Assembly: GCF_000515415.1 (NCBI RefSeq)
Contig: NZ_KI911783.1
Span: forward strand, 1,168,392-1,232,391
From: Bradyrhizobium sp. WSM1417
GTDB lineage: Bacteria > Pseudomonadota > Alphaproteobacteria > Rhizobiales > Xanthobacteraceae
Direction: 5' to 3'
Length of the DNA stretch: 64,000 nt
Below the pieces are notes generated by a model. That model was not told where the DNA came from. It worked only from the letters and a program-made list of their open reading frames with translations, and ran no database searches. Shown here piece by piece: positions 1 through 64,000 of the stretch; position 1 is the stretch's first letter; each line of letters opens with the position of its first letter. The position numbers and the translations under genes were made by a program.

Positions 1-1525
1 GGGTGATGGTGACGAGCACGGCGAGCCCGAGGCCCAGCGACAGCACGACCGAGGGCGTCAGCGCGCCCGGCCGGTGGATGTTGGCAATCGCAAGTCGCAG
101 CATCGGCCAGCGCGTGCGCGGCAGCCGTCGTGCGATCGTCATCAGCAGGGCGGCGATGCCGCGCAGCAGCGCGAACACGATGACAGAGGAGGCCACGAAC
201 ACCGCGGCGATGCGCTTGTCGAAGGAGAGGCCAATCACCACCGCGATCAGCAGCGCGATCACGACAGCCATGAAGACGAGATAGCTCCAGCGTGGCCGAT
301 GCCATTCGGAGCTGATGGTGTCGCGGAACAGGGCGGCCACCGGCACGTCGTGCACCCGCCCGAGCGGCCACAGGCCGAAGGCAAGCGCCGTGAGCAGCCC
401 GTAGACGAACGACAGCGCGAGTTCGTCGGCATGCACCGCCGGCACCACCGGCAGCGGCAGCAGCTTGCCGAGCAGGCCGACGATCGCAAACGGCATGGCG
501 GCGCCGAGCGCGAGCCCGATCAGCGACCCGATCGCGGCGAGCAGGAGCACCTGGGCGAGATAGATGCCGAACACGTCGCGCCCGGTGGCGCCGACGGCCT
601 TGAAGGCCGCGATCACCTCGAGCTTGTGGTCGATATGGGCCTTGACGGCATTGGCGACACCGACGCCGCCGACCAGCAGCGCGGCGAGGCCGACCAGCGT
701 CAGGAACTGCGTGAAGCGGTTGATGTTGCGCTCGAGCTGCGGCGAGGCATTGGAGCGGCTGCGGACCTCCCAGCCGGCCTGCGGCGCGGCGTTGCGGGCG
801 TCCGCGATGAAGGCGTCGGTGGCGCGCTCATCGTTGGCGATCTCCGGCAGCTTCACCCGATAGACCCAGCGCACCAGGCTGCCGGGCTGGATCAGGCCTG
901 TAGCGCGAAGGCCCGCCTCGCTGATCAGGAAGCGCGGGCCGAAGCCGATGCCGCCGGCGAGCTTGTCGGGCTCGGCTTCGACGGCGCTGCGGATCTGGAA
1001 CGTCGCAGCCCCGACTGTGACGCGATCGCCGGTCTTGAGCGACAGCCGCGCCAGCAGCGTCGGATCGGCGGCCGCGCCGAACGCGCCGTCGCGCTCCGCC
1101 AGCAGGTCGGACATCGGCAGCGGCGGCGCCAGCGTCAATTGGCCGAGCATCGGATAGGTGTCGTCGACCGCCTTCATCTCGACCAGCGCCAGCTTGCCCT
1201 CGGCCGAGCGCGCCATGCCGCGCAGTGTGGCGGCGCTCGAGACGGTACCGCGCGAACGCAGGAAGGCGACTTCCTCCGGCTTCGCCTCGCGCTGAAACAG
1301 GACGAATGACACGTCGCCGCCGAGCAGCGTGCGGCCCTCGCGGGCGAGGCCGTCGCTCAGGCTCGCCGAGACCGAGCCGACACCGGCGATCGCCATCACG
1401 CCGAGCGCGATGCAGGCGATGAAGACGTAGAAGCCGCGCAGGCCGCCGCGCAATTCGCGCAACGCATAGCGCAGCGACAGCGCGACGCCGTTGGGCTTCG
1501 CGAACGGTTCGGCAGCGATGCTCAT
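1..1525 (-). CDS. ABC transporter permease, FtsX/MacB-like (partial, C-terminus outside window)
   Basis: This is the membrane subunit of an ABC exporter of the YbbP/LolC type. About 508 codons are present, starting at the ATG at 1525 with the protein beginning [13 protein letters not shown]; the C-terminal part lies beyond the left edge. A first membrane segment follows about 30 residues in (GFYVFIACIALGVMAIAGVG), then a long periplasmic domain, then a cluster of hydrophobic segments including FLTLVGLAALLVGGVGVAN, which is the FtsX core. The start overlaps the stop of the ATPase gene by ATGA, so the two are translationally coupled. In E. coli the homologous ybbA-ybbP pair lies divergent from tesA, as here. 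The substrate is unknown. Confidence 0.85.
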   Translation of the reverse strand, partial: MSIAAEPFAKPNGVALSLRYALRELRGGLRGFYVFIACIALGVMAIAGVGSVSASLSDGLAREGRTLLGGDVSFVLFQREAKPEEVAFLRSRGTVSSAATLRGMARSAEGKLALVEMKAVDDTYPMLGQLTLAPPLPMSDLLAERDGAFGAAADPTLLARLSLKTGDRVTVGAATFQIRSAVEAEPDKLAGGIGFGPRFLISEAGLRATGLIQPGSLVRWVYRVKLPEIANDERATDAFIADARNAAPQAGWEVRSRSNASPQLERNINRFTQFLTLVGLAALLVGGVGVANAVKAHIDHKLEVIAAFKAVGATGRDVFGIYLAQVLLLAAIGSLIGLALGAAMPFAIVGLLGKLLPLPVVPAVHADELALSFVYGLLTALAFGLWPLGRVHDVPVAALFRDTISSEWHRPRWSYLVFMAVVIALLIAVVIGLSFDKRIAAVFVASSVIVFALLRGIAALLMTIARRLPRTRWPMLRLAIANIHRPGALTPSVVLSLGLGLAVLVTIT

Positions 1526-2244
1526 GCCGGCGCCGACTGGGTGTCGATCCGGCCCGAGCGCAGGCGGATCACGCGATCACAGCGATGCGCGAGCGAGGAA
1601 TCGTGCGTGACCAGCACCAGCGTCATGCCGCGCTCGGCATGCTTGCTGAACAGGAGGTCGACGATCTGTTGTCCCGTGGCTTCGTCGAGATTGCCGGTCG
1701 GCTCGTCGGCAACGAGGATCGCGGGATCGGGTGCCAGCGCGCGGGCCAGCGCGACGCGCTGCTGCTCGCCGCCGGAGAGCTGCGTCGGATAATGATGCAG
1801 ACGGTCGCCGAGCCCGACCGAATGAAGCTCTTGCGCCGCGCGCTTTGCGGCGTCGGGATTGCCCGCAAGCTCGAGCGGCACCGCGACGTTCTCCAGCGCG
1901 GTCATGGTCGGGATCAGATGGAAGGACTGGAAGACGATGCCGACCTGGCGGCCGCGGAAGCGGGCCAGCGCGTCCTCGTCGAGGGCATTGAAAGGCGTGC
2001 CGCTGACCACCACCTCTCCGCTATCAGGACGCTCCAGCCCCGCCATCACCATCAGCAGCGTGGATTTGCCCGAGCCTGACGGGCCGATCAGGCCGATCGT
2101 TTCGCTCCGGCCGACGCGCAAGCTGATATCCTTGAGAATGTGAACGCGTGCCGCGCCCGTACCCAATGACAGATTGACGTTGGAGATGGCGATGGTGTCC
2201 GCCGAACTGTCGGCGAGCGAAGAGGAAGAGATGCGAGTGTCCAT
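1522..2244 (-). CDS. ABC transporter ATP-binding protein (YbbA/LolD type)
   Basis: ATPase subunit of the exporter whose permease follows directly. From the ATG at 2244 it is 240 residues, the usual length for the LolD/MacB-N family. Walker A GPSGSGKS lies at about 54-61, the signature LSGGEQQR at 156-163 and Walker B ILVADEP at 176-182. An in-frame TTG at 2262 would add six residues (MPYDRT); the ATG is preferred because the core fold begins only around residue 17. The stop overlaps the permease start by four bases. The predicted start codon faces that of the divergent esterase gene within one CATG. Confidence 0.92.
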
Positions 2245-2947
2245 GGTCCGGTCATATGGCAACTCCGCACGCGCGGTCGAGAGGCGTTACGGATTGTTCA
2301 TGCACATAGCCGTGTTGATGCTCGCTTTGATGACGGTCGCAAATCCGGCGTGGGCTCCGGCATGGGCCGAGGCGGCGAATCCGATCAAGCTGGTGGTTCT
2401 CGGCGATTCCCTGAGCGCCGGCCTCGGCCTCCCGGCCCAGCAAGCGTTCCCCGCAAAGCTTCAAAAAGCCTTGCAAGACAAAGGCATAGAGGTCGATATG
2501 ACCAATGCCGGGGTCTCCGGCGACACCTCCTCGGGAGGGCGTGACCGGCTCGACTGGTCGGTCCCCGACGGAACCGACGGTGTGATCATCGAGCTCGGCG
2601 CCAACGATGCGCTGCGCGGCATCGATCCCGATTTGACGCGCACCGCGCTGACCGAGATCGTCCAGCGCCTCAAGGCGCGCAAGATCGCGGTGATGCTGTG
2701 CGGCATGCTGGCGCCGCCGAATTACGGCGCGGATTATGCCGCACGCTTTAATTCGATTTATCCGGATCTGGCGAAAAAATTCGGCGTGCCGCTCTATCCG
2801 TTTTTTCTTGAGGGTGTCGCGGCCGATGCCAAGCTCAACCAGGCCGACGGCATTCATCCGACCGCGGCCGGCGTCGACATCATCGTCAGGAATATCTTGC
2901 CCACGGTTGAGGCATTCATTGGCACGATCGCTGGGCAGCGGCGTTGA
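2243..2947 (+). CDS. tesA: Arylesterase / acyl-CoA thioesterase I-like GDSL hydrolase
   Basis: Secreted SGNH hydrolase of the TesA family, acting on short esters or thioesters in the periplasm. Block I is GDSLSAGLGL (Ser about residue 56 from this start), block III is GANDALRG, and the catalytic Asp/His pair is in ADGIHPTAAG near the C-terminus. A signal peptide (hydrophobic HIAVLMLALM, cleavage near AWAEA) is preceded by a basic stretch AVERRYG, so I prefer an upstream start (ATG 2243, alternative ATG 2231) over the ATG at 2300, which would leave no charged n-region. Divergent from the ABC ATPase, the same arrangement as tesA/ybbA in enterobacteria. The exact start is uncertain. Confidence 0.85.
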   Translation: MVRSYGNSARAVERRYGLFMHIAVLMLALMTVANPAWAPAWAEAANPIKLVVLGDSLSAGLGLPAQQAFPAKLQKALQDKGIEVDMTNAGVSGDTSSGGRDRLDWSVPDGTDGVIIELGANDALRGIDPDLTRTALTEIVQRLKARKIAVMLCGMLAPPNYGADYAARFNSIYPDLAKKFGVPLYPFFLEGVAADAKLNQADGIHPTAAGVDIIVRNILPTVEAFIGTIAGQRR

Positions 2948-3129
2948 AAAGCAGGCAGCGCCGACCGTAATTCCCAGGGTTTTACCGGGGTGAGGCGCGC
3001 GATGCTTCGCAGAGTCACACAACTGCGATAGGAATTAAGGTACCGGTGATTCGTCGCCGGCTCTAAAATTTGGATATGACCTTGGGATCTTGCCCTCGGA
3101 TCATGCCCAAGCATCGGGAGTGCGAAACG

Positions 3130-3666
3130 ATGCCGCGTTTGTTCACTGGTCTGGAAATTCCGGCCGAGATTGGCCAGTCGCTTTCCAATTTGCGGGGCGG
3201 CCTTCCCGGCGCCCGCTGGATCGATCCCGAAAATTACCACGTCACACTGCGCTTCATCGGCAATATCGACGGCATGTCCGCCAACGAAATCGCCTCGATG
3301 CTGTTTCGCGTCGATCGCAAGCCGTTCGAGGTGAAGGTGCAGGGTTTGCAGAGTTTCGGCGGACGCAAGCCGCGCGCGGTGGTGGCCACCATCGTGCCGA
3401 GCAAGCCGCTGATGGAATTGCAGGCCGAGCTCGAGCGCCTGATGCAGCGGATCGGCCTCGACCCGGAAGGCCGCAAGTTCATCCCGCATGTCACGCTGGC
3501 CCGGCTGCACGACGCCACCGACCGTGACGTAGCCGATTATCTCTCGCTGCGCGGCTATTTTCCTAGCAAGGCCTTCACGGCCGAACGCTTCGTGCTGTTC
3601 TCGTCCCGCGCCTCCACCGGCGGCGGGCCCTATGTGGTCGAGGACGCCTACGAGCTGTGTGAGTAG
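3130..3666 (+). CDS. thpR: RNA 2',3'-cyclic phosphodiesterase
   Basis: Member of the 2H phosphoesterase family (formerly LigT), which opens 2',3'-cyclic phosphates on RNA ends. Both catalytic tetrapeptides are visible, HVTL at residues 37-40 and HVTL at 120-123, with the usual spacing of roughly 80 residues. Length is 178 residues, normal for ThpR. The frame is open from 3070, but homologues begin at MPRLFTGLEIP, so the ATG at 3130 is chosen. It stands alone between the esterase gene and zapE, with short gaps on both sides. Confidence 0.9.
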   Translation: MPRLFTGLEIPAEIGQSLSNLRGGLPGARWIDPENYHVTLRFIGNIDGMSANEIASMLFRVDRKPFEVKVQGLQSFGGRKPRAVVATIVPSKPLMELQAELERLMQRIGLDPEGRKFIPHVTLARLHDATDRDVADYLSLRGYFPSKAFTAERFVLFSSRASTGGGPYVVEDAYELCE

Positions 3667-3776
3667 CGAAGCTCTCGTGCCCCAAACGCTACGCAGCGCG
3701 ACCGGGACACGGAACGCATAGCGCCCCGCACCAATTCACGGCTTGCAATTTCCGCTCATCTCTGGCGGTAAAGAGC

Positions 3777-4961
3777 ATGCTCTCGACCCCCAGTTCCTCA
3801 TTCCGCGAGGCCTATCAGGCCCAGATCGCGTCCGGCGCGATCGAGCCCGACGCTGCCCAGGCCGAAATCGCCGACGCCTATGCAGCGCTCGACCAGCGGC
3901 TCGCCGATTACAAGCCGGCGCGCAAGCAGGGCCTGCTCAGCCGCCTCTTCAGCAGCGACAAGGACGAGGCGCCGCACGGGCTCTACGTCCATGGCGAGGT
4001 CGGCCGCGGCAAGACCATGCTGATGGATCTGTTCTTCCAGCACTCGACCGTCGAGCACAAGCGGCGCGCGCATTTCCACGAATTCATGGCCGATGTGCAC
4101 GAGCGCATCTACGATTATCGCCAAGACATCGCGCGCGGCGAGATCGCCGACGGCGACGTCATCGCGCTGACCGCGCATGCGATCTTCGAGGAGAGCTGGC
4201 TGCTCTGCTTCGACGAATTCCACGTCACCGACATTGCAGACGCGATGATCCTCGGCCGCCTGTTCGCAAAACTGCTGGAGCTCGGCACCGTCGTGGTCGC
4301 GACCTCCAACGTCGCGCCTGACGACCTCTACAAGGGCGGTCTGAACCGTTCGCTGTTCCTGCCCTTCATCAGGCAGATCACCGACCACATGGACGTGCTG
4401 CGGCTCGAGGCGCGCACCGACTTCCGGCTGGAAAAGCTTCAAGGCGTGCCGATGTGGCTGACGCCGGCAGACACCGAGGCGGACGCCGCGCTCGACCGCG
4501 CCTGGTCGAAGATGTCAGGCGGCGCCAAATGCAAATCGCGCGATATTTCGATCAAGGGCCGCATCCTGCACGTGCCGTGCTCGGCCCACGGCGTGGCGCG
4601 CTTCGCGTTCGCCGATCTCTGTGAGAAGCCGCTCGGGGCATCCGACTATCTCAGGCTGGCGCACGATTATCACACCATCCTGGTCGACCATATTCCAGTG
4701 ATGGACATCTCCCAGCGCAACGCCGCCAAGCGTTTCATCACGCTGATCGACACGCTCTATGACAATGCCGTGAAGCTGATGGCCTCGGCCGATGCCAACC
4801 CGATCTCGCTCTATCTTGCCAACGAGGGCAACGAGGCCAACGAGTTCAAGCGCACCGCCTCGCGCCTGATCGAAATGAGCTCGGAATCGTATCTGGCGCT
4901 GCCCCACGGCCGCAAGGATTCCACCGCCAGCGGATCGACCAAAGGTTTGGTTGAGACCTAA
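3777..4961 (+). CDS. zapE: Cell division protein ZapE / AFG1-like ATPase
   Basis: AAA-type P-loop ATPase of the ZapE/AFG1 family. In E. coli ZapE associates with the Z-ring; the mitochondrial homologue AFG1 is linked to turnover of respiratory subunits. Walker A GEVGRGKT is at residues 73-80 and Walker B LLCFDEFHV at 142-150. At 394 residues it is close to the alphaproteobacterial family length. It lies immediately upstream of mdh and the suc genes, a neighbourhood I recall as common in rhizobia, but a REP-like hairpin and about 210 bp separate it from mdh, so cotranscription is doubtful. Confidence 0.9.
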   Translation: MLSTPSSSFREAYQAQIASGAIEPDAAQAEIADAYAALDQRLADYKPARKQGLLSRLFSSDKDEAPHGLYVHGEVGRGKTMLMDLFFQHSTVEHKRRAHFHEFMADVHERIYDYRQDIARGEIADGDVIALTAHAIFEESWLLCFDEFHVTDIADAMILGRLFAKLLELGTVVVATSNVAPDDLYKGGLNRSLFLPFIRQITDHMDVLRLEARTDFRLEKLQGVPMWLTPADTEADAALDRAWSKMSGGAKCKSRDISIKGRILHVPCSAHGVARFAFADLCEKPLGASDYLRLAHDYHTILVDHIPVMDISQRNAAKRFITLIDTLYDNAVKLMASADANPISLYLANEGNEANEFKRTASRLIEMSSESYLALPHGRKDSTASGSTKGLVET

Positions 4962-5008
4962 AGGGTCTGGCGGAGACTTAAGTCCTATTTAGTCCTATTT
5001 GCCAGCGC

Positions 5009-5050
5009 TGTCATTCCGGGCTCGGCGCTTCCCAAGCCCCGGAATGACGA
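5009..5050. repeat. REP-like hairpin between zapE and mdh
   Basis: Arms TCATTCCGG (5011-5019) and CCGGAATGA (5039-5047) flank a loop of about 19 bases. It resembles the terminal half of the other palindromic repeats in this window. Just before it is a perfect tandem duplication of the decamer AGTCCTATTT (4980-4999). It could also act as a terminator for zapE, but no T-run follows. Confidence 0.6.
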
Positions 5051-5062
5051 GGTTGCGCTTGA

Positions 5063-6142
<1,080 letters not shown>

Positions 6143-6153
6143 ACCCAATATCC

Positions 6154-6190
6154 CCGCCGAAGACCGAAACCCGGTCTTCGGCGGTTTCAT
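6154..6190 (+). terminator. Rho-independent-type terminator after mdh
   Basis: Perfect 13-bp GC-rich stem, CCGCCGAAGACCG (6154-6166) with CGGTCTTCGGCGG (6172-6184), five-base loop, followed by TTTCATTT. It begins 12 bases after the mdh stop codon. Confidence 0.85.
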
Positions 6191-6279
6191 TTCCGGGGTC
6201 CGCCAAACCTTGTTTAAGGTTGGGGCGGGTCCTGGTCCCCAAGTCCAGAGATAGATGTCAGAGAATCCGGGTTGCAGTT

Positions 6280-6308
6280 CTTGTGGTATATGGTATGCCA
6301 GCCACAAG
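6280..6308. promoter_or_regulatory. Inverted repeat upstream of sucC, candidate operator
   Basis: Arms CTTGTGG (6280-6286) and CCACAAG (6302-6308) enclose TGGTATATGGTATGCCA-like sequence, which is itself partly palindromic and resembles TGGTATACCA-type sites of FadR-class GntR regulators. It lies 50 bases before the sucC start, in the position of a promoter or operator. The regulator and function are inferred, not shown. Confidence 0.35.
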
Positions 6309-6358
6309 ACTGAGGTGGGCCTACGAGGTCACCGCCCGCGGGTTCAGGGAGCGACCAT

Positions 6359-7555
<1,197 letters not shown>

Positions 7556-7559
7556 GGCC

Positions 7560-8039
7560 ATGACCCAGGACCATCTCGCTGCATCATCCCCGCTGCCGGA
7601 GCACGCGCGACTTGCCGCGTTCGCCGGTGAATGGAATGGCGAGGAGGTGGTCTTTCCGTCGCGCTGGACGGAGGGCGGAATGGCGACTTCTCGCGTCGTG
7701 GCCCACATGGATCTCAACGGCTTCTATCTGATCCAGGACTCGGTCCAGACCCGCGACGGCAAGCAGAGCTTCGCCACCCACGGCATCTTCACCTTCGACC
7801 GCGAAGACCGGACCTACAAATTGTTCTGGTACGATTCGCTCGGCTACACGCCGCCCTCGCCCGCCTCCGGCGGCTGGGTCGGCAAGACCCTGACGCTGGT
7901 GCGCGGCTCGCTCCGCGGCAATGCGCGCCACGTCTATGAAATCATCGACGACGATTCCTATTCGTTGAAGATCCAGTTCTCGCCGGACGCGGAAGGCTGG
8001 GCCGACGTGCTCACCGGCGTCTACCGCCGCATCCACTGA
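7560..8039 (+). CDS. DUF1579-like small protein embedded between sucC and sucD
   Basis: A 159-residue protein with no signal peptide or membrane segment. The pattern ([12 protein letters not shown] near residue 20, [35 protein letters not shown], then a C-terminal QFSPDAEGW) resembles the DUF1579 family, a predicted lipocalin-like beta-barrel of unknown activity. Its ATG starts four bases after the sucC stop and its stop lies 34 bases before sucD, so it is almost certainly cotranscribed with the succinyl-CoA ligase subunits. Codon use is like its neighbours. I do not know its role. The family assignment is from remembered pattern and is moderate. Confidence 0.8.
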
Positions 8040-8073
8040 CCTCTCACTCGTTAGTTTCGCGAAAGCAGACCTC

Positions 8074-8958
8074 ATGTCCATCCTGATCGACAAGAACACC
8101 AAGGTCATCTGCCAGGGCTTTACCGGCAAGAACGGCACCTTCCACTCGGAGGCCGCGATTGCCTATGGCACCAAGATGGTCGGCGGCACTTCGCCCGGCA
8201 AAGGCGGCGCGACGCATCTGGGCCTGCCGGTGTTCGACACCGTGCGCGAGGCGCGTGAGAAGACCGGCGCCGATGCGTCGGTGATCTACGTGCCGCCGCC
8301 GGGCGCGGCCGATGCGATCTGCGAAGCCATCGACGCCGAGATACCGCTGATCGTCTGCATCACGGAAGGTATCCCGGTCATCGACATGGTCCGGGTGAAG
8401 CGTTCGCTGGCCGGCTCCAAGTCGCGCCTGATCGGGCCGAACTGCCCGGGCGTCATGACCGCCGGCGAGTGCAAGATCGGCATCATGCCGGCCAACATCT
8501 TCAAGACCGGCAGCGTCGGCATCGTCTCGCGCTCGGGCACCCTGACCTACGAAGCCGTGTTCCAGACCACCCAGGAAGGCCTCGGCCAGACCACCGCGGT
8601 CGGCATCGGCGGCGACCCGGTCAAGGGAACCGAGTTCATCGACGTGCTGGAAATGCTGCTCGGCGATCCCAAGACCGAGTCGATCATCATGATCGGCGAG
8701 ATCGGCGGTTCCGCCGAGGAGGACGCCGCCCAGTTCCTCAAGGACGAGGCCAAGCGCGGCCGCAAGAAGCCGATGGTCGGTTTCATCGCCGGTGTCACGG
8801 CCCCTCCCGGCCGCCGCATGGGCCACGCCGGCGCGATCATTTCGGGCGGCAAGGGCGACGCCGGCTCCAAGACCGACGCGATGAAATCGGCAGGAATTAC
8901 AGTGTCGCCATCTCCCGCTCGCCTTGGCCACACGCTTGCCGAAAAATTGAAGGGCTGA
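8074..8958 (+). CDS. sucD: Succinyl-CoA ligase (ADP-forming) subunit alpha
   Basis: Alpha subunit partner of SucC. It carries the CoA-binding N-terminal domain ([13 protein letters not shown], residues 14-26) and the active-site loop [12 protein letters not shown], whose His251 is phosphorylated during catalysis. Length 294 residues is typical. The start ATG at 8074 gives [15 protein letters not shown]. It is separated from sucC by the DUF1579-like gene rather than overlapping it, as it does in many bacteria. Confidence 0.97.
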
Positions 8959-9095
8959 TTCACTCCTTCGTAATTTTCCGGGCGAAGTTTCGCAGCAAAT
9001 AGGGTAAATGGTGCCTGTCGCGCTGGTCCTCTGCCGGGGAGCCCAGCGCCAGCGCCGTTTGTTATGCGCGAACCGAAATCGCCAGGAACTCAAGT

Positions 9096-12065
9096 ATGTC
9101 TCGCCAAGACGCGAACGCAGCCTTTGCCCTCTCCTCATTTTTGCAGGGCACCAACGCCACCTACATCGACGAAATCTACGCCCGCTACGAGAAGGACCCG
9201 TCCTCGGTCGATGCCGAGTGGCAGGACTTCTTCAAGAGCCTCAACGACCAGCCGGGCGACATCAGCAAGAACGCCCAGGGCCCGTCCTGGGAGCGCGCCA
9301 ACTGGCCGCTGACCCCGCAGGACGATCTGACCTCCGCGCTCGACGGCAATTGGGCGGAAGTCGAGAAGACGGTCGGAGCCAAGATCGCCGCCAAGGCGCA
9401 GGCCAAGAGCGGCGACAAGGGCGGCGGCCTCTCCTCCGCCGACCTGCTCCAAGCCACCCGCGACTCGGTCCGGGCCCTGATGCTGATCCGGTCCTACCGC
9501 ATGCGCGGGCACTTCCACGCCAAGCTCGATCCGCTCGGCATCGAAGCCCAGCGCAATCGCGAAGAGCTCGATCCGCGGACCTACGGCTTCAGCGAAGCCG
9601 ATTTCGACCGCAAGATCTTCCTCGATCATGTGCTCGGTCTCGAATACGCCAGCTTGCGTGAAATCACCGCGATCTGCGAGCGCACCTACTGCCAGACGCT
9701 CGGCGTCGAGTTCATGCACATCACCAACGCGGCGCAGAAGGCGTGGATCCAGGAACGCATCGAGGGGCCGGACAAGGAAATCTCCTTCACCCGCGAAGGC
9801 CGCCGCGCCATCCTGATGAAGCTGGTCGAAGCCGAAGGCTTCGAGAAATTCTGCGACACCAAATTCACCGGCACCAAGCGCTTCGGCCTGGACGGTGCTG
9901 AATCGCTGATCCCCGCGCTCGAGCAGATCATCAAGCGCGGCGGCAATCTCGGCGTGAAGGAGGTCGTGCTGGGCATGCCGCATCGCGGCCGCCTCAACGT
10001 GCTGACCCAGGTGATGGGCAAGCCGCATCGCGCGCTGTTCCACGAGTTCAAGGGCGGCTCGGCCAATCCTGATGCGGTCGAAGGCTCCGGCGACGTCAAA
10101 TATCACCTCGGCGCGTCCTCGGATCGCGAGTTCGACGGTAACCGCATCCATCTGTCGCTGACCGCCAACCCCTCGCATCTCGAGATCGTCGATCCCGTCG
10201 TGCTCGGCAAGGTCCGCGCCAAGCAGGACCAGCACGGCGATCCGCCGGATATGCGCATCTCGGTGATGCCGCTGCTGATGCATGGCGACGCCGCGTTCGC
10301 CGGCCAGGGCGTGGTCGCGGAATGTTTCGGCCTGTCGGACCTGAAGGGCTACCGCACCGGCGGCTCCGTGCACTTCATCGTCAACAACCAGATCGGCTTC
10401 ACCACCTATCCGCGTTATTCCCGTTCGTCGCCTTATCCGTCGGATGTGGCGAAGATGATCGACGCGCCGATCTTCCACGTTAACGGCGACGATCCGGAAG
10501 CCGTTGTGTTCGCGGCCAAGGTCGCGACCGAGTTTCGGCAGAAATTCCACAAGCCCGTCGTCATCGACATGTTCTGCTACCGCAGGCATGGCCATAACGA
10601 GGGTGACGAGCCGGCATTCACCCAGCCGGTGATGTACAAGAAGATCGCGGCCCATCCGTCGACGCTCGAGCTCTACGCCCGCCGTCTCATCAGCGAAGGC
10701 GTGCTGACCGAGGGCGAGGTCGAGAAGGCCAAGGCGGACTGGCGCGCGCGGCTCGATGCCGAGCTCGAAGCCGGCTCCGGCTACAAGCCCAACAAGGCCG
10801 ACTGGCTCGACGGCAAATGGGCCGGCTTCAAGATCGCCGATCAGGAAGAAGACGCGCGGCGTGGCGTCACCGGCGTCGACATCGCCGCCCTGAAGGACAT
10901 CGGTCGCAAGATCACCAAGGTGCCGGATGGGTTCCGCGTCCACCGCACCATCCAGCGCTTCCTCGAAAACCGCGCCAAGGCGATCGACGGCGGCACGGGC
11001 ATCGACTGGGCGACCGGCGAGGCGCTGGCGTTCTGCACGCTGCTCAACGAGAACCACCATGTCCGCCTGTCCGGACAGGATTCGGAGCGCGGCACCTTCT
11101 CGCAGCGCCACTCGGTCCTGATCGACCAGGAAGACGAGAGCCGCTACACGCCGTTCAACCATCTCGGTCACGAGCAGGGCCATTACGAGGTCATCAACTC
11201 GCTGCTGTCGGAAGAAGCCGTGCTCGGCTTCGAATACGGATACTCGCTCGCCGAGCCGAACACGTTGACCCTGTGGGAAGCGCAGTTCGGCGACTTCGCC
11301 AACGGCGCGCAGGTCGTGTTCGACCAGTTCATCTCCTCGGGTGAGCGCAAATGGCTGCGCATGTCCGGCCTCGTCTGCCTCCTGCCGCATGGCTATGAAG
11401 GTCAGGGACCCGAGCACTCCTCGGCGCGTCTGGAGCGTTATCTCCAGATGTGCGCGGAAGACAACATGCAGGTGGTCTATCCAACCACGCCGGCGAACTA
11501 CTTCCACGTGCTGCGCCGGCAGCTCCACCGCGAGATCCGCAAGCCGCTGATCGTGATGACGCCGAAGTCGCTGCTGCGCCACAAGCGGGCGGTGTCGCGT
11601 CTCGAGGAGCTCGCGAAGGGAACGACCTTCCACCGCATCCTCTATGACGACGCCCAGATGCTGCCGAGCGAAGCGATCAAGCTCGTTCCCGACGAGAAGA
11701 TCCGCCGCATCGTGCTCTGCTCGGGCAAGGTCTATTACGACCTCTACGAGGAGCGCGAGAAGCGCGGGATGGACGACATCTACCTGATGCGCGTCGAGCA
11801 GCTCTATCCGGTGCCGCTCAAGGCCTTGGTGGCCGAGCTGTCGCGCTTCAAGAAGGCCGAAGTGGTGTGGTGCCAGGAAGAGCCCCGCAACATGGGTGCC
11901 TGGCACTTCATCGAGCCCTATCTGGAATGGGTGCTGAACCAGGTGAACGGTGTGAGCCGGCGTCCGCGTTATGTCGGCCGCGCCGCCTCCGCCGCGACCG
12001 CGACGGGTCTGATGTCGAAGCATCAGGCCCAGTTGAAGGCGTTCCTGGACGAAGCATTGAGCTGA
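9096..12065 (+). CDS. sucA: 2-oxoglutarate dehydrogenase E1 component
   Basis: Thiamine-diphosphate-dependent E1 of the 2-oxoglutarate dehydrogenase complex, which decarboxylates 2-oxoglutarate and succinylates the lipoyl group of SucB. The N-terminal E2-docking helix (TYIDEIYARYEKDP) is near residues 24-37. The ThDP region contains HVNGDDPEAVVFAAKV and RRHGHNEGDEP, and the transketolase-like central domain contains LGFEYGYSLAEP. At 989 residues it is full length. The opposite strand is open for about 960 codons, but this is a shadow of GC-rich codon structure. It lies 137 bp after sucD. Confidence 0.98.
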   Translation: MSRQDANAAFALSSFLQGTNATYIDEIYARYEKDPSSVDAEWQDFFKSLNDQPGDISKNAQGPSWERANWPLTPQDDLTSALDGNWAEVEKTVGAKIAAKAQAKSGDKGGGLSSADLLQATRDSVRALMLIRSYRMRGHFHAKLDPLGIEAQRNREELDPRTYGFSEADFDRKIFLDHVLGLEYASLREITAICERTYCQTLGVEFMHITNAAQKAWIQERIEGPDKEISFTREGRRAILMKLVEAEGFEKFCDTKFTGTKRFGLDGAESLIPALEQIIKRGGNLGVKEVVLGMPHRGRLNVLTQVMGKPHRALFHEFKGGSANPDAVEGSGDVKYHLGASSDREFDGNRIHLSLTANPSHLEIVDPVVLGKVRAKQDQHGDPPDMRISVMPLLMHGDAAFAGQGVVAECFGLSDLKGYRTGGSVHFIVNNQIGFTTYPRYSRSSPYPSDVAKMIDAPIFHVNGDDPEAVVFAAKVATEFRQKFHKPVVIDMFCYRRHGHNEGDEPAFTQPVMYKKIAAHPSTLELYARRLISEGVLTEGEVEKAKADWRARLDAELEAGSGYKPNKADWLDGKWAGFKIADQEEDARRGVTGVDIAALKDIGRKITKVPDGFRVHRTIQRFLENRAKAIDGGTGIDWATGEALAFCTLLNENHHVRLSGQDSERGTFSQRHSVLIDQEDESRYTPFNHLGHEQGHYEVINSLLSEEAVLGFEYGYSLAEPNTLTLWEAQFGDFANGAQVVFDQFISSGERKWLRMSGLVCLLPHGYEGQGPEHSSARLERYLQMCAEDNMQVVYPTTPANYFHVLRRQLHREIRKPLIVMTPKSLLRHKRAVSRLEELAKGTTFHRILYDDAQMLPSEAIKLVPDEKIRRIVLCSGKVYYDLYEEREKRGMDDIYLMRVEQLYPVPLKALVAELSRFKKAEVVWCQEEPRNMGAWHFIEPYLEWVLNQVNGVSRRPRYVGRAASAATATGLMSKHQAQLKAFLDEALS

Positions 12066-12078
12066 GAAGTTTTTTGGA

Positions 12079-12185
12079 CGTCGTCATGCCCCGCGAAGGC
12101 GGGGCATCCAGTATTCCGCGCCGCTCGTCTTTATCACGAAAGTCACGGCGTACTGGATTGCCCGCCTTCGCGGGCAATGACGTAT
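12079..12185. repeat. Paired-hairpin (REPIN-like) repeat between sucA and sucB
   Basis: Two GC-rich hairpins face each other: ATGCCCCGC/GCGGGGCAT (12086-12107, loop GAAG) and ATTGCCCGC/GCGGGCAAT (12157-12178, loop CTTC). They are enclosed by outer complementary segments (GTCGTCATG with CAATGACG; TCCAGTA with TACTGGA), so the whole 105 bp can fold into one long hairpin. It occupies nearly the whole sucA-sucB gap. Confidence 0.85.
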
Positions 12186-12227
12186 GAAATTCCCGACCGC
12201 ATTGGCGATCTCCTTAAGGAAAAGACC

Positions 12228-13472
12228 ATGACTGAAATTCGTGTGCCGACCCTCGGCGAATCCGTCACCGAGGCCACCATCGGCCGCTGGTTCAAGAAGG
12301 CGGGCGATGCCGTCGCCGTCGACGAGCCCTTGGTGGAGCTCGAGACCGACAAGGTCACCATTGAGGTCCCGGCGCCGTCCGCGGGCACGCTAAGCGAGAT
12401 CATCGCTGCAGATGGCACGACCGTCGCAGTCGGCGCGCTGCTTGGCCAGATCACCGAAGGCGCCGCCGGCGCTGCCAAGCCGGCTGCCGCTGCGCCCGCA
12501 AAGCCCGCGGCTGCCGCTCCTGCTGCCGCCGCTGCGGCTGCTCCCGCTGCGGCGAAGGCGCCGCCGGCCGATGCGCCGCTCGCCCCGTCCGTGCGCAAGC
12601 TCTCGGTCGAGACCGGAATCGACGCCTCGACCGTTCCCGGCTCCGGCAAGGACGGCCGTGTCACCAAGGGCGACATGCTCGCCGCGATCGAGCGTGCGGC
12701 CTCGGCGCCGACCCCGGTCAACCAGCCCGCCGCCGCAGTTCAGGTCCGCGCGCCCTCGCCGGCCGATGACGCCGCCCGCGAAGAGCGCGTCAAGATGACC
12801 CGGCTGCGCCAGACCATCGCGCGCCGCCTCAAGGACGTGCAGAACACCGCCGCCATGCTCACGACCTTCAACGAGGTCGACATGACCAACGTCATGGCGC
12901 TGCGTGCGCACTACAAGGATGCGTTCGAGAAGAAGCATGGCTCGAAGCTCGGCTTCATGGGCTTCTTCACCAAGGCCGTCGTGCAGGGGCTGAAGGATAT
13001 TCCGGCCGTCAACGCCGAGATCGACGGCACCGATCTGATCTACAAGAACTACTACCACATCGGCGTCGCCGTCGGCACCGACAAGGGCCTTGTCGTGCCC
13101 GTGGTGCGCGACTGCGACAACAAGTCGATCGCCGACATCGAGAAGGGCATCGCCGATTTCAGCCGCCGCGCCCGTGACGGCCAGCTCAAGATCGACGAGA
13201 TGCAGGGCGGCACCTTCACCATCACCAATGGCGGCATCTACGGCTCGCTGATGTCGACCCCGATCCTCAACGCGCCGCAGTCCGGCATCCTCGGCATGCA
13301 CAAGATCCAGGAGCGGCCGATGGTCGTCGGCGGCAAGATCGAGGTCCGCCCGATGATGTATCTGGCGCTGTCCTACGATCACCGCGTCATCGACGGCAAG
13401 GAAGCCGTGACCTTCCTGGTTCGCGTCAAGGAGAGCCTGGAAGATCCCGCGCGCCTGGTGCTCGATCTCTGA
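12228..13472 (+). CDS. sucB: 2-oxoglutarate dehydrogenase E2 (dihydrolipoyllysine-residue succinyltransferase)
   Basis: Core of the 2-oxoglutarate dehydrogenase complex, transferring succinyl groups from lipoyl-lysine to CoA. The lipoyl domain is at residues 1-76 with Lys42 in [10 protein letters not shown]. An Ala/Pro-rich linker follows, then the E1/E3-binding domain around [15 protein letters not shown], a second linker, and the catalytic domain ending in SYDHRVIDG (His385, Asp389). Length is 414 residues. The frame is open from 12177, but the ATG at 12228 is chosen because it follows TAAGGA and starts at the lipoyl domain. Confidence 0.97.
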
Positions 13473-13536
13473 TTCCTGATGCTCTGCGAGCGCCGTCGCC
13501 CTTCGCGACGGCGCGTGTCGAACCATGGAGGCACGC

Positions 13537-14286
13537 GTGACCGATAGAGTCGTTGTTATCACCGGCGGCAGCCGCGGCATTGGCCGCGCGACTGCGATCG
13601 CGGCGGCCGCTCGCGGCTTCCGAATCGTTGTCGGCTATGCCAGCAACAAGCAGGCCGCCGACGAGGTGGTTTCCGCGATCGAAGCCAGCAACGGCAAGGC
13701 CATCGCGGTGAAATGCGACGTCGCCGAGGAAAGCGACATCCTGGCGCTGTTCAAGGCCGCGGACGCGTTCGGCACGCTCGGCGCGCTCGTCAACAATGGC
13801 GGTATCGTCGGGACCAGCGGCGTGCGCGTCGACGAGATGTCGGCCGAGCGCATCCAGCGCGTCATGGCGGTCAACGTCACCGGCTCCATCCTCTGCGCGC
13901 GCGAAGCCGTGAAGCGGATGTCGACCAGGCACGGCGGCCAGGGCGGCGTCATCGTCAATCTGTCATCGGTTGCTGCCAAGCTCGGCGCGCCGAACACCTA
14001 TGTCGACTATGCCGCGTCCAAGGGCGCGATCGATTCCTTCACCGTCGGCCTCGGCTATGAGGTCGCCGGCGAGGGCATTCGCGTCGCGGGCATCCGCCCC
14101 GGCCTGATCGATACCGAAATCCACGCTGCCGGCGGTGAGCCCGACCGCGCCCATCGTCTGGCCCATATGGTGCCGATGAAGCGCGTCGGGACTGCCGATG
14201 AAGTCGCCAATGCCATCGTCTGGCTGATGTCGGATGAGGCCTCCTACGTCACCTCAGCCATTCTCGATGTGTCCGGCGGACGCTGA
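13537..14286 (+). CDS. SDR family oxidoreductase
   Basis: Classical short-chain dehydrogenase/reductase, FabG-like, with cofactor motif GGSRGIGRA at its N-terminus, a structural NNGG-type motif (VNNGGIVG), active-site YAASK and a C-terminal [12 protein letters not shown]. Substrate unknown. I place the start at GTG 13537 because GGAGG lies five bases upstream, inside the in-frame alternative ATG at 13525 (which would add MEAR). From the GTG it has 249 residues. It sits between sucB and lpdA, probably in the same transcript, although nothing in its sequence ties it to the dehydrogenase complex. Confidence 0.88.
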
Positions 14287-14342
14287 CGCGCCGCGCGGAC
14301 GCTGACACATCCCTCAACGCTAAACTTACGGGACTTTCTCTC

Positions 14343-15740
14343 ATGGCATACGATCTCGTCGTCATCGGCACTGGACCGGGCGGTTATGTCTGCGCGGTGC
14401 GTGCAGCGCAGCTCGGCATGAAAGTCGCCGTGGTGGAAAAGAACGCGACGCTCGGCGGCACCTGCCTCAATGTCGGCTGCATGCCGTCGAAAGCGCTGCT
14501 GCACGCCTCCGAAATGTTCGAGGAGGCCGGGCATTCCTTCGCCAAGATGGGCGTCAGCGTCTCCGCGCCGAAGCTCGATTTGCCTGCGATGATGAACTTC
14601 AAGCAGCAGGGCATCGACGGCAACGTCAAGGGCGTCGAGTTCCTGATGAAGAAGAACAAGATCGACGTGCTCAAGGGCGCCGGCAAGATTCTCGGCACCG
14701 GCAAGGTCGAGGTCTCCGCCGACGGCAAGTCGCAGGTGATCGAGACCAAGAACATCGTGATCGCCACCGGCTCGGACATCGCGCGCCTCAAGGGCATCGA
14801 GATCGACGAGACGCGCATCGTGTCGTCGACCGGCGCACTGTCGCTGGACAAGGTCCCCGGCAAGCTCTTGATCGTCGGCGCCGGCGTGATCGGGCTCGAG
14901 CTCGGCTCGGTCTGGCACCGTCTCGGCGCCGAAGTCGTCGTCGTCGAATTCCTGGATCGCATCCTGCCCGGCATGGACGGCGAGATCGCCAAGCAATTCC
15001 AGCGCATCCTGGAGAAGCAGGGCTTTGCGTTCAAGCTCGGTGCCAAGGTCACGGGCGTGGACACTTCCGGCAAGACGCTGAAGGCCACGATCGAGCCCGC
15101 CGCCGGCGGCGCCGCCGAGACGCTGGAAGCGGACGTCGTTCTCGTCAGCATCGGTCGTGTGCCGTACACGGAGGGGCTGGGCCTGAAGGAAGCCGGCGTT
15201 GCGCTCGACAATCGTGCTCGCGTGCAGATCGATCCGCACTTCGCCACCAGCGTGAAGGGCGTCTATGCCATCGGCGATGTCGTCGCGGGCCCGATGCTCG
15301 CGCACAAGGCCGAGGATGAAGGCGTCGCTGTTGCCGAGATCATCGCCGGGCAGGCCGGCCACGTGAACTACGATGTTATCCCAGGCGTCGTGTATACCAC
15401 GCCGGAAGTATCCTCCGTCGGCAAGACCGAGGAGGAGCTGAAGCAGGCGGGCGTGGCTTATACGGTCGGGAAGTTTCCCTTTACCGCCAACGGCCGCTCC
15501 AAGGTCAACCAGACCACCGACGGTTTTGTGAAGATTCTCGCAGATGCGAAGACCGATCGCGTGCTCGGTGTGCACATTATCGGCCGCGAAGCCGGCGAAA
15601 TGATCCATGAGGCGGCCGTTCTCATGGAGTTTGGCGGCAGCGCGGAGGATCTCGCGCGCACCTGCCACGCGCACCCGACTCGCTCGGAGGCCATCAAGGA
15701 AGCCGCGCTTGCAGTCGGCAAGCGGGCCATCCATATGTAG
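14343..15740 (+). CDS. lpdA: Dihydrolipoyl dehydrogenase (E3)
   Basis: FAD-dependent E3, which reoxidises the dihydrolipoyl groups of SucB with NAD. The FAD-binding GTGPGGY is at residues 9-15, the redox-active disulfide in [13 protein letters not shown] (Cys41, Cys46), the NAD-binding [12 protein letters not shown] mid-protein, and the C-terminal catalytic HAHPTRSE (His444, Glu449). Length 465 residues is normal. It closes the suc gene set and presumably serves the 2-oxoglutarate complex; whether pyruvate dehydrogenase has its own E3 cannot be seen here. Confidence 0.97.
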
Positions 15741-15773
15741 GTCGCGCCCAGCGCCGAATCGGGCGGGAAACAC

Positions 15774-16304
15774 ATGCTACGCCGCCTGCTTCAACCGGTC
15801 TGGGTCCTGCTTGCGATCATCTTCCTGATCGAAGCCTGGCTGTGGGACCATCTCGAACCGATCGTTGCGCGCGTTGTCGCCATTGTCCCGCTCGCGCGGT
15901 TCAAGCAATGGCTGTCGGACCGCGTCGATGCGCTGTCGCCGGCGATGACGCTGATCGTGTTCGCCGTGCCCATCATCCCGCTGTTTCCGCTCAAGCTGGT
16001 CGGCCTGTGGCTGCTCACGCACGAATATTGGACCAGCGCGGTCTTCACCATCGTGTTCGCAAAGCTGCTCGGGGTCGGCGTCACCGCCTTCGTCTTCGAC
16101 GTGACGCGCGACAAGCTGATGGAGATGGCTTGGTTCGAGCGGCTCTATGATCTGGTGCTGAAGCTGCGTGCCAAGGCCGCCGAGCTGGTCGATCCGGTCA
16201 AGCGGCGCATCAAGGAGCTGATCGCCGGCAACGGCGAAGGCTGGTCCTCCCGCACGCTCCGCCTGATCCAGCGCTTTCGCAAGAGCGTGCACGAAGCGCG
16301 CTGA
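15774..16304 (+). CDS. Conserved-looking inner-membrane protein of unknown function
   Basis: A 176-residue protein with three predicted membrane segments, about residues 8-24, 57-81 and 88-110, followed by a basic, helical cytoplasmic tail (LKLRAKAAELVDPVKRRIKEL). The N-terminus has Arg3-Arg4 before the first segment, suggesting that it is not cleaved. It starts 33 bp after lpdA with GGGCGGGAAAC upstream of the ATG and may be read through from the suc/lpd transcript. I do not recognise a family, and no catalytic motif is visible. Confidence 0.7.
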   Translation: MLRRLLQPVWVLLAIIFLIEAWLWDHLEPIVARVVAIVPLARFKQWLSDRVDALSPAMTLIVFAVPIIPLFPLKLVGLWLLTHEYWTSAVFTIVFAKLLGVGVTAFVFDVTRDKLMEMAWFERLYDLVLKLRAKAAELVDPVKRRIKELIAGNGEGWSSRTLRLIQRFRKSVHEAR

Positions 16305-16344
16305 GCGCTGTTGTTCAGCCTACGTTTCCACCAAATCCTCAGGT

Positions 16345-16472
16345 GTCGTCCCGGCGTAGGCCGGGACCCATACCCCCAGGGAAAAGTTTGGCGAAGTCTC
16401 GTCGTTCGGGACGACTACCATCCGCAATCGCTAAATCACGCGGTATGGGTCCCGGCCTTCGCCGGGACGACG
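16345..16472. repeat. Long palindromic (REPIN-like) element, copy 1
   Basis: 128-bp element with complementary ends, GTCGTCCCGGCGTAGGCCGG at the left and its near-complement at the right, so that each end is itself a small hairpin and the two ends also pair. The interior carries CAGGGAAAAGTTTGGCGAAG, which recurs in the copies at 39732 and 42550. It lies between two convergent genes. Confidence 0.9.
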
Positions 16473-16478
16473 GCGATC

Positions 16479-17069
16479 TCAATGCAAATGCAGCAGATGC
16501 GGCAACCACAGGCCGAGCCCGGTCATGACGAGCCCGGCGATCGTCAGCAGGCCGGCGACATAGGCGAGCGCGATCATGCCGGTGATGATGGTGGCTGAGG
16601 CCAGAACGATGCCGATCTGGAAGGCGGCGGACGCCAGCTCGAAGTGATGATACTTCGCTGTCGCCTCGTCGCGCTCATGCTCGGCGTGCTTGGCCTTTTC
16701 GGCCAGCTGCTCGGTGCCTTCGCCGGTCTCCGGCTCGGAGCGATAGCGCTGCGCGGTCTTCTGCCAGTCCTCGATCTGCTTCTGCACGGCCACCTTGTTG
16801 GCCTCGTCGCTCGCCGCGCCGAGGATGAGCTTGCCCTGGTCGGCCATGGTCTGCACCACGGTGCGGCGGATGCTCTTGGCCTGGAAGAAGGCCCAGAGGT
16901 TGGAAGCCTCGACGTTCTTGCTGATCGATTCGGTCTGGGCGCCCTTGCCGAGCGTTTCGGAGATCGCCAGGAAAAGCGCCAGAACGGCAATCAGGAGCGC
17001 GATCTTCTTGTTCGAGCCGGACGCGTGTTCGGCGTGCTCGGCATGCTCCATGCTTTCATGTGCGCTCAT
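16479..17069 (-). CDS. DUF4337-like membrane protein
   Basis: A 196-residue protein resembling the DUF4337 family. A His/Glu-rich N-terminus (HESMEHAEHAEHA) is followed by a membrane segment at about 22-38, a long soluble helical region (about 45-140), and two further hydrophobic segments near the C-terminus. The ATG at 17069 is preceded by AGGAGGGACTT, an excellent ribosome binding site; the open frame extends upstream to 17123 but that part looks non-coding. The His-rich tail could bind metal, but that is only a guess. No linked pathway is evident; xerC ends just upstream of it on the same strand. Confidence 0.8.
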   Translation of the reverse strand: MSAHESMEHAEHAEHASGSNKKIALLIAVLALFLAISETLGKGAQTESISKNVEASNLWAFFQAKSIRRTVVQTMADQGKLILGAASDEANKVAVQKQIEDWQKTAQRYRSEPETGEGTEQLAEKAKHAEHERDEATAKYHHFELASAAFQIGIVLASATIITGMIALAYVAGLLTIAGLVMTGLGLWLPHLLHLH

Positions 17070-17169
17070 AAGTCCCTCCTGGCTCGGTTCCCCACGATTG
17101 ACCGAACCGCGCGCGCCGCGCAAGAGGCATGCGTGCCGAGAGGCTTGCTATGACAGCTTCATGTCAGCA

Positions 17170-18135
17170 TCAGCGCCGCGGATGCGCGTTGGCATAGACT
17201 TCCAGCAGCCGCTCGGCATCGATGCCGGTATAGATCTGCGTGGTCGAGAGCGAGGCATGGCCGAGCAATTCCTGGATCGCGCGCAAATCGCCGCCGCGTG
17301 ACAACAGATGCGTGGCGAAGGAATGCCGGAGCGCGTGCGGCGTGGCGCTGTCGGGCAGGCCGAGCGCGCCGCGCAGCCGCTCCATCGCGAGCTGGATGAT
17401 GCGCGGGCTCAAGGGCCCGCCGCGCGCGCCGACGAAGATCGGGCCTTCCGCCGGCAGCGCATACGGGCACATCGAAACGTATTCCTGCACCAGTTCGAGC
17501 ACGTTCTGGAGCACCGGCACCATGCGGGTCTTGTTGCCTTTGCCAGTGACGATCAGCACGTCGCCTTCTCCGGGACGCGGCACCTCGCGGCGCGTCAGCC
17601 CCAGCGCTTCGGAGATGCGCAGGCCCGAGCCGTAGAGGAGAGCCATTACCGCGGCATCGCGCGCCAAAATCCAGGTCTCGCGATCCTCGCCGGCGCGCTC
17701 GTCGGCGTCCGCAAGACGTTTGGCCGACGCCATCGGCAGCGGCTTTGGCAGGCTCTTTGCGACTTTCGGTGCGCGGATCGCCGAGAGCGCCCCGACCTTG
17801 CCCTTGCCTTCGCGCTCCAGGAAGCGGCCGAACGAGCGCAGGCCCGCGAGTGCGCGCATCAGCGAGCGGCCGGCAATATCGTCGGCGCGGCGCATTGCCA
17901 TGAAGGCCCTGATATCGGTGGCCTCCAGCCCGGCGAAACGCTTCAGCGTCACCCGCTCGCCCCAATGGCCGCAGAGGAAATTCAGGCACTGCCGCAAATC
18001 GCGGGCATAGGCTTCCAGCGTCTTCGGCGACAGCCGCCGCTCCGCGCCGAGATGCGACAGCCAGCGCGTCATCTCCTGCGCGATATCAGGGGCGGCGCTG
18101 GCGAGCTCGATCTGTGGGGCGGCCGCTTTGCTCAT
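17170..18135 (-). CDS. xerC: Tyrosine recombinase XerC
   Basis: Tyrosine recombinase that resolves chromosome dimers at dif together with XerD. The N-terminal SAM-like DNA-binding domain covers about residues 17-105. In the catalytic domain Arg173 (YGSGLRISEALGL), Lys in VTGKGNKTRM, His267-x-x-Arg270 (PHALRHSFATHLL), His293 (ELLGHASLSTTQ) and the nucleophile Tyr302 are all present. It has 321 residues from the ATG at 18135; an in-frame GTG at 18159 would add eight. It is divergent from priA. XerC rather than XerD is inferred from overall pattern and the priA neighbourhood. Confidence 0.9.
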   Translation of the reverse strand: MSKAAAPQIELASAAPDIAQEMTRWLSHLGAERRLSPKTLEAYARDLRQCLNFLCGHWGERVTLKRFAGLEATDIRAFMAMRRADDIAGRSLMRALAGLRSFGRFLEREGKGKVGALSAIRAPKVAKSLPKPLPMASAKRLADADERAGEDRETWILARDAAVMALLYGSGLRISEALGLTRREVPRPGEGDVLIVTGKGNKTRMVPVLQNVLELVQEYVSMCPYALPAEGPIFVGARGGPLSPRIIQLAMERLRGALGLPDSATPHALRHSFATHLLSRGGDLRAIQELLGHASLSTTQIYTGIDAERLLEVYANAHPRR

Positions 18136-18246
18136 GCGCTCTGGACGTGGTGATTCCACTCAGTATATCGCATCACACTCGTTTATCGTTCGCTAAGGTC
18201 GCCTCAGGGCGCTAGCCTTGAAGCCCCGGGTTCCGATTCCTCCTCC

Positions 18247-20457
18247 ATGGATCACACGTCGCGCAGCACCGCCGTTTCCGCCAACGCGACCCGCATCGTC
18301 GACGTGCTGGTGCCGGTCGCGCTCGACCAGACCTATTCCTACAAGGTGCCGCGCGGGATGGAGCTGAAGGCGGGCGATATTATCGGCGTGCCGCTCGGCC
18401 CGCGCGAGGTGCTCGCCGTGGTCTGGGCCGAAAACGCCAATCCGGATCCGCGCCTGCACAACCGCCTGAAGGAGGTCAGCGAAAAGCTCGACATCCCGCC
18501 GCTGAAGCCCGAGTTGCGTGCGGTCGTGGACTGGATCGCCAATTACACGCTGAGCCCGCGCGGCATGGTACTGCGCATGTGCCTGCGGATGGGCGAGAAC
18601 CTCGGCCCCGAGCGGGTGCGCGCCGGCGTGCGCCTGGTTGGCGATCCCCCGCGGCGGCTGACGCCGGCGCGGCAGCGCCTGATCGAGGTGCTGTCAGACC
18701 GGCTGCTGCACGGAAAGTCCGAGGCGGCCAAGCAGGCCGGCGTTTCAGTCGGCGTGATCGACGGCCTCGTCGACGAAGGTACGCTCGCGGTCGAGCCGAT
18801 GCCGCCGGCTCCGCCGCCGCCGGCCCCAGATCCGGATTTCAGCCGGCCGGATTTTTCGCCGCTCCAGCGCGCCGGGGTCGATGCGATGCGCGCGCTCGCG
18901 GCCAACGGCAGCTTTCACGTCGCGCTGCTCGACGGTGTCACCGGCTCGGGCAAGACCGAGGTTTACTTCGAAGCCGTGGCCGAGGCGATCCGCCGCGGAA
19001 AACAGTCGCTGATCCTGATGCCGGAGATCGCGCTCACCGGCCAGTTCCTTGATCGCTTCGCGCAGCGTTTTGGCGTGCGCCCTCTGGAATGGCATTCCGA
19101 ACTGACGCCGCGCACCCGCGCGCGCAATTGGGCGGCGATCTCCGAGGGCAGCGCGCCGGTCGTGGTCGGCGCGCGCTCGGCGCTGTTTCTGCCCTACGCC
19201 AATCTCGGTCTCATCGTGGTCGATGAAGAGCACGACCAAGCCTACAAGCAGGACGAGGGCGTGCATTATCACGCCCGCGACATGGCGGTGGTGCGCGCCC
19301 ATATCGCAAAGGTCCCGATCGTGCTGGCGTCGGCGACGCCGTCGGTCGAATCCGAGGTCAATGCGCGCAAGAACCGCTATCAGCGCATCGCGCTGCCGTC
19401 GCGCTTCGGCGGCCAGCACATGCCGCATATCGAGGCCATCGACATGCGCCGCGAGCCGCCGGCGCGCGGCCGCTTCATCTCGCCGCGGCTGGCCTCCGAG
19501 ATCAGGACCGCGATCGAGCGGCGCGAGCAGGCGCTCTTGTTTCTCAATCGCCGCGGCTATGCGCCGTTGACGCTGTGCCGCGCCTGCGGGCATCGCTTCG
19601 CCTGCACCATCTGCGATGCCTGGCTGGTCGATCATCGCTTTCGCCAGCGTCTCGTCTGTCACCATTGCGGTTTCTCGATGCCGCGTCCGCAAACCTGTCC
19701 GCATTGCGCGGCGGAAGAATCGCTGGTCGCGGTCGGGCCCGGCGTCGAGCGCCTGCAGGAAGAGGCGGCGGCGCTGTTCCCGGAGGCGCGCACCATGGTG
19801 CTGTCGAGCGATCTCATCACCTCGATCGAGACGATGCGCTCCGAGCTGAATGACATCGCGGAGGGCCGCGTCGACGTCATCATCGGCACCCAGCTCGTCG
19901 CCAAGGGCCACAATTTCCCGCGGCTCAACCTGGTCGGCGTGGTCGATGCGGATCTCGGCCTGTCCAACGGCGATCCGCGCGCCTCGGAACGCACCTGGCA
20001 ATTGCTCAACCAGGTGATCGGCCGTGCCGGCCGCGAGCAGGGCCGCGGCGTCGGCTATCTCCAGACCCACCAGCCCGATCATCCCGTGATGAAGGCGCTG
20101 ATCGCCTGCGACCGCGAAGCCTTCTACGACAGCGAGATCGATTTGCGCGAACGCACGCTCTATCCGCCGTTCGGGCGGCTCGCGAGTCTGATCATTTCTG
20201 CCGGCGACCGGCCGAGCGCCGAAGGCTTTGGCCGCCACCTCGTCGCGCTCGCGCCGCGCGATGAGCGCGTGGTGGTGCTGGGCCCGGCGGAAGCCCCGCT
20301 CGCGGTCATCAAGGGCCGCTACCGCTTCCGCATTCTGGTGAAATCCGCACGCGGCTTCGACCTGTCGGATTATCTGCGCAACTGGCTGGCCGTATGTCCG
20401 AAGCCGAAGGGCAATCAAAAGCTCGAAGTCGATGTCGATCCGCAGAGCTTCTTGTAG
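18247..20457 (+). CDS. priA: Primosomal protein N' (replication restart helicase PriA)
   Basis: Superfamily 2 DNA helicase that reloads replisomes at stalled forks. An N-terminal 3'-DNA-binding domain occupies about 1-110. Walker A GVTGSGKT is at 230-237, the DEEH box in LIVVDEEHDQAYKQ near 326, and an eight-cysteine zinc-binding module (CRACG, CTICD, CHHCG, CPHC) at about 443-488. The C-terminal helicase motif includes GTQLVAKGHNFP and QVIGRAGR. Length is 736 residues. Transcription probably ends at the hairpin at 20515. Confidence 0.97.
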   Translation: MDHTSRSTAVSANATRIVDVLVPVALDQTYSYKVPRGMELKAGDIIGVPLGPREVLAVVWAENANPDPRLHNRLKEVSEKLDIPPLKPELRAVVDWIANYTLSPRGMVLRMCLRMGENLGPERVRAGVRLVGDPPRRLTPARQRLIEVLSDRLLHGKSEAAKQAGVSVGVIDGLVDEGTLAVEPMPPAPPPPAPDPDFSRPDFSPLQRAGVDAMRALAANGSFHVALLDGVTGSGKTEVYFEAVAEAIRRGKQSLILMPEIALTGQFLDRFAQRFGVRPLEWHSELTPRTRARNWAAISEGSAPVVVGARSALFLPYANLGLIVVDEEHDQAYKQDEGVHYHARDMAVVRAHIAKVPIVLASATPSVESEVNARKNRYQRIALPSRFGGQHMPHIEAIDMRREPPARGRFISPRLASEIRTAIERREQALLFLNRRGYAPLTLCRACGHRFACTICDAWLVDHRFRQRLVCHHCGFSMPRPQTCPHCAAEESLVAVGPGVERLQEEAAALFPEARTMVLSSDLITSIETMRSELNDIAEGRVDVIIGTQLVAKGHNFPRLNLVGVVDADLGLSNGDPRASERTWQLLNQVIGRAGREQGRGVGYLQTHQPDHPVMKALIACDREAFYDSEIDLRERTLYPPFGRLASLIISAGDRPSAEGFGRHLVALAPRDERVVVLGPAEAPLAVIKGRYRFRILVKSARGFDLSDYLRNWLAVCPKPKGNQKLEVDVDPQSFL

Positions 20458-20514
20458 GCCACCGCTCTCTCCCCCGCGCTAGTTCCTCGCAATGACGGCG
20501 GAGGAACAAACAAA

Positions 20515-20549
20515 AAGCCCGCCGTCCCCCAAAGACGGCGGGCTTGTTT
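20515..20549. terminator. Bidirectional terminator between priA and rlpA-like gene
   Basis: A 12-bp perfect stem, AAGCCCGCCGTC (20515-20526) with GACGGCGGGCTT (20534-20545), has A-rich sequence on its left and TGTTT on its right. It can therefore terminate priA on the plus strand and the rlpA-like gene on the minus strand, where the run of T is stronger. Confidence 0.85.
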
Positions 20550-20564
20550 CACGCGTCGAGCGTC

Positions 20565-21074
20565 TTAGGAAACCACTTCCGCGGTGACGCGGCCGACGCC
20601 GGCGCCGGTGAGGCCGATGGCGCGGGCAGCACCCGTGGAGAGGTCGAGGACACGGCCGCGAATGAACGGGCCACGGTCGTTGATGGTGACGATGACGCTC
20701 GAGCCGCCATGGGTGACCCGCAGCTTGGTGCCGAACGGCAGCGAACGGTGCGCCGCGGTCATGGCGTTCTGGTTGAAGCGCTGGCCCGAGGCGGTCCTGC
20801 TGCCGGACTCGTTCCCGTAAAAGGAAGCCATGCCGGAGAAGGAACGTCCGGTGCCCTGCGACGGCGTCATCGACGCATTGGCGTTACGCCAATCGGAGGA
20901 CGTGTTGGCATCGTTTTGGGCCTGGTGGCGGTGATGATGGTGGGAATACCGATGGTGATGCCGGGATTTGGCGGAAGCTTCGGTGGCAGTTCCACCGATA
21001 AGGAGAGTTGCGGCAACAAAGGCGATCGCCGTACGCGGCCGGGTCACAGAGCCCAGCGTCTTCAAACAAAGCAT
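20565..21074 (-). CDS. RlpA-like septal/cell-wall protein (double-psi beta-barrel)
   Basis: Secreted protein with the RlpA/expansin-type double-psi barrel, which in RlpA acts as a lytic transglycosylase on denuded glycan strands. A signal peptide covers about residues 1-35 (ending TATEASA), followed by a His-rich stretch (RHHHRYSHHHHRH), a Ser/Asn linker and the barrel from about residue 80 (SGMASFYGNESGSRTASGQR) to VTINDRGPFIRGRVLDLS, which holds the conserved Asp residues. No lipobox cysteine at the cleavage site and no SPOR domain, so it is a short form of 169 residues. A perfect palindrome and a CtrA-type box lie upstream of its start. Confidence 0.85.
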   Translation of the reverse strand: MLCLKTLGSVTRPRTAIAFVAATLLIGGTATEASAKSRHHHRYSHHHHRHQAQNDANTSSDWRNANASMTPSQGTGRSFSGMASFYGNESGSRTASGQRFNQNAMTAAHRSLPFGTKLRVTHGGSSVIVTINDRGPFIRGRVLDLSTGAARAIGLTGAGVGRVTAEVVS

Positions 21075-21095
21075 ATATTGGTCCCTAAGCTAGTA

Positions 21096-21113
21096 TTGCC
21101 ACATATGTGGCAA
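21096..21113. promoter_or_regulatory. Perfect 18-bp palindrome upstream of the rlpA-like gene
   Basis: TTGCCACATATGTGGCAA is identical to its own reverse complement and ends 22 bases before the start codon of the minus-strand rlpA-like gene. The position and dyad symmetry suit a dimeric repressor site or a promoter-proximal operator. The cognate factor is unknown. Confidence 0.5.
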
Positions 21114-21719
21114 GTGGAGCCCCCGTAAGTTTGCGAGCGGGACCGCGTTTCGATTCCTAATGAGGCGTGAATTGGGCAGTAAATCCGTTCTGTGTCTTCA
21201 TGTAATATCTTGTTACCGGCGGGGATATTCGGCCGATATTCCGTGATATTGGATTTTAACGGTTCGTTAACCTATAGACTACTTTGGAATACTGTAAAAC
21301 GAAGTCATCGCTTCCCGTGTTTAGAATTGGGTAAGTATTCGGCGAGTGAAGCGGACGCGCCCGGAATCACGCCTCAGCGATCCGTGTTCATGGCCGCTAT
21401 GCGCTGAGGGCAGGAACCATCGGCCGGCGTCGGCTCGGGGTGGGCTTAAGGGCTGTGGCAATTCCGCGGCGTGGCACGTCGCCGTCGCGTCGTCGTGGAG
21501 TGCGACGAACTGGCGACAGAACGTCATGCCTTTAATTTGGCGTCATGTTGCACCTGCGCGCCTGCTATGTTAGCAAAGCCGCGATTTTAACGAGCCCGGC
21601 ACTTCCGTGCAGGGTCGAAAATCGAAGTCCCGCTTGAATTCCAAGGGCTTGGATCGCTAGGCGCCGCTTCGTGGCGACGGTTTTTCCCTTGCGAGTTTAA
21701 CAGCAAAAAGAGCACGTCT
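21114..21719. other. Intergenic region between rlpA-like gene and atpH
   Basis: About 600 bp, with AT-richer patches than its surroundings. Apart from the CtrA-type box at 21256, I see no convincing gene: the 71-codon frame at 21192-21407 lacks a good ribosome binding site and recognisable sequence. The promoter of the atp operon must lie in its right part, but I cannot identify the boxes confidently. Confidence 0.6.
21256..21270. promoter_or_regulatory. CtrA-type binding box TTAA-N7-TTAA
   Basis: The sequence TTAACGGTTCGTTAA fits the full CtrA consensus (TTAA, seven bases, TTAA). It lies 182-196 bp upstream of the rlpA-like gene and about 450 bp upstream of atpH. A, T-only tetramers spaced this way should be rare by chance in such a GC-rich genome. 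CtrA control of cell-wall and division genes is established in Alphaproteobacteria; control of this gene is inference. Confidence 0.5.
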
Positions 21720-23809
<2,090 letters not shown>

Positions 23810-23821
23810 GAGAACGGTCGC

Positions 23822-23945
23822 AAGGCCGGGCTTCTTGTCCCGGCCTTCCGTGCCTCACTGCATGGAAACGAAGACGTGGATGCCCGGGAGAAGCCCGGGC
23901 ATGACGACTGGGATAGGCTAGCGGCTTGATCCAAGGGATCGAACC
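23822..23945. repeat. Palindromic repeat block between atpA and atpG
   Basis: Three hairpins in a row: AAGGCCGGG/CCCGGCCTT (23822-23847), ATGCCCGGG/CCCGGGCAT (23880-23902), and an imperfect one around GATCC-AAG-GGATC (about 23921-23945) that ends just upstream of the atpG ribosome binding site. The first two form a REPIN-like pair inside the operon. Confidence 0.75.
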
Positions 23946-23962
23946 GCCGGGGTGAACGAAGA

Positions 23963-24838
23963 ATGGCGTCACTTAAAGACATGCGCGTCCGCATCGCCTC
24001 CACCAAGGCGACGCAGAAGATCACCAAGGCCATGCAAATGGTTGCGGCGTCCCGGTTGCGCCGCGCCCAGCAAGCGGCCGAGGCGGCGCGGCCCTATGCC
24101 GACAAGATGAGCGCGGTGATCTCCAACATCGCCAGCGCTGCCGCCGGTTCGCCCGGCGCGCCGGTGCTGCTGGCCGGCACCGGCAAGGATCAGGTTCACC
24201 TGCTGCTGGTCTGCACCGGCGAGCGCGGCCTGTCCGGCGCCTTCAACTCCTCGATCGTGCGCCTCGCGCGCGAGCGCGCCCAGTCGCTGATGGCGCAGGG
24301 CAAGGAAGTCAAATTCTTCTGCGTCGGACGCAAGGGCTACGAGCAGCTCCGCCGCCTGTACGACAAGCAGATCGTCGAGCATCTCGACCTGCGTGGCGTT
24401 CGTCAGCTCGGCTTCGTCAACGCCGAGGACATCGCAAAGAAGGTTCTGGCCCGCTTCGACAACGGCGAATTCGACGTCTGCACGCTGTTCTACGCGCAGT
24501 TCAAGTCGGTGATCGCCCAAGTCCCGACCGCGCAGCAGATCATTCCGCTGACCGTGGAAGAAAAGGCGGCGAACGCGCCGTCGACGTCCTACGACTACGA
24601 GCCGGAGGAAGACGAACTCCTCTCCGGCCTGTTGCCGCGGAATATCGCGGTGCAGATTTTCCGTGCGCTGCTGGAAAACAACGCCTCGTTCTACGGCGCC
24701 CAGATGAGCTCGATGGACAACGCCACCCGCAACGCGGGCGAAATGATCCGCAAGCAAACCCAGATCTACAACCGAACCCGTCAAGCCCAGATCACCAAGG
24801 AGCTGATCGAGATCATCTCCGGCGCCGAGGCGGTCTGA
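23963..24838 (+). CDS. atpG: ATP synthase F1 subunit gamma
   Basis: Central rotor subunit gamma. The N-terminal coiled-coil helix [20 protein letters not shown] and the C-terminal helix [19 protein letters not shown] with [18 protein letters not shown] are the conserved paired helices that fill the alpha/beta core; the middle contains the Rossmann-like domain ([15 protein letters not shown]). Length is 291 residues. It lies 52 bp ahead of atpD. Confidence 0.97.
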
Positions 24839-24869
24839 CGCACGAACCAAACGACGGTCGTTCAAGTAA

Positions 24870-26333
<1,464 letters not shown>

Positions 26334-26339
26334 GCTGCG

Positions 26340-26416
26340 AAGGGCGAGCAGGGAGTAGCGAATAGTCGCGCTGCTCCCGCTCCATTCGCAATTCGCTACT
26401 CACCATTCGCAGGTTT
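26340..26416. repeat. Imperfect inverted repeat between atpD and atpC
   Basis: The left part (GCGAAGGGCGAGCAGGGAGT, then AGCGAATAG) is an imperfect complement of the right part (CATTCGCAATTCGCTACTCA, then CCATTCGC), so the whole gap can fold into a long stem. The AGCGAAT/ATTCGCT-type motif is different from the CCGGGAC family in this window and represents a third repeat type. Confidence 0.7.
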
Positions 26417-26419
26417 CCA

Positions 26420-26827
26420 ATGGCCACCTTCCACTTCGATCTCGTCTCGCCGGAAAAGCTCGCCTTCTCGGGCGAAGTCGACCAGGTCGATATCCCCGGC
26501 GTCGAGGGTGACTTCGGCGTGCTGGCGGGACATGCGCCGGTCGTGGCCGCGATCCGGCCCGGCATTCTCACCGTGACCACCGGCGGCAAGCACGAGAAGA
26601 TCATCGTGCTCGGCGGTATCGCCGAAGTTTCCGACAAGGGACTGACCGTGCTCGCCGACGTCGCGACCTCGCTGGCCGAGCTCGACCGCGCCCAGTTCGC
26701 CGCGACCGTCTCGGAGATGGAAGAGGCATTGAAGGAACACGAGGGCGACGAGTTCGATCAGGCCATCGCACGGCTCGACCACTTCAAGAGCATCCAGCAC
26801 GAGCTCAACAGCACGGCGATGCACTAA
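26420..26827 (+). CDS. atpC: ATP synthase F1 subunit epsilon
   Basis: Epsilon subunit, which sits at the foot of the gamma stalk and can inhibit ATP hydrolysis. The N-terminal beta-sandwich is clear ([39 protein letters not shown]); the C-terminal helical part (residues about 90-135) is present. Length 135 residues. It ends the operon. Confidence 0.96.
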
Positions 26828-26850
26828 GCCCCGGTGCACCGCGCCGGGGC
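26828..26850 (+). terminator. Hairpin after atpC, possible terminator
   Basis: Stem GCCCCGG (26828-26834) with CCGGGGC (26844-26850) starts one base after the atpC stop codon. No T-run follows, so termination may depend on Rho or the structure may protect the transcript end. Confidence 0.45.
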
Positions 26851-26993
26851 CTAAACTGAAATCCCTGAATAAGTTCAGCGCTCGTCACGAAAGTGGCGGG
26901 CGCTGAAACTTTGCGTCGCGACGATTGTGCGCTGCCGCCGATCTCTTCCTCTTTGTAACAGCCACAGCGCATCGCGCCGGTGGTGGCTAGCTC

Positions 26994-27029
26994 CTGTGCA
27001 TGGAGTTGTTTTTCGCGTTTTTAGTTTGC
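26994..27029. repeat. Dispersed motif CTGTGCATGG-GTTGTTTT, copy 1
   Basis: CTGTGCATGGAGTTGTTTTT followed by CGCGTTTTTAG aligns over about 33 bases with the sequence at 50029-50061 with only a few differences. It overlaps the 3' end of the minus-strand Nudix gene and lies about 170 bp downstream of atpC. Confidence 0.6.
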
Positions 27030-27542
27030 GAAGGACGCAAACTGCTGCGCCACCGCACTGTAGACGTGGCGGCGGAACGGCACCACGACGTCGGGGACAC
27101 GATCGAGCCGCTCCCAGCGCCAGGCGTCGAACTCCGCGGGTTGTCCGTTGCGCGGCGTCAGCGGATCGATCTCGTCATCCTTGCCGGTGAAGCGCAGCGC
27201 GAACCATTTTTGGCGCTGGCCGCGGAATTTCGCCAGCCGATGCGTTTGCGGCCCGTCATAGGGCGGGAATTCGTAAGTCAGCCAGTCGGTCTCGCCGAGA
27301 TAGGTGGCGCTCTTGACGCTGGTCTCTTCCCAGAGCTCGCGCAGCGCGGCGTCGCGCAAATCCTCGCCCTCGTCGACGCCGCCCTGCGGCATCTGCCAGT
27401 CCAAGCCCGGCAGGATGATCTCGGGTCCGTCGCCCTTGAAGCGGTGCCCGATCAGCACGCGGCCATAGGCATTGAACAGCGCGATTCCGACATTGGGACG
27501 ATAGGGTTTTTCAATGCTCACGCGTGGATCTCTCGTCGTCAT
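27021..27542 (-). CDS. rppH: RNA pyrophosphohydrolase (Nudix), paralogue A
   Basis: Nudix hydrolase of the RppH/IalA type, which removes pyrophosphate from 5'-triphosphorylated RNA or hydrolyses dinucleoside polyphosphates. The Nudix box runs from GGVDEGED through RELWEETSV and matches G-x5-E-x7-R-E-U-x-E-E-x-G-U; YRPNVGIALFN and WQMPQGG before it are characteristic of this subfamily. Length 173 residues. A second, similar gene starts 43 bp upstream on the same strand; the two look like a tandem duplication. Confidence 0.88.
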   Translation of the reverse strand: MTTRDPRVSIEKPYRPNVGIALFNAYGRVLIGHRFKGDGPEIILPGLDWQMPQGGVDEGEDLRDAALRELWEETSVKSATYLGETDWLTYEFPPYDGPQTHRLAKFRGQRQKWFALRFTGKDDEIDPLTPRNGQPAEFDAWRWERLDRVPDVVVPFRRHVYSAVAQQFASFAN

Positions 27543-27584
27543 TCCAGGCTGTGCATTAGCATCAACCTGGACTGGCGACGCGGC

Positions 27585-28088
27585 CTAATCCTGCGCCAGC
27601 GCGGAAAATTCCTTCACCACGCGCTCGTAGACCGGGCGCTTGAACGGGACGATCAGCCCGGTCAGGTTCTTCATCGGCTCCCAGCGCCAGCTCACGAATT
27701 CGGCCTTGTGGCCGCCGCCGGGCTTTTCGACGTTGATCTCGCTGTCCTTGCCGGTGAAGCGGACCGCGAACCATTTCTGGCGCTGACCGCGGTAGCGGCC
27801 CTTCCAGGTGCGCCCGGCGACCGTGCGGGGAATGTCGTAAGTGAGCCAGTCCGGAACCTCGCCGAGCCGCTCGACCGAACGCACGCTGGTCTCCTCATAG
27901 AGCTCGCGCTTGGCGGCCTCCCAATTGTCCTCGCCGGGATCGACGCCGCCCTGCGGCATCTGCCAGACATGGGTGTCGTCGACATGCTCGATGCCACCGG
28001 CGCGGCGGCCGATGAACACCAGTCCGTCCTTATTGAGCAACATCACGCCGACGCAGGTCCGGTAGGGCAGATCCTCGTAACGCGCCAT
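27585..28088 (-). CDS. rppH: RNA pyrophosphohydrolase (Nudix), paralogue B
   Basis: Second RppH/IalA-like Nudix hydrolase. Nudix box from GGVDPGED through RELYEETSV, preceded by [11 protein letters not shown] and WQMPQGG. Length 167 residues from ATG 28088 ([11 protein letters not shown]); the frame is open further upstream to 28154 but homologous sequence starts here. It is downstream of the polysaccharide deacetylase gene with a 75-bp gap and upstream of paralogue A. Which of the two is the main RNA decapping enzyme cannot be told from sequence. Confidence 0.88.
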
Positions 28089-28163
28089 TCCGCCAGACCT
28101 CTCGCATGCCGTCGGTAAGGCTGAAGCAGGCCCGGCGGGCCTGTGCCGTACCAATCCGTTGAT

Positions 28164-29396
28164 TTAGCTGGATTTTGATTTCAGCATCGCGGTTGTCAAT
28201 GGCACCAAAAGGATACCTCGGTCGCCCAATGTCTTGGTCCAGGCGCCGATGCGCTCGATCGAGACCGGAAGGGCGGAGGCGGTGCCTACGGCCACGCCGC
28301 GTTCGCGCGCCGCCGCTTCGAGCTTGGTCAGGGCGCGATCGATCTCGGCCGGGGTCGGCACCGCGTCGATCGCGATATCGCCCTTGCCGAACGGCATCGC
28401 CAGGCTGCCGGCGGCCTGAGGTGCGATGCTGCGGGGCGATGAGCCGTCGTCGAAGAAGCCGAGGCCGCGCCTGGCCGCCTCGCGAATGATCGGCTGCATC
28501 GCCGGCTCCGTTGCGATGAAGCGGGCGCCCATGAAATTGGTGAGGCCGGCATAGCCCTGCATCCGGCTCAGATGCCAGTACAGGCGGTCCATGTTCTGGT
28601 CGGCACTCAGCGACGTCAGCAGCGTCTGCGGTCCCGGATCGTTGTCCGGGAAGTCATAGGGCTCCATCGGGATCTGGAGGAAGATCTCGTGGCGCTGGGC
28701 GCGAGCTCGCTCGGCGAGTTTTCCTGGATCGGAGCCATAAGGCGTGAAGGCCAGCGTCACCGCCGCTGGCAGACGCATGATGGCATCGGTGGTCTTGGCG
28801 GCGCCGACGCCGAGGCCGCCGATCAGGATCGCGACCACCGGCATCTTGGCGGCCTTGGCGCGGTCGGCATCCGCCGCATAGACGTTGAACGGCTTGAGGT
28901 CGCCGGACATCGCGGGGATCATGCCGTAGCGCGATTTCTCGAGGAGCTTTGGGTCGATGCCGGCCATGACGGGCGGCGGTGCGGAGGCCGAGGCCGCCTC
29001 GCTCTTGCCGGCGGGATCGCCGCCGATCACCACGTCGTGGCGCGTGCCGGTGGAACCGTCGATCATGGTGACGGTCTTCTGCTCGCCCGCCTGCTTCGGC
29101 GCCTCCTTGGTCTCGTGCTTCGTCTCCTGCTTGCTTTCCTGGCCGTGGCCGGAAGCGGCCGGCTTGTCGTCGCCGGCCTTGTCTACGGCATTGGGTTCGC
29201 GGATCGCGAGCCGCGTCATCGGTTCGCCGCCGAGCGGATCCTTGTTGAAGATGGCGAAGCCGGCAAAGCTGACCAGGAACAGGCCGAGCAGGACAGCGAG
29301 CAGCTGCATGGCCGTGAACGGCAGCCGCAGCCGGCGTTTCCGGCGCGGCTTGTCCCGTCCAAGCGGGGCGCTCAGATCATCGGCCGTTTCAGTCAT
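28164..29396 (-). CDS. Divergent polysaccharide deacetylase family protein
   Basis: 410-residue protein with a basic cytoplasmic start (DKPRRKRRLR), one membrane segment at about 30-50, a charged low-complexity linker rich in Lys/Glu/Gln (residues about 80-115) and a C-terminal domain from about residue 180 (KMPVVAILIGGLGVGAAKT) resembling the divergent polysaccharide deacetylase family (YibQ-like). The motifs LAFTPYGSDPGKLAERAR and EIFLQIPMEPYDFPDNDPGP fit it. It lies downstream of ctpA and the EnvC-like gene, the same grouping as envC-yibQ in enterobacteria, pointing to an envelope role. A terminator separates it from ctpA. Confidence 0.85.
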   Translation of the reverse strand: MTETADDLSAPLGRDKPRRKRRLRLPFTAMQLLAVLLGLFLVSFAGFAIFNKDPLGGEPMTRLAIREPNAVDKAGDDKPAASGHGQESKQETKHETKEAPKQAGEQKTVTMIDGSTGTRHDVVIGGDPAGKSEAASASAPPPVMAGIDPKLLEKSRYGMIPAMSGDLKPFNVYAADADRAKAAKMPVVAILIGGLGVGAAKTTDAIMRLPAAVTLAFTPYGSDPGKLAERARAQRHEIFLQIPMEPYDFPDNDPGPQTLLTSLSADQNMDRLYWHLSRMQGYAGLTNFMGARFIATEPAMQPIIREAARRGLGFFDDGSSPRSIAPQAAGSLAMPFGKGDIAIDAVPTPAEIDRALTKLEAAARERGVAVGTASALPVSIERIGAWTKTLGDRGILLVPLTTAMLKSKSS

Positions 29397-29489
29397 GCGC
29401 GATCCCGAATCACTCGAGACGACGATACCACGCCGAGGTCAAGCGGCGGCAGGCCGGGATAGGCCGGGGATAGCAGGAGTTCCAAGCAA

Positions 29490-29517
29490 AAAGGGCGGCT
29501 CCGGGGAGCCGCCCTTT
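29490..29517 (-). terminator. Terminator downstream of ctpA
   Basis: GC-rich stem AAAGGGCGGCTC with GAGCCGCCCTTT, four-base loop, lying between the ctpA stop and the next minus-strand gene. On the minus strand the stem ends in a run of T. Confidence 0.75.
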
Positions 29518-29539
29518 CGTCAGATCGCGATGCGCCGAC

Positions 29540-30898
29540 CTAGTTCGCTGCTTTGGGCCTGTCGGCCGTGGCCTTGTTGTCGCCGCCCGGCGTGGGGGCC
29601 GCGGAGGCGCTGTTCTTGATGCCGTGGAGCAAATCGTCGGCGAGCTTGAGCGCCTTGTCGTCCTTGGCGTCCGGCGGAACGTAGGACTGCGAGCCGGTCT
29701 TCTCGTCGCCGTCGTTCTTGAGATGGCCGCGCAGCGATGCTTCGCCCTTGGTGTCGGTGCGCGACTTCAGCTCGTCCGGAACGTCCTGCAGCACTTCGAT
29801 GTCGGGCACGATGCCCTTGGCCTGGATCGACTTGCCCGACGGCGTGTAGTAGCGCGCCGTGGTCAGACGCAGCGCGCCGTTGCCGGAGCCGAGCGGAATG
29901 ATGGTCTGCACCGAGCCCTTGCCGAACGAGCGCGTGCCGACGATGGTCGCACGCTTGTGGTCCTGCAGCGCGCCGGCGACGATCTCCGACGCCGAAGCCG
30001 AGCCGCCATTGACCAGCACGATGACAGGCTTGCCCTTGGTGAGGTCGCCGGTATGCGCGGTACGGCGCTGGGTCTCCTCGGCATTGCGGCCGCGGGTCGA
30101 GACGATCTCGCCCTTCTCCAGGAAGGAGTCGGAGACGGTGACCGCTTCCTCGAGCAGCCCGCCCGGGTTGTTGCGGAGGTCGATGACGTAGCCCTTCAGC
30201 TTGTCGCCGATCTGATTCGAGAGGTTGGCGACCTCGCGCTTCAGGCCTTCGGTGGTCTGCTCGTTGAAGGTGGTGATGCGGATATAGGCGATGTCGTCGG
30301 CCTCGATGCGGGCGCGCACCGAACGGACGCGGATGTTGTCGCGCACCAGCGTGACGTCGATCGGATTGTCCTGGCCTTTGCGGATGATCTTGAGCTTGAT
30401 CTTGGTGTTGACGGGGCCGCGCATCTTCTCGACCGCCTGGTTCAGGGTCAGACCCTGCACCGCTTCGTCGTCGAGATTGGTGATGATGTCGTTGGCCATG
30501 ACGCCGGCGCGCGAGGCCGGTGTGTCGTCGATCGGCGAGACCACCTTGATCAGGCCGTCTTCCATCGTGACTTCGATACCGAGGCCGCCGAACTCACCGC
30601 GGGTCTGCACCTGCATGTCGCGGAAGCTCTTGGCGTCCATGTAGCTCGAATGCGGATCGAGACCGGTGAGCATGCCGCTGATCGCGGATTCGATCAGCTT
30701 GGTGTCGTCGGGCTTCTCGACATAGTCCGAGCGCACGCGCTCGAAGACGTCGCCGAATAAATTGAGCTGGCGATAGGTGTCCGCGGTGGCGGCTCGCGCG
30801 CTGGAGCCCATGAAGACCGCGCGCGGTTGCGTCACGAACAGCGTCAGCGCCGCACCGGTGGCCGCGCTGAGGAGGATAACTGAAGTCTTGCGCATCAT
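29540..30898 (-). CDS. ctpA: Carboxyl-terminal processing protease (S41 family)
   Basis: Periplasmic serine protease of family S41. An N-terminal signal/anchor (VILLSAATGAALTLF) is followed by a PDZ domain (about 95-180, GGLGIEVTMEDGLIKVVSP) and the protease domain with the catalytic Ser in NGGSASASEIVAGAL and Lys in TRSFGKGSVQT, the Ser-Lys dyad. The C-terminus (after about 370) is a charged Lys/Asp-rich tail. Length 452 residues. Its ATG overlaps the stop of the upstream EnvC-like gene, so the two are coupled. Confidence 0.95.
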   Translation of the reverse strand: MMRKTSVILLSAATGAALTLFVTQPRAVFMGSSARAATADTYRQLNLFGDVFERVRSDYVEKPDDTKLIESAISGMLTGLDPHSSYMDAKSFRDMQVQTRGEFGGLGIEVTMEDGLIKVVSPIDDTPASRAGVMANDIITNLDDEAVQGLTLNQAVEKMRGPVNTKIKLKIIRKGQDNPIDVTLVRDNIRVRSVRARIEADDIAYIRITTFNEQTTEGLKREVANLSNQIGDKLKGYVIDLRNNPGGLLEEAVTVSDSFLEKGEIVSTRGRNAEETQRRTAHTGDLTKGKPVIVLVNGGSASASEIVAGALQDHKRATIVGTRSFGKGSVQTIIPLGSGNGALRLTTARYYTPSGKSIQAKGIVPDIEVLQDVPDELKSRTDTKGEASLRGHLKNDGDEKTGSQSYVPPDAKDDKALKLADDLLHGIKNSASAAPTPGGDNKATADRPKAAN

Positions 30899-32226
30899 CC
30901 GCGAACCTTCTCGCCTTCATTTGCGGCCCACCATGGGCCTGGATCGATTGGAGTGCCGTCTTTGCGGAACTCGACATAGAGCACAGGTTGACTCGCGTTC
31001 GTGGCGAGAATGGAGGCGACTTGAGAAGTCGACCCCATGGTCGCGACAGGCTCCCCCGTGAGCACAAACTGACCGATGTTGACCGAAATGCGCTCCATCC
31101 CGGCGATCAGCACATGATACCCGCCCCCGGCATTGAGGATCAAGAGTTGTCCATAGCTGCGGAAGGGGCCGGCATAGACAACCCAGCCATCACACGGCGT
31201 CGTGACCTGGGAGCCGGGCCTGGTCGCCAGCGAAATGCCCTTCTGGACCCCGCCGAGCCCGTCCGAACCGCCGAAATCCCTGATCTTGTTACCGTTAACC
31301 GGAAGAGGCAGCAGGCCCTTGGCCGCGGCGAAGGCCATCGCAGGGGTGGTCCGGGAACGGTCCTTGAAAGCGCCCGGGCCGGTCTTGGCGCTGGCGGCCG
31401 CGTTTGCAGCCGCCTTGGCCTCGGCCTGCCTGGCGGCCTCAGCCGCCTTCTCGGCCGCCTTGGCGGCACTTTGCAGATCCTGCTCCATCTTGGCGATCAG
31501 CCCCTGGAGATCGCCGACCTGTCGCGAGAGCGCGACGGCGCGCGCATTCTCGGCGTCGAGGTCCTTTTCACGCGACGCCTGCTGGCGCTGCCGCTCGTCG
31601 ACCAGAGCCGCGAGCCGGGTCTGGTCGTTACGCACCTTGTCGCGGTCGGAGGCGAGCTGGTCGCGCTCGGTCGCGATGGTCTTGCGCAAGGCCACGAGCT
31701 CGCCGAGCTCGCCCGCGATCTTCTCGGCGCGGCCGCGCAATTCCGGCACCACGGCTCCGAGCAGCATCGCCGTGCGCAGCGATTGCAGGGCATCCTCGGG
31801 CCGTACCAGAAGTGCCGGCGGCGTCCGCCTTCCGGCGCGCTGCAAGGCCGCCAGCACCTCGACGATGTCGGCGCGGCGTAAATCGAGCGAGCTGCGCATC
31901 GCCTGCTCGCGGCCGTTCAGCGATCGCAGCCGGGCTTCGGCCTCGTCGATCTTGGTCTCGACGGTGCGCACATTGGCGGCGGTGTCGATCAACTGTTGAT
32001 TGAGCTGGGTGCGGTCCTGGCCGAGCGAGGTGATCTCGGCCTTGAGCTTGGCCTGCGCTTCCTCCGCGCTCTTCTTGCTGGCGCGCGCGGCTTCGAGCTC
32101 CTGCTCGCGCTGCTTGATCGCATCGGGCGCGACGGCCGCAGTCTGCGGCGCAGGCGTCTGAGCTTGCGCGAGGCTTGCGCCGGCAACGCCAGCGATCAGC
32201 AGCAGGTTGAGGACAGGCGCTCGCAT
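30895..32226 (-). CDS. envC: EnvC-like murein hydrolase activator (degenerate LytM/M23)
   Basis: Periplasmic coiled-coil/LytM factor. Signal peptide about 1-23, coiled coils through about residue 270 (repeated QAxLKAEI/ARLRSL heptads), then an M23 domain (about 325-440). At the positions where active M23 peptidases have HxGxD and HxH zinc ligands, this protein has KGISLAT and YHVLIAG, so metal binding looks lost. This is as in E. coli EnvC, which activates amidases instead of cutting peptidoglycan. Start ATG 32226 is chosen over a TTG at 32238. It ends in ATGA overlap with ctpA. Confidence 0.88.
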   Translation of the reverse strand: MRAPVLNLLLIAGVAGASLAQAQTPAPQTAAVAPDAIKQREQELEAARASKKSAEEAQAKLKAEITSLGQDRTQLNQQLIDTAANVRTVETKIDEAEARLRSLNGREQAMRSSLDLRRADIVEVLAALQRAGRRTPPALLVRPEDALQSLRTAMLLGAVVPELRGRAEKIAGELGELVALRKTIATERDQLASDRDKVRNDQTRLAALVDERQRQQASREKDLDAENARAVALSRQVGDLQGLIAKMEQDLQSAAKAAEKAAEAARQAEAKAAANAAASAKTGPGAFKDRSRTTPAMAFAAAKGLLPLPVNGNKIRDFGGSDGLGGVQKGISLATRPGSQVTTPCDGWVVYAGPFRSYGQLLILNAGGGYHVLIAGMERISVNIGQFVLTGEPVATMGSTSQVASILATNASQPVLYVEFRKDGTPIDPGPWWAANEGEKVRG

Positions 32227-32259
32227 CGCTTTAGGCAAAGGTGCTCGTTGTGGCGCGGG

Positions 32260-32742
32260 TCACGCGCGGTGATAGGGGTGGCCGGCGAGAATGGTGGCGG
32301 CCCGATAAAGCTGTTCCAGAAGCATGACGCGGACCATTTGATGCGGCCAGGTCGCAGAGCCGAACGCGATCGCGAGCTTGGCCTTACGGCGCAATTCGGG
32401 CGAAAGTCCGTCCGCCCCTCCGATCATGAAGATAGTATGACCGGCACCCTCGTCGCGCCAGCGCCCGAGATGCCGTGCGAATACGGTCGAATCCAGATTT
32501 TGGCCGCGCTCGTCCAGCGCCACCAAGACCGATTTTTCGGGAACATGTGCGGAGATCGCCGCCGCCTCTTCGGCCATCCGCGTCGCGGTATCGCGCGCAC
32601 GGCTTTCGGGCAATTCGTGGACGGCGAGCTCGCGGAATCCGAGCTTGCGGCCGGCCTCGTCGAACCGCTCGAAATAGCGCTCGGCAAGCTCCCGTTCGGG
32701 GCCCTGCTTCAGCCGGCCCACCGCAATGACGGCTATGCGCAT
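32260..32742 (-). CDS. rlmH: 23S rRNA (pseudouridine(1915)-N(3))-methyltransferase
   Basis: SPOUT-family methyltransferase that modifies pseudouridine 1915 of 23S rRNA in the assembled ribosome. The N-terminus MRIAVIAVGRLKQGPERELAERY and the knotted SAM-binding end (FMIGGADGLSPELR, then AFGSATWPHQMVRVML, LYRA, HPYHR) are diagnostic. Length 160 residues from ATG 32742; the open frame before that is not conserved-looking. It follows rsfS on the same strand, the widespread rsfS-rlmH pairing. Confidence 0.95.
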   Translation of the reverse strand: MRIAVIAVGRLKQGPERELAERYFERFDEAGRKLGFRELAVHELPESRARDTATRMAEEAAAISAHVPEKSVLVALDERGQNLDSTVFARHLGRWRDEGAGHTIFMIGGADGLSPELRRKAKLAIAFGSATWPHQMVRVMLLEQLYRAATILAGHPYHRA

Positions 32743-32839
32743 GATATCTTCAGGGGTCGCGTTTTCTGGACCGCGCGCGATCTGCGCGCGCACGACGCTA
32801 GCATGCGCGTCAGCCGATTCGAAATCGGCCAGCAGCCTC

Positions 32840-33292
32840 TCAGATCGCCTTCGCCGCCCCTGGGCCCTGCGTGTACAATCTTTCGAGATTGTAGAACTCG
32901 CGGACCTCGGGTCTGAACACGTGCACGATCACATCGCCGGAATCGATCAGCACCCAGTCGCAATTGGGCAAGCCCTCGACGTGGATGTTCTTGATGCCGT
33001 TTTCCTTGAGGCCTTTGGCGACGTTCTCCGCGATCGCGCCAACGTGCCGGTTCACCCGGCCGGTGGTGACGATCATGTAGTCGGAGTAGGCCGATTTGCC
33101 GCGAAGGTCGATGGTGACCGTCTCTTCCGCCTTCATGTCGTCGAGGCGGGAGAGGATCAGGCTCAGCGTCTTGTCGGCGTCGGGTTGCGCCTTCAAGGCC
33201 GCAGCTTTGGTCGATGTTTTACGCGTCGGCTTGGCAACCTTGGGTAAAACAGACTTCGGTGAAGCCGTCTTGGGTGAGGCTGTCTTGGACAA
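32840..33292 (-). CDS. rsfS: Ribosome silencing factor RsfS
   Basis: Binds ribosomal protein L14 and blocks subunit joining. The conserved core starts at about residue 42 (LSLILSRLDDMKAEETVTIDL), with SAYSDYMIVTTGRVNRHVGAIAENV and GDVIVHVFRPEVREFYNLERLY. The first 40 residues are a basic, repetitive tail (KTASPKTASPK, then PKVAKPTRKTSTK). No ATG is available in frame before the core; TTG at 33292 gives 150 residues and is the most plausible start. It lies between rlmH and nadD. Confidence 0.9.
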   Translation of the reverse strand: MSKTASPKTASPKSVLPKVAKPTRKTSTKAAALKAQPDADKTLSLILSRLDDMKAEETVTIDLRGKSAYSDYMIVTTGRVNRHVGAIAENVAKGLKENGIKNIHVEGLPNCDWVLIDSGDVIVHVFRPEVREFYNLERLYTQGPGAAKAI

Positions 33293-33433
33293 TACAGATG
33301 TGGTCAGGGACCATTCCTTTCACTGTATCGCGAACGCCGAATCCGGCGCTCACTGGTTACACTACATCATGTGGGGTTAAGGGTTTCAATATGCCAGAGA
33401 GCCCGAAGTCCGAACGCGTACGCACAATCTGAC

Positions 33434-34078
33434 TCACTTCGTACCTTTCCAGCTTCCGTCCGGGTTCCGTAAGCCGGTCGACGAGAGATTCAGCTTCATA
33501 CCTGTCAGGAATACCCAAGCCGGGGCGGCCCGATCCGCAAGCAATGGCGCCTCGTTCTCCGGCATCCGATAGCGCCTGAGCGCCTGGGCGGCGGGAGAGG
33601 CGAGGGCACGAAAACTCTGTGGCGGGCGGTCGATGACCGCGATCGGCACCTGATCGGCGATGCGCCGCCAGTGCTGCCAACGATGGAATTGAGCGAGGTT
33701 GTCGGCGCCCATGATCCAGACAAAGCGCAAGCCCGAGAGGCGGCGGCGCAAGGTGTTGATCGTATCGATGGTATAGCGCGTGCGAATGACGGATTCGAGA
33801 CAGCTCACCTCGATCCTGGGATCGTCGGCCATTTCGCGCGCCGCCTGCATGCGCGCGCCGAGCTCGTGCAGAGCGCCGTTCTCCTTCAGCGGATTGCCTG
33901 GCGTCACCAGCCACCACACCCGATCGAGCTGGAGACGTTTCAGCGCGAACTGGCTAATCGCGCGATGGGCCTGGTGCGGCGGGTTGAATGAGCCGCCGAG
34001 CAGGCCGATGCGCATCCCCGAAGTGTGGGGCGGTATGGCCTGCGCGAAGAAACGTGGCGCGACGAAATTGTTGCTCAA
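33434..34078 (-). CDS. nadD: Nicotinate-nucleotide adenylyltransferase
   Basis: Converts nicotinate mononucleotide to deamido-NAD in NAD synthesis. The nucleotidyltransferase signature [11 protein letters not shown] and the C-terminal SSTGLR motif (family ISSTxIR) are both seen. The first 21 residues up to [10 protein letters not shown] depend on a TTG start at 34078; ATG 34015 would give a minimal enzyme. I keep the longer form because rhizobial NadD proteins often carry such an extension. The gene sits in the proB-proA-nadD-rsfS-rlmH series, all on the minus strand. Confidence 0.92.
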
Positions 34079-34098
34079 TGCCCCGCGCCTTGCGTCGT

Positions 34099-35394
34099 CT
34101 ACGGCCGCGTCTGCCCGGTACCGTGAACGCGATATTTGAAGCTCGTGAGCTGCTCGGCGCCCACCGGGCCGCGGGCATGGAATCTGCCGGTGGCGATGCC
34201 GATCTCGGCACCGAAGCCGAACTCGCCGCCGTCGGCGAACTGCGTCGAGGCGTTGTGCAGCACGATCGCGGAATCGACCTCGCTCAGGAATTTTTTCGCA
34301 GTAGTTTCGTCGGCGCTCACGATCGCATCGGTATGATGCGAGCCGTGGTTCTGGATATGCGCAATCGCGCCGTCGACGCCGTCCACCACCTTCGCTGCGA
34401 TGATCGCATCGAGATATTCAGTGTCCCAATCGTCCGCGCTCGCGGGCTTGACGCGCGCATCGGTCTTTTGCACGGCCTCGTCGCCACGCACTTCGCAGCC
34501 GGCCTCGATCAGCATCTCGATCAGCGGCTTCAGGTTTTTGCCGGCAGCGGCGCGATCGACCAGCAGCGTCTCGGCGGCGCCGCAGACACCGGTGCGGCGC
34601 ATCTTGGCGTTGAGCACGATCGATTTCGCCATGGCGAGGTCGGCGCTGCCGTCGATATAGACGTGATTGACGCCTTCGAGATGCGCGAACACCGGCACGC
34701 GCGCTTCCTGCTCGACACGTGCGACGAGGCTCTTGCCTCCGCGCGGCACGATCACGTCGACGGCGCCGTTCAATCCCGACAGCATCATGCCCACCGCCGC
34801 GCGGTCGCGCGTCGGCACCCGCGTGATTGCGGCCTCGGGGAGGCCCGCTTCGCGCAGGCCCTGCACCAGGCAGTCATGGATCGCGCGGCAGGAGCGGAAA
34901 CTGTCGGAGCCGCCGCGCAGGATCACGGCATTGCCCGACTTCAGGCACAGCACGCCAGCGTCCGCCGCAACGTTCGGCCGGCTCTCGAAAATCACGCCGA
35001 CGACGCCGAGCGGCACGCGCACGCGCTCGATGGTCATGCCGTTCGGCCGTTGCCAGCTCTCGGTGACGATGCCGACCGGATCGGCAATGCCGCGCACGAT
35101 GCCGATGCCCTCGGCCATGCCCTCGACCCGCGCCGGCGTCAGCGTCAGGCGGTCGATGAAGGACGAGGTGGCGTTGCCGGAGGCGCGGGCCTCGGTGACG
35201 TCCTCGGCATTGGCGGCAAGGATCGCGGCCGCGTTGTTGCGGATCGCCCGCTCCATGGCCTCGAGTGCCCGGTTCTTCTGCTCCGGCGGCGCCAGCGCCA
35301 GCACGCGCGCGGCAGCGCGGGCACGGGTACCGAGATCGGTCATCAGCGCCTGAAGATCGGCATTGCCGTCGACGGCTTTGAGGGGGGCGGCCAT
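34099..35394 (-). CDS. proA: Gamma-glutamyl phosphate reductase
   Basis: Second enzyme of proline synthesis, reducing gamma-glutamyl phosphate to glutamate semialdehyde with NADPH. The aldehyde-dehydrogenase-type fold is clear: [21 protein letters not shown], and the catalytic cysteine in [15 protein letters not shown]. Length 431 residues. It is downstream of proB with a 187-bp gap holding a palindromic hairpin, and 20 bp upstream of nadD, so it is probably cotranscribed with nadD. Confidence 0.97.
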
Positions 35395-35521
35395 GGGAGT
35401 TTCAACCTTCTGCTAAGGCAGTGTCCTAGCACGGAAATCCCGCTTTTGCGAAGGGCGGGGCGGGTATGGCAGGGCTTCACGTGCCAGACGGCAGCTCGGT
35501 CAATGGCCTAGCTCCGGCGTT

Positions 35522-35544
35522 ATGGCCGGGCTTGACCCGGCCAT
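35522..35544. repeat. REP-like hairpin between proB and proA
   Basis: ATGGCCGGG (35522-35530) pairs with CCCGGCCAT (35536-35544) around loop CTTGA. It is followed by CCACGC, as in the end halves of other Bradyrhizobium-type palindromic repeats in this window. The rest of the proB-proA gap shows nothing else. Confidence 0.7.
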
Positions 35545-35581
35545 CCACGCTCGGCCCGCGCCTGCTCGGATGCCTTAGCGC

Positions 35582-36703
35582 CTACCCGCCCATCACCAGA
35601 TCATCGCGGTGGATCATCTCGGACCTCCCGCTGATGCCGAGGATGGCCATCACATCCGGGGAGGAGCGGCCCTTGATCCGCTCGGCATCGTCGGCATCAT
35701 AGGCGATCAGTCCGCGGCCGACCTCGCTGGTGTCGGGGCCGCGCACGATCACGGCGTCGCCGCGGGCGAACTGGCCCTCGACCTTGATCACGCCGGCCGG
35801 CAGCAGGCTGGCGCCCGCGCGCAACGCCGCGACCGCGCCGGCGTCGATGGTCAGGGTGCCCTTCGGCTCCAGCGAGCCTGCGATCCAGCGCTTTCGCGAG
35901 GTGATGGGATTGGCCGGCGTCAGGAACCAGGTGCAGCGGCCGCCATCGGCGACCGCCTGAAGCGGATGCTCGATCTTGCCCGAGGCGATCAGCATATGCG
36001 TGCCGCCGGTGGTCGCGATTTTTGCGGCTTCGACCTTGGTGCGCATGCCGCCACGCGATAGCTCGGACTCGGCGTCGCCTGCCACAGCCTCGATCTCCGA
36101 GGAGATGCTGTCGACGACGGGAATGAGCTTGGCGTTCGGGTTGTTCTTCGGCGGGGCGTCGTAAAGCCCGTCGATGTCGGACAGCAGCACCAGCAGGTCG
36201 GCGCTCGCCATGGTGGCGACGCGCGCGGCGAGACGGTCATTGTCGCCGTAGCGGATCTCGTTGGTGGCGACCGTGTCGTTCTCGTTGATCACGGGGATTG
36301 CGCGCCACTCCAGCAGCTTGCCGATGGTGGAGCGCGCGTTGAGATAGCGGCGGCGCTCCTCGGTGTCCTGCAGCGTCACCAGGATCTGGCCGGCGCCGAT
36401 GCCGTGGGCGCCAAGCACCTCCGACCAGATGCGGGCCAGCGCGATCTGACCGACGGCAGCGGCCGCCTGGCTCTCCTCCAGCTTCAGCGGGCCGCGCGGC
36501 AATTTCAGGCGGCTGCGGCCGAGCGCGATCGAGCCGGAGGAGACGACGAGAACGTCACGCCCCTCGCGATGCAGCTTGGCCATATCGTCGGCGAGCGCGG
36601 CAAGCCAGGACGCACGCACCTCGCCCTTGTCGGAATCGACCAGCAGCGCGGAGCCGACCTTGACGACGATGCGGCGGAATTGACTGAGTTCGGGGCTGGC
36701 CAT
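35582..36703 (-). CDS. proB: Glutamate 5-kinase (with PUA domain)
   Basis: First enzyme of proline synthesis. The amino-acid-kinase domain occupies about 1-260 ([63 protein letters not shown]), and the C-terminal PUA domain about 285-365 ([16 protein letters not shown]). Length 373 residues, the normal two-domain form subject to proline feedback in the family. In many rhizobia it directly follows obgE; here two other genes lie between them. Confidence 0.97.
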
Positions 36704-36868
36704 GTGTGTATGTGGTGCATGTATGTGCTGGAGAGCGGCGCCGGTAAGGCCTGCTTTTGCAGCAGGACGATGGCCGGCGCAAGGCGGCAGCCCGGTAAAC
36801 GGCGCTTGTCCGGAGCGCCCGTCTGGCTCTAACTGTCGTCAATCAAAATGGGCTCAAAGAGGAAACCA

Positions 36869-37834
36869 ATGGATCGCCGCAACTTCATCGCCGGATGCCT
36901 CGGGTTGCCGTTGTTGGCGCAGGTGGGCGGGTCGCAAGCACAGGCCGGGCTGACGAAAATGATCTTCCCGTTCGCGGCGGGAGCGGGCGGCGACACGCTG
37001 TGCCGGCTGATCGCGCAGGAGATGGCGCCGGCGCTGCAACGGACGATGGTGGTCGAGAACCGCACCGGCGGTGACGGCCTGATCGGCATCAAGGCGGTGA
37101 AGGGGGGAAGCCCGGACGGCAGCATGGTGCTGGTGACGACCGGGCCGACGATGTACCTGCTGCCGATGGTGGAGACGACCCCGAGCTTCGATACCGCAAA
37201 GGATTTCGTCCCGGTCTCGCTGCTGGCGCGGTTTGAGTTCGCCGTCGTCATCAGTCCGACGATCGATGCCGCGGATTTCAAGGGATTTGTCGCCTGGCTG
37301 AAGGCGCATCCGGACAAGGCGTCGTTCGGCGTGCCGAGCAACGGCACCATCCCGCATTTCATGGGCTCCAAGCTCGAGAAGGATCTCGGCATTGCCATGA
37401 CGCGCGTGCCCTATCGGGGCAGCGCGCCCATCCTCAACGACATCATCGGCGGTCATGTCTCCTTCGGCATCGTCACATTGGCGGATGCGCTGCCGCAGCA
37501 TCGCGCTAAGGGCGTGAAGATCATCGCGGTCGCGAGCGCCGAACGTTCGCCGTTTGCTCTGGAAGTCCCGACGCTGAAGGAGAGCGGCATCGATCTCGTC
37601 GCCGACGCCTGGTACGGCATGTGGCTTCCCGCCGGCAGCCCGCCGGAATTCGCGAGCAAGCTCGGCGCGGCCGCAAGCGCAGCGCTCGCCAAGCCCGAGG
37701 TGAAGGAAAAGCTCACCGCAATCGGGCTGATCCCGGTCGGCAGCAGCGCGGAAGGTCTGACCAAGGAGCTCGCCGCAAACACCGCGTTCTGGCAGCCGAT
37801 CGTGAAGGCGACGGGATACAAGATCGAGAATTGA
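36869..37834 (+). CDS. Tripartite tricarboxylate transporter substrate-binding protein (Bug/TctC family)
   Basis: Periplasmic binding protein of the Bug family. The start MDRRNFIAGCLG has a twin-arginine-like motif followed by a hydrophobic segment and cleavage near SQAQA. The family hallmarks KMIFPFAAGAGGDTLCRLIAQ, VENRTGGDGLIG and YRGSAPILNDIIGGHV are present. ATG 36869 follows AAAGAGGA at good spacing, giving 321 residues. There is no TctA/TctB membrane partner nearby, so it is an orphan receptor. It faces a sulfatase-like gene convergently, with an organic anion ligand expected for the family. Confidence 0.92.
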   Translation: MDRRNFIAGCLGLPLLAQVGGSQAQAGLTKMIFPFAAGAGGDTLCRLIAQEMAPALQRTMVVENRTGGDGLIGIKAVKGGSPDGSMVLVTTGPTMYLLPMVETTPSFDTAKDFVPVSLLARFEFAVVISPTIDAADFKGFVAWLKAHPDKASFGVPSNGTIPHFMGSKLEKDLGIAMTRVPYRGSAPILNDIIGGHVSFGIVTLADALPQHRAKGVKIIAVASAERSPFALEVPTLKESGIDLVADAWYGMWLPAGSPPEFASKLGAAASAALAKPEVKEKLTAIGLIPVGSSAEGLTKELAANTAFWQPIVKATGYKIEN

Positions 37835-37849
37835 GTAGCTGTTTCGTCT

Positions 37850-37986
37850 CCCTCTCCCCGTTCTTACGGGGAGAGGGCGGGGTGAGGGGCATGCTTCTGC
37901 AAAGACGCTGAGAAATGGACTCGCGGAGAGTCCCCCTCACCCGCCGCGCTTCGCGCGTCGGCCTCTCCCCGCAGGCGGGGAGAGGC
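37850..37986. repeat. CTCTCCCC-type palindromic repeat between convergent genes
   Basis: Two hairpins, CCCTCTCCCC/GGGGAGAGGG (37850-37877) and GCCTCTCCCCGC/GCGGGGAGAGGC (37961-37986), with inner complementary segments GGGGTGAGGGGC and CCCCTCACCCGC, so the block also folds as one large structure. It fills the gap between the stops of the Bug gene and the sulfatase-like gene and may serve as a shared terminator. A different family from the CCGGGAC repeats. Confidence 0.8.
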
Positions 37987-37995
37987 GAAGAGAAC

Positions 37996-39630
37996 TCACA
38001 GCTTCGCGCGCTGCGCGATCCCGTCCTTGATCGACGCCAGCTCTGCCTCATCCCAGATGCCGATCAAAATGCCGCCCTTCACCTGGAGCTGGTTGTCGGC
38101 ATAGGCCGCGATCTTCTCGCGCGGTGTCGTGATGTGGTCGTTGGGATGCAGCGCCCAGTCGAACAATTCTGCCTGCAGTCGCGCGATGATGCCGGCGCAC
38201 TCAGGGTCGTCGCCGCGATCCAGAAACTCTTCCGGATCGGTTTCGAGGTCATACAGCATCGGGCGGAAGCCCGAGGCGTGGATGTATTTCCAGCGACCGT
38301 CGAACACCATGAACAGGCGGCAGCGTTCGATCGGCTGGTTCAGCTTCAGCCGCACGTCCTGCATGACATAGTCGTATTCGGAGAACGCCACCTTGCGCCA
38401 ATCCGGCGGGCTCTCGCCGCGCAGCAGCGGCAGCAGCGAGCGTCCCTCGAGGATGTGGCCCGGCACCTTGCCGCCGAAATAATCCACGAAGGTCGGCGCG
38501 AGATCGATGGCTTCGACCAGAGCATCGTTGCGCGTGCCACGCGTCGCATCCGCCTCCTTCGAGGGATCGATGATGATGAGCGGGATCTTCGCCGACTGCT
38601 CGTGGAACAGGTCCTTCTCGCCCATCCAGTGATCGCCGAGATAATCGCCGTGATCGGAGGTGAACACGATCATGGTGGTGTCCGAGAGGCCGCGCTCCTC
38701 CAGAAACTTCATCAGCACGCCCATCTGGTCGTCGATCTGGGTGATCAGGCCCATATAGGTCGGGATCACCTTCTCGCGGGCATCGTCGCGCGCCATGTTG
38801 CGGGAGTAGCGCATGTCCATATAGGCGCCGAACACCGGATGCGGATTCTGGCGCTCGCGCTCGGAGCGGATCGCCGGAATCATATCCGATGTCGAATACA
38901 TGCTGGCGTAGGGTTCGGGCGCGATATAGGGCCAGTGCGGCTTGATGTAGGACAGATGCAGGCACCATGGCCTGCCGTCGGTCTCGGCCTCGCCGATGAA
39001 GTCCATCGCGCGTCGGGTCATATAAGGCGTCTCGGAATGCTCGTCCGGCACGCGCGCGGCCTTGTCGGCATGCACGAGCAGCCAGCCGTTTTGCAGGGAG
39101 CCGTCCTCGGCCGCACCTGAATTGGCCCAATGCTCCCAGGGATTGGGCGCATCAAACCCCTGCTGACGCAGATATTCGTCGTATTTCGGACGCGGCCGCC
39201 CCGTGGGATGCAGGCCGTCGTCACGCTCATAGGGCTCGAACCCGCATTCGGCGACGTGCACGCCGATCATCGATTCCGGCGGGATGCCGAGCGCCTTCAT
39301 GCCTTCGAGATCGGGCGCCATGTGGGTCTTGCCGACCAGCACGTTGCGCACACCGAGCTTCTTGAGGTGGTCGCCGAGGGTGGGCTCGCCGATCCGCAAC
39401 GGCCAGCCGTTCCAGTGCGAGCCGTGCGAGCGCATGTAGCGCCCGGTGTAGAACGACATCCGCGAGGGACCGCAGATCGGCGACTGCACATAGGCTTTGC
39501 TGAACAGCACGCCGCGCTTCGCCATGGCGTCGATGTTCGGTGTCTTAAGCCGGGGATGGCCGGTGCAGCCGAGATAGTCGTAGCGAAGCTGGTCGCACAT
39601 GATCCAGAGAACGTTCTTCGCGCGCGCCAT
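37996..39630 (-). CDS. Sulfatase / phosphonate monoester hydrolase-like enzyme
   Basis: Alkaline-phosphatase-superfamily hydrolase of 544 residues. The sulfatase signature CGPSR (Cys53-Arg57) within PICGPSRMSFYTGR supplies the cysteine converted to formylglycine. An N-terminal metal-binding aspartate is in IMCDQLRYDYLG, and further metal ligands are in FTSDHGDYLGDH. The central and C-terminal parts (SYIKPHWPYIAPEPY, YMGLITQIDDQMG, PLLRGESPPDW) resemble rhizobial phosphonate monoester hydrolases more than arylsulfatases. No signal peptide is seen, so it is probably cytoplasmic. Substrate unknown. Confidence 0.88.
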   Translation of the reverse strand: MARAKNVLWIMCDQLRYDYLGCTGHPRLKTPNIDAMAKRGVLFSKAYVQSPICGPSRMSFYTGRYMRSHGSHWNGWPLRIGEPTLGDHLKKLGVRNVLVGKTHMAPDLEGMKALGIPPESMIGVHVAECGFEPYERDDGLHPTGRPRPKYDEYLRQQGFDAPNPWEHWANSGAAEDGSLQNGWLLVHADKAARVPDEHSETPYMTRRAMDFIGEAETDGRPWCLHLSYIKPHWPYIAPEPYASMYSTSDMIPAIRSERERQNPHPVFGAYMDMRYSRNMARDDAREKVIPTYMGLITQIDDQMGVLMKFLEERGLSDTTMIVFTSDHGDYLGDHWMGEKDLFHEQSAKIPLIIIDPSKEADATRGTRNDALVEAIDLAPTFVDYFGGKVPGHILEGRSLLPLLRGESPPDWRKVAFSEYDYVMQDVRLKLNQPIERCRLFMVFDGRWKYIHASGFRPMLYDLETDPEEFLDRGDDPECAGIIARLQAELFDWALHPNDHITTPREKIAAYADNQLQVKGGILIGIWDEAELASIKDGIAQRAKL

Positions 39631-39731
39631 ACTTTCTCACTCCGGCATTTCGATCTGCCGGATGCTGCGCCATCAATGGCGCGAAGGCAACATTGCGAGC
39701 GACGCGCGAGGTCGTGGCTGCACATTCCAGC

Positions 39732-39858
39732 GTCGTCCCGGCGAAGGCCGGGACCCATAGCCACAGGGAGTAGTTTGGCGAAGACTAGTAGTTCGGTACT
39801 AAGACCATCCCCAACCGACAGATCACGCGGTATGGGTCCCGGCCTTCGCCGGGACGAC
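39732..39858. repeat. Long palindromic (REPIN-like) element, copy 2
   Basis: 127-bp relative of the elements at 16345 and 42550: left end GTCGTCCCGGCGAAGGCCGG, right end complementary, interior CACAGGGAGTAGTTTGGCGA. It lies between the 5' end of the sulfatase-like gene and the 3' end of obgE. Confidence 0.9.
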
Positions 39859-39872
39859 CGTGGGGAGAGCGA

Positions 39873-40997
<1,125 letters not shown>

Positions 40998-41015
40998 TTA
41001 ACCCCGGGAACGACG

Positions 41016-41495
41016 TTAGTTGGGCCGGCGCCGGATCAGGAATTTCTGCGTGCCCTCCAGCACCAGCTCCTTGCGCTGGTTGAACACGGTGCTTTTGAGC
41101 GTCACCGTGCCGGTCGAGCGTCCCGGCACCAGCTCAATGACCTCGAGCGCGGGATAGATTGTGTCGTCGGCGAACACCGGTGTGAGGAACCGGCTGGATT
41201 GCTCGAGGAAGCCGACCAGGGAGTCCTCGACCATGAACGGAAACAGGCCCGCGCCGGGTGCGGTGTGGATCAAGGTCTGGAAACCGTGGGCGAGCAGATG
41301 CGGCATGCCGCGGCTGCGGCAATACTCCACGTCGTAATGCACCGGATGAGTGTCGCCGCTCGCGGTCTGGAATGCCGCGAACACCGCCGTCGTCTGCGTG
41401 CGGCTCGGCAGCACGAAGCGCTCGCCGACCACGAAATCCTCAAACCAGCGTTGCGCCGGGATCATGCGATGACGGGCCGGGTCGAAGTCGGTCAT
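41016..41495 (-). CDS. MaoC-like hot-dog dehydratase
   Basis: 159-residue single hot-dog-fold protein of the MaoC/hydratase-2 type, suggested by the hydratase motif in TASGDTHPVHYDVEY (Asp and His as catalytic pair) and by GMPHLLAHGFQTL. Such enzymes hydrate enoyl-CoA thioesters. The start is taken at ATG 41495 (MTDFDPARHRM), with GGAAAGAG upstream; the longer frame to 41639 runs into the divergent permease gene. Substrate not predictable. Divergently transcribed from the DMT permease. Confidence 0.85.
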   Translation of the reverse strand: MTDFDPARHRMIPAQRWFEDFVVGERFVLPSRTQTTAVFAAFQTASGDTHPVHYDVEYCRSRGMPHLLAHGFQTLIHTAPGAGLFPFMVEDSLVGFLEQSSRFLTPVFADDTIYPALEVIELVPGRSTGTVTLKSTVFNQRKELVLEGTQKFLIRRRPN

Positions 41496-41625
41496 GGCTA
41501 AGCTCTTTCCTGGCTCTTTTGTTCGCGTGGCGCCCATCGCTACGCGACGCGAAGACTGCGACAATCCGTTCAATTCGTCCAACGCGGGCTTGTCCCGACG
41601 GCCTGCGTCATTACAACGGCGCTCA

Positions 41626-42540
41626 ATGCCCCTTTTCAAAAATCTCTCGGCCTATGACGAACGCTCGGCGCGGCTGGCCGGGATTGCGCTCATGGTGTTG
41701 TCGATCTTCATGTTCTCGTTCGGCGATGCCATGGGCAAGTTCCTGGTCGGGACTTATTCTGTGGGGCAGCTGCTGTTCCTGCGCGCCTGCGCGGCGCTGC
41801 TGCTGCTGTCGCCGCTGGTCTGGCGGCAGCGTCACCAGTTCCTGCAGCTGGAGCGGCCGGGCCTCCAGCTCTTTCGCGTCGTATTGTCGACGCTGGAAGT
41901 GGCGGCCTTCTTCCTGGCGACGGTCTACCTGCCGCTCGCCGACGTCATCACCTATTATCTCGCAGGCCCGATCTTCGTCACCGCGATGTCGGCGATCTTT
42001 CTCGGCGAGAAAGTCGGCTGGCGGCGCTGGACCGCGATCCTGATCGGCTTCTGCGGCGTCCTGATCGCGCTGCGGCCCTCGGCACAGACGGTGAGCCTGC
42101 CGGCGCTGATCGCGCTGGGCGGCAGTCTTTCCTTTGCAACGCTGATGCTGATCACGCGCAGCCTGCGCAAGACGCCCGACATCGTGATGGCGTCGTCGCA
42201 ATTCGTCGGCACGTTCTTGCTGGGTGCGGTGCTGTCGGCATTCCACTGGGTGCCGCCGACACCGGGCAGCCTCGTGATCTTCGCGCTGGCGGGATGCGTC
42301 TCGGTCACCGCGCTGTTCTGCGTCAACCGCTCGCTCAAGCTCGCGCCGGCCAGCGTCGTCGTGCCTTATCAATATTCGATGATCGTCTGGGCGGTGATCT
42401 TCGGCTTCGTCGTGTTCGGCGACGTGCCCGAAATCGCCACCATCGTCGGCGCCGCCATCATCATCGGCGCCGGGTTCTATATTTACTTGCGTGAGCGCGA
42501 TCTCGGGCGCGGGGAGGTGGATGTGAATCCGCCGGCGTAA
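41626..42540 (+). CDS. DMT superfamily permease (EamA domains)
   Basis: Inner-membrane transporter of the drug/metabolite type, 304 residues, with about ten hydrophobic helices arranged as two EamA repeats (LAGIALMVLSIFMFSFGDAM... and SLPALIALGGSLSFATLML...). Helix tops such as LRACAALLLLSPLVW and YQYSMIVWAVIFGFVVFGD are typical. The C-terminus is cytoplasmic and charged (LRERDLGRGEVD). ATG 41626 (MPLFKNLSAYDERS) is used because upstream in-frame sequence lies over the divergent MaoC start. Substrate unknown. Confidence 0.88.
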   Translation: MPLFKNLSAYDERSARLAGIALMVLSIFMFSFGDAMGKFLVGTYSVGQLLFLRACAALLLLSPLVWRQRHQFLQLERPGLQLFRVVLSTLEVAAFFLATVYLPLADVITYYLAGPIFVTAMSAIFLGEKVGWRRWTAILIGFCGVLIALRPSAQTVSLPALIALGGSLSFATLMLITRSLRKTPDIVMASSQFVGTFLLGAVLSAFHWVPPTPGSLVIFALAGCVSVTALFCVNRSLKLAPASVVVPYQYSMIVWAVIFGFVVFGDVPEIATIVGAAIIIGAGFYIYLRERDLGRGEVDVNPPA

Positions 42541-42549
42541 TATTCCGCT

Positions 42550-42668
42550 GTCGTCCCGGCGAAGGCCGGGACCCATACCCACAGGGTGCAGTTTTGCGAA
42601 GACTCGGAGTGGGAGTCTTTGCGTCACGAACAGTCGTGGTTATGGGTCCCGGCCTTCGCCGGGACGAC
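42550..42668. repeat. Long palindromic (REPIN-like) element, copy 3
   Basis: 119-bp relative of the elements at 16345 and 39732, with ends GTCGTCCCGGCGAAGGCCGG and complement, and interior CACAGGGTGCAGTTTTGCGA. It is shorter and more diverged in the middle than the other two. It lies between convergent genes. Confidence 0.9.
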
Positions 42669-42686
42669 TCGCGGTAAGAGTTGGGC

Positions 42687-43280
42687 CTACCTCACCCTTC
42701 GCGCACTGCTCCAGCTCTTCAGCGACGCCCACACACCGCGCGACAGGCGAAAGCAGTCGACCGGCGTCGACGAGCCCAGCGCCAGGAAGCGATGCAGCTG
42801 GACGCCGCTCCACTGGAAGCCGCACTTCTCCAGCACGTTGCGCGAGGCCGGGTTGGTGACGCGCGCGCCTGCATAGAGATGATCGTCCTCGAACTCCTCG
42901 AAGAAGAAGTCGATCGCGCCGCGCGCGGCCTCGGTGGCAAAGCCCCGGCCCCAATGCGCGACGCCGAGCCAATAGCCGAGCTCGGCATTGCCGGGCGTCG
43001 AGCGGTCGATGCCGACCATGCCGATGGGGCCGCTGTCATGCTCGATCAGGAACACCGTCTCGCCGCCGGGCGCGGCGGTGGCGCGGATGAAGGCGACGGC
43101 GTCGTCCTGCGAATAGGGATGCGGGAGGCGCCTCGTGTTTTCGGCAACGCGAGGATCGTTGGCGAGGAGGGCGATGGTCCTGACGTCGGCGAGGGTCGGC
43201 CGCCGCAACGTCAGCCGCTCGGTGGCGACGACGCTGGGTCTCGCCTCCCGCAAGGTCACGCTCGAAAAATCCTGCAACAT
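42687..43280 (-). CDS. GNAT family N-acetyltransferase (RimJ/RimL type)
   Basis: Acetyltransferase of about 197 residues. The start of the fold, TERLTLRRPTLADV, is typical of the RimJ/RimL/Ard1-like group; motif A is GYWLGVAHWGRGFATEA, carrying the acetyl-CoA pyrophosphate-binding glycine-rich turn; motif B is NPASRNVLEKCGFQWSG. ATG 43280 is selected over a GTG at 43301. Lies between rpmA and the DMT permease, target unknown. Confidence 0.88.
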   Translation of the reverse strand: MLQDFSSVTLREARPSVVATERLTLRRPTLADVRTIALLANDPRVAENTRRLPHPYSQDDAVAFIRATAAPGGETVFLIEHDSGPIGMVGIDRSTPGNAELGYWLGVAHWGRGFATEAARGAIDFFFEEFEDDHLYAGARVTNPASRNVLEKCGFQWSGVQLHRFLALGSSTPVDCFRLSRGVWASLKSWSSARRVR

Positions 43281-43329
43281 GTCCGGCTCCGTCGAAGTCA
43301 CTCAAGTGAAAAGTGAGCACGCAAACGAA

Positions 43330-43356
43330 AGGGGAGGCCGGTTTCCCGCCTCCCCT
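43330..43356 (-). terminator. Terminator downstream of rpmA
   Basis: Stem AGGGGAGGC (43330-43338) with GCCTCCCCT (43348-43356). Read on the minus strand it is followed by TTTCGTTTG. It is 80 bases past the rpmA stop codon. Confidence 0.75.
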
Positions 43357-43436
43357 GGAGCCTTCGATCTCTTATGATCTCAAGGACTCCGCCGGTTCGG
43401 TCTGGGACCCGGCGGACTCCAAATTTGATCCACCGT

Positions 43437-43706
43437 CTATTCAGCCGCCTCTGCGAGCGGGAGCACCGAGATGAAGGTGCGGCCGTTGGCTTTGGCCTGG
43501 AACGTTACGCGGCCCTCAACCTTGGCGAACAAGGTGTGGTCCGTGCCCATGCCGACATTAAGGCCGGGATGCCAGGTGGTGCCGCGCTGACGCGCAATGA
43601 TGTTGCCGGGAATCACAACTTCCCCGCCGAACGCCTTGATACCGAGGCGCTTGCCCTTGGAATCGCGACCGTTGCGCGATGAACCGCCTGCTTTTTTGTG
43701 AGCCAT
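43437..43706 (-). CDS. rpmA: 50S ribosomal protein L27
   Basis: 89-residue L27, which reaches into the peptidyl-transferase centre. The N-terminus [20 protein letters not shown] and the middle [20 protein letters not shown] are essentially family consensus. It needs no N-terminal cleavage extension of the kind seen in Firmicutes. It follows rplU by 97 bp, a gap holding a small hairpin around CACGCATCA/TGATGCGTG (43772-43797). Confidence 0.97.
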
Positions 43707-43803
43707 GGCTCGTCTCCGAAATCCTGAGTATTTCTAGATCAATTCCTTGACGGAATCATTTCACAATTTCTCACGCATCACTTCGTGATGATGCGTGATC
43801 AAA

Positions 43804-44196
43804 TTATGCGGCGGCCTCTTCGGTCGTGGTCTCCGGCTTGGCGACCTTCTCCCGCTTCGGACGCGGCCCCTTGGTGGGCTTGGCGCCGTCCGTCAGGATC
43901 TCCGAGATGCGCAGCACGGTGATCTCGTCGCGATAGCCGCGCTTGCGGCGCGAGTTCTTGCGGCGGCGCTTCTTGAACGCGATGACCTTGGGACCGCGCT
44001 TGTGGTCGAGCACCTCGACCGCGACGGAGGCGCCGGCGACCGTGGGCAGACCCAGGATCGGCGTGTCGCCGCCGACCAGGAGAACTTCATTGAGCTGCAC
44101 GATCGAGCCGACTTCGCCTTCGATCTTGCCTACTTCCAGGACATCATCCGGAACGACGCGGTACTGCCGGCCGCCGGTTTTGATGACTGCGAACAT
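43804..44196 (-). CDS. rplU: 50S ribosomal protein L21
   Basis: 130-residue L21. [14 protein letters not shown] at the N-terminus and [24 protein letters not shown] near the end of the core are diagnostic. Compared with the roughly 103-residue E. coli protein there is a C-terminal Lys/Glu/Ala-rich extension (from about residue 105), usual in rhizobia. First gene of the rplU-rpmA pair, with a leader hairpin just upstream. Confidence 0.97.
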
Positions 44197-44220
44197 CGTT
44201 GTTTTCCTTCGTGTTCATTC

Positions 44221-44255
44221 CCGGCCTCGCGACATAGTGTCGGGGCCGGCTTTTT
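44221..44255. other. Hairpin in the rplU leader region
   Basis: CCGGCC (44221-44226) pairs with GGCCGG (44244-44249) and CGACA (44230-44234) with TGTCG (44238-44242), and TTTTT follows on the plus strand. It lies 25 bases upstream of rplU, so on the minus strand it would be part of the rplU leader. It could also be a plus-strand terminator, but no plus-strand gene precedes it. Confidence 0.5.
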
Positions 44256-44530
44256 GTCAGTCGCTATGGGTTTATGCGAGTTTTGTGCGGGCGGGAGTTA
44301 TCCCTTTGAAAACCCACGCAAAAACAAGCGGCGCGAGAAACGCCCCGCGCCGGTTGCGGGATTTATAGCCGCTGATCCCCCGGAGTCAAGGAAAAGCCGG
44401 CGAAAACGGCCCGGATTTGAAGCATTTGGGCCCGATCCGGCCCCGCAGGCGAATTTCGGCTTGCGCCGCAACCAACAGGTTCCCCCGCCGTTGTCCCGGC
44501 GAATTCAGTCACACGGGCAAGGGGCTTACC

Positions 44531-45676
44531 ATGGCGACAGACGAGCTGGTCAAGACGACGACGGGCATCGCCCATCACGGCGCCGAGCGGCTGCCGTCGG
44601 TGGATATCGACAGCTTCAATATCGAGATGAAGGACGAGGATGGCTTCATCGGCGACCGCGCCAGCAAGGGCGCGTTCAGGGAGATCCTCGAGCGCTGGCG
44701 CAAGCCGCTACGCAAGTCCGGCGAGGACCCGTTCGGCAAGGAGCCGTCGGACGAGATCAGCAAGAAGACGCTGGACGCCATCCTGGTCGGCGATGACACC
44801 GAGGCCTGGGCGGTGGTGCATAGCGCCATCGAGGACTTCGCCCAGGAGCTCGCGTACGTCACCCGCCGCTTCCTCAAGTCCAAGGCCTGGGCCAAGACCG
44901 AGCGCATCGTGGTCGGCGGCGGTTTTCGCGATTCCAGGCTCGGCGAGCTCGCGATCGCGCGCACCGAGATCATCCTCATGGCCGAGGATTTCAAGATCGA
45001 CATGCTGCCGATCCGTCATCATCCCGACGAGGCCGGCCTGATCGGCGCGCTGCATCTGGCGCCGTCATGGATCTTCGAGGCCCATGACAGCATCCTTGCC
45101 GTCGATATCGGCGGCACCAACATCCGCTGTGGCTTGGTGGAGACCAGCTGGAAAAAGGCAAAAGACCTGTCGAAAGCCAAGGTCGTGAAGGCCGAGCTGT
45201 GGCGTCATGCCGACGACGAGCCGACGCGCGAAGGCGCGGTGAAGCGGCTCACGAAGATGTTGAAAGGGCTGATCACCGAGGCCGAAAAGGAAGGCTACAA
45301 GCTGGCGCCGTTCATCGGCATTGCTTGTCCCGGCGTGATCAACGCGGACGGCTCGATCGAGAAAGGCGCGCAGAACCTGCCGGGCAATTGGGAGAGCAGC
45401 AAGTTCAACCTGCCGGCGAGCCTGCTCGAGGGCATCCCTTCCATCGGCGAGCACGACACCGCGATCCTGATGCACAATGACGGCGTGGTTCAGGGCCTCT
45501 CCGAGGTGCCGTTCATGCAGGACGTCGATCGCTGGGGCGTGCTCACCATCGGCACTGGGCTCGGCAATGCCCGCTTCACCAACCGCCGCAAGGACAACGG
45601 CAAGGACAAGGATAACGGCAAAGACGGGGATTCCACGGGCAACGGGAAGAAAAAAGCCAAGAGCGACAAGGAGTAA
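44531..45676 (+). CDS. ROK-family sugar kinase-like protein with circularly permuted motif order
   Basis: 381 residues from ATG 44531 (AAGGGG upstream). The motifs are those of ROK/hexokinase-fold kinases but in unusual order. First come IVVGGGFRDSRLGE (126-139) and DEAGLIGALHLA (166-177), normally at the C-terminal end of ROK proteins. Then phosphate-1 DIGGTNIRCG (192-201), CPGVI...NLPGNW (266-287), the catalytic Asp region HNDGVVQGLSE (315-325) and phosphate-2 IGTGLGNA (340-347). After that only a Lys/Asp/Gly-rich tail follows. The ExGH and zinc-cysteine motifs of standard ROK kinases are not seen. Substrate unknown; activity is plausible because the Asp is kept. Stand-alone gene, divergent from rplU. 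Confidence 0.8.
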   Translation: MATDELVKTTTGIAHHGAERLPSVDIDSFNIEMKDEDGFIGDRASKGAFREILERWRKPLRKSGEDPFGKEPSDEISKKTLDAILVGDDTEAWAVVHSAIEDFAQELAYVTRRFLKSKAWAKTERIVVGGGFRDSRLGELAIARTEIILMAEDFKIDMLPIRHHPDEAGLIGALHLAPSWIFEAHDSILAVDIGGTNIRCGLVETSWKKAKDLSKAKVVKAELWRHADDEPTREGAVKRLTKMLKGLITEAEKEGYKLAPFIGIACPGVINADGSIEKGAQNLPGNWESSKFNLPASLLEGIPSIGEHDTAILMHNDGVVQGLSEVPFMQDVDRWGVLTIGTGLGNARFTNRRKDNGKDKDNGKDGDSTGNGKKKAKSDKE

Positions 45677-45801
45677 CCTTGACTGGTTAGGTTAAGGACC
45701 GGATTGCGTTGCGGTGCACGGGCCGCACGCTACGGTCGGAACCGTCGCCTCACCTGGCCGGCGAAGCCGCCCTTCCCAGCCAGTATTTCAATGAGCGGCA
45801 C

Positions 45802-45835
45802 GGGACCGCCAGTGTTTACCGCGTCTGGCGGTCCC
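45802..45835. other. Strong hairpin in the gap between ROK-like gene and tRNA-Ser
   Basis: GGGACCGCCAG (45802-45812) pairs perfectly with CTGGCGGTCCC (45825-45835) over a 12-base loop. The surrounding 417-bp gap (45677-46093) otherwise shows no convincing gene; the frames in it are GC-driven. It could be a terminator for the upstream gene, a repeat half or part of a small RNA. Confidence 0.45.
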
Positions 45836-46093
45836 ACCCCGCCTTTTGCGGGTACCAGTGATTCGGGCACCGACCTGCCGCATCGGGCTCGCGCCGGGTC
45901 AGCGGCGAACGGCTCAGGCCAATTCCGCGCAAACCGCCGCCGAAATCCGTGATCGCCCCTGATCATCACCGTGACATCGTGGGTCCAGCCGGAAAACCGG
46001 CCCGATTTTCGCGCTCCCAGCCTTGTCTGGCCCGCCATCCTCGCCTATTAACGCCCGAACCACAGGGGCCCTGCTCCTTACTTGGCGCCTTCA

Positions 46094-46183
46094 GGAGAGG
46101 TGGCAGAGTGGTCGAATGCACCGCACTCGAAATGCGGCATAGGTGCAAGCCTATCGGGGGTTCGAATCCCTCCCTCTCCGCCA
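46094..46183 (+). tRNA. tRNA-Ser (anticodon CGA)
   Basis: Acceptor stem GGAGAGG (46094-46100) pairs with CCTCTCC (46173-46179); discriminator G at 46180 and encoded CCA at 46181-46183. Anticodon stem CCGCA/TGCGG surrounds loop CTCGAAA with anticodon CGA at 46128-46130, reading UCG serine codons. A long variable arm lies between anticodon and T arms, as expected for class II tRNA, and the T loop is GGTTCGAATCC. Confidence 0.96.
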
Positions 46184-46227
46184 ACATCATCCGCCACAAC
46201 AAAACGGCTTACAGAAAGCTCGGTAGA

Positions 46228-47139
46228 TCAGTCTGATCTTGCCGGCTCTCGCTCCGCCAGCACCGCCCGCGCCGTCGCCACAAACGCCTGCGCGGCTGGC
46301 GACAACGTCCGACCCTGGCGCTGCAGCAGCGACACCGGGCGGGTGATGGCAGGGCGTATCAGCGGCTTTGCGATCAGAGTCGGAAATTGATCCGCCGGCA
46401 GCATCGTCGCAGGAAGGATCGCGAGGCCGAGACCCTGCGCCGTCATGGCGAGTGCGGTGTTGATCAGCGTCACTTCATAGGTTGGGTTGAGGTGCTTGCC
46501 CTGGGTGCCCAGCGCCTGATCGATCTGCATGCGAATCCGCGTCTCGCCCCGCATCGCGATCGTGGGCATCTGAGCCAACTCGTCCCATGTCAGCGAGCGG
46601 CGTGCCGCGAAGTCGGCGGTGCGCCGGCCGATGGCGCTCAGGCGGCCGCGGGTCAGCGTCTCGATCGTCAGCTCCGCGAATTCTCCCTCGACGCTGCCGA
46701 TCGCGAACTCCGCATCCGTCGCGCTCAGACGCGGAACGAGATCGTCGGCGGCGACGTCACGCATGTCGATTTCGATGTCGGGATAACCTGCCCGGAATTT
46801 AGCGAGTACCGGGGGCAGCAGGGCCGATGCGGTACCGGCTGAGGCGAGAAACGCGACCCGGCCGGCGCGCGCCTGCGCCAGGTCGCGCATGCGCCGCGAC
46901 AGGCCCAGCGCATCGCCCAGCATGCGTTCGGCGGCATGAACTGCCTCGTCAGCGGCCAGCGTCGGCTGCACCGAACGCGTGGAGCGATCGAACAGTTTGA
47001 CGCCGAGCTGCGCTTCGAGCTGCTGGATCAACAGGCTCGCCGCCGATTGCGTGATTCCCAGCTCGCGCGCGGCCCGCGTGATGCTGCGCGTCCGGTACAC
47101 GCCGGTGAAGGCCTGCAATTGCCGCAAGGTGACGTTCAT
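46228..47139 (-). CDS. LysR-type transcriptional regulator
   Basis: 303-residue LysR regulator. N-terminal winged HTH: LRQLQAFTGVYRTRSITRAA, ELGITQSAASLLIQQLEAQL, LFDRSTRSVQPT. The C-terminal effector-binding domain begins near residue 90 (GRVAFLASAGTASALLPPVL). ATG 47139 used; a TTG two codons earlier is also in frame. It is divergent from the flavoprotein monooxygenase gene, with about 110 bp between the starts, so it most probably controls that gene and the Bug protein gene behind it. Inducer unknown, likely an aromatic or other organic acid. Confidence 0.92.
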   Translation of the reverse strand: MNVTLRQLQAFTGVYRTRSITRAARELGITQSAASLLIQQLEAQLGVKLFDRSTRSVQPTLAADEAVHAAERMLGDALGLSRRMRDLAQARAGRVAFLASAGTASALLPPVLAKFRAGYPDIEIDMRDVAADDLVPRLSATDAEFAIGSVEGEFAELTIETLTRGRLSAIGRRTADFAARRSLTWDELAQMPTIAMRGETRIRMQIDQALGTQGKHLNPTYEVTLINTALAMTAQGLGLAILPATMLPADQFPTLIAKPLIRPAITRPVSLLQRQGRTLSPAAQAFVATARAVLAEREPARSD

Positions 47140-47252
47140 AGGCAAAGCTCATGAATTGATGAGTTCTTTCCGGCTTATCACATAAGCGAGCATGCAATAA
47201 AATGCATGCCGTGGACGGTGAAGCCGCGATCGCCAAGGGATCGGAAACGAAC

Positions 47253-48893
47253 ATGAGAACACAGGTGCTGGTGGTGGGCGCCGGGCCCGTCGGATTGACC
47301 GCGGCGATGGATCTGGCTTCCCGTGGGATCGACGTCGTGGTCGCGGAGATCCGCCATGCCGGCGATCCGCCCAGCGTCAAATGCAATCACGTCTCGGCGC
47401 GTTCGATGGAGATCTTCCGCCGGCTCGGCGTTGCCGCAAAGCTGCGCGACGCAGGCCTGCCCGCAGATTTCCCGAACGACTGCTCCTATCGGACCACAGC
47501 GACCGGCATCGAGCTGTGCCGCATCGACATTCCCTCGCGCGCGCGTCGCTACAGCGCCACCGGTGGCCCCGATACCTGGTGGCCGACGCCCGAGCCGCCG
47601 CACCGGGTCAACCAAGTCTATCTCGAGCCGATCCTGTTCAGCCATGCCGCCGCTCAGTCGCGCATCACCATTCTGGCGCGCACGGAAATCACGGACATCG
47701 AGCAGAATGACAACCATGTGGTCGCAATGGCGCGCGACCTCGACCGCGGAAGCTCGCTCCGCATCGAGGCCTCCTTTGTGATCGGTTGCGATGGTAGCCA
47801 TTCCCTGGTTCGCAAATCGATCGGTGCCAACCTGTCCGGCACGCCGGTGATCCAGCGCGTGCAATCGACCTTCATCGAAGCGCCGCAGCTTAAGGAGCTG
47901 ATGGGCGCGCACAAGCCAGCCTGGATGGTGCTCTCGCTCAACCCGCGACGCTCAGGCACGACGGTGGCGATCGACGGTCGTGACCGCTGGCTGATCCACA
48001 ATCACCTGAAGCCAGACGAGCCCGAATTTGATTCGGTCGATCGGGACTGGGCCATCCGCGCCATTCTCGGTGTCGACGAGCGCTTCGAATACCGCGTCCT
48101 CAGCAAGGAGGACTGGGTCGGCCGCCGGCTTGTCGCCGATCGCTTCCGCGACCGCAGGGTCTTCATCTGCGGCGACGCCGCGCATCTGTGGATGCCATAT
48201 GCGGGCTACGGCATGAATGCGGGCATTGCGGACGCCGTCGACCTGTGCTGGCAGGTGGCGGCGCATCTGAACGGGTGGGCGCCGGCTTCGATCCTCGATG
48301 CCTACGAGGCGGAGCGTCAGCCCATCACCGAACAGGTGTCGCGCTTTGCCATGGAGCATGCGATGAAGATGATGGCGCAGCGTGGCGGAGTCTCCGCGGA
48401 GATCGAGGACGACACGCCGCGCGGCCACGCGGCGCGCGCAGCGCTGGCCAGGGCGGCCTACGATCTCAACGTGCAGCAATATTGCTGCGCCGGATTGAAC
48501 TTCGGCTATTATTACGATGCCTCGCCGATCGTTGCCTACGACGGCGAGACGCCGCCGGCCTACGCGATGGGCAGCTTCACGCCCTCCACGGTGCCGGGCG
48601 CTCGCGCGCCGCACCTATTTCTGCGGGACGGGCGATCGCTCTACGATGCCTTCGGCGCCGGCTACACTTTGCTGCGGTTCGATCCGGCGATCGATGTGGC
48701 GCCATTGAAGTCTGCCGCAGAGCAGCGCGGCATTCCGCTCGCGCTGGTCGACATCGCGCCGGACGAAGCGAACGGCGCGTATGCCGAGAAGCTGGTGCTG
48801 GCGCGGCCCGATCAGCACATCGCCTGGCGCGGGCAGGCCGCGCCCGCGGACCCACAAGGCTTGCTGACGCGCATTACTGGCGCTTCGGCGTAA
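47253..48893 (+). CDS. FAD-dependent monooxygenase (aromatic hydroxylase type)
   Basis: 546-residue class A flavoprotein monooxygenase, of the PheA/TfdB/MhpA group that hydroxylates aromatic rings with NAD(P)H and oxygen. The dinucleotide-binding GAGPVGLTAAMDLASRG is at the N-terminus, the NADPH-related DG motif is in VIGCDGSHSLVRKSIG, and the FAD ribityl motif is RVFICGDAAHLWMPYAGYGMN. A C-terminal thioredoxin-like domain (about 400 onward) is expected in this group. ATG 47253 is chosen; ATG 47202 would add 17 residues. Probably cotranscribed with the following Bug protein gene (94-bp gap). Confidence 0.92.
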   Translation: MRTQVLVVGAGPVGLTAAMDLASRGIDVVVAEIRHAGDPPSVKCNHVSARSMEIFRRLGVAAKLRDAGLPADFPNDCSYRTTATGIELCRIDIPSRARRYSATGGPDTWWPTPEPPHRVNQVYLEPILFSHAAAQSRITILARTEITDIEQNDNHVVAMARDLDRGSSLRIEASFVIGCDGSHSLVRKSIGANLSGTPVIQRVQSTFIEAPQLKELMGAHKPAWMVLSLNPRRSGTTVAIDGRDRWLIHNHLKPDEPEFDSVDRDWAIRAILGVDERFEYRVLSKEDWVGRRLVADRFRDRRVFICGDAAHLWMPYAGYGMNAGIADAVDLCWQVAAHLNGWAPASILDAYEAERQPITEQVSRFAMEHAMKMMAQRGGVSAEIEDDTPRGHAARAALARAAYDLNVQQYCCAGLNFGYYYDASPIVAYDGETPPAYAMGSFTPSTVPGARAPHLFLRDGRSLYDAFGAGYTLLRFDPAIDVAPLKSAAEQRGIPLALVDIAPDEANGAYAEKLVLARPDQHIAWRGQAAPADPQGLLTRITGASA

Positions 48894-48987
48894 GGCGATT
48901 TGAAGCGGACGGTCTCGCGGCGAAGTCCGTCAGGACGTGGTTTACAAAGTCGTGGTTCACAAACAAGAACGCACCGGGGAGGATAAC

Positions 48988-49968
48988 GTGTTTCACGTTG
49001 TAAGCCGCCGCATTTTGGCCGTGCTGACGGCCGCGAGTTTCGCCGTGCTGCCGCTGGAGGCGGGCCGAGCGGCCTATCCCGAGCAATTGATCAAGATCAT
49101 CGTGACCTTTCCGCCCGGCGGCAGCGCCGATACCGTCATCCGCGCGCTCGAACCGCTGGTCACTGCCGAGCTCAAACAGGGTCTCGTGATCGAGAACCGC
49201 GCGGGTGCTGGAGGCAACATCGGCATGGCCGCGGTCGCGCAGGCCAAGCCTGATGGCTATACGCTCGGCGTCGCGCCGGCAGGTAGCCTGACGGTGAATC
49301 CGCATCTCAATTCGTCGATGCCGTTCGATCCGAAGGATCTTGCGCCGATCACCCTGCTCGCGGAAATTCCCTTCGTGCTGGTTGCGTCCACGAACGTGCC
49401 GGCGCATACGGTCACGGAAACGATCGCGCTCGCCAAGGCCAAGCCGGGCGCGTTATCGATCGGGCATGGCGGCAGTTCGACGGCCATGCACTTGACCGCG
49501 GCACTGTTCACGCAGAAGACCGGGATCGCGATGGAGCTGGTCCCCTATCGCGGGACCGCGCCCGCGACGGTCGACGTTCTCGCAGGCCATGTCCCCTTCG
49601 CGGTGCTGGATATCCCCGCATCGAGGCAACTGATCCTCGAAGGCAAGCTCAACGCCATCGGTGTGTCGTCTGCCCAGCGTCTTTCGTCCTTGCCCGATGT
49701 GCCGACACTCGCCGAGAGCGGGATTGCGGGTTTCGAATCCGTTGGCTGGTTCGGGCTGGTTGCTCCGGCCGGCACGCCAGCCGATATCGTCGGCCGGTTG
49801 AACGAAGCCTTCGGAAAAGCCCTGAAGGACCCTTCGGTGGTCGAGAAGATCCGGACGCTTGGCGCAGAGCCTGCACCGACCTCGCCCGAGCAGTTCAGCC
49901 GCTTCATCCAAAGCGAAAGCTCGAAATGGGGCAAGCTGATCAGTGAAGCGGGCATCAAGGCGAATTAA
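48988..49968 (+). CDS. Bug/TctC-family periplasmic substrate-binding protein
   Basis: Second Bug-family receptor of the window. A signal peptide (RRILAVLTAASFAVLPLEAGRA) precedes IKIIVTFPPGGSADTVIR, VIENRAGAGGNIGMAAVAQ and MELVPYRGTAPATVDVLAGHVPF, the standard family markers. The GTG at 48988 has GGGGAGG at ideal distance and gives 326 residues; the ATG at 48937 lacks one. It follows the monooxygenase gene in the same direction, so it probably binds the aromatic or carboxylic substrate handled by that enzyme. No membrane partner genes are nearby. Confidence 0.92.
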   Translation: MFHVVSRRILAVLTAASFAVLPLEAGRAAYPEQLIKIIVTFPPGGSADTVIRALEPLVTAELKQGLVIENRAGAGGNIGMAAVAQAKPDGYTLGVAPAGSLTVNPHLNSSMPFDPKDLAPITLLAEIPFVLVASTNVPAHTVTETIALAKAKPGALSIGHGGSSTAMHLTAALFTQKTGIAMELVPYRGTAPATVDVLAGHVPFAVLDIPASRQLILEGKLNAIGVSSAQRLSSLPDVPTLAESGIAGFESVGWFGLVAPAGTPADIVGRLNEAFGKALKDPSVVEKIRTLGAEPAPTSPEQFSRFIQSESSKWGKLISEAGIKAN

Positions 49969-50028
49969 GTATAGCCCAGCCAGACGATTCCGCCCCGCGT
50001 AAGTCATTGATCCTACAGCCGCCGTCTA

Positions 50029-50061
50029 CTGTGCATGGGGTTGTTTTCGCGCTTTTTTGTT
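50029..50061. repeat. Dispersed motif CTGTGCATGG-GTTGTTTT, copy 2
   Basis: CTGTGCATGGGGTTGTTTTC followed by GCGCTTTTTTG, nearly identical to 26994-27029. It lies between the Bug protein gene and the following permease gene, both on the plus strand; the T-rich right half is in the direction expected for termination of the Bug gene. Confidence 0.6.
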
Positions 50062-50147
50062 GTCGGACCCCGGAAGGCTTACAGGTAATCGTCGCGACAC
50101 CGGCTGGCCTCTCCAGTTGGATCACCACCGACAAGGGCGAGACAAAC

Positions 50148-51008
50148 ATGCAATCTTCCGCCACGGGCTGGGGCAACGGGCTTCTCGGCGTCATCATCTT
50201 CAGCGGCTCGCTGCCGGCGACGCGCGTGGCGGTCGGCGGGTTCTCCGCACTGTTCCTGACCTCGGTGCGCGCGGTCATCGCGGCGCTGATCGGCCTGGCC
50301 GTGCTCGGCCTGCTCCGTCAGGCGCGGCCTCAGCGGAAGGATCTCGTCTCGCTCGCCATCGTCGCCATCGGCGTCGTGGTCGGCTTTCCCTTGCTGACGG
50401 CGCTTGCGCTCCAGCACATCACCTCGGCGCATTCGATCGTCTTCATCGGGCTCTTGCCGCTGTCGACCGCGATCTTCGGCGTGCTGCGCGGCGGCGAGCG
50501 GCCGCAGCCGATGTTCTGGCTGTTCGCGGTTCTGGGCAGCGCCACGGTCGCGGGCTTTGCGCTGTCCAACGACGGCACCGCATCGCTCACCGGCGATCTC
50601 TTGATGGTCGCTGCGATCGTGCTGTGCGGGCTCGGCTATGCCGAAGGCGCCGCGCTGTCGCGCCGGCTCGGCGGCTGGCAGGTAATCTCCTGGGCGCTGC
50701 TGCTGTCGCTGCCGCTGATGGTGCCGGTCGCGATCTGGAGCTGGCCGTCGACATGGAGCGGCATCGATGTGCCCGCCTGGATCGGGCTCGCCTACGTCTC
50801 GGTCTTCAGCATGTTCGTCGGCTTCATCTTCTGGTACCGCGGGCTTGCGATCGGCGGCATCGCCCGCGTCGGCCAGTTGCAGCAGCTCCAGCCGTTCTTC
50901 GGTCTCGCGCTTGCAGGCCTGCTTCTGCACGAACCCGTTGCCTGGAGCATGATCGTCGCGACCGCGCTGGTGGTCGCATGCGTCTTCTTCGCGCGGCGGT
51001 TTGCCTGA
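50148..51008 (+). CDS. DMT superfamily permease (EamA domains)
   Basis: Inner-membrane transporter with about ten hydrophobic helices in two EamA repeats, 286 residues from ATG 50148 (MQSSATGWGNGLLGVIIFSGS). Typical elements are LPATRVAVGGFSALFLTSVRA in the first repeat and VSVFSMFVGFIFWYRGLAIGG and LQQLQPFFGLALAGLLLHEP in the second. It is only about 27% alike by eye to the DMT permease at 41626 and is not a recent copy. Convergent with a LysR gene that ends 18 bp away. Substrate unknown. Confidence 0.9.
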   Translation: MQSSATGWGNGLLGVIIFSGSLPATRVAVGGFSALFLTSVRAVIAALIGLAVLGLLRQARPQRKDLVSLAIVAIGVVVGFPLLTALALQHITSAHSIVFIGLLPLSTAIFGVLRGGERPQPMFWLFAVLGSATVAGFALSNDGTASLTGDLLMVAAIVLCGLGYAEGAALSRRLGGWQVISWALLLSLPLMVPVAIWSWPSTWSGIDVPAWIGLAYVSVFSMFVGFIFWYRGLAIGGIARVGQLQQLQPFFGLALAGLLLHEPVAWSMIVATALVVACVFFARRFA

Positions 51009-51026
51009 GGCCGAATGGATCTGGCC

Positions 51027-51962
51027 TTACGTCTTGCCCGGTTGCGGCTTTTCAATGCCCGGCAGCTGCGCGATTCCCTTGGCGAGAAAATCGACCAGCA
51101 GCCGTACCCGCGCGATGCCGGACCGCTCCGGAACGAGCAGCATGTTGAGCGGAACGGAAGGCGGCGCGTAGTCTTGAAGCACGTGCTCGAGCTGGCCGGA
51201 GGCAAGAAGGTCGTCGACGAGCCAAAGATGGGCCGGCGCGATGCCTCGCCCGGCCACGAGCGCCTCGCGTGCGGCAAGTCCGTGATCCACCCGCAGCCGC
51301 CCTGCGAACGGCACCACATGGCGGCCGCCGCGGCGCCCGTGCAGCACGAGCACGTCGCTGCCGGCGATGTTCGACATCCTGACACCCTCATGGCTGGCGA
51401 GATCCTGCGGGCGCGTGGGCCTGCCACGCGAGGCCAGATAGCCCGGTGCGGCCACAAGCACCCGCCGCGACTGACCAAGCAGCCTGAGCTTCATCGAGCT
51501 GTCGGTGAGCGGCCCCAGACGCAGCGCAATATCGACACCTTCCCGCACCAGGTCGATCCGCTCGTCGGTCAGGCTGAGATCAACCGCCACGTCCGGATAG
51601 CGGTCCTGGAACGCGAAGATCAAACGACTGACGTGGAGCACGCCGAAAGCGGCGGTGCAGGAGACGCGTACCGTTCCGGCAGGCGCGCCGCGTGTGCTGC
51701 GCGCCTCGTCGCCCGCGAGTTCGACCAGGCGCAGGATCTGCACGCAGTCGGCGTAGTAGCGGCGCCCCTCCTCCGTCATCGTCACGCTGCGCGTGGTCCG
51801 CGTGAGCAGCGGCACGCCGACGGCCTGCTCCAGTTCCCGAAGGTGCCGCGTCACTGTCGACTGGCCGAGACCAAGCTCGCGGGCGACCGCGGACAGGCTG
51901 CCGCGCTCGGCGACCCGCACGAAGCTGCGCATGCGTTCGAGCGTCACGTCCGATCTATCCAT
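51027..51962 (-). CDS. LysR-type transcriptional regulator
   Basis: 311-residue LysR regulator. Winged HTH: MRSFVRVAERGSLSAVAREL, GLGQSTVTRHLRELEQAVG, LLTRTTRSVTMTEEG. The effector domain starts near residue 90 (GTVRVSCTAAFGVLHVSRL). This CrgA-like subgroup often controls a neighbouring oxidoreductase. Divergent from the quinone reductase gene, with the starts 94 bp apart, so that gene is its probable target. Confidence 0.93.
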   Translation of the reverse strand: MDRSDVTLERMRSFVRVAERGSLSAVARELGLGQSTVTRHLRELEQAVGVPLLTRTTRSVTMTEEGRRYYADCVQILRLVELAGDEARSTRGAPAGTVRVSCTAAFGVLHVSRLIFAFQDRYPDVAVDLSLTDERIDLVREGVDIALRLGPLTDSSMKLRLLGQSRRVLVAAPGYLASRGRPTRPQDLASHEGVRMSNIAGSDVLVLHGRRGGRHVVPFAGRLRVDHGLAAREALVAGRGIAPAHLWLVDDLLASGQLEHVLQDYAPPSVPLNMLLVPERSGIARVRLLVDFLAKGIAQLPGIEKPQPGKT

Positions 51963-52055
51963 ATTTCGGCATGATCCTATCCATTGGCGACAACTACCGA
52001 ATTGCAGCCGTGGACGCTACCTGGTGGCTCGAAATCATCAACCAAGGAGCTGATC

Positions 52056-52910
52056 ATGAAAGTGTTGATCGTCTTCGCGCATCCCGAGCCGCGCTCCCTC
52101 AACGGCTCGCTCCGCGATGTCGCCGTCAGAGAACTTGAGGCTGAGGGACACGAGGTGCGGGTGTCAGACCTTTACGCCCAGGGATGGACATCCGAGGTAG
52201 GCCGCGCCGATTTTCCGCTGCTGCCGCCGGACGCGCGGCTGGCGCCGGCCGCCGCCTCCAAGCAGGCGTTCGAGTCGGGCACACTCACCGCGGACGTCAA
52301 GGCCGAGATCGAGAAGCTGCTGTGGGCGGACGTTCTGATCCTGCAATTCCCGCTGTGGTGGTTCAGTATGCCGGCCATCCTCAAGGGCTGGGTCGACCGC
52401 GTGTTCGCCTACGGTTTCGCCTATGGTGTCGGCGAGCACAGCGACAAGCGGTGGGGCGACCGTTACGGCGAAGGCAGGCTAGCGGGCAAACGCGCAATGC
52501 TGATCGTGACCGCCGGTGGCTGGCAGGAGCATTATTCGGCGCGCGGGATCAACGGGCCGATCGACGACCTGCTGTTCCCGATCAATCACGGTATTCTCTA
52601 TTATCCCGGATATGACGTGCTTCCGCCGTTCGTCGTCTACAAGGCCGACAAACTGGACGAAGCCGGTTTCCAGGCGACCGCCGAACATTTGCGCGAGAGG
52701 ATGCGAACGCTTGCGACGACATCGCCGATTCCCTACCGGCGCCAGAATGGCGGCGATTATTTGATTCCGAGCATGCAGCTCCGCGCGGGGCTTGAGCATT
52801 CCGGCGCGACCGGTTTCGCGCTTCACGTCGAGCAGGCCGAGGCACGCAGCCCGAGTGGTGCGGCGAGCTCCATGCGCTCGACGATGGATCGTTGCGCGGC
52901 AACGGCGTAA
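52056..52910 (+). CDS. NAD(P)H quinone oxidoreductase, flavodoxin-like fold
   Basis: 284-residue NQO/KefF-type flavoprotein that transfers two electrons to quinones. The flavodoxin-like start MKVLIVFAHPEPRSLNGSL, the central FPLWWFSMPAILKGWVDRVF and TAGGWQEHYS, and the C-terminal YRRQNGGDYLIPSMQLRAGL are typical. The ribosome binding site AAGGAG precedes ATG 52056. The family usually ends shortly after GFALHV; here about 25 low-complexity residues follow (rich in Ala, Ser, Arg), possibly from a shifted stop codon. Probably controlled by the divergent LysR. Confidence 0.9.
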   Translation: MKVLIVFAHPEPRSLNGSLRDVAVRELEAEGHEVRVSDLYAQGWTSEVGRADFPLLPPDARLAPAAASKQAFESGTLTADVKAEIEKLLWADVLILQFPLWWFSMPAILKGWVDRVFAYGFAYGVGEHSDKRWGDRYGEGRLAGKRAMLIVTAGGWQEHYSARGINGPIDDLLFPINHGILYYPGYDVLPPFVVYKADKLDEAGFQATAEHLRERMRTLATTSPIPYRRQNGGDYLIPSMQLRAGLEHSGATGFALHVEQAEARSPSGAASSMRSTMDRCAATA

Positions 52911-52930
52911 TCCGTCGCGCGCGAGCGACA

Positions 52931-54139
52931 TCACCCCATCACCGTCCGCGTCAGCGTGCTCCGCGCAAACTTCTTCAGCGGCATCGGCTTGCCGAACAGA
53001 AAACCCTGCACGAGGTCGAAGCCGAGCTCGTTCGCGGCGACCAGGTCGGCGCGGCTCTCGACGCCCTCGGCGACGGCGCGCACGCCATAGCCATGCGAAA
53101 GCTCGACGATGTGGCGGCACACCGTGCGCTTGAGGCGATCGGTGCCGCTGCCGGTGACGAAGTGCCGGTCGGCCTTCAGCTTGATGAAGGGAATTTTGCC
53201 CAAGTCCATCAGCGACGGCCAGTTGGCGCCGAGATTGTCGACCGAGAGGCCGATATTGTGCAGACGCAGTTCGCGGGCGACCTCGACCAGGAGATCGAGG
53301 TCGCGGATCGCCTCCTCGCTGTCGATCTCGATCGTCAGCCCGCCGAACGCCGGATGCGTCGGCATGCGGCGGCAGAGGTCGCGCACGGCCTGCGGCTCCT
53401 TCAGATATGACGCCGGCAAATTGATCGCGAGGTCGACCGGGCTCTGCTGCTCCAGCAGATAGTGCCAATCCTGCATGGCGCGCTCGATCACGAATTCGGA
53501 GAGGTCGCGCAGATTCGGGTCGTGCTCTTCGGGGATGAAATAGGCCGGCGGCACTACGCCCCAGGTCGGATGCCGCATCCGCACCAGCGCCTCGGCGCCG
53601 TTGCGGATCAGCGTGCGCGCGTCGATCTTGGGCTGGTACCAGAGCTCGAGCCAGCCGGCGTGGAGGGCCTCGCCGACATGCACGGCCGGGCTCGGCGCCG
53701 GCTCCTCGGGCAACAGCATGGCGACGCGGTCGCGCAGTGTCTCCGCGGCAAAGGGCGTGGTCAGCGGCGGCAGCATCTTGAGGCCGTATTCCTCGCCGAC
53801 CTGCTGCACCGCCCTGACGATGATCGACTCGCGGGCGCCCACAGTCAGAACCCTGCCGTCGAAGGCCTCGCGCACCAGCGTCTCCAGAAATGTGCCGGGC
53901 TCGATGCCGTCGGCGGCGATGCCGAGCAGGATCAGGTCGGGCAATTCGCTCGTCAGCACGCTCTGCAGCTCCTCGGCGCTGGCGCATTCGGTGGTGACGA
54001 AGCCGAGATCCTCCAGCACTTCCGCGAGAAACGCGCGAAGATGGCGCTTGCCGTCGGCGACGCATGCGCGCGGCTTCACCTTTCGCCGTCCGAAGGTCTT
54101 CGGCCTTCGTTCGGCGAGTTCTACAATTTCGTCGTTCAT
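52931..54139 (-). CDS. EAL-domain protein with degenerate receiver domain
   Basis: 402 residues from ATG 54139. Residues about 24-145 resemble a response-regulator receiver (RACVADGKRHLRAFLAEVL), but the phosphoacceptor position reads LILLGIAADG, with Gly73 where Asp is expected. The EAL domain spans about 160-400: EAL at 183-185, Asn240, Glu271, Glu358 in AVAEGVES and the end QGFLFGKPM are kept. The loop-6 motif is DNLGANWPSL instead of DDFGTGYSSL, so the second metal-site aspartate is Asn302. It may therefore be a c-di-GMP sensor or adaptor instead of an active phosphodiesterase. Convergent with the quinone reductase gene. Confidence 0.85.
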   Translation of the reverse strand: MNDEIVELAERRPKTFGRRKVKPRACVADGKRHLRAFLAEVLEDLGFVTTECASAEELQSVLTSELPDLILLGIAADGIEPGTFLETLVREAFDGRVLTVGARESIIVRAVQQVGEEYGLKMLPPLTTPFAAETLRDRVAMLLPEEPAPSPAVHVGEALHAGWLELWYQPKIDARTLIRNGAEALVRMRHPTWGVVPPAYFIPEEHDPNLRDLSEFVIERAMQDWHYLLEQQSPVDLAINLPASYLKEPQAVRDLCRRMPTHPAFGGLTIEIDSEEAIRDLDLLVEVARELRLHNIGLSVDNLGANWPSLMDLGKIPFIKLKADRHFVTGSGTDRLKRTVCRHIVELSHGYGVRAVAEGVESRADLVAANELGFDLVQGFLFGKPMPLKKFARSTLTRTVMG

Positions 54140-54684
54140 CGCAAGCACTCCCGTTCCGTGCCGGTGTGTTAGCGACGTGAGCAGTTTCAAATATGGAAGG
54201 CTTCAGTCGATTGTCGAATTATCTGGGTAACGTTAAAGCACCCATCATGTCTAAAATTGTCCGGGTCTCGTTCGAGAAGTTTTTACCCCTGCCCGCGCAT
54301 CGGGCGCAGGGTTGCGACAATCACGGGAGATTTCGCGACGTGCAGTAAGGCTGCATGCGCGCGCACTGTCCTGCAATTGGACCAAGCCGCGCGCGCCTCG
54401 CCCAATTGAATAATGGAGCGCCTCAATTGCGCGTCAAGCGCGCATTTTTCCCGGTTCGCTCGTGACGGTTCTGCGACAATGCGTCGGTGCGCGCTGGCGC
54501 CAATGTGAAGCACATCACAAGCGGATTGCTGCACGTGCGCTATTGCTCTGGGCAGCCGGTGGTGGGCTGTCGAGGATCGCAGCAATGACGTCGCGGCGAA
54601 TAATGTATTGGTGGTTCAGGTTCGTGCTGTCAGGGCGATTTCTCGATCGCTTCCTGTGCCTGCCGCGCGCGCATTAGCGCGGGA
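54140..54684. other. Intergenic region with no convincing gene
   Basis: 545 bp between the EAL gene start and the stop of the unknown gene at 54685. It contains a GC-rich hairpin-like stretch around 54288-54312 (CCTGCCCGCGC with GGGCGCAGG) and short AATTG-rich segments. A 30-codon frame from ATG 54585 (MTSRRIMYWWFRF) has a weak AGGATCG upstream and I do not call it. The EAL promoter must lie in the left part. Confidence 0.5.
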
Positions 54685-55848
54685 TCAGGTTTGGCCGATC
54701 AGCTTGCGCAACGCGGCCGCGCCGTCCTCGATCGCATCGCGTCCCTTCCAGGCCAGATAGGACAGCTTTCCACCGAGCGTGTCGTGGCTGCGCAGCCGGC
54801 GCGAGCCGAGAATGTGGCCGACGTTGGAAGGAAAGCGGCTCACCTCAGCGGCCACCAGCGTCGCGATCGCGTCCATCAATTGCTGGAGGCGAATGCCCCA
54901 TTCGCAATGCTCGATGCCGTCGATCCGCACCTTGAGCGCATATTCGGTGTCGTAGATCTCGGCGAGCAGGTCGCGTGCGATCAGCACCCGGTTGTGCCGG
55001 AGCGCGATGCGCAAGGCGAGGCGCCTGTCGTCGAGCTGGTCGAGCACCATGTGAACGACGCAGGCATAGGGCGTGGCGGCGACATCGGCGGCGCTCTTGC
55101 TCGCGGCGGCCTTGGTGGCAAGGCGCACCAATTGCCAGAACGTCTTCAGCCGCCGCGCCACCAGCGTCAGCGCGAACGGCAGCGCCTCGGGATGGGCCTT
55201 CTTGAAGCCGTCCAATCGGGCGGTGATCTGGTCAACCTGGCCGTCGTCGAATTTCGCGATCTTTTCGGGCAGCTTTTCGTTGAACTTCGGCAGCGCGGCG
55301 CCGGCGCGCAGCACGTGCTGCATCTTCTTCACGTCGTCGAAGGCGGTGCGCGATGCCGTATATTGCGCGAGCTTGCCGCGCGCGAACTCGGTGCTCTCCG
55401 CTGACGCGAGGGTGCTCTCGAGAACCTTGACGACCTTGATCTGGAAGGTCGATGCGATCTTTTGCACTTCCTTGTGGTTGTTGGCGGCGACCTGGTCGCT
55501 GATCGCCTTGATGTAGTCGCGCGCCATGGTCGGCAGCAGGTCGCGGCAGATCCACTCCCAGATCGGGGTGAGGGTGTTGCGCGAGATCCGCCCCATATTG
55601 GCATGCTCGGGCGCGCCGTCGATCAGGAGCAGCTCGAGCGGCGCAAAGAAATGACGCGAGGGACTGGTGGCGCGCGCCTGGCTCGATCCGTCCTTGCGAA
55701 ATTCGGCGCGCAACCGGGACTGGAGGTCGGACGAGCCCGGCATGTCGATGCCGCACAGCTCAAGCCGTTCGAGTTCGCTGAGCAGGCAGCTGCGCGACAG
55801 CGGCGTCAGCTTCTGCAAGAAGTTCGATAGCTGGTCGATCTCGTTCAT
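54685..55848 (-). CDS. Unknown 387-residue protein in the signalling region
   Basis: I do not recognise a family. The protein is soluble (no signal peptide or membrane segment), mostly helical and rich in Ala, Leu, Arg and Lys. An N-terminal segment with MNEIDQLSNFLQKLTPLSRS is followed by a linker (about 55-65) and a long helical body that includes FQIKVVKVLESTLASAESTE. There are no obvious catalytic motifs, cysteine pairs or nucleotide-binding loops. ATG 55848 is chosen over a TTG nine bases upstream. It stands alone between two long gaps, upstream of EAL and divergent from the LuxR gene. Confidence 0.75.
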   Translation of the reverse strand: MNEIDQLSNFLQKLTPLSRSCLLSELERLELCGIDMPGSSDLQSRLRAEFRKDGSSQARATSPSRHFFAPLELLLIDGAPEHANMGRISRNTLTPIWEWICRDLLPTMARDYIKAISDQVAANNHKEVQKIASTFQIKVVKVLESTLASAESTEFARGKLAQYTASRTAFDDVKKMQHVLRAGAALPKFNEKLPEKIAKFDDGQVDQITARLDGFKKAHPEALPFALTLVARRLKTFWQLVRLATKAAASKSAADVAATPYACVVHMVLDQLDDRRLALRIALRHNRVLIARDLLAEIYDTEYALKVRIDGIEHCEWGIRLQQLMDAIATLVAAEVSRFPSNVGHILGSRRLRSHDTLGGKLSYLAWKGRDAIEDGAAALRKLIGQT

Positions 55849-56188
55849 GGCACGCAATCTTCCGCAACGATTCCAGCAGGCCTATCGGCTGCATGCATGG
55901 AGGCATTTGCGCGCTCTCAGTTGCGACATAGAGAAGCAAGCCGCCGTTAATATATCTGTAAAATCCGGCGCCGGAGGTATTCGGCGCGGATCGGATCGTT
56001 AAGAACGCTTCGGGTCATCCGCCCAGGATTTGAGCAGATTCATCAACCTAAGAATGTTGAGGGTCGTTGCTACTCAAGCATAAAGTGTGCCTGTGCCGGG
56101 GTTTCAGCATAAAACTGCCGAATTCACCGTAGTCTTACGGAGCGAAAAGTTAACCACAGATCGCGTCGGGTTCCGCTAAACGAGTGAC
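55849..56188. other. Divergent promoter region, unknown gene / LuxR-type gene
   Basis: 340 bp, notably AT-richer than average. Contains an interrupted inverted repeat TCAAC (56043-56047) and GTTGA (56056-56060) and, near 56147, the half site GTTAACC of the CtrA type but no second TTAA at the right spacing. No gene is visible. Promoters of the two divergent genes must lie here. Confidence 0.45.
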
Positions 56189-56812
56189 ATGGGGTCACAG
56201 AATGACACGGCCACTGATTCGCGGCCGTCGGAATGGTACGAAAGCAACGCCGCTCCGACTGAAGAGCTCGATGTCGTCCGTCTGAACGCCGCCCGCGCCA
56301 AGGCCGCCGACGAAATGGCCGCCGCCATCGCCCGCGAGCTCAATGGTCCCCTCACGGCGCTGCTGCTTTACATGGGCGAGATCAAGCATCACAGCGATCA
56401 GCTGGCGCCGGTGACGGGCGACCGTGCCTATTTGCAGCGGGTCGTGGAGAATGCGCTGGTGCAGACCGAGCGGGTTTGTGGCCTCGTCAAACAGCTTGCC
56501 GGTTCTACCACGGGTGGCCTGCCGATCGCGTCCAGGGCCGAGGACGCGCAATCGAAGCTCGCGCGCGCACCACAGCCGCAGCGCCTGCCGAGCGCCGAAA
56601 TGCTCGGCCTGTCAGGCCAGAAGCGGCTGACCAAGCGCGAGCGCGAGGTGCTGAGGCTGATCAGCGAGGGATATTCGAACAAGCAGGGTGCGCTCCGGAT
56701 GCAGATCAGCCCGCGCACCTTCGAGAGCCATCGCGCCGAGGCGATGCGGAAGCTCGGCGCGCGCAACACGGCGGACCTCGTCCGTGCGGCGCTGCTGCAT
56801 TCGATCGACTGA
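56189..56812 (+). CDS. LuxR-family regulator with histidine-kinase-like dimerization box
   Basis: 207 residues. The C-terminal LuxR HTH is complete (LTKREREVLRLISEGYSNKQ at 147-166, MQISPRTFESHRAEAMRKLG at 171-190). The N-terminal part is not a receiver domain. It resembles the dimerization helix of a histidine kinase: MAAAIARELNGPLTALLLYM (43-62) matches the usual HELNxPL H-box except that the phosphorylated His is Arg49; a second helix (ENALVQTERVCGLVKQL, 87-103) is also as in HisKA domains. The link between them is a Ser/Pro/Arg-rich stretch. No promoter motif can be assigned. The target genes are unknown. Confidence 0.85.
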   Translation: MGSQNDTATDSRPSEWYESNAAPTEELDVVRLNAARAKAADEMAAAIARELNGPLTALLLYMGEIKHHSDQLAPVTGDRAYLQRVVENALVQTERVCGLVKQLAGSTTGGLPIASRAEDAQSKLARAPQPQRLPSAEMLGLSGQKRLTKREREVLRLISEGYSNKQGALRMQISPRTFESHRAEAMRKLGARNTADLVRAALLHSID

Positions 56813-56894
56813 AGGCTCTTGCGTCGGGTCACCCGCCGGCGACGAAGGCGAAGCGTGAGACGTCCCTCGAAAGGACCCGCGGCTCCGATCGTGC

Positions 56895-57143
56895 TCAGAA
56901 ATAATCTTCGGAGAAGGGACGCGTGCGCGACGAGGGCCGCAGCGGCTTGAGCTCTTCCTTCGGTGCGTTGGGAATGATCGTGATGGTCCAGCGGGGCGGC
57001 ATGCTCGATTCCTGCTCCAGCACCGAGCGCACGAAGCCGGTCACCGTCTCCTCGCCAGCGGCCACCGTTGCCATCCGGCCGTTGAACTGTGCGATGCGGA
57101 AGCGACGAACTTCTTTCTGGTCCGCGGTCTCGTAGGTGAACAT
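56895..57143 (-). CDS. Small protein of unknown function (82 residues)
   Basis: 82 residues starting MFTYETADQKEVRRFRIAQF. The ATG at 57143 is preceded by AGGAGGG at good distance, which supports a real gene although no family is recognised. It has no signal peptide or membrane segment; the C-terminus is Arg/Pro/Ser-rich (LRPSSRTRPFSEDYF). Its middle (MPPRWTITIIPNAPKEEL) suggests a small beta-rich fold. It lies between the LuxR-type gene and an Hpt protein gene. Confidence 0.65.
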   Translation of the reverse strand: MFTYETADQKEVRRFRIAQFNGRMATVAAGEETVTGFVRSVLEQESSMPPRWTITIIPNAPKEELKPLRPSSRTRPFSEDYF

Positions 57144-57266
57144 GGAAACCCTCCTGGTTTCCGGCGACTATCGCTGCCTATGATTAGCCATCTGTGAACA
57201 TCCCAAGCCGTAGAAGTACGGCGGGCATGCACGCGTGAGTGGTTACGGCATTTTCGGGCGAGCGCG

Positions 57267-57644
57267 TCAGCCCGACGGCTCCTGCGCGCGCCCGGCGGAA
57301 TAGGCCGCGTCCATCAAGTCCAGGAGGTCGCGAAATCCGGCCTCGCCGAGGCTCTCCGTGGTCTTCTCCAGCCGCAGCGCCAGCGCCGCGAGCCTGACAT
57401 AGCCGAACGTCCCGGCCGCGCTCTTCAGCGAATGCGCTTCGCGCGCGATCCTGCCGTGATCCTGCGCGAGCGCGAGCGTGCGGAACAATTGCAGGCGCGC
57501 GCAGGTGTCGCTCCAGAACACGTCGCGCACTTCGCAAGCACCATCCTTGCCGATCTCGCGCACCAGCGCCTGGTACGCGCCCGGCTCGCGCGCGGGCTCG
57601 GCATCAAGCGCTATCTGCGCCGGCGCGACGGTGACTTCGAACAT
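57267..57644 (-). CDS. Stand-alone histidine phosphotransfer (Hpt) domain protein
   Basis: 125 residues, a free Hpt protein carrying phosphate between hybrid kinases and response regulators. The phosphorylated histidine is His71 in REAHSLKSAAGTFGY, the classical Hpt box. ATG 57644 (MFEVTVAP) is chosen over the open frame reaching to 57704. Helices before and after the box fit a four-helix bundle. Its kinase and receiver partners are not identifiable; the receiver at 59077 and the EAL protein are candidates by position only. Confidence 0.85.
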   Translation of the reverse strand: MFEVTVAPAQIALDAEPAREPGAYQALVREIGKDGACEVRDVFWSDTCARLQLFRTLALAQDHGRIAREAHSLKSAAGTFGYVRLAALALRLEKTTESLGEAGFRDLLDLMDAAYSAGRAQEPSG

Positions 57645-57802
57645 GGTGTGGCCTGCCTTGATCACGATTGGTTTGCCGCCGGCCCGTACAGGCGCGCGCG
57701 GCACGTTGCGTGTCTACGGCATCCGGATTTCAGTTCCGGTAGCAGGACAATCCGTGTTTGCGGGCCGGGATTAGCGGCCGGTTTACCACGCCGCAACGCC
57801 GG

Positions 57803-58501
57803 TCAGCGCGGGCCGAGCAGCCGGTCATACTGCGCCTTCACGGTGGCGTAGCATTCGCACGCCGTCTGGCGCAGGCCGTCCAGGTTGAGGATCTGGATGT
57901 GTCCGCGGCTGTAGTGAATGAAATTCGCCTGCTGCAAGGTATTGGCGACCAGCGACACGCTGTTCCGCCGAGCGCCGATCATCTGCGCCATCGCCTCCTG
58001 GGTCAGCAGCAGCCGGTAGTCGCCGGAGAGGTCATGGGTGTGCAACAGGCAGCGCGACAGCCGCGCCTCCACCGGATGGGCGGCGTTGCATCCCGCGGTC
58101 TGCTGCACCTGCGCGTAGACCGCCAGCCCATGACGCGTGAGCAGCGTCCGCAGGGTGCCGCTCTGGTCGGCCGCGACACGCAGCCGATCGAGGTCCATCA
58201 TCGAGGCAGAGCCGGGAACCAGCACGATGGCCGTGTTCAGCGCGCAGGCATCCCCCATGGTCGAGAGCGTTCCGAGCAGGCTGTCGCGGCCGATCATGGC
58301 GACTTGCACGTGCTCGCCCCTGGCGAGCTCCACCACCAGCGAGATGACGCCGCGATGAGGAAAGTAGGCGCGCTTGAGCGTTTCGCCGGTCTCGACCAGC
58401 ACCGCGTCATGCGGCAGATCGCCCGTACGCAGGTGCGGGCGGATCAATTCATAATCGTCTGCCGACAGCGCGGACAGGAAGCCGTTGGAGGAACGCACCA
58501 T
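57803..58501 (-). CDS. Crp/Fnr-family transcriptional regulator
   Basis: 233 residues. The N-terminal cyclic-nucleotide-binding-like domain (about 25-140) begins LRTGDLPHDAVLVETGETLKRAYFPHRG, and the C-terminal HTH includes LTQEAMAQMIGARRNSVSLVANTLQQ. The Fnr-type cysteine cluster at the N-terminus and the ligand residues of Crp (GE..RxA) are not evident, so it is neither a classic Fnr nor a clear cAMP receptor. ATG 58501, with GGAGG upstream. Divergent from the response regulator gene. Confidence 0.9.
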   Translation of the reverse strand: MVRSSNGFLSALSADDYELIRPHLRTGDLPHDAVLVETGETLKRAYFPHRGVISLVVELARGEHVQVAMIGRDSLLGTLSTMGDACALNTAIVLVPGSASMMDLDRLRVAADQSGTLRTLLTRHGLAVYAQVQQTAGCNAAHPVEARLSRCLLHTHDLSGDYRLLLTQEAMAQMIGARRNSVSLVANTLQQANFIHYSRGHIQILNLDGLRQTACECYATVKAQYDRLLGPR

Positions 58502-59076
58502 CGTTTCCAAAGTCGCCTCCCGTCTCCCGGACCAGCGTGCCGTAGCACGCGAAACTGCTTGCCGCCCGGGCAAGTTCCATCATGTTCCCGCCGGGATATA
58601 ATGGCAATTGGGACAAGTTGTCCGATTGGAGTCAGCGCCGCTGCACGTGGCCTCGCCAAGACAGATTCCCTGACCATTTCCACGGTATCGAGCTGGCAAC
58701 CCAGCAGGTCCAGATCGGCCGGCTGGAGCATCGGTTCGGGGGTGTCGCGGTCATGGTTGCTCCGATCCGTTTCGAAGTGATCCGCGCCACGTCTGGTTCG
58801 TCATCTGGTTGCGCGGCAGTAAACCTTATTATAAAGGTTGTGTCACTCTGCGTATACCCGTTGGGGGGCAGACAAGCTGGCCCATTTGCGGCGGAAATGA
58901 GAATGGCACGCTGATTCGCTCATGAGCCTGCGCGCCAGCCCTGCGAGGGTTGCGCAGGTAAAAGCGGCAAGGGGGCCTTCATGGGCCGGAAGCATTGCAT
59001 CGCGCCGCGTCCATCGTCTTCCCCGCTCCGCCAACGACCTTCGCGACCGTCCATGTCTCGAGCAAGGGAGAAAGGC
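58502..59076. promoter_or_regulatory. Divergent control region Crp-family gene / response regulator, with inverted repeat
   Basis: 575 bp without a convincing gene. An inverted repeat AACCTT (58822-58827) / AAGGTT (58834-58839) with a six-base AT spacer stands out in AT-rich surroundings and could be an operator for either neighbour. The frames in this region are GC-driven shadows. Confidence 0.4.
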
Positions 59077-59559
59077 GTGCCCCACCGTTCGGTCATTGAA
59101 TCGCCGAAACAGGAAGCTCAAACGGGGACAGAAGGTCTGCGCCATATTCTCGTCGTCGACGACGACCCGATGGTCTGCATGGCCATCGAGGTCTATCTCC
59201 AGCGTAACGATTTTCGGGTGACGATCGCCGAAGGAGGGGAAGCCGGACTTCGCGCGCTCGAACACGAGCAGTTCGATCTGATGATCATCGATATCTTCAT
59301 GCCGCACATGCGCGGGTTCGAATCGGTTCGGATTTTTCACGAGCGGGCGCCGGCCGTTCCGCTGATTGCGATGTCCGGCTACGCGTTCGCAAATCTGAAT
59401 TCGCCAGCTCCTGATTTCCTCCGGATGGCGCTGGAGCTCGGTGCGGCGCGCTGTCTGCGCAAGCCGTTCACGCCGCACGCGCTGCTCGCCGCCATCACCG
59501 ATTGCCTGGCGGAACACCGTCCGCACGGCGACCTCGCCTCGGCCGCGCGCCTGGGTTAG
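59077..59559 (+). CDS. Single-domain response regulator
   Basis: Stand-alone receiver of about 160 residues from GTG 59077 (AGGGAG just upstream); an in-frame ATG at 59053 lacks a ribosome binding site. The acidic pocket is VVDDDPM (26-32), the phosphoacceptor Asp72 lies in LMIIDIFMPHMRGFE, and the conserved Lys is in CLRKPFTP; all active-site positions are kept. The C-terminus is a short tail without output domain. It sits between the Crp-family gene and the chemotaxis operon, and its partner is unknown. Confidence 0.9.
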   Translation: MPHRSVIESPKQEAQTGTEGLRHILVVDDDPMVCMAIEVYLQRNDFRVTIAEGGEAGLRALEHEQFDLMIIDIFMPHMRGFESVRIFHERAPAVPLIAMSGYAFANLNSPAPDFLRMALELGAARCLRKPFTPHALLAAITDCLAEHRPHGDLASAARLG

Positions 59560-59983
59560 CGCGGCACTGACCGCAGTGGACGCCGGTAACGGTTCGTTTA
59601 CCGCAGATGCGGGTCTTGCGTATCCCGGCAAAGCACCAAGCGAAAGCGGCGAGACCGCCCCGGACTGCAGGCGGCTCGATCAATTGCGCGAAGACCGCGC
59701 ATATCGTCCTTCACGAGCAGGGCTTTCCCGCGCGCCTGGTCCCGCTGTTATCGGCACGTTCACCTCACGCGTCTCGCCGTTGCGGCGTGGTGCCGGTTTT
59801 GCCGAAAAACGCTGTCGCATGCGGTCGAACGGCAAACTTGTCTTCAATATCCGTATTAGCACGGAGGATGAAATTAACGGGACCGTGAAAGGGGATGTCT
59901 AACGATCCAAGGCAGGGACTTCCGTTCATGCCAAGCGCGGCTCGGGCGTCCAGGTCCAGATCCAGGTCAGTAAGGCGTAGCTC
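59560..59983. other. Region upstream of cheA
   Basis: 424 bp between the response regulator and cheA. No gene is convincing; it should hold the promoter of the chemotaxis operon. AT-rich sequence around 59840-59880 precedes the cheA start by about 100 bp and is the likeliest promoter area, but I cannot name boxes. Confidence 0.45.
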
Positions 59984-62779
59984 ATGGATGATCTGTTGCG
60001 GGAGTTTTTGACGGAAACCAGCGAGAGCCTGGACACCGTGGACAATCAGCTGGTGAAGTTCGAGCAGGAGCCGAACAACGCCAAGATCCTGGATAACATC
60101 TTCCGCCTGGTCCACACCATCAAGGGCACCTGCGGCTTCCTCGGATTGCCGCGCCTGGAAGCGCTGGCGCATGCCGGCGAGACGCTGATGGGCAAATTCC
60201 GTGACGGCATGCCGGTGACCGGGCAGGCGGTGACGGTGATCCTGTCCTCGATCGACCGCATCAAGGAAATTCTGGCCGGGCTGGAGGCGACCGAGGCCGA
60301 GCCCGAGGGTACCGACCGCGACCTCATCGACAAGCTGGAAGCGATGGTCGAGCAGGGCATGGCGGCCATGGCGGCCGGCGCCGTGGCTGCTCCCGTGGCC
60401 GAAGCGCCGCCGCTGGTGCCGGACGCGCCGGCTGCGGTGGAAGCCGCGCCGTCCTCCGGCGTGCTGGCCGACCCGAGCCTGGAGCGTCCGCTGCGTCCGG
60501 GCGAAGTCTCGCTCGACGAGCTCGAGCGCGCCTTCCGCGAGACCGCGATCGAAGTCCCGGTCCCCGTTGCCAAGGCTGAAGTCAAGGCCGAGCCCCAGCC
60601 TGCCGCTGAAGCCCCGGTGCCTGTTGCCAAGGACGCTGCCAAGGAGACCAAGGCGCCCAAGGACAAGGCCGCGCCGAAGAAGTCGATCGCCGACGAGGGC
60701 GCCGGCGAGGGAGCCAGCATCGCCAACCAGTCGATCCGCGTCAACGTGGATACGCTGGAGCATCTGATGACCATGGTCTCCGAGCTGGTCTTGACCCGCA
60801 ACCAGCTGTTGGAGATCTCCCGCCGCAACGAGGACACCGAGTTCAAGGTGCCGTTGCAGCGGCTGTCCAACGTCACCGCCGAGCTGCAGGAAGGCGTCAT
60901 GAAGACGCGCATGCAGCCGATCGGCAATGCCTGGCAGAAGCTGCCCCGCATCGTTCGCGACCTCTCGAGCGAACTCGGCAAGCAGATCGAGCTGGAGATG
61001 CACGGCGCCGACACCGAACTCGACCGCCAGGTGCTCGACCTGATCAAGGACCCGCTCACCCACATGGTGCGCAACTCCGCCGACCATGGCCTGGAGACCC
61101 CCGCCGAGCGTCTCGCCGGCGGCAAGGGCGAGCAGGGCACCATCCGCCTGTCCGCCTATCACGAGGGCGGCCACATCATCATCTGCATCGCCGACAACGG
61201 CCGTGGCCTGAACACCGACAGGATCAAGGCCAAGGCGATCTCCTCAGGGTTGGTCACTGAGGCCGAGCTCGAGAAGATGAGCGAAGCCCAGATCCACAAG
61301 TTCATCTTCGCGCCGGGCTTCTCCACCGCGGCCGCCATCACCTCGGTGTCGGGGCGTGGCGTCGGCATGGACGTGGTGCGCACCAATATCGACCAGATCG
61401 GCGGCACCATCGACATCAAGTCGGTCGCCGGTGAAGGTTCCTCCGTCACCATCAAGATCCCGCTGACGCTCGCCATCGTCTCCGCGCTGATCGTGGAAGC
61501 CGCCGGCGACCGCTTTGCGATCCCGCAGCTCTCCGTGGTCGAGCTGGTGCGGGCCCGCGCCAATTCGGAGCACCGCATCGAGCGCATCAAGGACACCGCG
61601 GTGCTCAGGCTGCGCAACAAGCTGCTGCCGCTGATCCACCTCAAGAAGCTCTTGAAGATCGACGACGGCGCCGTCTCCGATCCCGAGAACGGCTTCATCG
61701 TGGTGACGCAGGTCGGCAGCCAGACCTTCGGCATCGTCGTCGACGGCGTGTTCCACACCGAAGAAATCGTGGTCAAGCCGATGTCGACGAAACTGCGTCA
61801 CATCGACATGTTCTCGGGCAATACCATCCTGGGCGACGGCGCGGTCATCATGATCATCGACCCCAACGGCATTGCCAAGGCGCTCGGCGCCGCCGGCTCC
61901 TCGGCCCATGACATGAACAACGAGAACGGGACGCACAGCATTGGAAGCGGCGAGCAGACCACCTCGTTGCTGGTGTTCCGCGCCGGCTCGTCCCAGCCCA
62001 AGGCGGTCCCGCTCGGGCTCGTCACGCGCCTCGAAGAGCTGCCGGCCGACAAGATCGAGTTCTCGAACGGCCGCTACATGGTGCAGTACCGCGAGCAGCT
62101 GATGCCGCTCGTCGCCATGGAGAGCGTCACCATCGCGAGCCAGGGCGCCCAGCCGATCCTGGTGTTCTCCGACGACGGCCGCTCCATGGGCCTCGTCGTC
62201 GACGAGATCATCGACATCGTCGAGGAACGGCTCAACATCGAGGTCGGCGGATCCTCCTCCGGCATTCTCGGCTCGGCCGTGATCAAGGGCCAGGCCACCG
62301 AAGTGATCGACGTCGGCCACTTCCTGCCGATGGCGTTCTCCGACTGGTTCACCCGCAAGGAGATGAAGCCGTCGCTGCATTCGCAATCGGTGCTGCTGGT
62401 CGACGATTCGGCGTTCTTCCGCAACATGCTGGCCCCGGTGCTCAAGGCGGCCGGCTACCGCGTCCGTACCGCGCCGACCGCGCAGGAGGGCCTGGCTGCG
62501 CTGCGCGCGCAGAGCTTCGACGTGGTCCTGACCGACATCGAGATGCCCGACATGAACGGGTTCGAGTTTGCCGAGACCATCCGCTCCGATAGCAATCTGG
62601 GTGCGATGCCGATCATCGGGCTCTCCGCGCTGGTGTCGCCGGCGGCGATCGAGCGCGGCCGTCAAGCCGGCTTCCACGACTATGTCGCCAAGTTCGACCG
62701 TCCCGGTCTGATCGCGGCGCTGAAGGAACAGACCGCGGGCGCCGCCGGTGCCTCCGAGCTGAGCCGCGCAGCCGCCTAA
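59984..62779 (+). CDS. cheA: Chemotaxis histidine kinase CheA with two CheW-like domains and C-terminal receiver
   Basis: 931 residues. The Hpt domain carries His44 in LVHTIKGTCGFLG. A long Ala/Pro/Lys-rich linker (about 125-245) has two near-repeats of PVPVAK. The dimerization helices begin near 250 and the ATPase N-box is at Asn364 (HMVRNSADHGLE), with GRGVGMDVVRTN following. Two CheW-like modules come next (about 495-640 and 655-790), then a receiver domain with phosphoacceptor Asp851 in VVLTDIEMPDMNGFE. The fused receiver is known in alphaproteobacterial CheA proteins and may act as a phosphate sink. First gene of cheA-cheW-cheY-cheR. Confidence 0.95.
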   Translation: MDDLLREFLTETSESLDTVDNQLVKFEQEPNNAKILDNIFRLVHTIKGTCGFLGLPRLEALAHAGETLMGKFRDGMPVTGQAVTVILSSIDRIKEILAGLEATEAEPEGTDRDLIDKLEAMVEQGMAAMAAGAVAAPVAEAPPLVPDAPAAVEAAPSSGVLADPSLERPLRPGEVSLDELERAFRETAIEVPVPVAKAEVKAEPQPAAEAPVPVAKDAAKETKAPKDKAAPKKSIADEGAGEGASIANQSIRVNVDTLEHLMTMVSELVLTRNQLLEISRRNEDTEFKVPLQRLSNVTAELQEGVMKTRMQPIGNAWQKLPRIVRDLSSELGKQIELEMHGADTELDRQVLDLIKDPLTHMVRNSADHGLETPAERLAGGKGEQGTIRLSAYHEGGHIIICIADNGRGLNTDRIKAKAISSGLVTEAELEKMSEAQIHKFIFAPGFSTAAAITSVSGRGVGMDVVRTNIDQIGGTIDIKSVAGEGSSVTIKIPLTLAIVSALIVEAAGDRFAIPQLSVVELVRARANSEHRIERIKDTAVLRLRNKLLPLIHLKKLLKIDDGAVSDPENGFIVVTQVGSQTFGIVVDGVFHTEEIVVKPMSTKLRHIDMFSGNTILGDGAVIMIIDPNGIAKALGAAGSSAHDMNNENGTHSIGSGEQTTSLLVFRAGSSQPKAVPLGLVTRLEELPADKIEFSNGRYMVQYREQLMPLVAMESVTIASQGAQPILVFSDDGRSMGLVVDEIIDIVEERLNIEVGGSSSGILGSAVIKGQATEVIDVGHFLPMAFSDWFTRKEMKPSLHSQSVLLVDDSAFFRNMLAPVLKAAGYRVRTAPTAQEGLAALRAQSFDVVLTDIEMPDMNGFEFAETIRSDSNLGAMPIIGLSALVSPAAIERGRQAGFHDYVAKFDRPGLIAALKEQTAGAAGASELSRAAA

Positions 62780-62809
62780 ACCCAGCGGGATGGATCAGGA
62801 GATACGCAC

Positions 62810-63283
62810 ATGACCAAGAAGACCCAGTCCGGCGAAGGCGCCATGGTCGAATACGTCACCGCGATGATCGGCGGCCAGCTGTTCGGTCTGCCGATCTCCC
62901 GCGTCCAGGACGTGTTCATGCCCGAGCGCGTCACCCGCGTGCCGCTGTCCTCGCGCGAGATCGCGGGCGTGCTGAACCTGCGCGGCCGCATCGTCACCGT
63001 GGTCGACATGCGCGCCCGGCTCGGCCTGCCCAAGCCCGAGGACGGCAAGATCCCGATGGCGGTCGGCGTCGACCTGCGCGGTGAATCCTATGGCCTCCTG
63101 ATCGACCAGATCGGCGAAGTGCTGCGGCTTGCCGAGGACGGCATGGAAGAAAACCCCGTCAATCTCGACCCCCGCATGGCCAAGCTCGCCGGCGGTGTCC
63201 ACCGTCTCGACGGCCAGCTCATGGTCGTCCTCGATGTCGACCGCGTCCTCGAGCTCAAGACCGAAGTGCAATTGGCTGCGTGA
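62810..63283 (+). CDS. cheW: Chemotaxis coupling protein CheW
   Basis: 157-residue scaffold that links chemoreceptors to CheA. The CheW fold is clear: YVTAMIGGQLFGLPISRVQD, VLNLRGRIVTVVDMRARLG, YGLLIDQIGEVLRL. It starts 30 bp after cheA and is followed by cheY 31 bp later, so one operon is likely. Confidence 0.95.
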   Translation: MTKKTQSGEGAMVEYVTAMIGGQLFGLPISRVQDVFMPERVTRVPLSSREIAGVLNLRGRIVTVVDMRARLGLPKPEDGKIPMAVGVDLRGESYGLLIDQIGEVLRLAEDGMEENPVNLDPRMAKLAGGVHRLDGQLMVVLDVDRVLELKTEVQLAA

Positions 63284-63314
63284 GCCCCAAAAACATCGAA
63301 GCCGGAGAACCAAG

Positions 63315-63701
63315 ATGAAGACGTGTTTGGTGGTCGATGATTCCAGCGTCGTGCGCAAGATCGCACGCCGGATCCTAGAAGGCCTGGAATTCGAAGTCAC
63401 GGAGGCCGAGGACGGTTCCAAGGCGCTCGAGGTCTGTCAGCACAAGCTGCCCGACGCTGTGCTGCTGGACTGGAACATGCCGGTAATGGACGGCTTCGAG
63501 TTCATGGGCCACATGCGCCGCCTGCCGGGCGGCGACCAGCCCAAGGTCGTGTTCTGCACCACTGAAAACAACGTGGCTCATATCGCTCAGGCGCTCAGCG
63601 GCGGCGCCAACGAGTACATCATGAAGCCCTTCGACAAAGACATCATCGCCGACAAATTCGCTGAAGTCGGATTGATTCCGGTCGGACAAGCCATGGTCTG
63701 A
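63315..63701 (+). CDS. cheY: Chemotaxis response regulator CheY
   Basis: 128-residue single receiver. VVDDSSVVRKIARRILEG at the N-terminus, phosphoacceptor Asp52 in AVLLDWNMPVMDGFEF, Thr in VFCTTENN and Lys in YIMKPFDKDI complete the active site. ATG 63315 is preceded by GGAG; the frame is open further left only as a shadow of cheW. Lies between cheW and cheR. Confidence 0.95.
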   Translation: MKTCLVVDDSSVVRKIARRILEGLEFEVTEAEDGSKALEVCQHKLPDAVLLDWNMPVMDGFEFMGHMRRLPGGDQPKVVFCTTENNVAHIAQALSGGANEYIMKPFDKDIIADKFAEVGLIPVGQAMV

Positions 63702-63760
63702 GTGTCTGGCGGAGTGTTCCGGCCAGAGTGTTCCCAGTACAGCTTCCGAGAGGCCTATCC

Positions 63761-64000
63761 GTGACCCCGACCGAGTATGAGTATCTGCGTAAGTTCCTGA
63801 GGGATCATTCCGGGCTCGATCTGTCCGCAGACAAGCAATATCTGATTGAAAGCCGGCTGTTGCCTTTGGCGCGCAAGGCCGGCATCTCCGGCATCGGCGA
63901 GCTCGTGCAGAAGCTGCAAGGCGCTGGCTCGGGCGCGCTCGTCACCAGCGTGGTCGAGGCGATGACCACCAACGAGACCTTCTTCTTTCGCGACAAGGTC
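63761..64000 (+). CDS. cheR: Chemotaxis methyltransferase CheR (partial, cut by right edge)
   Basis: The first 80 codons of a glutamate methyltransferase that modifies chemoreceptors. A GTG start at 63761 follows GAGAGG. The translation TPTEYEYLRKFLRDHSGLDL, ESRLLPLARKAGISGIGEL and EAMTTNETFFFRDK is the CheR N-terminal domain and the beginning of the SAM-binding part (TTNETFFFR motif). The rest lies beyond the window. Confidence 0.92.
   Translation, partial: MTPTEYEYLRKFLRDHSGLDLSADKQYLIESRLLPLARKAGISGIGELVQKLQGAGSGALVTSVVEAMTTNETFFFRDKV

Follow-up and report, generated by a model that had tools for sequence, protein, structure and literature searches.

The 64,000-nucleotide stretch of Bradyrhizobium sp. 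WSM1417 DNA analysed here (the window) carries a gene whose product, a protein of 381 residues, has the two halves of the ROK sugar-kinase sequence in exchanged order: residues ~186–352 correspond to the N-terminal part of ordinary ROK proteins and residues ~20–167 to their C-terminal part. Sequence profiles and predicted models support the reading of this protein as a natural circular permutant of the ROK sugar-kinase fold, and the gene product is probably a carbohydrate kinase of the ROK type in circularly permuted form, its activity being predicted. The initial annotation of this DNA had proposed a circular permutation that arose in this gene; the permutation itself stands, but a whole family carries it as an old trait, and it did not take place in this one gene.

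The gene and the anatomy of its product

The host genome comprises 8.05 Mb on a single contig. The kinase gene (44531–45676, forward strand), recognised from its open reading frame, its PF00480 match and its relatives, starts with ATG at 44531 and stops at 45674–45676, and the sequence reads as a Shine–Dalgarno-like AAGGGG (44519–44524, forward strand) six bases 5′ of the ATG. Divergent from it are an ORF at 43804–44196 (reverse strand), which from its signature we take to encode ribosomal protein L21 (rplU), and one at 43437–43706 (reverse strand), presumably for ribosomal protein L27, likewise by signature. A tRNA-Ser gene (anticodon cga) was found by ARAGORN downstream of the kinase gene, at 46094–46183 on the forward strand.

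All parts of the protein described below are encoded on the forward strand. Residues 16–176 (44576–45058) correspond, as judged from profiles and a fold model, to the half that is C-terminal in ordinary ROK proteins. This portion contains the adenosine-side glycine loop IVVGGG (residues 126–131; 44906–44923), in which GGG129–131 is invariant in the family alignment, and runs into DEAGLIGALHLA (residues 166–177; 45026–45061), a stretch that, by alignment and in the loci, closes ordinary ROK proteins; DDNAGLLGAAAIA is an example of the corresponding terminal stretch in ordinary ROK loci. The old termini are linked by about ten residues, the junction of old C-terminus and old N-terminus being placed by profile alignment at residues 178–186 (45062–45088). 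Residues 187–351 (45089–45583) are then, by profiles and structure matches, the counterpart of the ordinary N-terminal half. Alignment locates here the phosphate-1 motif DIGGTN (residues 192–197; 45104–45121; D192, G194, G195, and N197 invariant) and the mostly invariant sugar-side loop CPG...QNLPGNW (residues 266–287; 45326–45391). These are followed by HND (residues 315–317; 45473–45481), which is invariant and in which D317, homologous to D105 of NagK, is the putative catalytic base, and by phosphate-2, GTGLGNA (residues 341–347; 45551–45571; profiles and alignment), at the permutation cut point and near the chain end. The low-complexity tail (residues 355–381; 45593–45673), rich in K, D, N, and G, is predicted to be disordered (pLDDT <50).

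The motif order read in the initial annotation—GGGFRDSRLGE, the closing stretch, DIGGTNIRCG, CPGV...NLPGNW, HNDG, GTGLG, and then the tail—is present in full. Ordinary ROK kinases run phosphate-1, catalytic Asp, phosphate-2, zinc region, and adenosine motif, an order that the permuted protein does not follow. The cut lies between GTGLGNAxFTN (residues 341–351) and HGAxxLPxV (residues 16–24), a region corresponding to the phosphate-2 to ExGH interval of ordinary ROKs.

Profile comparisons of the exchanged halves

The Pfam ROK family, PF00480, aligns residues 189–357 with positions 2–147 of its 294-position profile (35.4 bits; cut-off 22.9), and the NCBIfam N-acetylmannosamine kinase model aligns residues 109–177 with its own end (220–286 of 288) at 19.7 bits, far below that model's cut-off of 450. 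When the N-half of the window protein was scanned alone as a single sequence, no Pfam family was found and the NanK match was weak (E = 0.15). In the relative L005, residues 83–164 fall on positions 208–282 of the 291-position beta-glucoside kinase profile. With the window sequence on its own, exchanging the two halves left the Pfam score almost unchanged; single-sequence scans cannot prove a permutation, and family alignments were therefore used.

Of 124 sequences extracted from 130 loci, a motif filter removed 13 (L035, L091, and eleven from other genera), and the remaining 111 permuted sequences were compared with 37 ordinary ROKs using hhalign. L010 (stops) and L016 (a fragment) were left out of the alignments, as were L139 (wrong anchor) and L118 (stop) from alignments A2 and A3. 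In native order, two exchanged blocks were obtained, 172–333 on 3–140 (score 81.0) and 24–167 on 182–303 (64.5); with the halves swapped, these gave way to one collinear block, 2–335 on 3–303, with a score of 127.1. The N-half family profile scored 62.9 and 65.5 in two sets, against maxima of 24.7 and 19.5 in column-shuffled controls (40 per set)—far enough above them, with the Pfam match also above its cut-off, for the motif matches to exceed chance. Residues 1–190 and 190–350, for which separate profile searches had been proposed, each match the opposite part of ROK proteins.

Two further ROK sets gave whole-length scores of 119.3 and 111.2 with swapped halves. Swapping brought no gain against fructokinases alone (51.1, versus 51.6 for the best native block) or against polyphosphate glucokinases (87.8, versus 90.1), and the N-half alone scored 50.4 with fructokinases, 44.9 with a glucokinase-like set, 26.8 with an other-class set, and 11.2 with polyphosphate glucokinases. 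At the level of sequence profiles, the picture given by narrower ROK sets is mixed.

Five partial ROK hits were read as possible further permutants and all proved to be in ordinary order; L202 was left out, and L203 gave no ORF under the filter used. In each of two protein searches, both of which scored 8000 candidates, none of the 120 matches listed stood out as a tandem-duplicated ROK intermediate.

Structure models

Predicted models of the halves were compared with known structures half by half, using VIA-align. Folding the N-half by itself had been suggested as a check on the permutation, and residues 12–186 modelled alone behaved as expected of a permutant: 49 of the 50 listed matches have the hexokinase/ROK/pantothenate-kinase fold, the exception, 8ap8_g, being unrelated. 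The ROK matches lie mainly in the C-terminal part, and some alignments start at chain residue 67–104. On the human GNE kinase (2yhw), residues 184–352 align with 405–554 and residues 23–165 with 553–704, so that the halves cover complementary parts of one ROK structure. The circular permutation claimed from the letters alone is thereby supported by the profiles of both halves and by half-by-half fold matches.

Mammalian hexokinases I and II contain a tandem duplication of a related fold, as opposed to the permutation of the window protein. In the hexokinase structure 2nzt, residues 29–352 of the permutant align with 257–690, running from the closing part of the first unit into the opening part of the second, as expected of a permutant; with an rmsd of 33 Å, this alignment illustrates the idea and nothing further.

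Active-site residues and proposed mechanism

The structural zinc cysteines of ROK kinases form the motif C-x-C-G-x-x-G-C-x-E. Its reported absence here is borne out, residues 1–186 of the window protein being devoid of Cys and no Cys column there being conserved in 32 sequences (the window protein and 31 relatives picked with anchors in permuted order). ExGH, also noted as missing, is likewise not visible: the profile alignment pairs HGAxxLP with the stretch that in ordinary ROKs reads GEWGHNPLP. All 32 of these sequences keep the same putative metal, base, phosphate-2, and adenosine residues, among them D192, N316, D317, and T342. Within the family alignment H16 never varies and D42 hardly does, making both candidates for a rebuilt sugar pocket.

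In the portion of the NagK study drawn on here (PMC10031466), D6 is assigned to the metal and N104–D105 to the sugar and the catalytic base, with T10, T132, E154, and H157 also reported. Our own mapping places D6 at D192, T10 at T196 (Ser or Thr in relatives), N104–D105 at N316–D317, and T132 at T342; for E154 and H157, no clear counterpart is apparent in the permuted family. The same portion describes the small N-terminal domain of NagK as containing the C-terminal helix, which would bring the old termini close and make their joining easy.

With the C-terminal helix of ROK kinases seated in the small lobe, the permuted chain would still adopt the two-lobed ROK fold; the small lobe would form one continuous chain piece, and the large lobe would be built from both ends. 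Asp192 would serve the metal, as in other ROK kinases, whilst Asn316–Asp317 would bind the sugar and accept the 6-OH proton, Thr196 and Thr342 would hold the phosphates, and GGG129–131 the adenosine side. The sugar pocket would have been rebuilt without zinc and ExGH. With good confidence, the window protein is predicted to be an ATP-dependent carbohydrate kinase, the substrate probably being a sugar and the donor ATP (less probably polyphosphate). A sugar substrate is supported by the relative in genome G741 (L195), whose gene lies downstream of a sugar-type ABC transporter set (substrate-binding protein, ATPase, and permease) and upstream of a HAD hydrolase gene.

An initial idea that the protein is the sole glucokinase of the organism was dropped, as the host genome has a PF02685 glucokinase. 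The presence of this ordinary glucokinase alongside the Bradyrhizobium copy, and the loss of the zinc cysteines and ExGH, could also fit a permuted ROK fold without kinase activity that senses a sugar or sugar phosphate and acts on another protein, and some ROK proteins are indeed regulators. Such a sensor is nevertheless unlikely given the invariance, in all 32 sequences, of the putative metal Asp, the catalytic Asp, and the phosphate-2 and adenosine residues; Pfam scans moreover show no DNA-binding domain, and one relative belongs to a sugar-transport gene set.

Relatives, spread, and phylogeny

The nearest proteins are up to 98% identical, mostly from Bradyrhizobium where named, with coverage of 94%–100% among the 120 matches listed; databases call them 'ROK family protein', 'NBD/HSP70 family sugar kinase', 'Glucokinase', or hypothetical. 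Both Alphaproteobacteria and Burkholderiales (Acidovorax, Polaromonas, Bordetella, and Rhodoferax) have relatives, and those in several families show the same exchanged order. In genome draws that overlap one another, full-length relatives were found in 12/289 genomes of the class (one with two stops), 16/385 in a larger class draw (17 matched, G050 partly), 22/398 in the phylum (33 more genomes match only over about 158–341), and 31/249 and 47/332 in the order, where three further genomes each hold fragments. Among plasmids, 206 records match—111 from Rhizobium and 79 from Sinorhizobium—and no phage record does. S. meliloti 1021 has its homologue on pSymB (NC_003078.1, 477077–478090) and R. 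etli has one on p42c.

Two genomes of one genus, G484 and G468, hold two full-length permuted copies each. Fragments or decayed copies were seen in G280:C38, G856, G854, G864, and NZ_CP121645.1 (362172–362565), and copies with in-frame stop codons in L010, L117, L118, and G929, all in multi-contig assemblies. L199 and L200 are ordinary-order alphaproteobacterial ROK proteins resembling polyphosphate glucokinases (PPGKs), which lack zinc cysteines and have stretches in common with the permuted family.

In a tree built from 16 permuted rows and 49 rows of ordinary ROKs, the permuted members fall into one clade (100/98), which joins the PPGKs with weak support (71/94) and a warning of long-branch attraction. 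Descent from the PPGK branch, making the protein a permuted polyphosphate-dependent glucokinase, would account for this sister position, for the common NDA-x-VQGL and GTG-x-G stretches, and for the lack of a zinc motif in both, alphaproteobacterial members of the branch (of which 1woq is a structural example) having been read without it. PPGKs differ, however, in retaining ordinary order, and the second half aligns poorly with them by profile; over the whole length, profiles do not favour them as the nearest group, other ROK sets matching better (119.3 and 111.2 versus 87.8), and the polyphosphate glucokinase model NF045942 scores 21.7 bits against a curated cut-off of 250. PPGK descent is accordingly regarded as improbable.

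That Pfam sees only the C-terminal part of the protein would suit an unrelated N-terminal domain fused to a ROK N-lobe that is cut short and may be inactive, a reading rendered very hard to sustain by the match of both the N-half profile and the N-half fold to the ROK C-terminal part and by the conservation of both halves together, under purifying selection. An assembly or gene-model artefact, for which no point was found, can be dismissed, as the permuted order occurs in many independent genomes (12/289 in the class, 31/249 in the order, and 206 plasmid records).

The permuted family is hence classed as a circularly permuted sister group of the ROK kinases (PF00480; NagK, NanK, the GNE kinase domain, and ROK glucokinase), homologous to them in both halves and yet not an ordinary member. 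Shared with these kinases are conserved phosphate-1, catalytic Asp, phosphate-2, and adenosine loop, as well as halves predicted to fold alike; the family is set apart by its motif order of reversed halves, its lack of zinc cysteines, and the want of a recognisable ExGH, and the window protein additionally by its disordered tail.

Stress promoter and gene neighbours

The EcfG general-stress promoter motif is given for R. etli as GGAAC-N16-CGTT in PMC3892343, the abstract of which describes EcfG as exclusive to Alphaproteobacteria. Counted as GGAAC-N16/17-[ACG]GTT at most 220 bases upstream of the HGA anchor, the motif is found in 31/72 upstream regions of permuted-family genes, where shuffles predict fewer than one. 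A first set contributes 24/53 genes and 13/27 genus-level groups, the labels of which partly overlap (shuffles 0.47%), and a second set 7/19 genes (shuffles 0.26%). The latter combines 15 genes never examined before (4/15) with four dropped earlier for want of an anchor (L111, L113, L133, and L134; 3/4). The motif was first sighted, with a stricter pattern, in 17/131 distinct upstream regions (control windows 0.9%); the pattern was slightly altered afterwards and applied unchanged to the second set. Since the motif had been noticed in earlier data, the 15 new genes provide the cleanest number.

Ordinary alphaproteobacterial ROK genes, used as a control, gave 0/29, and no motif was found at five loci outside the Alphaproteobacteria. 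In a Bradyrhizobium-dominated set, the motif occurs at 2/80 loci, both without rplU and near DUF892 genes, and an rplU-like sequence at 73/80. The motif of the EcfG/RpoE2 general stress regulon, present upstream of many relatives, is absent upstream of the window copy, which is divergent from rplU and in which the enzyme is probably kept under other control than EcfG. At L261 (G973), an EcfG-like motif matches on both strands and could serve a divergent gene.

The kinase gene is divergently adjoined by otsB in R. johnstonii 3841, R. etli CFN 42, and Shinella, and otsB-like, otsA-like, and trehalase-like GH15 genes lie near it in genome G732, from another family. The divergent neighbour in S. 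meliloti ml56 is an 'osmoprotectant NAGGN system' peptidase gene, and a ferritin-like (DUF892) gene adjoins the kinase gene on the Bradyrhizobium plasmid p195_2; in Phyllobacterium, by contrast, an aldolase gene does. Across 107 loci, 80 of them from the Bradyrhizobium-dominated set, otsB was found in 5 and DUF892 in 6, and no gene besides the kinase is common to most of 21 loci. In genome G182, the gene directly downstream of the kinase (L180:8801–11602) encodes 933 residues that in part match PEP carboxylase (PF00311, E 1.2e-17). An R. etli otsB—the copy beside the kinase gene or another—is reported as induced by (p)ppGpp in the relevant part of PMC3188799.

In many relatives, the gene is likely to belong to the alphaproteobacterial general stress response and to serve the metabolism of trehalose or other compatible solutes; for relatives with the motif, membership of the kinase in the stress response is rather probable. 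More tentatively, the permuted branch may be a dedicated EcfG-controlled stress arm, phosphorylating in a zinc-free pocket a sugar involved in the turnover of trehalose or osmolytes, the small lobe, made continuous, perhaps having changed lobe closure and specificity, and the Bradyrhizobium copy having later moved beside rplU and become uncoupled from EcfG.

Significance

No report of a permuted ROK kinase was found in titles and abstracts of the open-access PMC literature, for which the broadest query was a weak test, and the main text of a 2025 paper on the glucose-kinase superfamily (PMC12696579) contains no word beginning 'permut'. Ribonuclease H-like domains figure as a permuted pair in the CIRPIN paper (PMC12667903).

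A permutant of the ROK/hexokinase fold is a natural test of which chain connections are essential to this two-lobed kinase fold, and the family allows one to ask how sugar binding survives the loss of the zinc/ExGH site. Relatives named 'ROK family protein' or 'glucokinase' from a half-domain match may be misassigned in rhizobial metabolic reconstructions. The EcfG motif and the otsB neighbours, finally, furnish a concrete physiological hypothesis that is open to standard rhizobial genetics.
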